Source: Pseudomonadota bacterium
Lineage (GTDB): Bacteria > Chloroflexota > UBA5177
NCBI GenBank assembly: GCA_021324655.1
Contig: JAJPIP010000010.1
Coordinates: forward strand, 1-38,179
DNA: 38,179 nucleotides
Direction: 5' to 3'
How positions within the stretch are numbered: the first letter of the stretch is position 1; every line of letters begins with the position of its first letter. Made by a program: the position numbers and the translations under genes. The notes beneath the pieces are model-generated. The model saw only the letters and a program-made list of their open reading frames with translations. It was not told where the DNA came from and made no database searches. Below, piece after piece: positions 1-38,179 of this stretch.

Positions 1-242
1 ACCGGCTCGTCCTCTGCTGCCATGGCGGGCATACCAGAGGCGGGCCTGCATTCAGGCATGGAGGCAGGCTCGCATTCCGCTGCGGAGACGGACCTGCCTT
101 CAGATGGAGGGCGGGACCGTGGAGCGTAGCGACGCAGTGTCCCGCCGCCCTGCCCCCTCGCGCCCAAGAACCTGATGATCTCCCCCCACGAGACGAAGGC
201 GGCGGAGCAGCGTCCCGGCTTCGCCCAACGCCTCGGAACGAC

Positions 243-437
243 TCACGCCGTCGCGCCACGCGGCATCCCATCGTGGTCGTCATCCGCCGGCACCACAGCC
301 TCGAGCCCACCGTGCCGCGGCACGTACGGACAGTTGCGGCAGCCATTGCCACAACAGTAGCCACGCGCGATCAGAAAGGCAGTGGTGAGGGCCCCATCCT
401 CATCGAAGATATCGTCATCTATGTCGAGCGATTCCAT
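243..437 (-). CDS. Small cysteine-rich DUF5522-like protein
   Basis: Encodes a 64-residue protein with an acidic N-terminus and a cysteine cluster at residues 25-38, RGYCCGNGCRNCPY. This motif is typical of the short DUF5522-type bacterial proteins, whose role is unknown; the four cysteines (28, 29, 33, 36) suggest a metal or Fe-S site, which is inference. The frame is open much further upstream, but the upstream part overlaps the divergent secreted protein gene and looks non-coding, so the ATG at 437 just before the acidic stretch was chosen. No strong ribosome binding site is visible. Bases 1-242 downstream of it hold no gene that I can support. Confidence 0.6.
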   Translation of the reverse strand: MESLDIDDDIFDEDGALTTAFLIARGYCCGNGCRNCPYVPRHGGLEAVVPADDDHDGMPRGATA

Positions 438-567
438 ATGATCTATTGTTTTCCAACAGGATTGTTGTCGCAATCGATCCTCAATCCGGATCTGACAGCC
501 ATGGTATCTCCGTCGGGCCATTGATGACATTGGTGCCCGATGATCATCTCGGCAGAGGCATCCCATA

Positions 568-2082
568 ATGCACCGCAGGCTCCTCGCTCTTCTCCTGCTC
601 GCGCCGGCACTGCTGGATGCGCCGTCTCCAGGCGCGGTGGCAGACGGAGGCGCCGTTACCATGCCTCTCGTCCAGGTCTCGGGACCTGACCCCTACGCCG
701 CCTGTCCGCCGGGTTCATCCAGGAACGGCGCCGAGTATCCAGATTCGGCCGTCGAGCCACAGATCGCGATCGATCCTGCCACCATCGGCACCGATCATGT
801 CCATCTCGTTGGGGTGTGGCAGCAAGATCGATGGAACGACGGGGGAGCACAGGGGATTGCCGGCGCTGTCTCCTTTGACGGGGGTGCCACCTGGCACGAG
901 ATCGCTCTGCCCTTCTCACGCTGTGCTGCGAACGGCGCTGCCTTCACCCGGGCGAGCGATCCCTGGGTCGCGATCGGTCCCGATGGCGTCGTCTATGCCT
1001 CAGCCGTTGCCGTGAGCGCGAGTCCTGATGTGGGGGGAGCAGATGCAGCCGGGGTACTGGTCGCCGTCTCGCACGATGGCGGGCTCACCTGGTCGGCGGC
1101 CCGCCTCCTGCCGGAGTCCACATCCGGTGGTGATGGGGCGCGCATCGTCACCGATCCACGCCGGCCTGGGACGGCCTACGCCGTCTGGCCCAGTTTCAAC
1201 CTGAGCACGTCCGGAACCGTCATCGTCCTGAACCAAACGACCGACGGGGGTGATCACTGGTCGGCGCCACGGATTGTGCGCCCCATATGGCTGGGCAAGA
1301 ACACCGGGATCGGGGCGAATCTCCTCGTTGATCCGCGTACCGGCGCCCTCTACCTCGACACGGTGACAGTCCGGGATAAGCCGCCGAAACGCACCTGCCA
1401 TGTGGTGAAGGACAAACACCATCCCCGAGGACGGCGCCGCTGCCGCACGACCCGCTACCCCTGGTATGACACTAAGATCACGAGAGGCGTGACGACGTCG
1501 ACGGACGGTGGGATCAGCTGGCGGAGACCGGTGACGGGCGTCCGGGAAATACAACCGCATGTGATCCCCGAAACCGTCCGGGCGGCGGGGCTGACCGACA
1601 CTGCCATCGACCCACGAAGCGGACGGCTGTACATGGTGTGGGTCGACGGCCGCTTCGGCCACGGCCTCCAGGGGCTGGCCGTCAGCAGTTCGGGTGATGG
1701 CGGACGGACCTGGACCCGTCCCGTTGCGGCCGCTGCCCCCTCCGGTGAACTGGCTTTCGACCCGTCCATCCGGGTGAACTCCTCCGGAGATGTCGGGGTG
1801 ACCTATGACACGATCCCCCTGGGGGCATCACCTGCTGCCAGTGCCGCTGTCTGGTTCACCGTGTCGATGGATCAAGGGGCGCACTTCACCCCCGCTGAAG
1901 AGCTTGCCGGACCGTTCAGCATTGCCACCGCTCCCCGGGCCGGCTCATACGCCTTTGTGGGTGACTATCAGGGCCTCACGGCCGGAGATGCCTTCTATCC
2001 CTTCTTCGTCACGACGGCGAGCGGTCACGCCGCGGTCTACTCGGCAGCAATTCGGGTGTCGTCAGCCTCCGCAACGCCATAG
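568..2082 (+). CDS. Secreted Asp-box (BNR/sialidase-fold) repeat protein
   Basis: Encodes 504 residues. A hydrophobic N-terminal signal peptide (about residues 1-25) indicates export. Five Asp-box motifs of the form SxDGGxTW are visible: SFDGGATW (102-109), SHDGGLTW (168-175), TTDGGDHW (224-231), STDGGISW (311-318) and SGDGGRTW (375-382). They mark a beta-propeller of the sialidase/BNR fold. Such folds occur in sialidases, other glycosidases and non-enzymatic exo-proteins. I could not identify the full catalytic set (arginine triad, Tyr/Glu pair), so the activity stays open. A basic linker rich in K, R and H lies at 271-296. The start is supported by AGAGG nine bases upstream. The gene stands alone, between the divergent DUF5522-like gene and a repeat-rich spacer. 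Confidence 0.8.
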   Translation: MHRRLLALLLLAPALLDAPSPGAVADGGAVTMPLVQVSGPDPYAACPPGSSRNGAEYPDSAVEPQIAIDPATIGTDHVHLVGVWQQDRWNDGGAQGIAGAVSFDGGATWHEIALPFSRCAANGAAFTRASDPWVAIGPDGVVYASAVAVSASPDVGGADAAGVLVAVSHDGGLTWSAARLLPESTSGGDGARIVTDPRRPGTAYAVWPSFNLSTSGTVIVLNQTTDGGDHWSAPRIVRPIWLGKNTGIGANLLVDPRTGALYLDTVTVRDKPPKRTCHVVKDKHHPRGRRRCRTTRYPWYDTKITRGVTTSTDGGISWRRPVTGVREIQPHVIPETVRAAGLTDTAIDPRSGRLYMVWVDGRFGHGLQGLAVSSSGDGGRTWTRPVAAAAPSGELAFDPSIRVNSSGDVGVTYDTIPLGASPAASAAVWFTVSMDQGAHFTPAEELAGPFSIATAPRAGSYAFVGDYQGLTAGDAFYPFFVTTASGHAAVYSAAIRVSSASATP

Positions 2083-2138
2083 CTGGGCTGAGCCCAAAGC
2101 CGCAATAGAGGGATTCCGGGCTATTTCCCTTCTCGCGT

Positions 2139-2156
2139 CCGCCGACCGAGCGGCGG
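2139..2156. terminator. GC-rich hairpin after the Asp-box gene
   Basis: CCGCCG and CGGCGG pair around a six-base loop about 55 bases after the stop codon. There is no T-tract, so it is only a possible terminator or mRNA-end hairpin. Confidence 0.3.
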
Positions 2157-2163
2157 GAGAGCG

Positions 2164-2220
2164 TGTAGGCGCAGGGCTTGTCCCTGCCCGAGACACGCAG
2201 GGACAAGCCCTGCGCCTACA
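2164..2220. repeat. Perfect 24-bp inverted repeat (hairpin element)
   Basis: The left arm (2164-2187, starting TGTAGGCGCAGGGC) and right arm (2197-2220, ending GCCCTGCGCCTACA) are perfect reverse complements with a nine-base loop. It lies between the end of the Asp-box gene and the convergent valS. As RNA it would fold from either strand, so it may end both transcripts, although there is no U-tract. Perfect arms of this length suggest a recently inserted REP-like or MITE-like unit. Confidence 0.85.
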
Positions 2221-2349
2221 TAAACGGACGAGCCCTGTGCCGACATAGAGGGATGAGCCGGCGCCTACATAAACGGATGAGCCGGTGGCTACACACCGTA
2301 GCGGATGGTCCGGTGCCTATAGTCCCTACCAGATGAGCCGGCGTCTACA
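2221..2349 (+). repeat. Five degenerate tandem repeats of 24-28 bp
   Basis: Units at 2221-2245, 2246-2269, 2270-2293, 2294-2321 and 2322-2349 share a core close to GGATGAGCCGGCGCCTACA. The array starts directly at the right arm of the neighbouring hairpin, whose end GCGCCTACA resembles the unit end. It runs across the valS stop codon (cta at 2345-2347), so the last unit supplies the end of valS. Confidence 0.7.
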
Positions 2350-4759
2350 GCCCCTCCCCTTCAGGCTCGCCGACAGTGACCTTGAAGACATCGCCCGCGT
2401 GCACATGGATCTCCCGCGCACGGGTGACGCTTAGCAGGTCATCCTCCGCGTCGCGGAGTGCCTGGGCCATCCCATCGTGGGTCACCGTCACGTCCACCCG
2501 TGGGATCTCCGCTCCCAGCGACAGCGCGTGCTCGCTTTTGTAGCGGCGCACGGCACTCGCCACGGCGACGAGGGTGTCACCGACCTCGGCCGCGGCTTGG
2601 TCAATCAGGGCGATCTGCGGTTGGGGCCAGGGGGTGACGTGAAGGGAGACGGGCCCCTCCGCGTCCCGGAAGAGGGTGCGGTAGATCTCATCGGTGACGT
2701 ACGGCATGATCGGGGCGAAGAGCTTGAGGGTGGTCAGCAGGACGGTGTAGAGCGTGTAGAGCGCGCCCGCGTGGAGCGGCGCGTCGGCATCGTAGAGGCG
2801 GCGCTTGGTCATCTCGAGATAGTTGTCCGCCAGGTCGCGCCAGAAGAAGATCTCGGCGTCGTTCTTGGCGAGCGAGTACTCGTAGCCCTCGAAAGCGGAC
2901 GTCGCCCGCTCGACGAGTCGCTGCAGGGCATCGAGGATCCACCGGTCGGCGGGGGAGAGCGCCGGCGGTTCGGCGGGCGGCGCGTAGCCCTGCAGGAAGC
3001 GGGAGGCGAGGTTGGCGACGTTGGAGAGCTTGGTGGCCAGCTTCGCGCCGGCGGCGATCTTCTCCTCGCTGATAATGGCGTCCTTGCCCAGACTGGTGCT
3101 GGCCGCCCAGTAGCGCACCGCGTCCGCCGAGTAGCGCTGCAGCATCTCCATCGGCGCCATGGGGCCGCCGCCTTTGCTCTTGCTGATCTTCGCCGCCCCG
3201 GAGGGCGCCAACCCCCAGCCGGAGATCATGATGTCCCGCCAGGGCAGCTCGCCGAAGTGATACTGCGATTGGACGATGGTGTAGAAGGCCCAGGTGCGGA
3301 TGATCTCGTAGGCCTGCGGACGCAACGACATGGGGAAGAGGCGGTGATACAGCGCCGGATCCTCGAGCCAACGTGAGACGATCTGCGGTGAGAGGGATGA
3401 TGTCGCCCAGGTGTCCATGACGTCCGTCTCGGGGACGATCTCGCCGGAGCCACACTCGCAATGCTGTGGCGGCTGGTCCACGGTGGGATCGACCGGCAGC
3501 TGCTCAGGCGTCGCCAGAATCGGCTCGCCGCAGCCGGAGCAATACCAGACCGGGAAGGGCACGCCGTAGTAGCGCTGCCGCGAGATGAGCCAGTCCCAGC
3601 GCAGTCCCTGCACCCACTCGCTGTAGCGCGTCTCCATGCCCTCCGGGAACCAGCGCACGTCATGGCCGGCCCGCAGCAGCTCCTCCTTGCGATCGAGCAG
3701 CTTGATGAACCACTGGCGCGTCACCACGTATTCCACCGGCGTGCCGCAGCGCTCGTGCACGCGCACGGCATGCTCGATTGGGCGCCGTCCCCGAATCGCT
3801 CCTTGCTCGTCCAGAGTGGCGATCGTCCCCTGCCGCGCCTCGCCGACTGTTTCCCCGCTGAAGGGCCCCTCCGTAAGCCGTCCGGTCCGGTCGATCACCT
3901 GCCGCAGCGGCAACCGATGCGCGTACCACCACTCGATATCGGTGGTGTCGCCGAAGGTGCAGCACATCACGGCGCCGGTTCCCTTCTCCGGCTCGGCGTT
4001 GACATCGGCCAGGACGGGCACCGCGCGATCCGACAGCGGCACACCCACCTCCTGCCCGATCAGGTCACGATAACGCGCGTCCTCCGGATGGACGAAGACG
4101 GCGACGCAGGCCGGCAGCAGCTCAGGGCGTGTGGTGGCGATCTCCAGCGGAGCCGCACCGTCGCGCTCAAAGGGGATGGTGACGAACTCGCTCGGCTTGA
4201 CGGCGTCATCGATCTCGGCCTGGGCGATCGCCGTGCGGCACTCCGGACACCACGTGACCGGCGCTTCGCTCCGGTAGGCTCGCTCGTGGCGAACGAGATC
4301 GATGAACGCCATCTGCGCCACCTTGCGGGCCGGGACGTCGATCGTGCTGTAGACGTAGCGCCAGTCGATGGAGAGGCCGAGGCGCTGCCAGAGAGAACGG
4401 TATTCCCCGGCCATCTCACGGCTGATCCGGAGGCAGGCGGCAATGAAGGCCTCGCGTCCCATCTCCTCCGCCGTCTTCCCCAGCTCACGCTCCACCAGCC
4501 GCTCGGTCGGCAGGCCGTTGTCGTCGAATCCCATCGGATAAAAGACGTTCTCGCCGCGCATGCGGCGAAAGCGGGCGATGAAGTCGGTATGGCTGTAGGA
4601 ATAGACGTTGCCGAGATGGAGGTGACCGGAGACGGAGGGCGGCGGGGTATCGATGGAGTAGATCGGAGCGTCGGAGTCCGGATCGAACCGGTAGATGCCG
4701 GCCTGCTCCCAGATCTCACCCAGCGCCGTTTCGACGGACTGTGGATCGTAGCGCGCCAT
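2345..4759 (-). CDS. valS: Valyl-tRNA synthetase
   Basis: Class I aminoacyl-tRNA synthetase charging tRNA-Val with valine in the cytoplasm. The HIGH-type motif is in HLHLGN (residues 46-51) and the KMSKS-type motif is KISKSKG (524-530). Cysteine pairs in TWCPECR and WYCSGCG, plus HCECG, suggest zinc sites. The editing domain lies between the two motifs, and the anticodon-binding domain takes up about the last 250 residues. At 804 residues it ends without the C-terminal coiled coil of typical bacterial ValS, and the text around HIGH resembles the archaeal/rickettsial type. Start: the ATG at 4759 opens MARYDPQSVE and sits five bases after a TACGAT -10 box, suggesting a leaderless mRNA. An in-frame ATG at 4822 would overlap the divergent gene and is less likely. 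No T-box precedes it. Confidence 0.95.
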   Translation of the reverse strand: MARYDPQSVETALGEIWEQAGIYRFDPDSDAPIYSIDTPPPSVSGHLHLGNVYSYSHTDFIARFRRMRGENVFYPMGFDDNGLPTERLVERELGKTAEEMGREAFIAACLRISREMAGEYRSLWQRLGLSIDWRYVYSTIDVPARKVAQMAFIDLVRHERAYRSEAPVTWCPECRTAIAQAEIDDAVKPSEFVTIPFERDGAAPLEIATTRPELLPACVAVFVHPEDARYRDLIGQEVGVPLSDRAVPVLADVNAEPEKGTGAVMCCTFGDTTDIEWWYAHRLPLRQVIDRTGRLTEGPFSGETVGEARQGTIATLDEQGAIRGRRPIEHAVRVHERCGTPVEYVVTRQWFIKLLDRKEELLRAGHDVRWFPEGMETRYSEWVQGLRWDWLISRQRYYGVPFPVWYCSGCGEPILATPEQLPVDPTVDQPPQHCECGSGEIVPETDVMDTWATSSLSPQIVSRWLEDPALYHRLFPMSLRPQAYEIIRTWAFYTIVQSQYHFGELPWRDIMISGWGLAPSGAAKISKSKGGGPMAPMEMLQRYSADAVRYWAASTSLGKDAIISEEKIAAGAKLATKLSNVANLASRFLQGYAPPAEPPALSPADRWILDALQRLVERATSAFEGYEYSLAKNDAEIFFWRDLADNYLEMTKRRLYDADAPLHAGALYTLYTVLLTTLKLFAPIMPYVTDEIYRTLFRDAEGPVSLHVTPWPQPQIALIDQAAAEVGDTLVAVASAVRRYKSEHALSLGAEIPRVDVTVTHDGMAQALRDAEDDLLSVTRAREIHVHAGDVFKVTVGEPEGEGL

Positions 4760-4790
4760 GGTCCATCGTACACGGGGCGTATTCTCAAGC
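4760..4790. promoter_or_regulatory. Overlapping divergent leaderless promoters (valS / larA-like)
   Basis: Only 31 bases separate the two start codons. Minus strand: TACGAT (4770-4765) lies five bases before the valS ATG. Plus strand: TATTCT (4780-4785) lies five bases before the ATG at 4791. No Shine-Dalgarno sequence is present for either gene. The two -10 boxes are nine bases apart and overlap functionally, so RNA polymerase could probably occupy only one at a time. No convincing -35 box is seen for either. Confidence 0.5.
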
Positions 4791-6110
4791 ATGGAGTTCT
4801 GTTTCCAGACACCGGACGCCATCCTGCACGATCTGCTGGACGGTGTTCCCTTCCCCCGTATGGCGTGCCTGCGCTACACGCAGCCCACGCCGCCGCCCAT
4901 CTGGGACGTCGGACCGCGCGTCCGGGAGGATCTCCAGCGCTCCGGCATGCTCAGCGGCATTCGCCCCGGCGCACGGATTGCCATTGCCGCCGGCAGCCGG
5001 GGCATCGCGCAACTGCCGGCCATCGTGCACGCGGTCGTCGCCTCGGTGCGGGAAGCCGGCGGCGATCCCTTCATCGTGCCCGCCATGGGCAGCCACGGCG
5101 GCGCGACGGCCGAGGGACAGCGGGAGGTGCTGGCCCACCTGGGCGTGACCGAGGAATCGGCCGGCGCGCCCATCGAATCCTGCATGGAAACGGTGGAGGT
5201 GGGACGGACGCCGGACGGCACGCCGGTCTATGCCGATAAGCCGGCCGCCGCGTCGGACGGCATCATCCTGGTGGTGCGCATCAAGCCGCACACCGCCTTC
5301 CGCGGGGAGTACGAGAGCGGGCTGGCCAAGATGATCGCCATCGGCCTGGGCAAGCAGGTCGGAGCGGCGGCGACTCACGCCCGCGGCTTCGGGGAGATGG
5401 CCCGCATGGTGCCCGCCATGGCCCGTGTCGCGCTGGAGAGACTTCCCATCCTGGGCGGCGTCGCCACTCTCGAGAACGCGCATGATCTCCCCTTCCGCAT
5501 CGCCGCCGTTCCCGCCGATCGCATCATGGCCGAGGAGCCGCGACTGCTGGCCGACGCTCGCACCGCCATGCCGCGTCTCCCCTTCGACCGCCTCGACGTG
5601 CTGGTCATCGACCGCATCGGCAAGAACATCTCGGGCGACGGTGCCGATCCCAACGTCACCGGCCGCTATCCCACCCCTTTCGCTAGCGGCGGTCCGGAGG
5701 TCACCCGCCAGGTTGTCCTTGACCTCGACGACGCCTCGATGGGCAACGCCAATGGCATCGGCACCGCGGACTTCACCACGCTGCGCCTCGCCCGCAAGAT
5801 GGACCTCGCCGCCACCTATCCCAATTCCCTCACCTCCACCGTGCCGGGACCGGTCAAGCTGCCGATGGTCCTGCCCAACGATCGCATGGCCTTCCAGGCC
5901 GCCATCCTCACCTGCCATGCGGTGAATCGCCCGCCGCTGGTGGTCAGGATCAAGGACACCCTGCACCTGGACGAGATGTGGGTGTCGGAAGCGCTGCTGG
6001 CCGAGGTGGACGGCAACGCGGCGGTAGCGGTTGTGGACGGGCCGGCCTGCATCCAATTCGACGAGCGCGGAGACGTGACGGACCTGGCCACGGCGGGCGG
6101 ATATCGGTGA
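4791..6110 (+). CDS. LarA-like (DUF2088) nickel-pincer-family protein
   Basis: Encodes 439 residues of the lactate racemase (LarA/DUF2088) superfamily. LarA uses a nickel pincer cofactor attached to a lysine, with catalytic histidines. Plausible equivalents are H102 (SHGGATAEGQ), H167 (IKPHTAF), K180 (SGLAKM) and H196 (ATHARG); the K-to-H spacing of 16 matches K184/H200 of LarA as I recall it. The substrate is unknown, because most homologues act on hydroxyacids other than lactate. No larB, larC or larE cofactor gene is in the window. The start at ATG 4791 was preferred over an in-frame ATG at 4758 because it follows a TATTCT -10 box by five bases and the protein homology appears to begin there. 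It is divergent from valS. Confidence 0.75.
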   Translation: MEFCFQTPDAILHDLLDGVPFPRMACLRYTQPTPPPIWDVGPRVREDLQRSGMLSGIRPGARIAIAAGSRGIAQLPAIVHAVVASVREAGGDPFIVPAMGSHGGATAEGQREVLAHLGVTEESAGAPIESCMETVEVGRTPDGTPVYADKPAAASDGIILVVRIKPHTAFRGEYESGLAKMIAIGLGKQVGAAATHARGFGEMARMVPAMARVALERLPILGGVATLENAHDLPFRIAAVPADRIMAEEPRLLADARTAMPRLPFDRLDVLVIDRIGKNISGDGADPNVTGRYPTPFASGGPEVTRQVVLDLDDASMGNANGIGTADFTTLRLARKMDLAATYPNSLTSTVPGPVKLPMVLPNDRMAFQAAILTCHAVNRPPLVVRIKDTLHLDEMWVSEALLAEVDGNAAVAVVDGPACIQFDERGDVTDLATAGGYR

Positions 6111-6205
6111 TGTTCCATCGTGCGGTCGCCGCGACGGCGTAGGGAGAGACAACCTCCGCTCCATGGTCTTGGGTCGCCCCCATTCACCCTGCGTCCCGTC
6201 AGGCG

Positions 6206-6287
6206 GGTTCCGGATCACCGTCATGCCGATGGAGCGCAGTGCCGTCTGACCCTGCGTGCTCGGCCACCAGGGTCCGGCTCTCACCGG
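6206..6287. repeat. Short inverted repeat in the larA-like/sufS spacer
   Basis: GGTTCCGG (about 6206-6213) and CCGGAACC (about 6280-6287) are reverse complements 66 bases apart in the 246-base spacer. Nothing else in the spacer looks coding. Its role is unclear. Confidence 0.3.
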
Positions 6288-6324
6288 AACCTCTGACGTC
6301 CGCTCTCACCCTCTCGCCGTCTGC

Positions 6325-6353
6325 ATGACGGACACCGTCAGTACTGCGATAAT
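6325..6353 (+). promoter_or_regulatory. sufS promoter, probably leaderless
   Basis: A -35-like ATGACG (6325-6330) is followed after 17 bases by GATAAT (6348-6353), which has an upstream TGC extension. The second ATG of sufS (6360) starts six bases after the -10, where transcription should begin, and no Shine-Dalgarno sequence exists. Confidence 0.55.
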
Positions 6354-6359
6354 CGGATG

Positions 6360-7586
6360 ATGACAACTGATCTTGCTTCCCCGCTGGATGTCGCGGCGAT
6401 TCGCCGGGATTTTCCCATCCTCTCCGGCGCGACCCGGCTGATCTATCTCGACAGCGCCGCCACCTCGCAGAAGCCGCGCCCGGTGATCGAGCGCCTGGCC
6501 CGCTACTACGAAACCCAGAACGCCAACGTCCACCGCGGCGTCTATCGCCTGGCCGAAGAGGCAACCGCCGCGTACGAAGAGGCGCGCGCCACGCTGGCCC
6601 GCTTTATCGGTGCCCGGCCCGAGGAGACGATCTTCGTGCGCAACGCCACCGAGGGCATCAATCTCGTCGCCAACACCTGGGGTGCAGCCAATATCGGCGA
6701 GGGCGACGTCATCGTCCTCACCGAGATGGAGCATCACAGCAATCTCATTCCCTGGCAACTGCTGGCCGAGCGGACGGGAGCGCAGCTCCGCTATATCGGC
6801 CTGACGCCGGATGGCCGGCTGCAACCCGACGCTCTAGAGGAGATCCTCGCCGGCGGGCGCGTCAAGCTGGTCGCGACCACCTACGTCTCCAACGTGCTGG
6901 GGACCGTCAATCCCATCGCCGACATGAGCCGCGCCGCCCATGCCGCCGGTGCGCGCATCCTGGTCGACGCGGCGCAGGCAGCGCCGCACTTCCCGCTCGA
7001 CGTGCGACGGCTCGACGTGGACTTCCTCGCCTTGACCGGGCACAAGATGCTCGGACCGATGGGGATCGGCGTGCTGTACGGGCGGCAGGAGATCCTGGAC
7101 GCGATGCCGCCGTTTCTGGGCGGCGGCGAGATGATCCGCCGCGTGGGGCGCGAGCACTCGACCTGGAACGACCTCCCCTGGAAATTCGAGGCGGGGACGC
7201 CCAATGTCGAAGGCGCGGTGGGCCTGGCGGAAGCCGTGCGCTACCTGGAGAGCGTCGGCCTGGAGGCTATCGCCGCCCACGACCGGCGGCTCGCCGCCTA
7301 CGCGCTCTCCCGCCTCCGCGAGATCCCGGGGCTCATCGCCTACGGTCCGGAGGAGCGCGGCGCTCTGGTCGCCTTCACGTTGCCCGACATCCACCCCCAC
7401 GATCTGGCGTCGCTGCTCGACGAGCGCGACATCGCGGTCCGCGCCGGCCACCACTGTGCGCAATTGCTGCACGAGCGTCTGGATGTCCCGGCGACGACAC
7501 GCGCCAGCTTCTACCTGTACAACGACGAGCGCGACGTCGACACCCTGGTCCAGGGCATCGGGCACGCCCGCGAGGTCATGGAATGA
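6360..7586 (+). CDS. sufS: Cysteine desulfurase SufS
   Basis: PLP-dependent group II cysteine desulfurase that takes sulfur from L-cysteine to supply Fe-S cluster assembly in the cytoplasm. The PLP lysine is in TGHKMLGPMG (about residue 229) and the persulfide cysteine in RAGHHCAQ (about 367). EMEHHSN and the usual fold-type I segments are present. Its length of 408 residues is normal. Two adjacent ATGs (6357, 6360) are possible; the second was taken because it lies six bases after the GATAAT -10 box, as expected for a leaderless mRNA. Its last codons overlap the ATG of sufU by four bases, so the two are co-translated. The scaffold genes sufB, sufC and sufD are not here. Confidence 0.95.
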   Translation: MTTDLASPLDVAAIRRDFPILSGATRLIYLDSAATSQKPRPVIERLARYYETQNANVHRGVYRLAEEATAAYEEARATLARFIGARPEETIFVRNATEGINLVANTWGAANIGEGDVIVLTEMEHHSNLIPWQLLAERTGAQLRYIGLTPDGRLQPDALEEILAGGRVKLVATTYVSNVLGTVNPIADMSRAAHAAGARILVDAAQAAPHFPLDVRRLDVDFLALTGHKMLGPMGIGVLYGRQEILDAMPPFLGGGEMIRRVGREHSTWNDLPWKFEAGTPNVEGAVGLAEAVRYLESVGLEAIAAHDRRLAAYALSRLREIPGLIAYGPEERGALVAFTLPDIHPHDLASLLDERDIAVRAGHHCAQLLHERLDVPATTRASFYLYNDERDVDTLVQGIGHAREVME

Positions 7587-7957
7587 GCACCCTCTATACG
7601 GAGATCATCCAGGATGCCTACAAGCATCCTGCCCACCGCGGCGATCTGCCGGATCACTCCCATAGCTTCGAGGACGAGAACCCTCTGTGCGGCGACGTGC
7701 TGCGCATGGAGCTGCAGGTCGACGGCGACCGAGTCCGGAGCGCGCGTTTCAGCGGGCGCGGCTGTGCCATCAGCCAGGCCTCGGCCGAGCTGCTGCTCGA
7801 TCGCGTCGAGGGCCGTGCCGTGGCCGATGCCCTGGCGCTGGAGAAGGATGATGTCCTGGAAGAGCTCGGGATTCCGGAGATCAGTCCGGCCCGCCTCAAG
7901 TGCGCCCTCCTGGCCCTGAAAGTGCTCAAAGGGGCTCTGTACGGACTGAAGGCGTAG
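7583..7957 (+). CDS. sufU: SufU sulfur-transfer protein
   Basis: A 124-residue SufU/IscU-type protein that takes the persulfide from SufS. The three conserved cysteines are visible: C36 in NPLCGD, C61 in GRGCAISQAS and C107 in RLKCALL, with D38 as the likely fourth zinc ligand. The insertion between the second and third cysteines is typical of zinc-containing SufU rather than scaffold IscU. The ATG overlaps the sufS stop (ATGA), which supports an operon and direct partnership. Confidence 0.93.
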   Translation: MSTLYTEIIQDAYKHPAHRGDLPDHSHSFEDENPLCGDVLRMELQVDGDRVRSARFSGRGCAISQASAELLLDRVEGRAVADALALEKDDVLEELGIPEISPARLKCALLALKVLKGALYGLKA

Positions 7958-7994
7958 CCTCTATCATCGGGTGAACGCCCCAAGGGAGGGAACG

Positions 7995-8174
7995 GTGCAG
8001 ACGCAGCCGGACTCGGCAGCAGTCACGGAAGAGACGGACGCGGCGAGCGCGCCACCGGCACGCAACGAGCCCGATGAGCTCCGCATGCTCCTCATCGGCA
8101 TGACGCTCGGTCTGACAATCGGCGGCTTCTTTCTGATCTACGTCGTCCTCGCCGCTGCCGGGCTCTTGCGCTAA
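7995..8174 (+). CDS. Small single-pass membrane protein, unrecognised
   Basis: Encodes 59 residues: an acidic, Ala/Pro-rich N-terminal half and one transmembrane segment (about residues 33-57, GMTLGLTIGGFFLIYVVLAA). I do not recognise the family. An in-frame GTG at 7971 would give eight more residues, but AAGGGAGG just upstream of the GTG at 7995 favours the later start. It lies 37 bases after sufU and may be read through from it; it converges on the phosphoesterase gene, leaving six bases between stops. Confidence 0.5.
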   Translation: MQTQPDSAAVTEETDAASAPPARNEPDELRMLLIGMTLGLTIGGFFLIYVVLAAAGLLR

Positions 8175-8180
8175 CCCCCG

Positions 8181-9983
8181 TCAGGGCTGACGCGGCTGAG
8201 TCACCAGGGCGATCCGGTAGGTGGTGGTGACCTCGCCCAGGCGGCGGTTCAGGATGCCGCGCACATCGACGGTATCGCCCGGCGACAGATCGGCGATGCC
8301 GACCCGGCGTCCATGGGTATCAATCAACTGCGTGCCTTTGCCGATGTCGACCAGCACGCTCTTACCGTGGAAGCGGGCGGTGATCGAGTCGCTGAATTGG
8401 CCGACGGACGAGATCAAGCCGCGGCCGGCGAACCGCTGCAGGTCGGTGTCGGTGACCACCCCGGCCTGATAGACCAGCGCCCGCTGTGGATCAGGTTGAG
8501 ATCGCGCCACGATGTGGTCGCCGATGCGGAAGTCGGAGAGATGGATGTGGACGCCCGGAGGCATCTGGAAGGAAGCGCCTTGCTGGGCGATCAGGGTCGC
8601 CACGGTGCCTCCCGAGATACGGACAAACAGCTCGTGCCCGAACTTGCGGTTGATGAGCTGAATGAAGGTGCCGCTGACGCCGGTATTGATGTGGTAATCG
8701 CTCGGTGGGCAGTTCTGCCGCGCCAACACAAGAGGGGCACGTGGCGCCTGGTGGAAACTGAGCGACCCGGACAGAGGATCGGCGGTCCGGTCGCGCTGGT
8801 TCAGCGGCGGCACGTCGAAATCGTGCTCGATGAAACTGAGGATCGACGTGAAGTCGTACTGCGCGTGGTCGACGGTGTGTGCTCGCGCGTAGGGCGAGAT
8901 AATGACCGTCGGCACACGCGGTCCCAGCGTGAGGTAATCGTAGTGGGGAGGCGCCACGTGATCGTAGAAACCGCCGAAGTCATCCCAGGTCAACACGATC
9001 AGCGTTGACTTCCAATCCGGCCCTTGCATCACGGCGTTGATCTGCTTCACCGTCCAGTTCTCACCGACACACATGCTGTACGGGGGGTGCTCGCTGTCCT
9101 GCACATTTTCCACAAGCCAGCTCACCTCGGGCAGCCGTCCCGCGAGAGCATCCGGCACGAAGGAGGTGGCGTTGACGACGTTGCTGTGCCACAGCGGGCT
9201 GTACCGCACGTGACGGATGGCATCGAACGCCGACCAGATATAGCCGGACTGGAAAGCCGGTGGCGCGTAATAGCGCCAACTCACGTGCTTGCGCTCCAGC
9301 GTATCCGCCATCGACGGGATGTTGAAGCAGGGCTTGGTGAGGTAGCGAAAGCCGGTATTGGGATTGATGGCATTGACCACGGAGTACGGGCCGCTGTCGC
9401 AGCCCCAGGCATGGCGCGTCTGCCCGCGTGGATTGTCGATCGTGTTGGCAGAGCTGGCGGCGACCAGCACCAGGTGGTTGGGGAAGCTGGGCCCCAGGAT
9501 GGTGGAAAAGAAGTGATCGTCCAGCGTGTAGGTCCGCGCGTACGCGTAGTAATCCGGGATTTCAGACGGATCGTACTCCGATTCGGCGATGTTGTGGCCG
9601 TTCTGGATGGCGCCCGGCAGGAGAGAGAAACCGTCCATGCGTCCGCGATCCACGGCCAGGGCCGCCGCATCGCCCGCGTGCCCGATGTCGAGCAAGGTGT
9701 GGTCGGGGGTGGTCCCGAGATGCACCAGCTTCCCATCCGGTGTCCGGGCGTACTTCGTTCCATCGGCTCCGGGAAAGAGACCAAAGATGTTGTCGAAGCT
9801 GTGGTTCTCTTTCATGATGATGACGATGTGCTTGATCGGCGTCCGAGCCGTGGCGGTCTTCACGGGCCGGGAGCCGGCCGCGGTGCCGGATGGAACGGCA
9901 AAAAGACCTGCCATAAGAAGCAGGATCAGGCCGAGCGTCACCAGCCCGGCAGGAAGAAAGGGAGAGCCGCGGTGCATGAGCAT
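8181..9983 (-). CDS. Secreted phosphoesterase (phospholipase C/AcpA family), short copy
   Basis: Encodes 600 residues of the PF04185-type phosphoesterase family (phospholipase C, acid phosphatase AcpA), which hydrolyses phosphodiesters or phosphomonoesters outside the cell. An N-terminal hydrophobic stretch (about 12-36) acts as signal peptide or anchor. Family motifs: [11 protein letters not shown] near residue 60, [22 protein letters not shown], and [16 protein letters not shown]. After about residue 430 come two small beta-domains resembling DUF5666 units, with [17 protein letters not shown] and [19 protein letters not shown] -10 box (9993-9988) lies four bases before the ATG at 9983 and ten before an in-frame ATG at 9977, so the mRNA is nearly leaderless and either start is possible. 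It lies downstream of a longer paralogue in the same orientation. Confidence 0.85.
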
Positions 9984-9987
9984 GTGT

Positions 9988-9993
9988 ATTGTA
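9988..9993 (-). promoter_or_regulatory. -10 box of the short phosphoesterase gene
   Basis: TACAAT on the minus strand sits between the two phosphoesterase genes, four bases upstream of the start codon. No clear -35 box. It implies that this copy can be transcribed separately from the upstream paralogue. Confidence 0.45.
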
Positions 9994-10013
9994 CGGAACC
10001 AGCCGTTGCCTCT

Positions 10014-12383
10014 CTAGGTGATCGTGAAGTGCAGCGAGGCCGAGGCCGTACCCGTCGCCGTAGTGGCCGTGGCACGGATAGAAATGACCGGCGACGGGAG
10101 GTGATGACGCGGAACGCGGAAATGGTACGTTGCCTTCCCCGGCGTCCCGAGGGGCAGTGTCAACTTCGTCACATGTCCACCGGGATACCGAATCTGCACG
10201 GCCGCGCGCCCGCCCGGCGGGCCGAGCACGATCAGGGTTTGCACGCCGCCCGGCCGGATCCGGGGATGCGCGACGTATAGCTCGAGAGGTGCCCGGGCCA
10301 CCTGGAAGGTGGTGACGGCACTGCCGGTGGCGGAGGTGACCAACACCGTCGCCTGCTGCGATGTTGCCGTGTTCGCCCCCGGCGGCACCGTGAAGGTGTA
10401 CGAGACATGCCCGGACGCGGAGGTCGTGCGGCGAACGCGCAGCGTCTTGCCCGAGGCGAACCGGATGCTGATGGTGAGGCGGGTTCGCGCCGGGGCTTGA
10501 ACCACGATCGCGTCCTTGCTGCCGGCTGCCACCGGCGAGTGCGCCACGCTCACCGTGATCGCCGCGGCCGGGATCGTCAGGATCTCGATACGCTGCGTCT
10601 CAACGACCGACTCGGACTGCGTATCCAGGAAACCGGTGAGGCGAACCACCTCATTGCTCTGGAGATCCTGGAGTGATCCGTACTTCCCGCCGGGGAAGGT
10701 GACCACCGTTTTTCGGCTCAGCACCACAAAGACCTGGGTCTTGCCGATCGTCGCGTCGGCGGAGGTCAGGTCGGCCTCCACGTCGTTGAGAACGGCTTTC
10801 TGATTGTGGAGAGACACGACCGAGCGATCGAGCACATTGAAGGCGCTGTAGGTCAGTGCGCGTGTCGGATCCGGGGTCGCGTGGGTCTCGATCGTATCGC
10901 CCGATGATATGTCGGCGAGCGGCATCGGGAGATGCGAGGCATCGCGCAGGTTGTACGACGGGCCCAGCAGCACCTGGACGAGGACACCGTCGAGGGTACG
11001 GACCGTAATGGTGGTGAGGCCGTCATGCGTGTGGACGGAGACGACTTTGCCGGTGATCAGCGTCCTGGTCACGTAATCGCTCTTCGGGCAGGGAGGTGTA
11101 TGGACGACGAGCGGCGCCAGCGGCCGCTGATGGAAGTCGAAGGAACCCTGCATGGGCCGGGCACGCCGATCACGCCAGGTCAGCGGCCGGAGATGAAAAT
11201 CATCCTCGATGAACCGCAGCATCGAATCGAAGTCGTAGATGGTGTGGTCCACGTGATGAGCCCGGGCATAGGGCGAGATGACGATAGTGGGCACCCGCGG
11301 GCCGAGACTGATCACATCGAGACGGGGCGGCGCGACGTGATCGTAGAAGCCACCGAAGTCGTCCCAGGTGAGAAAGATGGCGGTGTGACGCCAGTAACGG
11401 CTTTTCATCACCGCATTGATCACCGACTCGCTCCAGGACTCTCCGACGCAGATAGCCCCCGGCGGGTGGTCACTGTGCTCGGCGTCCGTCACCAACCAGC
11501 TCACCGCCGGAAGCCGGCCGCCGTGCACATCCCGCACGAACTGCTTGTCGCTGACGACATTGGTCTTCCACAGTTTGCTGTAGCGGATGTGATGGATCGC
11601 ATCCAGGGCCGACCAGACGTAACCCGAGGCGAAGTGCTGCGGCGCATAGTAGCGCCAGGAGATGTGTGCCCGTTGCAGGAGATCGGCCAGCGTCCGAAAG
11701 TTGAAGCACGGGTGCGTCCGATAGCGCGTTCCGTTGGGACGGATGGCGTTGACGTAGGAGGTTGGCCCCGAATCGCAGCCCCAGGAGTGCACGATCTGGC
11801 CTCCGGGATTGTCCACCGTATTCCCCGAGGTGGCGGCCACGCTCACCAGATGGTTGGGGAAGCTGGGCCCCAGGATCGTGGAGAAGAAGTGGTCGTCCAG
11901 CGTAAAGGCCCGAGCATAGTCCCAGTAGCCGGGGATCTCGCTCTCGTCATACTGGCTGTCGGCGATGTTGTGCCCGTTCTGGATGGCGCCGGGAATGAGG
12001 TCGAACCGATCCATGCGGCCGTGGTCCACTGCCAGGACCGCCGCCGAACCGGCATGTCCGATATCGAGCAGCATGGGATCGGGCGTCCGTCCCATTCGGA
12101 TGACCTGGCCATTGGAGAGGCGTGCCTGGTCCGTGCCGTCCGCGCCCGGGAACAGCCCAAACATGTTGTCGAAGGAGCGATTCTCCTTGTCGATGATGAT
12201 GATGTGGTCGATCGGGTAGCGGGCAGCGTGTGACGCCGGCGTGACGGCGGCGCCGGACACGTGGGCGGCGGAGGTGGGTGACGAGCGGACCGCCACGATC
12301 CCCAGGCCGGCCGCCAGGATCAGCAGAAAGAGAACGGGTAGCGGGCTACGCATGAGATCTCGCCGCCGGCCGGAGAGGAACAT
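10014..12383 (-). CDS. Secreted phosphoesterase (phospholipase C/AcpA family), long copy
   Basis: Encodes 789 residues. The first ~430 closely parallel the downstream copy: [64 protein letters not shown]. The tail differs. After DUF5666-like units it carries two tandem Ig-like/beta-sandwich segments at about 610-790 ([13 protein letters not shown] and [12 protein letters not shown]), which suggest cell-surface or substrate binding. The start is uncertain. The ATG at 12383 gives an n-region SGRRRDLM that looks like a weak twin-arginine motif; an in-frame ATG at 12353 gives a conventional signal peptide. Its 31-base gap to the downstream paralogue indicates a tandem duplication. Confidence 0.85.
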
Positions 12384-12412
12384 CGGACGGGTGCCGAGGG
12401 TGACTCACAGGG

Positions 12413-12441
12413 TTGCGGGCCGCCGGTGCGGCCCGTACAAT
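12413..12441 (+). promoter_or_regulatory. Promoter of the unrecognised gene at 12453
   Basis: TTGCGG (12413-12418) and TACAAT (12436-12441) are 17 bases apart. The start codon follows 11 bases after the -10, giving a leader of only a few bases. It lies between two divergent genes. Confidence 0.5.
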
Positions 12442-12452
12442 CGGGAACCAAG

Positions 12453-13001
12453 ATGCAGCCCATCCGTCCGCCCGAGGACAGCCAGCCAACCAATCAGGTT
12501 TCAGCCGCACGGCTGATCTCCTACCAAGATACGTTGCGTGCCATCGGTCATTGGCTGGACAGTCAGGAGGCGGAAGCCTTTTCGCTCTTTGAGACGCCGG
12601 ACGATGTGGTTGTCGTGCTTGAGAAACCGGTCCACAGCGCCTCCGAGCACCACTTCACGCCGGCCCACCTCACGGAGCGCCTGGAAGAGATGCAGCGCAG
12701 CCGGGCTGACGCCAAAAAGGCCCCGCGTGGCATACCGGGCTTCGGGGTGGAATCGTCGGGATACCGCGATTTCTTCCGTGCCCTTGGCTTCGAGCTGGAT
12801 CATGCCGGCGCGCACGGGATCATCCTCGTCAAGGTGGCCGATCAATTCCTGCTCACCTACAGCTACATGGATCCGGTTCACGGCGCTGCCTGGCTCAAGC
12901 GGCGCATCACGATCGACGAGCCGGCCATGGCGGAGATCATGAACGCATCCCGCTCGCGCCGCCGCTGGAACGACCAGCGCCGGCGGTTCTGGCCGCTCTA
13001 A
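12453..13001 (+). CDS. Unrecognised 182-residue soluble protein
   Basis: I do not recognise the family. The protein has no signal peptide or membrane segment, a mixed alpha/beta look, a central FFRALGFELDHAGAHGIILV stretch, and a strongly basic C-terminus (SRSRRRWNDQRRRFWPL) that could bind nucleic acid (inference). The ATG at 12453 was chosen over an in-frame GTG at 12426 because the GTG would lie upstream of the -10 box at 12436-12441. It converges on a minus-strand gene and their stop regions overlap by four bases. Confidence 0.6.
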   Translation: MQPIRPPEDSQPTNQVSAARLISYQDTLRAIGHWLDSQEAEAFSLFETPDDVVVVLEKPVHSASEHHFTPAHLTERLEEMQRSRADAKKAPRGIPGFGVESSGYRDFFRALGFELDHAGAHGIILVKVADQFLLTYSYMDPVHGAAWLKRRITIDEPAMAEIMNASRSRRRWNDQRRRFWPL

Positions 13002-13495
13002 CCACCGTTCCCGTCCAGCTGCTCGCGCATCCACGCGACCTCGGTGGCGCGGCGCGTGGCGATCTCGCGGTCGAGGGCAGCCCGATCGCGGATCGCGAGA
13101 GTTCGGGCCGCTTCGGCGAGCTTGCCGGCCAGTGTGGTCCGCAGGGCCAGGGTATCGGCGTCCGGCCCCTGGCGGCGCTTCTGGACACCGGTCAGCACCC
13201 GTCCCCAGAGGGCGACCAGCGTCCGGGGCATCAGGGCAATCTCCGTTGACTCCCCCTCCATCTCCGCGGCCGTAGTATCCATCATCTCTTTGACGATACG
13301 GCTCTCCTCGGCCACGAACTCGAAGCGCTTCCGTGTCTCCGATCCGCAGGTCAAGCGGACCATGGCACGAAATGGACCGAGGCGCTCGTAGACATGAGCG
13401 AGATCGGCCAGCGCCTGCACCTCCGCCCGCGACAGCGTCACGCGCACGGTGCGTGTCTTGCCGGCTACAGCGTGGTGGTGGGACGCTCCTGCCAT
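12998..13495 (-). CDS. Unrecognised helical 165-residue protein
   Basis: The family is not recognised. The sequence is rich in Ala, Arg, Glu and Leu and looks mostly helical. The TRTVRVTLSRAEVQALADLA segment near the N-terminus resembles ribbon-helix-helix or helical-bundle entries, but the match is weak. No signal or membrane segment. The ATG at 13495 has GGAG nearby and overlaps the 3' end of the upstream DUF2171-like gene by 31 bases, suggesting translational coupling in a two-gene operon. Confidence 0.55.
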   Translation of the reverse strand: MAGASHHHAVAGKTRTVRVTLSRAEVQALADLAHVYERLGPFRAMVRLTCGSETRKRFEFVAEESRIVKEMMDTTAAEMEGESTEIALMPRTLVALWGRVLTGVQKRRQGPDADTLALRTTLAGKLAEAARTLAIRDRAALDREIATRRATEVAWMREQLDGNGG

Positions 13496-13794
13496 CCGCG
13501 CTTCTCCGCTTCCAATTCGGTGAGGTCAAGCTGGACACGATTGCCGGCGACATCCTGAATCGCCGAGAACGGCACAAACCAATCGTTGGCGAGGGGGCGA
13601 TCGAGATGGAAGTAGCCCTCGCCCGGCTCGAGGCGGCGCCCGCTCCCTTCAATGTCGAGCAGACCCTGCGGACCCGCTTCCGGCGGAACGACGCGTCCGT
13701 CCGGCCACCAGATGCGCTTCACCGTTCCCAGGCGCGATCCGCCGCGCGCATAGACATCGGCGCCGACGTGCAGATTGCTCACATTGATGGGCAT
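13465..13794 (-). CDS. DUF2171/PRC-barrel-like small protein
   Basis: Encodes 109 residues beginning MPINVSNLHVGADVYAR, followed by GSRLGTVKRIW. This matches the small beta-barrel proteins annotated as DUF2171 or PRC-barrel-like, which keep a conserved G-x-x-V-Y-x-x-D/G-G-x-x-x-G-x-V pattern; their role is poorly known. The ATG at 13794 has a strong AGGAGG eight bases upstream, so longer in-frame extensions were dropped. It is the first gene of a pair with the helical protein downstream. A strong hairpin-plus-T-tract lies between its likely promoter and its start codon, which may attenuate it. Confidence 0.65.
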   Translation of the reverse strand: MPINVSNLHVGADVYARGGSRLGTVKRIWWPDGRVVPPEAGPQGLLDIEGSGRRLEPGEGYFHLDRPLANDWFVPFSAIQDVAGNRVQLDLTELEAEKRGWQERPTTTL

Positions 13795-13855
13795 GGATGC
13801 GACCTCCTCGCGTCTCTCCCTCCCAGCATAGACACCGCTTGCCCGGCGAGAACAC

Positions 13856-13889
13856 AAAAAAGCGGCCGGAGCGTCTTTGCTCCGGCCGC
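13856..13889 (-). terminator. Intrinsic terminator inside the DUF2171-like gene leader
   Basis: On the minus strand, GCGGCCGGAGC and GCTCCGGCCGC form a perfect 11-bp stem with a six-base loop, followed by six T (13861-13856). It lies about 62 bases upstream of the start codon at 13794 and about 30 bases downstream of the probable transcription start. No minus-strand gene lies upstream for it to end. It is therefore either an attenuator or the end of a roughly 60-base RNA. Confidence 0.8.
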
Positions 13890-13923
13890 GATACCGCCCA
13901 GAGGACGGGCTCAGCACTCACCC

Positions 13924-13952
13924 AGCGTAAAGGCTCAAAGGACAAAGGTCAA
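13924..13952 (-). promoter_or_regulatory. Minus-strand promoter upstream of the DUF2171-like gene
   Basis: TTGACC (13952-13947) and TACGCT (13929-13924) are exactly 17 bases apart on the minus strand. Start of transcription would be near 13917, giving a leader of about 120 bases to the start codon with the terminator hairpin inside. The -35 region is part of a palindrome, GTCAACTTGAC (13948-13958). Confidence 0.6.
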
Positions 13953-14292
13953 CTTGACAAAACAGAATATTTGTGCATGCGAATAAACGCGGCGCTACAC
14001 GTGCACAAGTATGTGGAGAAAGATGTGGATGAAATCCTCTTTCTGCGCACAGATCGTGGATACGCGCGCACTTCGGCGTGGATGGCCGATTCCCTCTCCC
14101 ACCCCTCGCCGCGCCGCGAGTCTCGACATAAGGAATAGGGGCCGCGTCGTGACCGGAACGGCCCATATACAGAGACGCCGGCGGCGGGTACTGTAGGGCC
14201 AGGTAATCTGCGGAGGTGGGGGATTACCGAACGGGTGGCTCTCGGGCCCCCGGGCCATCATCTTTCTTTCCGTCCTTCTCCTTTCCGTCCCG
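13953..14292. other. Gene-free spacer
   Basis: About 340 bases hold no gene I can support. A plus-strand TTGACA at 13954-13959 has no matching -10 box. A 53-codon plus-strand reading frame starting at 13977 lacks a ribosome binding site and has no recognisable features. Confidence 0.5.
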
Positions 14293-14328
14293 CCTACAGG
14301 GGGAGCGCTCAAGCGCTCCCCCTGTAGG
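14293..14328. repeat. Perfect 17-bp inverted repeat
   Basis: CCTACAGGGGGAGCGCT (14293-14309) and its exact complement (14312-14328) are separated by two bases, so the DNA is a near-perfect palindrome able to extrude as a cruciform. It lies just upstream of the promoter of the PHP phosphatase gene. It may be a REP-like insertion or a binding site. Confidence 0.8.
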
Positions 14329-14342
14329 TATTTCTGGGCCGT

Positions 14343-14348
14343 TAGACT
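14343..14348 (+). promoter_or_regulatory. -10 box for leaderless PHP phosphatase gene
   Basis: TAGACT lies five bases before the GTG at 14354; no Shine-Dalgarno sequence exists. The box supports the internal GTG as the true start. Confidence 0.5.
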
Positions 14349-14353
14349 GGGAC

Positions 14354-15091
14354 GTGATCGATCTGCACAACCACATCCTCCCGGGGCTGGACGACGGCGC
14401 GGCCCACCTGGAGGAAAGTCTGGAGATCGCGCGCCGCTTTGTCGCCGAGGGGGTGACGCAGGTCGCGGCCACCCCGCATCTGAATCCGATGGAGGGCACG
14501 GGAGCGCGGTTACCGGACGTGCTGGAGGGGGTTGCGCGGGTGCGGGCGGCGCTGGAGGGCGCGGGAATCCCGCTGGATGTCGTGCCCGGCAGCGAGGTGT
14601 ATCTGACGCCCGACGTGCCCGAGCTCCTGGGCGCCGGAGAGATTGCGACCCTGGGCGGTAGCCGGGCCGTGCTGGTCGAGCTGCCGTTCCACGGCCGGCC
14701 GTCCTATGTGGAGGACGTGCTGGAGTGGATCGTTGCCGCCGGCTTCACGCCGGTCCTGGCCCATCCGGAGCGGTCCTCCTGGCTGGCCGGCGACGCCGGC
14801 GCCGTCGACTGGCTGCTGCGCCGCGAGGTTCCGCTCCAGCTCACCGCTGCCCCTCTCCTCGGCGGCTACGGTTCCGGCATACAGCGGACGGCGATGTCAT
14901 TCCTGCAAGGCGGCGCCTACAGCCTCGCCGCCAGTGACCGGCACCACCCCGAGCAGGCCCGATCCCTCGCCGACCTGCACGCCGCCATCGCCAAAGCGAC
15001 CGACGAAGAAACCGCCGATCTCCTGCTCTCCGAGAACCCGGCCCGCCTCCTTGCCGGCGAGCCGGTGGTCAGACCAACGGTCGTGTACTAG
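14354..15091 (+). CDS. CpsB/YwqE-type PHP-family tyrosine phosphatase
   Basis: Encodes 245 residues of the PHP metal-dependent family, CpsB/CapC/YwqE branch. Relatives dephosphorylate bacterial tyrosine kinases that control capsule or exopolysaccharide synthesis. Metal-binding motifs: DLHNHILPGLDDGA at residues 3-16, ATPHLNP, HPERSSW, and SDRHHPEQ near the C-terminus. The frame is open 46 codons upstream, but that part is low-complexity and includes the palindrome. The GTG at 14354 gives the usual family start right before the first metal motif and follows a TAGACT -10 by five bases. No kinase or polysaccharide gene is adjacent, so the substrate is open. Confidence 0.85.
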   Translation: MIDLHNHILPGLDDGAAHLEESLEIARRFVAEGVTQVAATPHLNPMEGTGARLPDVLEGVARVRAALEGAGIPLDVVPGSEVYLTPDVPELLGAGEIATLGGSRAVLVELPFHGRPSYVEDVLEWIVAAGFTPVLAHPERSSWLAGDAGAVDWLLRREVPLQLTAAPLLGGYGSGIQRTAMSFLQGGAYSLAASDRHHPEQARSLADLHAAIAKATDEETADLLLSENPARLLAGEPVVRPTVVY

Positions 15092-15113
15092 CTAGCCGGG
15101 GCGTCGCGCCTTC

Positions 15114-15209
15114 GTCGTGGCCGGCCCCGAGTGGTGGCCGGCCACAGGGCTCCACCTCAGGTGCTTGACTAATACGTCAAGGCTGGCGGCCACTCGGGGC
15201 CGCCACTAC
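15114..15209. repeat. Inverted pair of REP elements (BIME)
   Basis: A forward copy (15114-15143, core GGCCCCGAGTGGTGGCCGG) and a reverse copy (15181-15209, core GGCGGCCACTCGGGGCCGCC) face each other across a 37-base spacer. They belong to the same family as the copies around the transposase at 33-34 kb. The pair lies between the 3' ends of two convergent genes, a typical REP location. Confidence 0.8.
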
Positions 15210-15279
15210 GCGCCGACTGCGCACCAACTACGGACCAACGCATCGCATCGGGCGGCCATATTCGGCGTGAACGCCTCTA

Positions 15280-15612
15280 CTACACCGCCAGGGCGAGAAT
15301 ATCCGGCCCCTGTGCCTCACGCACCAGCCCATTGCTCCCCAGGGTGTAAACCTGCATGTCGTGCTGCTCGAGCGAGGTGACGACGAGCTGCGCGCCGCAG
15401 GGCAGCGCGGCCAGCAGATCCAGGATCATTCGGGCCGACACCCCGGTCAGATCGGCGACCACCAGGGAGACATCCGGCTCCAGCGACCACTCATCCCAGC
15501 TCACCACACTGGCCTCATACGTTGGACGCAGGCGATGCACGAAGGTCGCCGCGACGATCGGGTAGTCGCTGATAACGGCCGCCACAGGCGCCCGGCGTGC
15601 AGGGTTGGACAT
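15280..15612 (-). CDS. Receiver-like protein, possibly degenerate
   Basis: Encodes 110 residues resembling a response-regulator receiver fold: AAVISDYPIVAATFVHRL as beta1-alpha1, SLVVADLTG as the beta3 region, AQLVVTS as beta4. D in VADLTG sits where the phospho-acceptor usually lies, but the N-terminal acidic pair is incomplete and no output domain follows. Phosphorylation is therefore doubtful. The ATG at 15612 follows TATCGT (minus strand 15625-15620) by seven bases, the leaderless pattern, and is preferred to the in-frame ATG at 15642. No histidine kinase is nearby. Confidence 0.5.
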   Translation of the reverse strand: MSNPARRAPVAAVISDYPIVAATFVHRLRPTYEASVVSWDEWSLEPDVSLVVADLTGVSARMILDLLAALPCGAQLVVTSLEQHDMQVYTLGSNGLVREAQGPDILALAV

Positions 15613-15672
15613 AACGCACACGATACGCGGAGCGCATGACATTTCCTATACGTCGAACGATCAATCCTGACG

Positions 15673-15693
15673 GTTCCTGCGAAGGAAACCGTT
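15673..15693. other. Small hairpin with GCGA tetraloop
   Basis: GGTTCCT and AGGAAACC can pair around a GCGA (GNRA) tetraloop. It lies in the spacer between the receiver-like gene and the glycosylase gene, with outer CGAACG/CGTTCG matches. The role is not evident. Confidence 0.3.
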
Positions 15694-15782
15694 CGACCCG
15701 GGAAGACCCCCGTGACCGGCGCCCGGGGAAGAAGAGGAGGAAGGGGCAGGGAGAGAGCCGGGCGCCGATCGCTGGGTGTCTC

Positions 15783-15811
15783 TTGCTTCGATTATATTGT
15801 GATCCTATAAA
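15783..15811 (+). promoter_or_regulatory. Promoter of the YcaQ-like gene
   Basis: TTGCTT (15783-15788) and TATAAA (15806-15811) are 17 bases apart in a locally AT-rich stretch. Transcription would start near 15818, with AAGGTGA at the very 5' end as a possible ribosome binding site. Confidence 0.6.
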
Positions 15812-15836
15812 AATCGCAAGGTGACTAGTATGGAAC

Positions 15837-17012
15837 ATGCTTTCTATATCGGAGGCCGAGGCGCGGGCGCTGCTGATCTCCTACCACCTGCAGCCGTCCA
15901 CCGTGGCCGGCGTCTTCGACCGCCTGGGCAGCGTCCAGTACGATCCCCTCAACCCCGTGGGCCGCAACCCCGATCTGGTCTTCCAGGCACGCGTTCCCGG
16001 CTACCGGGTGGACGATTGGCAACACGCTACCTACCGGGAGCGCGTCGCCTACGACGCCTGGGACAAGCAGGCATCGCTCGTCCCGGTCGCCGACTGGCCG
16101 GCGCGCGCTCTGATCCGCGAGCGCTACCACCCCTGGCACGACCGGCAGATTCTCGACGAGTTCCCGGAGATGGTCGCGGCGGTCTTCGTCGAGATCGACC
16201 GGCGCGGCCCGCTCTCCTCCCTGGAGTTCGAGGACCGGCGGCGGGCGCCGGAGCGCCACTCCTGGTACGGCCCCACCATCGTCAAGCGCGTGCTGCGCGC
16301 CCTCTGGGCACGGGGTGAGCTCGTCACCCACCACCGCGCGGCGGGCCGCCACTACTACGACCGTCCGGAGCGCGTCATCCCGTCCCAACACCTCGCCGCG
16401 GCGCCGCTGCGCGACGAGAACGCCTACCGGCGCTGGGTCGTGGCGCGGCGTCACCAGTCGGCCGGCCTGCTACGGCCCGGCGCGAGCGCCGAGATCTGGA
16501 GCGTGACGGGCGACGCGGCGGGTCGGGCGGCGGCCATCGCCGATCTCGTGGCGTCGGGAGAGATCATCCCGGTCCACGTCGGCCGCAAAGGGACGCTCTA
16601 CCATCTCGTCGCACCGGCACTCTCCCTCGCCGGCTCTCCGTCCCCACCGCGCGTCACCTTCCTCGGCCCGCTCGACAACCTGCTCTGGGATCGCCGTGCC
16701 ATCCGCGACCTCTTCGGCTTCGAATACATCTGGGAAGTCTACAAGCGCCAGGCCGACCGCCGCTGGGGCTACTACGTCCTCCCCGTCCTTCACGGTGACC
16801 GCTTCGTGGCCCGCGTCGATTCCCGCCTCGAGGGCAAGACCTGGAGCATCGCCGGCTGGTGGTGGGAAGAGGGTGTGGAGCGCACCCCCGAGCTGTTGGA
16901 TGCCCTTGGCGACGCCGTCATCCGCTTCCGTGCCTATCTCGACGCCGAGAAGACGGTCCTGCCGCGCGGGCTGGATCGTCTGACACGCTCTGCCCTCCTG
17001 CGCCGGGCGTAG
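15837..17012 (+). CDS. YcaQ/AlkZ-family DNA glycosylase (HTH_42)
   Basis: Encodes 391 residues of the HTH_42 winged-helix glycosylase superfamily, whose characterised members remove alkylated bases and unhook interstrand crosslinks. The N-terminal region has GSVQYDPLNPVGRNPDL; Q34-Y35-D36 matches the QxD catalytic motif of the YcaQ-like branch, as opposed to QxQ of AlkZ. Winged-helix segments follow, and the C-terminal LGPLDNLLWDRR...YIWEVYKR block is typical of the family. The start at ATG 15837 is in the right frame, while an ATG seven bases upstream is in another frame. It has its own promoter and is not in an obvious operon. Confidence 0.85.
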   Translation: MLSISEAEARALLISYHLQPSTVAGVFDRLGSVQYDPLNPVGRNPDLVFQARVPGYRVDDWQHATYRERVAYDAWDKQASLVPVADWPARALIRERYHPWHDRQILDEFPEMVAAVFVEIDRRGPLSSLEFEDRRRAPERHSWYGPTIVKRVLRALWARGELVTHHRAAGRHYYDRPERVIPSQHLAAAPLRDENAYRRWVVARRHQSAGLLRPGASAEIWSVTGDAAGRAAAIADLVASGEIIPVHVGRKGTLYHLVAPALSLAGSPSPPRVTFLGPLDNLLWDRRAIRDLFGFEYIWEVYKRQADRRWGYYVLPVLHGDRFVARVDSRLEGKTWSIAGWWWEEGVERTPELLDALGDAVIRFRAYLDAEKTVLPRGLDRLTRSALLRRA

Positions 17013-17063
17013 AGGAGGACTGGGCAAACCCAACCACGGCATACCCCGTCCGTCGCGCGAATC

Positions 17064-17092
17064 TTGACTCTTACCCGATAGGGGCGCATCCT
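17064..17092 (+). promoter_or_regulatory. Candidate promoter of the orphan permease pair
   Basis: TTGACT (17064-17069) and a weak CATCCT (17087-17092) are 17 bases apart. The ribosome binding site CGGAGGA (17109-17115) precedes the GTG at 17122. Confidence 0.35.
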
Positions 17093-17121
17093 GGGATTAA
17101 CCAATCACGGAGGATTGGATC

Positions 17122-18076
17122 GTGAATTGGTTGCGGTATGTGGCGCGACAGCTCGGCTTCTCCCTGCTCGCCCTCTGGTTCATCGTCAGCCTGACGTTCT
17201 TCCTCCGCAACATCGCCGGCATGCACCCGCTGTCGCCCGCCTTCCCGCGCGTCCTCCCGTCGCAGGAGCCGCTCCTGCAACAGTACCTGCTCTATCTCTG
17301 GAACGCGGCGCACTTCAACTTCGGGCCGTCGCTGATGCAGGTGGACCGCATCACCGGCCTCTCTCCGTCCGCTTCCTCCCTGGTCCTGCAAGCGCTGCCG
17401 TGGACTCTCCTGCTGGTCGGTCCCGGCACCATCATCTCCTTTGTCCTCGGCAGCCTCCTCGGCATCGTGCTCGCCTGGCATCGCGGCTCGGCGTTCGATA
17501 CCTGGGCGACCGCCGCCGTCATCTTCGTCACCTCCATTCCCTACTACTTCGCGGCCATCGTGCTCGTCTTCTTCGTCACCCTGAACGTCCCCTGGTTCCC
17601 TCAGCACCTGTTCATCCCCGGGCTACTCTCGGGCTTCTCTCCCTCCGCCATTGGTGATCTCGTGCGCCACATGATTCTGCCCGTCACGGCGATCGGTGCT
17701 GGCCTCCGTCGGCCTCTTCGTGCTGCCCATGCGGAACGCCATGGTGGCCGTGATGGACGACGACTTCATGACCTTCGGTGCCGCCAAAGGACTGAAGTCG
17801 CGCCGGCTCATGGTTGGCTATGCGGTGCGTAACGCCATCCTGCCGATCGCCACCAACTTCGCCATCCAGCTGGGCTATGTCTTTGGCGGCGCCCTCTTCG
17901 TCGAGATCGTCTTCGAGTGGCCGGGCGCGGGCTACCTGCTGTACCAGTCGATGCAAGACGAAGACTATCCCATCGTCCAGGCGCTCATCGTGCTCGCCGC
18001 CACCGCCACCGTCACCGCCAATTTCGCCGTGAAGGCGATCTATCCCCTCCTCGATCCCCGGTTGCGCGGTGGCTAG
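17122..18076 (+). pseudogene. DppB-type ABC permease broken by a +1 frameshift
   Basis: Membrane subunit of a peptide/nickel-type ABC importer. The first 191 codons (GTG start, RBS CGGAGGA) encode the N-terminal transmembrane helices; translation then runs out of frame to a stop at 17832. The rest, including the GLFVLPMRNAM and AKGLKSRR (EAA-type) segments and the last helices, continues uninterrupted in the next frame to 18076. Removing one G from the GG at 17695-17696 restores a smooth PVTAIVLASVGLF junction and a product of about 317 residues, normal for the family. Either a recent mutation or a sequencing/assembly error fits, since the downstream part has no further damage. The 3' end overlaps the next permease gene by eight bases. 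Confidence 0.85.
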
Positions 18077-18944
18077 CGCGGCCGCGGTTGCTCCTCCGCC
18101 CGCGATCCGTTCTCCCCGCCCCCGGCATCGCATCGTCAACGTCCAGGTGACGATCGGGCTGGTGATTCTGGCCGGCCTGGCCGCCGCCGCGATTATCCTG
18201 CCCTTCTTCGTTCCGCTGCGCATGCTCACGCTGGAGACGCCGCTGCAGTCACCCTCCTGGTCTCATCCCATGGGGCTCGGTGAGAACAGCCAGGACATCT
18301 TTTCGGAGTGGATCTACGCCGCGCGCTACTCGCTAACGGTCGGCCTGGCCGCCGGCCTCGGCAGCACCGCCCTCAGCATCGCCATCGGAGCCAGCGCAGG
18401 CTATGTCGGCGGCTGGGCTGACGACGCGCTCTCCTTTCTCATTCGCGTCGTGCTCCTGGTGCCCCCGATTCCTGCCCTGTATGTGGTGGGCTTCGCGCTG
18501 GGCATCGAAGGACTGGGCGGTCTCATCCTGCTGCTGTCCCTCATGACCTGGGCCTACGGCGCCGACCTGATACGAAGCCAGGTGGTCGCGCTACGGCAGC
18601 AAGGATTCGTCCTGGCGGCGACCGCCGCCGGCGAGAGCCCGCTGCAGGTGATGGTGCGCGAAGTGCTCCCGCACCTGCGGGGACTGGTTCTCTTCGTCCT
18701 GGTCAACGCCGCGCTCTTCGCGCTGCAGTCGGAGTTCGCCCTCGAGTTTCTCGGCTGGGACGCCCTGGCCAACGCCAATAGCCTGGGCGGCGGCTGGGGC
18801 ATGATGCTGACCAGCCGCTACTTCAACATCGACTTCTTCGGCGGCGCCTGGTGGGTCTGGACCTTCCCTGGTCTCGGGATCATGGTGACCACCGCTGCCC
18901 TCGCCTTGATCAGTGCAGGATTGGCTGGTCGGGAGAGGGCGTAA
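18069..18944 (+). CDS. DppC-type ABC permease
   Basis: Encodes 291 residues with about six transmembrane helices, starting with GTG at 18069 inside the end of the frameshifted partner. TMD-coupling residues are seen in the EAA-like loop LAATAAGESPLQVMVREVLP. It resembles the second permease of peptide/oligosaccharide importers. No binding protein or ATPase follows, so the pair is an orphan. It could share components with the complete ABC system at 23.4-29.3 kb or be a decaying remnant. Confidence 0.85.
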   Translation: MASAAAVAPPPAIRSPRPRHRIVNVQVTIGLVILAGLAAAAIILPFFVPLRMLTLETPLQSPSWSHPMGLGENSQDIFSEWIYAARYSLTVGLAAGLGSTALSIAIGASAGYVGGWADDALSFLIRVVLLVPPIPALYVVGFALGIEGLGGLILLLSLMTWAYGADLIRSQVVALRQQGFVLAATAAGESPLQVMVREVLPHLRGLVLFVLVNAALFALQSEFALEFLGWDALANANSLGGGWGMMLTSRYFNIDFFGGAWWVWTFPGLGIMVTTAALALISAGLAGRERA

Positions 18945-18995
18945 GCGCTCGGGATATTTGCCGGCTGGTTCCTGCCTCGATATTCTTCTCGTCTG

Positions 18996-19019
18996 TAAAA
19001 TAGACTAGTCCTAGACTAG
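18996..19019 (+). promoter_or_regulatory. Toxin-antitoxin promoter with direct-repeat operator
   Basis: A TAAAAT -10 box (18996-19001) runs directly into two copies of TAGACTAG (19001-19008 and 19012-19019) spaced 11 bases apart, one helical turn. The first copy overlaps an eight-base palindrome, GACTAGTC (19003-19010). This arrangement fits autorepression by the antitoxin or the complex. Confidence 0.6.
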
Positions 19020-19033
19020 ACGGCGGAGAGACC

Positions 19034-19273
19034 ATGCGGACAGTTGGATCCTACGAAGCGAAGACGCACCTGGCGCGATTGCTGGCAGAGGTTGCGCGCG
19101 GCGAAACCATCACCATCACCAGGCACGGCGTGCCCATCGCGAAGCTGGTGCCCGCCGGCGGTTCACAACCCCGCGAGATTACCCAGGTGATCGACGCGCT
19201 CCGGGATTTCCGACGAGGGAAGACACTGGGCGAGGCGACCGTCGGCGAGTTCATCCGCGAGGGGCGGCTGTAG
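19034..19273 (+). CDS. Phd/YefM-family antitoxin
   Basis: Encodes 79 residues. The N-terminal part, VGSYEAKTHLARLLAEVARG followed by ETITITRHGVPIAKLVP, is the classic Phd/YefM DNA-binding fold; the C-terminal tail (DALRDFRRGKTLG...) would wrap the toxin. RBS GGAGAG precedes the ATG. Its stop codon overlaps the GTG of the toxin gene by one base. It is expected to repress its own promoter through the TAGACTAG repeats. Confidence 0.9.
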   Translation: MRTVGSYEAKTHLARLLAEVARGETITITRHGVPIAKLVPAGGSQPREITQVIDALRDFRRGKTLGEATVGEFIREGRL

Positions 19274-19683
19274 TGCCTTTCGTGCTCGATGCCTCCATCA
19301 CCGCGTCGTGGGCATTTGAGGACGAGATCACTCCCTACGCCGACCGGGTGCTGGACACCCTCGCCGGCGAATCCGCGGTAACTCCGGCGATCTGGCTCCT
19401 GGAGGTCACCAACGTCCTGGTCGCCGGAGAGCGACGTGGGCGCATTCAGCCGTCGGCGACGGCGGCGTTTCTGACCCTGCTCGAGGCGCTCCCGATCGTG
19501 GTGCTCGTCGACACATCGTGGCGCATCATGTACCGCCTGGCCGATCTCGCCCGCACCTACAATCTGAGCGCCTACGACGCTGCGTATCTGGATCTCGCCA
19601 TGAGCCAGGCAGCCCCGCTTGCCACGTTGGATCATGCCTTGCGCGTCGCTGCGGAACGCGCTGGGGTGCCACTCCTGGACTGA
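19273..19683 (+). CDS. vapC: PIN-domain toxin (VapC-type)
   Basis: Encodes 136 residues of the PIN family; VapC toxins are Mg-dependent ribonucleases cutting tRNA or rRNA. Acidic residues expected for the active site are D6 (FVLDASI), E44 (LLEVTNVL), D102 (SAYDAAYLDLA) and D120 (ATLDHAL). Starts with GTG overlapping the antitoxin stop, so the two are translationally coupled. The pair sits between the orphan permeases and the GH3 gene. Confidence 0.9.
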   Translation: MPFVLDASITASWAFEDEITPYADRVLDTLAGESAVTPAIWLLEVTNVLVAGERRGRIQPSATAAFLTLLEALPIVVLVDTSWRIMYRLADLARTYNLSAYDAAYLDLAMSQAAPLATLDHALRVAAERAGVPLLD

Positions 19684-19767
19684 TAAGCGCGTCCCGTGGC
19701 ACGAAAGAAACCGTAGAGAGTAAAGGCTGTGTCCCGCCGCCGCTTTTCGGACGCCTCGCGGGTCCGG

Positions 19768-21993
19768 TCAGTGGACCGTGACGTTCACCTGCTCGGTGCC
19801 GGCCATGATGGTGTAGGGCCCGGGAACGATCCGCGGTGGACCGGAGCCGTTCACGTCGCCGGTGACGACGGCCAGCGGCTGCAGCGAGAGGTGCAGCGTC
19901 ACCGACTTCGTCTGATTCGGATTCAGGTGCACGCGCGCGAAGCCGATGAGGAGCTTGTCCGGGACCAGCACCGGGGCGGCATCGGCGCGGCCGTAGATCG
20001 GCACCACGGCATCTCCGGCCATCGATCCGGCGTTGCCCACGCTGACGGAGACGGTCACGCTCCGGCCGTGCGCGGCCGCCTGGAGTCCGTTCGTCGTGTA
20101 CACGCCATAGCTGAGGCCGGCGCCGAAGGGGAAGAGCGGGTGGTAGACGGCGTCGGGGTCGGCGCTGGTGTTGGGCAGCTGATCGTAGGTGAGGGGCACC
20201 TGGCCAATCTGCCGCGGCCAGGTCACGGGGAGCCGCCCGCTGGGATTGACGCGGCCGAAGAGGACATCGGCGACGGCATCACCGCCCTCCGTGCCCGGCA
20301 GCCAGGCCATCAGGACGGCACTCGCTTTCTGGATGAGCGGCGCGATCAGCAGCGGCCGGCCGGCGAGGATCACCACGACGGTCGGCGTGCCCGTCGCCTC
20401 CACCGCCTGGGCCACGGCGGTCTGATCGGCCGGGAGCTCCGCCGTCTCGGTGTCGGCCGGCCCTTCCGCCCCCGGTCTCTCCCCCAGCACCACCACCGCG
20501 ACGCCGGCATGTCGGGCGGCCGCTGCCGCCCGGGCCGGATCGGTCTCGTCCACCACCGACGCGCTGCCTGCTGCCGCTTTGATGCCCTGCAGCACCGTCA
20601 CCGCCGGCGGGGAGACGCCGGACGGCACCCCCTGCCAGCCGATCGTCCAGCCGCCCATTTGCTCGGCGACGTTGGTGGCCGCTTCGCCCGCCACCAGGAT
20701 GGTGCGCACGCCGTGCAGGGGGAGCACGGCCCCCTGATTCTTGAGCAGGACCATGCTCTCATCCGCCGCGCGTCGAGCCAGCGCCCGATGGGCGCCTAGC
20801 ACGGCGGCATTGGCAGATGCCGCGTTCACGTCGGGGTGGGCGAAGAGGCCGAGGCGCTCCTTCAGCGTCAGGATGCGACGCACGGCATCGTCGATCCGCG
20901 ACTGCGGAATCTTGCCGGCGCGCACCAGCGCCATCACGCGGTGCGCGAAGTCGACGCCGTTGTCCGGCACCATCGACATATCCACTCCGGCATTGATGGC
21001 GAGGCGGATCGCGTCGTTATAGGAAGTCGCCAGGTGGTATCGGTCGTAGAGGCTCTCGATGTCCTGCCAGTCGGTGACGACCACGCCGCCGAAGCCCAGT
21101 TGCCGCCGCAGGATGTCGGTCAGCAGGTAGGACGAGGCGTGGACGGGGACACCGTTCACGGCGCCGCTGTCGGCCATGACGGTTCCCACGCTGGCATGGA
21201 CCGCCGCCGCGAAGGAGGGCAGGTAGGTCTGCTGCAGCGTGCGCAGCGGCAGGGTCGCATTGGTGCGGTCGAGGCCGCGCTGGGCACCGGAATATCCGAC
21301 GTAGTGCTTGGCCGTGGCGCTGACGCCCGTGGAAAAATTCGTCCCCTCGAAGCCGCGCACCGTCGCCGCCACCATCTGTGACGCCAGAAAGGGATCCTCG
21401 CCGAAGGTTTCGTAGTAGCGGCCCCACCGCAGGTCGCGCGCAATGTCGGAGACCGGCGCATAGACCCAGTGGATGCCGGTGGCCCGGACGTCGGAGGCGG
21501 TCGCTGCCGCCACCTGCCGGGCGAGGGCGGGATCCCAGGTCGCCGCCAGACCGATGTTGTGCGGAAAGATGGTTGCGCCCAGCACGTTATTGTGCCCGTG
21601 GACGGCATCGACGCCGTAGAGGATAGGGATGTGCAGGCGATTGTGCGCCAGGGCGTAGCGCTGGATTTGATTCGTCATCTGCGCCCAGGCCACCGGCGTG
21701 TTGTCGGGCGGTGACTCGCCGCCGCCGGAGAGGACGGCGCCGACGTGCGCTCCGGCCAGCTCGGACTGCAGGCAGGAGGCGTTCAGCGGCGCGATCTGTC
21801 CGCCCTGGCAGGTGCCGCGCAGCGCCGAGACGCTGATCAGCGTCATCTGCCCCACCTTTTCTGCCAGGGTCATGCGCGCCAGGAGCGCGTCCACCCGACT
21901 GTCCGCCGTGCTGCGCCCGGCACCCGACACCGTGGCGCAGGAGGCGAGCAACAGGCAGAGCGGGAGGAGGAGGACGCCGCGACGCGCCCGCAT
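19768..21993 (-). CDS. bglX: GH3 beta-glucosidase lipoprotein
   Basis: Encodes 741 residues of glycoside hydrolase family 3, which removes non-reducing terminal beta-glucose (or related sugars). A lipobox LASC puts the lipidated cysteine at C19, so the enzyme is anchored outside the membrane. The catalytic nucleophile is D308 in GVVVTDWQD; KHYVGY (229-234) and GVDAVHGHNN (127-136) are substrate-site motifs. The second alpha/beta domain (from about 400) and a C-terminal fibronectin-like domain complete the BglX architecture. The ATG follows directly on the TAG of the LacI gene with no gap, so both are on one mRNA and the enzyme is likely controlled by that regulator. The symbol is by architecture; substrate preference is not proven. 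Confidence 0.9.
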   Translation of the reverse strand: MRARRGVLLLPLCLLLASCATVSGAGRSTADSRVDALLARMTLAEKVGQMTLISVSALRGTCQGGQIAPLNASCLQSELAGAHVGAVLSGGGESPPDNTPVAWAQMTNQIQRYALAHNRLHIPILYGVDAVHGHNNVLGATIFPHNIGLAATWDPALARQVAAATASDVRATGIHWVYAPVSDIARDLRWGRYYETFGEDPFLASQMVAATVRGFEGTNFSTGVSATAKHYVGYSGAQRGLDRTNATLPLRTLQQTYLPSFAAAVHASVGTVMADSGAVNGVPVHASSYLLTDILRRQLGFGGVVVTDWQDIESLYDRYHLATSYNDAIRLAINAGVDMSMVPDNGVDFAHRVMALVRAGKIPQSRIDDAVRRILTLKERLGLFAHPDVNAASANAAVLGAHRALARRAADESMVLLKNQGAVLPLHGVRTILVAGEAATNVAEQMGGWTIGWQGVPSGVSPPAVTVLQGIKAAAGSASVVDETDPARAAAAARHAGVAVVVLGERPGAEGPADTETAELPADQTAVAQAVEATGTPTVVVILAGRPLLIAPLIQKASAVLMAWLPGTEGGDAVADVLFGRVNPSGRLPVTWPRQIGQVPLTYDQLPNTSADPDAVYHPLFPFGAGLSYGVYTTNGLQAAAHGRSVTVSVSVGNAGSMAGDAVVPIYGRADAAPVLVPDKLLIGFARVHLNPNQTKSVTLHLSLQPLAVVTGDVNGSGPPRIVPGPYTIMAGTEQVNVTVH

Positions 21994-23028
21994 CTAGTCC
22001 TCGGCGGGCGGAGGAGCGGTTGAGGCGCGCACGATGAGCTGTGTCGCCAGGTGGACGCGCAGGCCCTCGGCCGGCTGACCGTCCAGCAGGCGGAGGAGGA
22101 GAGTCGCCGCATGGCGGCCCATCTCGATCAAAGGCTGGCGGACCGTCGTCAATGGCGGCGAGATCAGACTTGCGCTCTGCGCGTCGTCAAAGCCGACCAG
22201 CGATATGTCCTCCGGCACGCGCAGGCCGCGCTCCCGGATCGCCTGCAGGGCGCCGACCGCCATGTTGTCGTTGAAGGCGAAGATAGCGGTGGGGCGCTGT
22301 GGCAGAGCGAGCAGCACCTGCGCCGCGTGGTAGCCCCCCTCGATCTGGAAATTCCCCTCGACCAGCCATTCCGGCGGCGCGATAATGCCGTAGGCGGCCA
22401 GCGCCGCCTGGTAGCCATGCAAGCGCTCGATGGATGCCACCCAGGAGCTCGGTCCGGTGATGGCCGCAATGCGCCGGTGACCCAGGCAGATCAGATGATC
22501 CATGACGTCACGCGCCCCCGAGAAGTGGGCCGCCGAGACGCCCGGCATGCCGGCGGGGAGCGGCTCCTTGGGATCGACCACCACGAAAGGGTAGTGCCGG
22601 CGCGCCAGCACCCGCAGCTCGGGCCGGCTCTCCGGCAAAACGATCAACGAGCCGTCGGTGGTGCCGTGCATGAGACGGTCGAGCAGCGAGACCTCACGGT
22701 CCGCCTGGTGCAGGGTGGGACAGACGACGGCACGCACATCCTGGTCGTACAGCGTCTCGGCCGCCCCCGACAGGATCAGCGCGAAGTACTCGGCGTGCAG
22801 ATTGGGAAGGGTGATGCCCACCAGGTTGGTTTTGCCTCCGGCCAGCCCCCGCGCCGAGCGGTTGGTGCTGAAGTTGTGGCTGCGGATGGTATCGAGCACC
22901 AGCTCGCGTGTCGCCGCCTTGACGTCGGGGCGGCCGTTGAGGACCCGCGAGACCGTTGCCACCGACACCCCGGCCGACGCCGCGATGTCCCGAATCGTCA
23001 CCTTGCCCGTCCGCACCTGCTCAGCCAC
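21994..23028 (-). CDS. LacI-family transcriptional regulator
   Basis: Encodes 344 residues: an N-terminal helix-turn-helix ([20 protein letters not shown], about 10-29, then the NGRPDV hinge entry) and a periplasmic-binding-like sugar-sensing domain. The GTG start at 23028 has AAGGA upstream. It is transcribed together with the GH3 gene. Its own promoter (TTGACG-17-TATACT) and the divergent transporter promoter carry matching operator sites, so it probably represses both, with a beta-glucoside or its breakdown product as inducer (inference). Confidence 0.93.
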
Positions 23029-23050
23029 ACCGCCGTCCTTGCCGTGTTTT

Positions 23051-23070
23051 CCGATAACGGTACCGGTTAC
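23051..23070 (-). promoter_or_regulatory. LacI-type operator at the regulator promoter
   Basis: Minus-strand site GTAACCGGTACCGTTATCGG, containing the palindrome CGGTACCG. It begins five bases after the -10 box, over the predicted transcription start. It matches the site at 23254-23273 at 15 of 20 positions. Confidence 0.7.
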
Positions 23071-23075
23071 TGGTC

Positions 23076-23104
23076 AGTATATCGCTCCCATTCGGCACCG
23101 TCAA
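23076..23104 (-). promoter_or_regulatory. Promoter of the lacI-GH3 operon
   Basis: TTGACG (23104-23099) and TATACT (23081-23076) are 17 bases apart on the minus strand. The leader to the GTG is about 40 bases. Confidence 0.75.
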
Positions 23105-23217
23105 CGCGGGATCTCCGACCGTTACCCGGCGCCGCCCGACGACCGCGCCCCTTGCCGATACGCCGACTTTGCTTTAGTTTAGCCCTAAATCGACGCTCTG
23201 GTCCCCATCGCTGGATG

Positions 23218-23246
23218 TTGACTGCCGTCACTCCGAGTGTTACGAT
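23218..23246 (+). promoter_or_regulatory. Promoter of the ABC transporter-GH1 operon
   Basis: TTGACT (23218-23223) and TACGAT (23241-23246) are 17 bases apart. The transcript would start near 23253, leaving about 185 bases of leader before the binding-protein ATG. Confidence 0.7.
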
Positions 23247-23253
23247 GTTCGCA

Positions 23254-23273
23254 ATAACCGTAATCGTTACCGG
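23254..23273 (+). promoter_or_regulatory. LacI-type operator at the transporter promoter
   Basis: ATAACCGTAATCGTTACCGG, with GTAA and TTAC half-sites around TCG, begins seven bases after the -10 box. It is in the same relative place as the operator at the regulator promoter. Confidence 0.7.
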
Positions 23274-23437
23274 AAACAAGTGCGTGTACTATCGGAACGA
23301 GAGCGGGGTAGGACGTCAGTTGTGCGGGTCTCGGCGACTCGCGCGAGAGGGCAGAGAAAGGAGTCTGGAGGGAGGAGAGCAACAGGTCCCTAGTCGCGTT
23401 ACTAGTCGCTTGATCAACTATCAAGGAGTAGACCTGG

Positions 23438-25138
23438 ATGAAACGTTGGACGCGGCCTGCTTCCACGGCAGGCTCGGCACTGGGCATCGCGGCGATCGTC
23501 GCGTCGGCGATGCTCGCCCCGTCACACACGACGTACGCGCGAACCGTCAATGCCAGCGGCCACCCGTGCGTGACCGCCATCGGCTCCGGTGACAACCCGT
23601 TCACGCGTAACTTCAATCCGTACGCCTCCCCGAACGACTTTTCGGTCGGTGGCGTCTACGAGCCACTGACCTTCTACGTCCCGAGCGGCAAGCGGTATTA
23701 CTGGCTGGCCACCGGCATGAAGATCAGCAACCACGGCAAAACGATCACGCTGCCGCTGCGGCATGGCGTGACGTGGAGTGACGGCAAGCCGTTCACCTCC
23801 GCCGACGTCGTCTTCACTCTGGAAGCCGGTAAGACCCTCAACCCGGCACTCGACAAGATCGGCTACGTCTCCAAGCCAAGTAACGTCGCCTCGGTCAAGG
23901 CGCTGGGTAAGTACGCGGTCTCCATCACCCTCAAGAAGGCCGATTCGACCTTCCCCAATAATTTCAACAACATCTGGATCCTGCCGAAGCACATCTGGGC
24001 CGCCCACAAGTCGGACGCCACCAAGTGGCTCGATCCGAACCCGGTCGGCACGGGCCCCTTCAAGTTGACGCGCTTCAACAGCCAGGAGTACATCCTGTCG
24101 CTGCGCAAGGGCTACTGGCAGCCCATGCACATCACTTGCCTCGAGCGCCTCTATGAGTCCGGCAACGACTCGGCGATGCTCTCCACGCTGAGCGGGCAGG
24201 CGGACTGGACGCACAACTTCATTCAGAACGTCCAGAAAGTGTACGTGGCGAAGAACCGGAAGGACTTCCACTACTGGTACTCCACCATCAGCGGCCCCAT
24301 CGGGCTGTTCATGGATGACAACAAGTACCCCGAGAGCGTGAAGGCGTTCCGCGAGGCCATCAGCATGGCGATCAACCGCCAGCAGGTCTACAAGGTCGGT
24401 GAGTACGGCTACGAGCCGCCCGCCGGTGCGCTCGGCATCGAGCACCAGTACCCGAAGTGGATCGATCCCAAGCTCGTCAAAGAGGACAAGGCCCTCTCGG
24501 CCTACAGCCCCAGCAAGGCGCGCGCCACGCTCAGGAAGGCGGGCTTCACCTACCAGGGCTCGCAGCTGATGGATCCGAAGGGCAACGCCGTCAAGCTGGA
24601 GATCCATGTGATTGCCGGCTGGACGGACTGGGTCGCCTCACTCGGGATCATCAAGCAGAATCTGCAAGCGATCGGCATCAACGTCGATCTCCGCCTTGAT
24701 CCCGATTACGGCACCTGGTGGCCGATCGCCAACAGCCAGTCGCAGAGCACGCTGCTCTGGACCTACAGCGGTGGCCAGACGCCGTACGAGTACTTCAACG
24801 AGTTCTTCAATCCGAAGAACGTGACGGCTTCGGGCACGGACGAAGAAGCGACCGGTGACTGGGCGCATTACTCCGACGCCAGCGCTGTGCCGCTCCTCAA
24901 TCAGTGGAAGTCGACGTACTCGCTGAAGACACAGAAGAAGCTGGCCTACAAGCTGGAAGCCAAGATGCTGAAGGACTTCCCGGTCGTGCCGGTCATGGTC
25001 GGCGCCGTCTGGTACACCTACAGCAGCAAGTACTTCACCGGCTGGCCGAATCAGAGTCATCCCTACGCCAACGGTGAGTGGGGATCCGGGACGGTCGACT
25101 GGATGCCGATTCTCACCCACCTGCGACCGGTCAAATAG
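23438..25138 (+). CDS. ABC substrate-binding protein, family 5 (oligosaccharide/peptide type)
   Basis: Encodes 566 residues of the SBP_bac_5 family. A signal peptide (about 1-35) exports it. Family segments: FNPYASPNDFSVGGVYEPLTF near the N-terminus, LRHGVTWSDGKPFTSADVVFT, and FREAISMAINRQ in the middle. Although called peptide-binding, members of this family bind cello-oligosaccharides and beta-glucosides in several bacteria. The GH1/GH3/LacI neighbours make sugar the better guess. RBS AAGGAG precedes the ATG. It is first in a six-gene operon. Confidence 0.9.
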   Translation: MKRWTRPASTAGSALGIAAIVASAMLAPSHTTYARTVNASGHPCVTAIGSGDNPFTRNFNPYASPNDFSVGGVYEPLTFYVPSGKRYYWLATGMKISNHGKTITLPLRHGVTWSDGKPFTSADVVFTLEAGKTLNPALDKIGYVSKPSNVASVKALGKYAVSITLKKADSTFPNNFNNIWILPKHIWAAHKSDATKWLDPNPVGTGPFKLTRFNSQEYILSLRKGYWQPMHITCLERLYESGNDSAMLSTLSGQADWTHNFIQNVQKVYVAKNRKDFHYWYSTISGPIGLFMDDNKYPESVKAFREAISMAINRQQVYKVGEYGYEPPAGALGIEHQYPKWIDPKLVKEDKALSAYSPSKARATLRKAGFTYQGSQLMDPKGNAVKLEIHVIAGWTDWVASLGIIKQNLQAIGINVDLRLDPDYGTWWPIANSQSQSTLLWTYSGGQTPYEYFNEFFNPKNVTASGTDEEATGDWAHYSDASAVPLLNQWKSTYSLKTQKKLAYKLEAKMLKDFPVVPVMVGAVWYTYSSKYFTGWPNQSHPYANGEWGSGTVDWMPILTHLRPVK

Positions 25139-25148
25139 CAGGCGGAGC

Positions 25149-25192
25149 GAGATGAGTGGGCAGGGGCTCCGGCCCCTGCCCACTCCCATCTC
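25149..25192. other. Intercistronic hairpin after the binding-protein gene
   Basis: GTGGGCAGGGGC and GCCCCTGCCCAC pair around a TCCG loop, extended by an outer GAGATG/CATCTC match. It lies in the 71-base gap between the binding protein and the first permease, with no T-tract. Such hairpins often stabilise the upstream mRNA so that binding protein is made in excess. Confidence 0.8.
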
Positions 25193-25209
25193 ACCTTCAG
25201 GAGACCGTC

Positions 25210-26193
25210 ATGCCGTTCCTCTACCGGCGCATCGCGTTCTACGTGATCGCACTGTGGACCTCTCTCACGCTGAACTTCCTTCTGCCCCGCCTGATGCCGG
25301 GCAAGCCGATCGACGCTTTCTACGCGCGCTACCGGCTGGAAATCCAGAACAACCCCCACTTTCTGGATTCACTGAGAATCGAGCTGGGACTGCCCAAGAC
25401 GCCGCTCTGGCAGCAATACATCCAGTACATCGTCAACATGCTGCACGGCAACTTCGGCATCTCGTACTCCTTCTATCCGACGCCGGTCATCGACGTCATT
25501 CGCACCACTCTGCCCTGGACGCTCTTCCTGGCCGGCACGGCGACCATTCTGACCTTCCTTATCGGTACGTTTCTCGGCATCGTGGTCGCCTGGCGCCGCG
25601 GCGGCAAGCTCGACAGCCTTCTGCCGCCGGTCACGATGTTCGCGTCCTCATTCCCCGCCTTCTTTCTGGCGCTCCTCCTTCTCTATGTCCTGGCCTATAT
25701 CGGCGGGTGGTTTCCCCTGGAACACTCCTATAGTGGGGGGACAGATATTGGGCTCAACTGGCCCTTCCTCACCGATGTCGCCGATCATGCCATCCTGCCC
25801 GTCGCCGTCATCGTTCTCACCGGCGTCGGCGGCTGGCTCCTCGGCATGCGGAACGTCATGATCAACACGCTGGCGGAAGACTTCATCACGATGGCACATG
25901 CCAAGGGCCTGAGCGACTTCCGCGTCATGATGATGTACGCCGCGCGCAACGCGATCCTCCCCAGCTTGACCGGCTTTGCCATTGCCCTTGCCTACACCGT
26001 CGGCGGCCTCGTGCTGATCGAAACCGTCTTCAGCTATCCAGGCGTCGGCTTCACGCTGGTTCAGGCGGCCCAGGGCTCCGACTACCCGCTGGTGCAGGCG
26101 CTCCTCATGCTCATCACGGTGTGCGTCCTGCTCGCCAATCTCTTCGTCGATCTGATTTACGCTCGGCTCGATCCGCGAGCCAGAACGCAGTAA
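25210..26193 (+). CDS. DppB-type ABC permease
   Basis: Encodes 327 residues with six predicted transmembrane helices and the EAA-type loop MAHAKGLSDFRVMMMYAARN that contacts the ATPases. The ATG at 25210 has TCAGGAGA upstream; a longer in-frame start at 25156 would lie in the hairpin and was dropped. It forms the pore with the next gene. Confidence 0.93.
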   Translation: MPFLYRRIAFYVIALWTSLTLNFLLPRLMPGKPIDAFYARYRLEIQNNPHFLDSLRIELGLPKTPLWQQYIQYIVNMLHGNFGISYSFYPTPVIDVIRTTLPWTLFLAGTATILTFLIGTFLGIVVAWRRGGKLDSLLPPVTMFASSFPAFFLALLLLYVLAYIGGWFPLEHSYSGGTDIGLNWPFLTDVADHAILPVAVIVLTGVGGWLLGMRNVMINTLAEDFITMAHAKGLSDFRVMMMYAARNAILPSLTGFAIALAYTVGGLVLIETVFSYPGVGFTLVQAAQGSDYPLVQALLMLITVCVLLANLFVDLIYARLDPRARTQ

Positions 26194-26204
26194 GGGGGAC
26201 GCCC

Positions 26205-27257
26205 ATGATGCCGACACCCGGGAACACGCCGGCCGATGCCGGTATGGACCCGATCACCAATCCGCAGGTACCCATTGAGACGACCGTCCCGCAGGTGGTG
26301 CCGCCGGTCGCGCGCGGGCGCCGCCTGCGTGTCCCGCAGTTCTTCAGCCTCCTCATTCACAACCCCAAGTCCCTCTTTGGTCTGTGCATGCTGGGCGCCA
26401 TCGTGGTGCTGGTGCTGCTGGCGCCGATCCTGGCGCCCATCGATCCGAACTACATGAACTTCGCCGCCACCGGCCTGCCGCCCGGTCCGCATCATCTCTT
26501 CGGCACCACCCAGCAGGGAACCGATGTCTTCTCCCAGGTCGTCTGGGGCGGGCGTACTTCCCTCTTGATCGGAGCTAGCGCGGCCGCGCTGGCGACCCTG
26601 ATCGCCGCGAGTGTCGGCATGATTGCCGCCTATCTCGGCGGCATCACCGATGAGGTGCTCAATCTCGTCTCCAACATCTTTATCGTGCTGCCGGCGCTGC
26701 CCGTTCTGATCGTGATCTTCGCCTATCTGCCGTTCCGTGGCGGAATCGTCATGGTCTTCCTGATCGCCCTCTTCTCCTGGTCCGGCGAGGCGCGTGTCCT
26801 GCGCTCTTTTGCGCTCACCCTCCGCAGCCGCGACTTCGTCCTGGCGGCGCGCACCAGCGGCGAGTCGATGTGGCGCATCGTCTTCGGCGAGATCATGCCG
26901 AATATGACCAGCCGCATCGCCTCCGGTTTCCTCGGGGCCTTCGTCGGCGCCATCCTCTTCGAGGCCGGCCTGGAGTTCCTCGGCTTCGGCGGCGGGAACG
27001 GAGTGAGCTGGGGTGTGACCCTCTTCTGGGCGCAGAACAACGCGGCGCTTGAGACCGGTCAGTGGTGGCACTTCCTCTTCCCCGGACTGGCCCTCGCCCT
27101 CACCGCGACCTCACTCATCTTCATCAACTACGGCATTGACGAGATCAGCAACCCGCGCCTGCAACGCGTCAAGATGCCCAAGCAGCGTAAGAACAAATCC
27201 AGCGCGGACAGCAGCCAGGTAACGACGACGGCGGCCGTGACGGGAGGGCGCGCGTGA
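26205..27257 (+). CDS. DppC-type ABC permease
   Basis: Encodes 350 residues. A Pro-rich cytoplasmic N-terminus of about 45 residues precedes the first helix (FSLLIHNPKSLFGLCMLGAI), with the OppC N-terminal and BPD transmembrane domains after it. The coupling loop is LAARTSGESMWRIVFGEIMP. The C-terminus ends in a basic and Ser/Thr-rich tail (KMPKQRKNKSSADSS). AAGGGGGA supports the ATG at 26205. The stop overlaps the start of the next gene (GTGA). Confidence 0.93.
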   Translation: MMPTPGNTPADAGMDPITNPQVPIETTVPQVVPPVARGRRLRVPQFFSLLIHNPKSLFGLCMLGAIVVLVLLAPILAPIDPNYMNFAATGLPPGPHHLFGTTQQGTDVFSQVVWGGRTSLLIGASAAALATLIAASVGMIAAYLGGITDEVLNLVSNIFIVLPALPVLIVIFAYLPFRGGIVMVFLIALFSWSGEARVLRSFALTLRSRDFVLAARTSGESMWRIVFGEIMPNMTSRIASGFLGAFVGAILFEAGLEFLGFGGGNGVSWGVTLFWAQNNAALETGQWWHFLFPGLALALTATSLIFINYGIDEISNPRLQRVKMPKQRKNKSSADSSQVTTTAAVTGGRA

Positions 27258-28235
27258 CGAATCGAGAGCCGCTGCTCCGCGTCGAGGATCTTGTCGTCGA
27301 TTACTACTCGCCACGTGGGGTCGTCCGCGCCGTCGATCACATCAGCTTCGACATCATGCCGGGCGAGATCGTCGGTCTGGCCGGCGAGTCCGGCTGCGGC
27401 AAAAGCACGGCCGCCAACGCCATCCTGGGCATCCTCCGCGAGCCGGCCCAGATGACGAACGGACGCATCTTCTTTCAGGGACAGGACATCGCGTCCATGC
27501 CCCCGCGTGCCCACCGTAAATTTCGCTGGCGCCACATCTCCATGGTGTTTCAGAGCGCCATGAATGCTCTCAACCCCGTCCTGCGAGTCGGCGATCAATT
27601 CGTCGACATGGTCCAGGCTCACGAGCGGGTCTCCAAGCGCGATGCGCTCGACCGCGCCCGCGATCTCCTGCGCATGGTGGGCATTGATCCGCTCCGGGTC
27701 TCGGCCTACCCCCACGAGCTGTCCGGCGGCATGCGCCAGCGCGTCATCATCGCCATGGCACTCGCCCTGCAACCGGAGCTGATCATCATGGATGAGCCGA
27801 CGACGGCGCTCGACGTCGTCGTGCAGCGCGAGATCCTGCAGGAGATCGAAGAGCTGCAGCGCGAGTTGCAGTTCGCCGTCCTCTTTATCACCCACGACCT
27901 CTCTCTCCTGGTGGAGTTCAGCAACCGCATCGCCATCATGTACGCCGGCGAGATTGTCGAGATGGCCCGGGCGCAGGAGCTGTTCCGCGAGCCCAAGCAC
28001 CCCTACACCGTCGGCCTGATGAACTCTTTCCCGTCGCTCGTGGGTCCGAAGTCCATGATCACCGGCATTCCCGGATCACCGCCTGACCTCGCCAATCCTC
28101 CGACGGGTTGTCGCTTCAGTCCCCGCTGCCCGCATTGCACTCCCTATAAGACGATGGTGCACCCGGTCCTCCAGGAGATCGAGCCCGGCCATCTGGTGGC
28201 CTGTCATCTCTATGGAGCCGAGCAGGAGTTGACGC

Positions 28236-28261
<26 letters not shown>
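27254..28261 (+). CDS. OppD/DppD-type ABC ATPase
   Basis: Encodes 335 residues; the first ATPase powering the importer. Walker A GESGCGKST (44-52), Q-loop Q100, signature LSGGMRQR (156-163), Walker B LIIMDEPTT (176-184), H-loop in FITHDL. The C-terminal region PTGCRFSPRCPHC is the oligopeptide/dipeptide transporter C-terminal domain, with cysteines that in relatives bind an Fe-S cluster. Starts with a GTG overlapping the permease stop. Confidence 0.95.
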
Positions 28262-29252
<991 letters not shown>

Positions 29253-29273
29253 CACCACCTCGAAGAGGAACTG

Positions 29274-30638
29274 ATGATACCTGAGGAACGCGCCTTTCCC
29301 GCCGACTTCGTCTGGGGCACCGCGACCGCGGCCTATCAGATCGAAGGGGCCGCCCACGAGGACGGACGCAGCGAGAGCATCTGGGACCGGTTTGCCGCCA
29401 TCCCCGGCAAGGTACGGAACGGGGAAACGGGGTTGATCGCCGACGATCATTACCATCGCTACGCCTCCGATATCGCCCTGCTCCGTGACCTCGGTGTGGG
29501 TGTCTACCGTTTCTCCGTCGCGTGGCCCCGCATCCTGCCGGACGGCCGTGGTGCGGTGAACGAGCGCGGCCTCGATTTCTACGACCGGCTCGTCGACGAG
29601 TTGCTCCGGGCCGGCATCGAGCCCTACGTCACGCTCTACCACTGGGATCTTCCGCAGGTGCTGGAAGATGCCGGCGGCTGGCCGAACCGTGACACCACGG
29701 AAGCCTTCACCGACTACGCCGGCGTCGTCGCCCGCCGGCTCGGCGACCGAGTCAAGAATTGGATCACGCACAACGAGCCGTGGTGCGCCTCCTGGCTCGG
29801 CTACGGCTGGGGTGTCCACGCACCCGGCCGGACGAATCCCGCAGACGCTCTGGCCGCCGCCCATCACCTCCTTCTGTCCCACGGGCAGGCGGTCCCGGTG
29901 ATTCGAGGCGAGGTGCCGGGGGCTCGAGTGGGCATCACTCTCAATCTCGAGCACAAGTATCCGGCGACCAACCGCCCGGAGGATGTGGCCGCTGCACGCC
30001 TGGAGGACGGCGTCAGCAACCGCTGGTTCCTCGATCCCATCTTCCTCGGCACCTACCCGGATGACGTCGCCGAGAGCTTTGCTGGATGGGCCGAGTTGCC
30101 GGATGTTCGTGACGGCGACCTGGAAACGATCTCCGCGCCCATCGACTTTCTCGGGATCAACAACTACAGCCGCGCCGTGGTCAAGGCCGATCCGAAAGGA
30201 ATGCCGGCACGGGTGCGGCAGGACGAGTCCGAGTACACGTCGATGGGCTGGGAAGTGGCGCCCGACGGCCTGCACGACCTCCTCCTGCGAGTCCACCACG
30301 ACTACCGGCCGGCCGCTCTTTACGTCACGGAAAACGGCGCGGCTTTCGAAGACGTGCGGACGCACGATGGTGCCGTCAACGATCCGGAGCGGCAGGCGTT
30401 CCTCGAGCGCTACATCGGCGCCGTGGGACGGGCGGCCGCCGACGGCGCTCCGATCAAAGGGTATTTCGTCTGGTCCTTCCTCGACAACTTCGAGTGGGCC
30501 GAAGGGTACGCCAAGCGTTTCGGTCTGGTCTACGTGGACTATCCAACGCTGCAGCGTATTCCCAAGAAGAGCTACTACTGGTACCGACAATTTATCGCCC
30601 GGCAGCCCGGGCATCCCCAGGCGGAGGCAGTCGCCTAG
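29274..30638 (+). CDS. GH1 beta-glucosidase
   Basis: Encodes 454 residues of glycoside hydrolase family 1. Acid/base E168 in THNEPW and nucleophile E353 in VTENGA; the N-terminal FVWGTATAAYQIEGA signature is intact. No signal peptide, so it acts in the cytoplasm on imported beta-glucosides. RBS AGAGGA. Last gene of the transporter operon, 21 bases after the ATPase. Its presence with a surface GH3 suggests a two-step breakdown outside and inside the cell. Confidence 0.95.
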   Translation: MIPEERAFPADFVWGTATAAYQIEGAAHEDGRSESIWDRFAAIPGKVRNGETGLIADDHYHRYASDIALLRDLGVGVYRFSVAWPRILPDGRGAVNERGLDFYDRLVDELLRAGIEPYVTLYHWDLPQVLEDAGGWPNRDTTEAFTDYAGVVARRLGDRVKNWITHNEPWCASWLGYGWGVHAPGRTNPADALAAAHHLLLSHGQAVPVIRGEVPGARVGITLNLEHKYPATNRPEDVAAARLEDGVSNRWFLDPIFLGTYPDDVAESFAGWAELPDVRDGDLETISAPIDFLGINNYSRAVVKADPKGMPARVRQDESEYTSMGWEVAPDGLHDLLLRVHHDYRPAALYVTENGAAFEDVRTHDGAVNDPERQAFLERYIGAVGRAAADGAPIKGYFVWSFLDNFEWAEGYAKRFGLVYVDYPTLQRIPKKSYYWYRQFIARQPGHPQAEAVA

Positions 30639-30766
30639 ATATCTGCGACCGGAGGGCCGCGGCGGGGCCGCGCGAGCGTGAGGGCAGGACCCCGTTCGAT
30701 CGTCGAATCCCTTTCGATGGTCGGACGGGGCCGCGCGCAGCGCACTACCCCGCCGCTCCTGCGACA

Positions 30767-30803
30767 CATCATCCGGCCTGCCTTTGGGGCGCGCCGGATG
30801 ATG
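30767..30803. terminator. Possible terminator after the GH1 gene
   Basis: CATCATCCGGC and GCCGGATGATG form a perfect 11-bp inverted repeat with a 15-base loop. It lacks a T-tract. The remaining 30639-30927 region holds other GC-rich partial palindromes and no gene. Confidence 0.4.
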
Positions 30804-30927
30804 CGTTCACGCCGCGGCGGCACGCCCCAACCGTGACGCTGCCCCGTGTTTTCCTGCGGCGACGGGAAGCCGCGGCAGGGTGTATGGTGAGGGGTGCCGG
30901 ACGGCACATCACTGGCAAGGAGGAAGG

Positions 30928-31224
30928 ATGCCCAAGAAACGGCCCTACCGCCCGGGTCCGAAGAAGAGTGACCTGGGCAAGACGCGGCGGAGCACTGCCG
31001 CCGAGCCCCGTGAGGACAGTGGCCTCACCATGGAGGGGGTGGTCACCGAAACACTCCCCAACACGCAGTTTCGTGTCCAGCTGGAAAACGGGCACAAGCT
31101 GCTGGCACACATCTCGGGGCGGATGCGCAAGAACTATATCCGGATTACCGAAGGTGATCGTGTCGTGGTCGAACTGTCGCCCTACGATCTGACGCGCGGC
31201 CGGATCGTTTATCGTCCCCGCTAG
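30928..31224 (+). CDS. infA: Translation initiation factor IF-1 with N-terminal extension
   Basis: Encodes 98 residues. From about residue 33 it follows the IF-1 S1/OB fold closely ([34 protein letters not shown], then [15 protein letters not shown]). IF-1 binds the ribosomal A site on the 30S subunit. The first ~32 residues, very basic and Pro-rich ([18 protein letters not shown]...), are additional to the usual 72-residue protein. AAGGAGG lies just upstream of the ATG, supporting the extended start. It is not beside ribosomal protein genes, so it may be a second infA or a relocated one. Confidence 0.92.
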
Positions 31225-31237
31225 GAAACATGCAGTC

Positions 31238-31471
31238 ATGGCAGAGGAGAGATCACGAGGGGTTCCGTCGAACCCGGTCTATGAGCGGGTCGGCGAGGAT
31301 GTCAAACTGACGGCGCACGCCGGAGTGCGCCGTGGCCTCACCCCACAGGACATCATCCGCCAGATTGCTGAAGAGCATCACGTGCATCTCAACGTCGGCG
31401 AGTTGCGGCTTCTCCTGGCCGGCCGGCGCGTCGAAGACCCCAGCGATAGTGACGCGTCCTCTCAGTCATAG
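31238..31471 (+). CDS. Small unrecognised protein downstream of infA
   Basis: Encodes 77 residues with no recognised family. The middle, GLTPQDIIRQIAEEHHVHLN, looks like a short helical, possibly DNA- or RNA-binding segment (inference). It begins 14 bases after infA with a weak AGGAAA ribosome binding site, so the two are probably co-transcribed. Confidence 0.5.
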   Translation: MAEERSRGVPSNPVYERVGEDVKLTAHAGVRRGLTPQDIIRQIAEEHHVHLNVGELRLLLAGRRVEDPSDSDASSQS

Positions 31472-31502
31472 GGACTGCCGTCCCGCCAGGAGGTAGCGCG
31501 TC

Positions 31503-32474
31503 ATGAACGGGAAGCAGGTTCGCTGGGGTGTCATGAGCACGGCGAACATCGCCGCCGGCAATTTCTTGCCCTCGCTGCGGGCCTCGGGCAACGGGATGGC
31601 AGCTGCCGTCGCGAGCCGCTCCTTGGAGGCGGCGCAGGACTTCGCCCGCCGGCAGGACATTCCGCAGGCGGTTGAGGGGTATGGAGCGTTGCTCCAGGAT
31701 GACAGCCTGGATGCGATCTATATCCCCCTTCCCAACAACCTGCATGCCGAATGGACGATCGCGTCCCTCCGTGCCGGCAAGGCGGTTCTCTGTGAGAAGC
31801 CGCTCTGCCTGACGGTGGAGGAGACCGAGCGCGTCCTGGCGGTCGCCCGTGAGACGGGTCGTCTCCTCTGGGAGGCCTTTGTCTTTCCCTTCAATCGGCA
31901 GTCGGCTCGTCTGCGCGAGATCCTGGACTCCGGCGCGATCGGCGAGCCGGCTGAGGTGATGTCGACCTTCCATTTCCGGCTGACCCGCACGACCGACATC
32001 CGGCTCAACCCGGAGACGGGGGGCGGCGCTCTCTATGATGTCGGCTGCTACAGTATCCGCCTCGCCGATCTGGTGTTCGGCGTGACGCCTGACCGTGCCG
32101 CCGGCATGATGACCCGGACCGACTCCGGCGTCGATGCCACCACTGAGGCCGTTCTCAACTATCCCGACCGGGGACGGCTCGTCCTGTCGTGCAGCATTGC
32201 GCTCTCCTACGATACTCAGTCGGCGGTCGCCGGGACGGAGGGCGAGATCCGGCTCAGCCAGCCCTTCCACCCCCTGCCCGACGCAACCCTGCGGCTCACG
32301 ACGAGAGGAGAGACCCACATTGAGCGGCTGGGCACTGAGGAGCCAACCTTCACGGAGGCAGTGCGGGCCATGAACGCGGCCATTCTCGGACAGAGCGCGC
32401 CGGAGCACCTGGCAATCAACGAAGCGCTTCCTGTCGCCGTCGGCATGCAGCTCATACGAGAGGCGACGGCATGA
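31503..32474 (+). CDS. Gfo/Idh/MocA-family NAD(P)-dependent oxidoreductase
   Basis: Encodes 323 residues. The Rossmann N-terminus (VRWGVMSTANIAAGNFLPSL) lacks the classic GxGxxG but has the family's variant, and the signature CEKPL is present near residue 98. The C-terminal alpha/beta domain includes GGGALYDVGCYSIRLA, with the C/Y/H-type catalytic region. Members oxidise or reduce sugars and polyols. AGGAGG nine bases upstream supports the ATG. It overlaps the next gene by four bases (ATGA). Confidence 0.9.
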   Translation: MNGKQVRWGVMSTANIAAGNFLPSLRASGNGMAAAVASRSLEAAQDFARRQDIPQAVEGYGALLQDDSLDAIYIPLPNNLHAEWTIASLRAGKAVLCEKPLCLTVEETERVLAVARETGRLLWEAFVFPFNRQSARLREILDSGAIGEPAEVMSTFHFRLTRTTDIRLNPETGGGALYDVGCYSIRLADLVFGVTPDRAAGMMTRTDSGVDATTEAVLNYPDRGRLVLSCSIALSYDTQSAVAGTEGEIRLSQPFHPLPDATLRLTTRGETHIERLGTEEPTFTEAVRAMNAAILGQSAPEHLAINEALPVAVGMQLIREATA

Positions 32475-33394
32475 GCGCCCCCTTTCAGGGAATCTTTATC
32501 CCGCTGATTACGCCAATCAATCCCGCGGAGCGGCCTGACCTTGACGCACTGCGTCGCCTGGTCGCCTTCCAGCTCGAGAACGGCGTCTCCGGCCTCTGGG
32601 CCCTGGGCACCACCTCTGAGTTTGCCGCGTTCGACGAGGACGAGCGGGGGGCCATCCTCCGGACGGTTGTCGACACGGCAGCCGGGCGGGTGCCGGTCAT
32701 CGCCAACGTCAGCGACGCCTCGACCCGGCTCACCATCCGGCACGCCCGGCGTGCGGCTGACCTGGGTGCCGACGCCGTGGCCGCGACCCCTCCCTATTAC
32801 TACCCTCACAGCCAGGACGAGCTGCTTGCTCACTACCGAGCCATCCGCGCCGCGGTCGATCTGCCCGTCTTCATCTACAACATTCCGCAGACGGTGCGTG
32901 TCCGGCTCGAGCTCAGCACCGCCAGGACGCTGGCGGCGGAGGGGACCGTGGCCGGCATTAAAGACAGCCAGAACGACCTGGAGTGGTTCCGGCAGTTGAC
33001 GCTCGCCACGCGGGGTACCGATTTCGCGCCCCTTGCCGGCACCCGCTACCTGATCGACGCCGCCGTTTTAGCCGGAGCCGTCGGTGCCGTTCCCAGCCTG
33101 GGCAATGCCTTTCCCGAGCTGTGTGTCGCCGCCTATCAGACGGCTGCCTCCGGCGATTTCGAGCGAGCCGCCTCGGTCAGCGAGGAAATCGCGCGCATTG
33201 AAGCAATCGTCGGGACGATCACGAGCGGCTCGCGCAATGCCGCCATGCTGGGCTTCATCAAGACTGTCCTGGCCGATCGTGGCATCATCACCGACGCGTC
33301 CGTGACCTCTCCGCTGCGCACGCTGCGAGACGACGAGCGCACCGAGATGCTGCGCCGTCTGGATGCGATTCGCCCCAAATACGCCCTGTCGTAA
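32471..33394 (+). CDS. DHDPS/NAL-family aldolase (DapA-like)
   Basis: Encodes 307 residues of the class I aldolase superfamily around dihydrodipicolinate synthase and N-acetylneuraminate lyase. The Schiff-base lysine is in AGIKDS and the catalytic tyrosine in FIYNIPQ. GTTSEF replaces the GTTGE of true DapA, so a sugar-acid or keto-acid lyase/dehydratase is more likely. It is translationally coupled to the Gfo/Idh/MocA gene, which suggests a short sugar-acid catabolic step pair. Product and substrate are not determined. Confidence 0.88.
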   Translation: MSAPFQGIFIPLITPINPAERPDLDALRRLVAFQLENGVSGLWALGTTSEFAAFDEDERGAILRTVVDTAAGRVPVIANVSDASTRLTIRHARRAADLGADAVAATPPYYYPHSQDELLAHYRAIRAAVDLPVFIYNIPQTVRVRLELSTARTLAAEGTVAGIKDSQNDLEWFRQLTLATRGTDFAPLAGTRYLIDAAVLAGAVGAVPSLGNAFPELCVAAYQTAASGDFERAASVSEEIARIEAIVGTITSGSRNAAMLGFIKTVLADRGIITDASVTSPLRTLRDDERTEMLRRLDAIRPKYALS

Positions 33395-33458
33395 CCGGGT
33401 CGGATTCCCTCGGAAACCCCGTCGTGGCCGACCCGAACGCCGTTCCCGCGCAATGGCC

Positions 33459-33488
33459 GTAGCGGCCGCCCCGAGTGGCGACCAGCCC
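33459..33488 (+). repeat. REP element, forward copy 1
   Basis: A 30-base unit with core GCGGCCGCCCCGAGTGGCGA, two bases different from the copy at 33546. It lies upstream of the RAYT gene. A further degenerate partial copy is near 33417-33440. Confidence 0.75.
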
Positions 33489-33545
33489 TATGGTAGAGGT
33501 TATGTAGTGGCTTCCTTGTCGTTGCCAGTCTGTCGATTCCACCGT

Positions 33546-33575
33546 GTAGTGGCCGCCCCGAGTGGCGGCCAGCCC
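33546..33575 (+). repeat. REP element, forward copy 2
   Basis: A 30-base unit with core GTGGCCGCCCCGAGTGGCGG. It is the exact reverse complement of the copy at 34291-34320 on the other side of the transposase gene. A truncated unit follows at 33577-33594. Confidence 0.85.
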
Positions 33576-33616
33576 CGTGGTAGCGGCCAGCCAGGTCCTG
33601 GATGCCATACTCCTTC

Positions 33617-34225
33617 ATGTCGACCAGCCATTACCCTTCCCGCCGTGCCCAGCGTCTCGCCTCGTACGACTACTCAACTCCGGGCGCCTACTTCGTCACG
33701 CTCTGCGTCCAGGATCGCCTGCGACTGTTTGGCCACGTCGAGAGCAGCCAGGTGCATCACTCGCTGGCGGGGGACCTCGTCGTTTCCCTCTGGCAGGAGA
33801 TTCCTGATCGTTATCCCTGGGTCACACTCGACACCCTCATGGTGATGCCCGATCACCTGCATGCCATCGTGATCCTCGACGGCGGGATCTCAGCACCGGA
33901 TAGTGGAGGCCCCGAGCCACCGGCCGCCGTGGGCTGGCCGCCACTCGGGGCGGCTACTACGGCGACGACGGAGGCCACGACGGCGTCTTCGCCCCCGCCT
34001 GTCTCCCTCTCCGAGTTAGTCCATCATCTGAAAGCCCGGACGACCGCCCGGTATACGCTGGGCGTCCGGGAGCACGGGTGGACCTGTTTTCACGGAACCC
34101 TCTGGCAACGCAGCTTCTATGACAGAGTAATTCGGGACGAGGACGAACTGAATCGAATCCGGGAGTACATCCTGCAGAATCCGCTGCGGTGGGGAATAAA
34201 GACGCAGGGAGCGTCCTGGGAATGA
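33617..34225 (+). CDS. REP-associated tyrosine transposase (RAYT, TnpA_REP)
   Basis: Encodes 202 residues of the IS200-like Y1 transposase branch tied to REP sequences. The HUH motif is H80-L81-H82 in VMPDHLHAIVIL, and the catalytic tyrosine is Y184 in IREYILQNPLRWG; DYSTPGAYFVTLCVQ is the typical N-terminal strand. Residues about 95-115 (DSGGPEPPAAVGWPPLGAATT) are encoded by a REP pair inserted in frame in the loop after the HUH motif. The start at ATG 33617 begins the conserved part; an in-frame ATG at 33602 is also possible. No strong ribosome binding site. REP copies flank it in inverted orientation. Confidence 0.88.
   Translation: MSTSHYPSRRAQRLASYDYSTPGAYFVTLCVQDRLRLFGHVESSQVHHSLAGDLVVSLWQEIPDRYPWVTLDTLMVMPDHLHAIVILDGGISAPDSGGPEPPAAVGWPPLGAATTATTEATTASSPPPVSLSELVHHLKARTTARYTLGVREHGWTCFHGTLWQRSFYDRVIRDEDELNRIREYILQNPLRWGIKTQGASWE
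33900..33929 (+). repeat. REP element, degenerate forward copy inside the RAYT gene
   Basis: TAGTGGAGGCCCCGAGCCAC and following bases resemble the forward REP unit. Together with the reverse copy directly after it, it makes an inverted pair within the coding sequence. Confidence 0.5.
33931..33960 (-). repeat. REP element, reverse copy inside the RAYT gene
   Basis: A 30-base unit with core CTGGCCGCCACTCGGGGCGG, one base different from the copy at 34291-34320. It is read in frame as VGWPPLGAATT (residues 105-115). Confidence 0.85.
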
Positions 34226-34257
34226 GGGCTCTCCTCTTGGTCGAGAGGTCGTGAGGA

Positions 34258-34289
34258 GGGCTGGCCGCCACCACGGGGCTAGCCACTAC
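34258..34289 (-). repeat. REP element, degenerate reverse copy
   Basis: A 32-base unit similar to the reverse REP copies (GGGCTGGCCGCCACCACGGG...), in tandem with the intact copy at 34291. Confidence 0.7.
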
Positions 34290-34290
34290 G

Positions 34291-34320
34291 GGGCTGGCCG
34301 CCACTCGGGGCGGCCACTAC
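34291..34320 (-). repeat. REP element, reverse copy downstream of RAYT
   Basis: Exact reverse complement of the unit at 33546-33575, so the transposase gene is bracketed by identical inverted copies. A truncated unit continues at about 34321-34357. Confidence 0.85.
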
Positions 34321-34380
34321 ACGGTGGCCACTACACGGTGGGCACGACCGGGCGGCCGCACGCGGAGATTCCTGGGACGC

Positions 34381-34386
34381 TACCAT
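34381..34386 (+). promoter_or_regulatory. -10 box of the leaderless LysE-type gene
   Basis: TACCAT lies six bases before the ATG at 34393, the classic leaderless spacing. No Shine-Dalgarno sequence. Confidence 0.55.
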
Positions 34387-34392
34387 GGTGTG

Positions 34393-35040
34393 ATGCTCCC
34401 CATCATCCTCACCTCCCTCCTCCTCGGCTTCGTCTTTAGCGCCACCCCGGGTGCCGTCAACGCCGAATCGCTGCGGCGCGGCATTACACGTGGCTTTCGG
34501 GCAGCGCTCTCGGTACAGCTCGGATCGTTGCTGGGTGACATGGTCTGGGCGGGGGTCGCGCTCACCGGCCTGGCGTTCCTCGTGGAAAACCGTCCTATCG
34601 CACTTCTGCTCGGCATCGTCGGTGCCTGCTTCCTGCTGCGTCAGGCGGTGTCCGCCTTTGCCGGGGCGATGGGCGGCGACGGGAGCGGAAGAACCGGCCT
34701 TGCCGGGCGCGGCGATCTCGTCACCGGCTTGCTGTTCTCCCTCACCAATCCTTTTGCCGTCGCTTTCTGGCTCGGACTGGGAGCCGGCATGACCGCGACG
34801 GCCCACCGCGGCCCGATCGCGACGCTCAGCGTCTTCGCCGGCTTCTTCGCGGGAGCCCTCCTCTGGTGCGTCTTCTTCTCCACTCTGGTCTCGATCGGAC
34901 GGCGCTATGCCACCCATCCCGTGTTGCGCGCTGTCGACGCCGTTGCCGGTATCGCCCTCAGCTACTTTGGCGTGCGGCTCCTCTGGCGGAGCCTTCAGGC
35001 ACTGAGGATACTCCGGCTGGCACGCATCCTGGCGGGCTGA
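34393..35040 (+). CDS. LysE/RhtB-family amino-acid exporter
   Basis: Encodes 215 residues with about six transmembrane helices. The N-terminal pattern FVFSATPGAVNAESLRRGI, with GFRAALSVQLGSLLGDMVW, is the LysE-family signature; SLTNPFAVAFWLGLG is the second repeat. Members export amino acids or related metabolites. The ATG at 34393 follows a TACCAT -10 box by six bases; an in-frame ATG at 34324 would read REP sequence and was dropped. Confidence 0.85.
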   Translation: MLPIILTSLLLGFVFSATPGAVNAESLRRGITRGFRAALSVQLGSLLGDMVWAGVALTGLAFLVENRPIALLLGIVGACFLLRQAVSAFAGAMGGDGSGRTGLAGRGDLVTGLLFSLTNPFAVAFWLGLGAGMTATAHRGPIATLSVFAGFFAGALLWCVFFSTLVSIGRRYATHPVLRAVDAVAGIALSYFGVRLLWRSLQALRILRLARILAG

Positions 35041-35085
35041 TACCCCGCCGCCGATCCCGGTTACGCCCATCACGCGCTTTTGCAT

Positions 35086-35091
35086 GATACT
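35086..35091 (+). promoter_or_regulatory. -10 box of the DUF4383 gene
   Basis: GATACT, about 29 bases before the ATG at 35120, allows a short leader containing the GGAGG ribosome binding site. No good -35 box. Confidence 0.4.
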
Positions 35092-35119
35092 GGGGCAAGA
35101 ACCGCCCGCGGAGGATCGC

Positions 35120-35551
35120 ATGGTAACCCGTTCCTTTGTCGCCGTGTTTGGCGTCATCTATCTGATCCTGGGGATTCTCGGCTTCATCCCGGCTCTCTCC
35201 ACCCACGTGCCGGCCAACGCCCCCTCACTTATTGCCACCGGCGGTCACGGCGATCTCTTCGGACTCTTCCCCGTGAATTACGTGGGCGACGTCGCCAACA
35301 TCATCATCGGGGTCTGGGGCCTGCTCTCGTTCCCGCGGGTCTCCGCCGCCGTCGCGTACGCGCAAATCATGGCGCTCATCATGACGATCACTGTGACTCT
35401 CGGTTTCTTCCCCTACACGAATACGCTGTACGGACTGGTCCCCCTGTACGCCAATGATGCCTGGCTCCATGCCGTCTCGGCACTCAGTGCCGCGTACTTC
35501 GGTTGGGTCGCACTGGCGCCGACGCGGGAGGAAGCGGCCCACGCCGGCTAG
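35120..35551 (+). CDS. DUF4383-type membrane protein
   Basis: Encodes 143 residues with four predicted transmembrane helices. Segments FAVFGVIYLILGILGFIP-like, LFGLFPVNYVGDVANIIIGV, and NDAWLHAVSALSAAYFGWVA match the DUF4383 family, whose function is unknown. The ATG at 35120 has GGAGG six bases upstream, preferred to an in-frame ATG at 35084. It precedes the proS T-box but has its own promoter. Confidence 0.85.
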   Translation: MVTRSFVAVFGVIYLILGILGFIPALSTHVPANAPSLIATGGHGDLFGLFPVNYVGDVANIIIGVWGLLSFPRVSAAVAYAQIMALIMTITVTLGFFPYTNTLYGLVPLYANDAWLHAVSALSAAYFGWVALAPTREEAAHAG

Positions 35552-35565
35552 CGTGGGACGCGTGG

Positions 35566-35571
35566 TAGACT
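35566..35571 (+). promoter_or_regulatory. -10 box of the proS T-box transcript
   Basis: TAGACT with TGG immediately upstream; transcription would start near 35578, just before the T-box stem I. Confidence 0.45.
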
Positions 35572-35580
35572 CGACCAACA

Positions 35581-35812
35581 GCGCAGTCCGGGATTAGTAG
35601 GCGCCTCCCCGATCCCCAGAGAGCCGGCAGCGGTGGGAGCCGGCGATCGGGCGCGCGCGAACCGGCCCGGCAGGCTGCCCCGCCCGGGGCCGGCCGGCTT
35701 CCGTTACCTAGAGCCGCCAGTTGATCGACTGGGCCGAGAGGGCCTCGAATCGGGGCCAAGTGCGGTGGTACCGCGGGGCTGCAACCTCGTCCGCTGGAGG
35801 ACGAGGTTTTTT
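35581..35812 (+). ncRNA. Proline T-box riboswitch (leader of proS)
   Basis: Senses uncharged tRNA-Pro to allow proS transcription. Stem I base: CCGGG (35588-35592) pairs with CCCGG (35666-35670). The S-turn AGTA (35596-35599) faces GAA (35659-35661), and the next three bases CCG (35662-35664), followed by a purine, are the specifier codon for proline. CCCGATC (about 35608-35614) pairs with GATCGGG. The distal arm has AGAGAGCCGGC with a GGTGGGAG loop (about 35618-35644). The T-box antiterminator TGGTACCGCGG lies at 35766-35776; the bulge UGGU would pair with the ACCA end of tRNA-Pro. A terminator follows. Confidence 0.93.
35783..35812 (+). terminator. T-box terminator before proS
   Basis: AACCTCGTCC and GGACGAGGTT form the stem around a GCTGGA-type loop, followed by a run of T (35807-35812). 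It lies directly after the antiterminator and about 27 bases before the proS ATG, with AGGAGA as ribosome binding site in between. Confidence 0.92.
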
Positions 35813-35838
35813 GTTGCCCTCGAGGAAAGGAGACAACC

Positions 35839-37557
35839 ATGCGACGATCACAACTGTTCGCGGAAACGCTGCGGCAAGCGCCGGCGGACGCCGACGCGCC
35901 CGGCTACCAGTTCCTGCTGCGCGGCGGGTTCGTCCAGCCGCTGGCAGCCGGCATCTTCACCTATCTCCCGCTCGGCATGCGCGTCAAAGAGAAGGTCGAG
36001 CGCATCATGCGAGAGGAAATGAATGCCATCGGCGGCCAGGAGGTCGTGATGCCCGTCGTGCATCCTGCCGAGCTCTGGCAGGAGACGGGACGCTGGTACT
36101 CAATCGGGCCGGAGCTCGCCCGCTTTACAGCGCGCGGTGACCGGCAGATGGTGCTGGCCATGACTCACGAGGAGGTGATAGCCGACCTGCTGCGGCGTCA
36201 GGTGCAGTCCTATCGGCAGCTTCCCATCATGCTCTATCAAATCCAGACCAAGTTCCGTGATGAGCCGCGGGCGCGGGGTGGGATGATCCGCGCTCGGGAG
36301 TTCACCATGAAAGACGCGTACTCGGCCGACGCCGGCGAGGAGGGGCTGGATCGGTCGTATCGCGATCAGTACGAGGCCTACTTCCGTATCTTCCGGCGTG
36401 CCGGCATCGAGCCGGTGGTGGTGGGTGCCGATGTCGGCATCATGGGTGGATCCGGTGCCGATGAATTCATGGCAATCCTGCCCATCGGAGAGGACCAGAT
36501 ACTCCTCTGCGAGGCGTGTGGCTATGCCGCCAATCGACAAATCGCCACCTTCCGCAAGCCTCAGCCCGGGGCGGAGCAGCAGGCATCCCTCGAGGAGGTG
36601 GCAACCCCCGATGCCGCCACCATCGCCGAGCTGGCCGCCTTCCTCGGCATACCGGAGAGCGAGACCGCCAAGGCCACGTTCTTCATGGCGGGCGACCGGT
36701 TCATCTTCGCTGTGGTACGGGGCGACATGGAAGTCAATGAGACCAAACTGGCCAACGCCGTGGGCGCCGCCGACCTCCGGCCGGCGCGTCCCGAGGAACT
36801 CGCTGGGACTGGGATTGTCGCCGGCTATGCCTCACCGATCGGCGTACACGGTGTAACGGTCGTGGTGGACGATCTGGTGGCCGCCTCACCCAATCTTGTC
36901 GCCGGCGCCAACCGGGAAGGGTATCACCTCCGCAACACCAACTACGGACGCGACTACACGGCCGACATCGTGACCGACATCGCGAGTGCCTATGCGGGAG
37001 CGCCCTGTCCTCGCTGCGGTGAGCCGATGCGGATGGAGCGGGCGGTCGAGGTGGGTAACATCTTCAAGCTTGGAACCCGCTTCACCGAGCCGCTCGGTGT
37101 CACCTTCCTCGACGAGGAGGGGCGGGAAAAGCCCATCATCATGGGCTCCTACGGCATCGGCGTCGATCGTCTCATCGGCGTGGTGGCCGAGGTTCACCAT
37201 GATGAGAAGGGACTGATCTGGCCGGAAAGCATCGCCCCCTTCCAGGTGTATCTGGTCGGCCTGGACCTCGACGACGAGGCCGTCCTCGCCGCGGCCGACA
37301 CGCTGTACACCCAGCTGCAGGCGCGCAGGGTTGAGGTGCTGTACGACGACCGGCACGAGCGGGCCGGCGTGAAGTTCAATGACGCCGACCTCCTGGGCAT
37401 CCCACTGCGCATCACGGTCAGCCGCCGGACGGTCGCGCAGGCCGCCGCGGAGGTGAAGCGCAGGTCCGAGACCGCGACCCGATTGGTGCCGCTGGAAGAG
37501 GTGGATGAGATGCTGGCGGCTCACGCGGAAGCACCCGTCACGGTCGGCAATATCTAG
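35839..37557 (+). CDS. proS: Prolyl-tRNA synthetase
   Basis: Encodes 572 residues of the bacterial-type class II ProRS, charging tRNA-Pro in the cytoplasm. Motif 1 region: GVF-type GIFTYLPLGMRV; motif 2: FRDEPRARGGMIRAREFTMKDAYS; motif 3: GSYGIGVDRLIG. Between motifs 2 and 3 lies the ~180-residue editing (INS) domain that clears mischarged Ala (about 225-400), including FFMAGDRFIFAVVRGD. The C-terminal anticodon-binding domain contains RVEVLYDDRHERAGVKF. Length is normal. AGGAGA precedes the ATG. Expression is controlled by the T-box immediately upstream. Confidence 0.97.
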   Translation: MRRSQLFAETLRQAPADADAPGYQFLLRGGFVQPLAAGIFTYLPLGMRVKEKVERIMREEMNAIGGQEVVMPVVHPAELWQETGRWYSIGPELARFTARGDRQMVLAMTHEEVIADLLRRQVQSYRQLPIMLYQIQTKFRDEPRARGGMIRAREFTMKDAYSADAGEEGLDRSYRDQYEAYFRIFRRAGIEPVVVGADVGIMGGSGADEFMAILPIGEDQILLCEACGYAANRQIATFRKPQPGAEQQASLEEVATPDAATIAELAAFLGIPESETAKATFFMAGDRFIFAVVRGDMEVNETKLANAVGAADLRPARPEELAGTGIVAGYASPIGVHGVTVVVDDLVAASPNLVAGANREGYHLRNTNYGRDYTADIVTDIASAYAGAPCPRCGEPMRMERAVEVGNIFKLGTRFTEPLGVTFLDEEGREKPIIMGSYGIGVDRLIGVVAEVHHDEKGLIWPESIAPFQVYLVGLDLDDEAVLAAADTLYTQLQARRVEVLYDDRHERAGVKFNDADLLGIPLRITVSRRTVAQAAAEVKRRSETATRLVPLEEVDEMLAAHAEAPVTVGNI

Positions 37558-37597
37558 AAACCGTGACAAATGCGCGGCGTCATACGTTTGATGAAGT

Positions 37598-37652
37598 GAG
37601 CCGCGGGAATGGTGACGGGTTTGCCCCCCGCGCCATTGCCCGCCCGCGGCTC
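37598..37652. other. Long imperfect hairpin after proS
   Basis: GAGCCGCGGG (37598-37607) pairs with CCCGCGGCTC (37643-37652), and inside it AATGG with CCATT, then CGGG with CCCG. No T-tract follows, so it may be a terminator without one, or an mRNA-end structure. Confidence 0.6.
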
Positions 37653-37711
37653 TGCTCCATGCCGTCATTAGACCAGACCGGCCTCGCATCCAGTAAGGGG
37701 AAGGGGCGACC

Positions 37712-38032
37712 ATGCTGAGCCGTCTGGTCATGGCCGCGTTTGTAGCGGCCGGCGTCGCGGTGCCACTGATCCGGATGCACGATCAAACAGGCCCGGTGAC
37801 GTTCGACGACTCCTCATCAGACCGCCTGGTCATCCGTGCTCCGTCTTACCAGGTCGCTCTCAGCAAAGCGAATGGGTCCTTGCTGAGCATTGCTGCCTCA
37901 GGGCTCGTGCATTATGGGCATCGCCAGGTTGTCGTGGCCGGCCCGAGTGCCGGCCAGCCTGTCGCCGGCGCAGACCACACCGGGCTGGTCGCCACGCGGG
38001 GCGACCACGACCGGCTAATTCACCAGCCCTAA
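37712..38032 (+). pseudogene. Truncated secreted-protein gene cut by a REP pair
   Basis: The first ~68 codons (MLSRLVMAAFVAAGVAVPLI as signal peptide, then DRLVIRAPSYQVALSKANGS) resemble the start of a large exported protein with a beta-rich domain; RLVIRAPSYQVAL...SLLSI is a typical opening strand pair. After residue ~73 the reading frame runs through a REP pair (37931-38011) and stops at 38032, giving a tail of repeat-encoded residues. GGGGAAGGGG precedes the ATG. I take it as a remnant whose 3' part was lost or displaced. The parent family is not identified. Confidence 0.5.
37931..38011. repeat. Inverted pair of REP elements (BIME)
   Basis: Forward copy 37931-37959 (GTCGTGGCCGGCCCGAGTGC...) and reverse copy 37982-38011 (GGGCTGGTCGCCACGCGGGG...) face each other across 22 bases. 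They are the GTCGTGG variant of the family seen around the RAYT gene. Confidence 0.8.
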
Positions 38033-38060
38033 TTGCTGCCTCACCAGCACTTGACACCCT

Positions 38061-38069
38061 TGCTATACT
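38061..38069 (+). promoter_or_regulatory. Extended -10 promoter of the edge leader
   Basis: TGC followed by TATACT is an extended -10 box. A TTGACA at 38051-38056 is too close (seven bases) to be its -35. Transcription would start near 38076. Confidence 0.45.
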
Positions 38070-38075
38070 GACTGC

Positions 38076-38179
38076 ACAGATCGACAAGCGGCGAGCGGGA
38101 CGAGTACGCTGCCACCGGGTCAACAGGGATGAGGGGTCACCGACTGAGAGCCCTTCAGCGACACGGACGGCGGAAAACC
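38076..38179 (+). ncRNA. Structured 5' leader, cut by the window end (riboswitch candidate)
   Basis: About 100 bases without coding signs follow a promoter. Features: AGTA at 38103-38106 (as in T-box stem I), GAGGGG at 38131-38136, CTGAGAG at 38144-38150 and CCCTT at 38151-38155. AGTA suggests a T-box; AGGGG...CTGAGA...CCCT also resembles the P2/P3 part of a TPP riboswitch. The decisive parts lie beyond the window, so the class is open. Confidence 0.3.

Follow-up and report, generated by a model that had tools for sequence, protein, structure and literature searches.

A predicted RAYT transposase gene of Chloroflexota carries its own flanking REP in frame within a variable loop

RAYTs, transposases of the TnpA_REP type, process single-stranded GTAG-REP hairpins in E. 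coli and others (PMC8266576). The presence of REPs inside the transposase gene itself is likewise on record. Quentin et al. 2018 (PMC6006769) reported that tnpA_REP genes of subclass 2.4 hold in-frame REPs, generally between the HUH motif and the catalytic tyrosine, where they form a peripheral extension; strand 3 and helix C border the variable region concerned. In that account in-gene REPs are a feature of subclass 2.4 only, which is further characterized by the motifs NH[IFV]H, WQ and YIxNNP and by 8 aa inserted where helix B ends; subclass 2.7 displays [ND]HVH, WQ and YI[LR][NQ]NP, and Chloroflexota are mentioned once, inside a pooled group. REPs also lie inside many other genes (Di Nocera et al. 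2013, PMC3733652). Like the locus described below, these intragenic REPs and the Rickettsia palindromic elements are palindromic repeats read in frame in genes, probably in loops, but the host genes in that study are mostly unrelated to the transposase of the element, unlike the gene considered here. An in-frame REP inside a tnpA_REP gene is of a kind already known since 2018, and the initial sequence-only reading of our locus, which presented the arrangement as unusual, erred in this respect.

The locus belongs to a Chloroflexota genome of 3.8 Mb in 114 contigs, and its coordinates are given as positions in the window, by which we mean the whole 38,179-nt stretch of DNA that was analysed (Table 1). 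The 207-aa open reading frame scores above the cut-off of the Pfam Y1_Tnp model. Against the NCBIfam model REP_Tyr_transpos (NF047646) it reaches 68.5 bits, under the cut-off of 80, with the match split in two stretches; the loop insert probably costs score against this model, and the shortfall weakens the RAYT label only slightly. The AlphaFold model displays the Y1 transposase fold and matches, in a fold search, the TnpA structures of IS608 and ISDra2 (IS200/IS605) and that of E. coli TnpA_REP bound to its REP (4ER8); the last is retrieved clearly by fold and weakly (E 0.51) by a sequence-only search of solved structures, and shares 15% identity with our protein in the fold alignment. An Rfam search gave no match. 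In a 19-row alignment of relatives, H85, H87, Y189, N193 and P194 are invariant, and the catalytic residues are predicted to be intact. By sequence and modelled fold, the protein would be a RAYT, that is, a HUH/Tyr transposase of the TnpA_REP type; the Y1_Tnp match, the fold match and the flanking repeats together bear out the earlier description of a RAYT bracketed by inverted REPs.

Table 1. Positions of the transposase gene, its motifs and the REP units in the window
Feature	Position	Strand	Remark
REP copy, 2 mismatches, GTAG foot 5'	33459..33488	+	upstream of RAYT gene
Upstream REP, GTAG-TGGCCGCC-CCGAGT-GGCGGCCA-GCCC	33546..33575	+	hairpin behind free GTAG foot
Predicted RAYT / TnpA_REP gene, 207 aa, HUH-Y1 transposase	33602..34225	+	
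HUH motif (H85-L-H87)	33854..33862	+	both His invariant in alignment
Variable loop, residues about 93-135	33878..34006	+	between strand 85-92 and helix 136-158
Degenerate REP copy, 20/30	33900..33929	+	within gene
In-frame REP copy, 29/30	33931..33960	-	encodes about GWPPLGAATT, residues 110-120
Catalytic Tyr codon (Y189 of YILQNP)	34166..34168	+	invariant in alignment
Degenerate REP-like unit, downstream	34258..34289	-	belongs to palindromic flank
Downstream REP	34291..34320	-	exact inverse of 33546-33575

How does this protein relate to the described subclasses? Its motifs are DHLH, WQ and YILQNP. The locus resembles subclass 2.4, whose REPs are long or double-footed, in combining flanking REPs with an in-frame REP between HUH and Tyr. 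It differs in its motifs, where DHLH replaces NH[IFV]H and YILQNP replaces YIxNNP, so that only WQ fits, and in that its REP is single-footed. Judged by these motifs, it would not be a clean member of that subclass. With subclass 2.7 it has in common WQ, the YI[LR][NQ]NP pattern, long canonical GT[AG]G REPs and a variable distance between HUH and Tyr, but not the HUH motif, which is DHLH rather than [ND]HVH. Finally, E. coli TnpA_REP (4ER8) shares the HUH-Y1 fold, the GTAG foot followed by a hairpin and the REP-bracketed gene; it is without a comparable post-HUH insert, and its REP stem is bulged.

The REP unit of the locus is 30 nt long. Its GTAG foot is followed by a stem of 8 bp that closes a loop of 6 nt, and as single-stranded DNA it folds into a hairpin behind the free GTAG (z = -4.4). 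The exact inversion of the upstream unit (GTAGTGGCCGCCCCGAGTGGCGGCCAGCCC, 33546-33575) in the downstream one (34291-34320), and the single mismatch of the reverse copy within the gene, both agree with the sequence-only reading, from whose list the copy farthest upstream was absent. Five matches with no more than 3 mismatches are observed, against none in shuffles of the window. In the palindromic flank, 33509-33584 and 34282-34357 are 80% complementary. At 15115-15209, far from RAYTs, the window also contains an inverted REP pair with a GGCGGCC/GGCCGCC stem variant (27/30, mate 20/30).

A relaxed REP motif has 78 matches in the genome and none in the reversed control; further REPs thus exist beyond the locus, though the exact stem/loop variant of the window is confined to it, with four copies of the local variant within 0.9 kb and no copy at up to 1 mismatch elsewhere in the 3.8 Mb. 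When 25 distinct REP versions are compared, 97% of stem cells are paired and 23 cells are compensatory double changes, a number that falls to 6.7 on shuffling and to 0-2 in slid controls: the REP stem is maintained by compensatory changes in this genome. None of 20 other REP-containing ORFs tested in the genome has a Pfam domain spanning the REP. These ORFs are Pfam-less, and as such may still be genes, except for three with the REP upstream of the domain, where it probably precedes the true start.

Many of the dispersed REPs are carried by a MITE-like element of 131 bp with 17-nt TIRs (AGGGCTCGTGCATTATC) that enclose two REPs in inverted orientation (GTCG/GTAG foot); of this element we count 36 copies among L013, L015, L019, L154-L193 and the window (37900-38030). 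Its target duplications are mostly 9-12 bp long, with a mean score of 7.6 versus 0.6 in permuted flanks. To our knowledge, Y1 enzymes are not expected to create target duplications, and the MITE has therefore probably been spread by another transposase. The MITE-borne REPs seem to travel with a transposition system other than that of the RAYTs.

Several further RAYTs are present in the same genome. One of them (L147, contig C17, 31111-31686, minus strand) is associated with a REP type unlike that of the window, which is found upstream of the gene, in the same loop and downstream, and has 2 more copies dispersed in the genome. Two loci, L151 (C84:30688-31123) and L152 (C38:2358-2618), are RAYT remnants with a frame change and stop codons; a MITE-borne REP pair is situated about 0.9 kb away from the former.

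The reading frame of the window gene is open throughout its 207 codons, and homologues can be aligned in this frame both before and after the insert, which upholds the claim that the REP is read in frame in the loop after the HUH motif. In the predicted structure, the strand 85-92 carries HUH and the in-gene REP sits in the low-confidence loop, with block mean pLDDT of 51-72 versus at least 90 in the core; the extent first proposed, residues 90-128, was right within a few residues. The degenerate forward copy that had been mentioned alongside can be placed at 33900-33929, where a 20/30 match has P of about 0.0005 in codon-shuffled controls of equal span. The two copies are oriented with GTAG outwards at both ends, in a REPIN-like manner. 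One stem pair of the in-gene REP is broken, and degradation has left its mate with 20/30 matches; the in-gene pair, and with it the hairpin, is decaying.

We compared 68 RAYTs from a draw of 400 Chloroflexota genomes. The genus is represented by one genome and the family, order and class by 5-7 genomes. The post-HUH loop ranges from 12 to 79 aa among relatives and the shortest loops are without REPs, in line with the suggestion that its length varies with REP content. We scored an own-flank match when a loop 24-mer recurred at 21/24 or better in the flanks of its gene (about 1.5 kb), a statistic that takes the best of many positions. Such matches occur in 29 of the 68 RAYTs and in 29 of the 59 with a loop of at least 24 aa, so that about half of the long-loop relatives carry their own REPs, and the loop is not one that recurs without REP likeness. 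The rest of the gene, although longer than the loop, matches its own flanks in 5/68, including one case (L139) explained by a second in-gene REP. The count of 29/68 is probably a lower bound, because REPs beyond the flanks of about 1.5 kb are missed; the closest flank match to the loop REP of L139 is 1.3 kb off. Many loop REP matches are locus-specific (in the window 24/24 to its own flanks, 18/24 to the best other), and some REP types are common to related loci. Hairpins of at least 8 bp are found in 43 loops versus 20 of the longer remainders.

The reading phase of the inserted repeats is not uniform. The 5' GTRG foot falls in phases 0/1/2 in 15, 4 and 0 cases (GTA-Gxx, xGT-AGx and xxG-TAG, the last containing a stop), and the 3' CYAC foot in 9, 19 and 1, all three phases being in use. 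The variation of phases and the disuse of the stop phase favour repeated insertions, sifted by the need to keep the frame open. Several REP types and several hairpin lengths are represented among the loop REPs. L139 and L128, whose genomes are assigned to different families within the phylum, are sister genes whose DNA is largely alike outside the loop, while their loop REPs differ. The sister row of the window gene, L037, has a REP-free loop of 16 aa, at weak support (94/36), and the tree of RAYTs as a whole has many weak forks with REP-free short loops interspersed.

Other peculiarities of these genes are worth recording. L128 and L139 possess a second in-frame REP directly before the helix of the catalytic Tyr, the two versions of which differ by compensatory changes. 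In L112, L131 and L137 the arms of the loop REP (approximately GTAGGGGCGACCCG / CGGGTCGCCCCTAC) stand ~75 nt apart, with other coding sequence in between. The post-HUH loops of L106, L091, L104 and L120 contain the short tandem peptide repeats VGAKN, QARG, GTGTVPLRKP and PLPGRA, which suggests slippage at REP-derived sequence.

What could be the origin of the REP inside the gene? We consider it highly probable that the locus is a REPtron in which the RAYT gene has captured its own REP locally and repeatedly, in a tolerant post-HUH loop, where it encodes a disordered peptide. By analogy with E. coli and other TnpA_REP work, the RAYT would recognise its REP in single-stranded form, by the GTAG foot and the hairpin, and would move or copy this REP mainly in cis. 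Some copies would land in the RAYT gene, and the survivors would be those that are in frame, free of stops and located in the variable loop. Loop copies could later be replaced by or homogenised with the flanking REPs, and each RAYT would therefore carry its own REP type. The argument draws on the own-flank matches and their location, the open frame, the recurrence in other RAYTs, and the varied phases that avoid the stop. With the genus sampled by one genome, we infer the insertion event itself; the RAYT would be the putative mover, and the insert presumably has next to no effect on the protein. The pattern expected of RAYT action is also the one expected of gene conversion or replication slippage.

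The strongest rival explanation, though an unlikely one, supposes that gene conversion or recombination among nearby repeats keeps the loop and flanking REPs alike, and that an ancestor gained the loop REP a single time, with no involvement of the RAYT in its placement. Nearly all REP-bearing loops indeed use one site, and a single 3'-foot phase dominates (19/29); these signs of a common origin have to be set against the several phases and hairpin lengths, the interspersion of REP-free short loops on the tree and the second in-gene site in L128 and L139. Rather doubtful to us is an extension of local capture in which the REP copy in the gene, far from passive, serves as a cis target or a self-limiting switch; for this reason RAYT genes would take up their current cognate REP again and again in one loop, and the loop would record the substrate that the enzyme now uses.

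Even less probable is an autoregulatory function of the in-gene REP, whose hairpin in mRNA or single-stranded DNA would slow expression, or to which the RAYT would bind and thereby limit its own gene. The recurrence of own-REP loops that track the flanking REPs would suit such a role, as would the in-gene stems of L139 and L128, which stay complementary despite base changes. In the window, however, the insert RNA gains only modest fold stability over its shuffles (z = -1.7; 8/200), and the broken stem pair and degraded mate speak against a maintained structure, as do the many relatives whose loops of 12-20 aa have no REP. The hairpin is moreover situated mid-gene, ~100 codons from the start codon, and elongating ribosomes normally melt mid-gene mRNA hairpins. 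An mRNA attenuator is accordingly rated unlikely, and the earlier proposal that the hairpin limits translation finds no support in these results. Chance resemblance of low-complexity GC-rich coding sequence to a REP, conceivable in a GC-rich genome and for a peptide with many A, P, G and T residues, is refuted by the counts (29/30 identity versus 0 matches in shuffles) and by the recurrence of lineage-specific REPs in other RAYTs, and we give it practically no credence.

Local capture of the cognate REP by the RAYT gene thus remains our preferred reading. What is new here is the count for one phylum sample, the frequent match of the loop REP to the gene's own flanking REP and the variety of reading phases; the occurrence in about half of the longer loops puts a figure on the qualitative report of 2018. 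The loop REP provides a pairing of a RAYT with its cognate REP from sequence alone, even in draft genomes with multiple RAYTs. The insertions, which are many and seem independent of one another, constitute natural tests of a possible cis preference of RAYTs.
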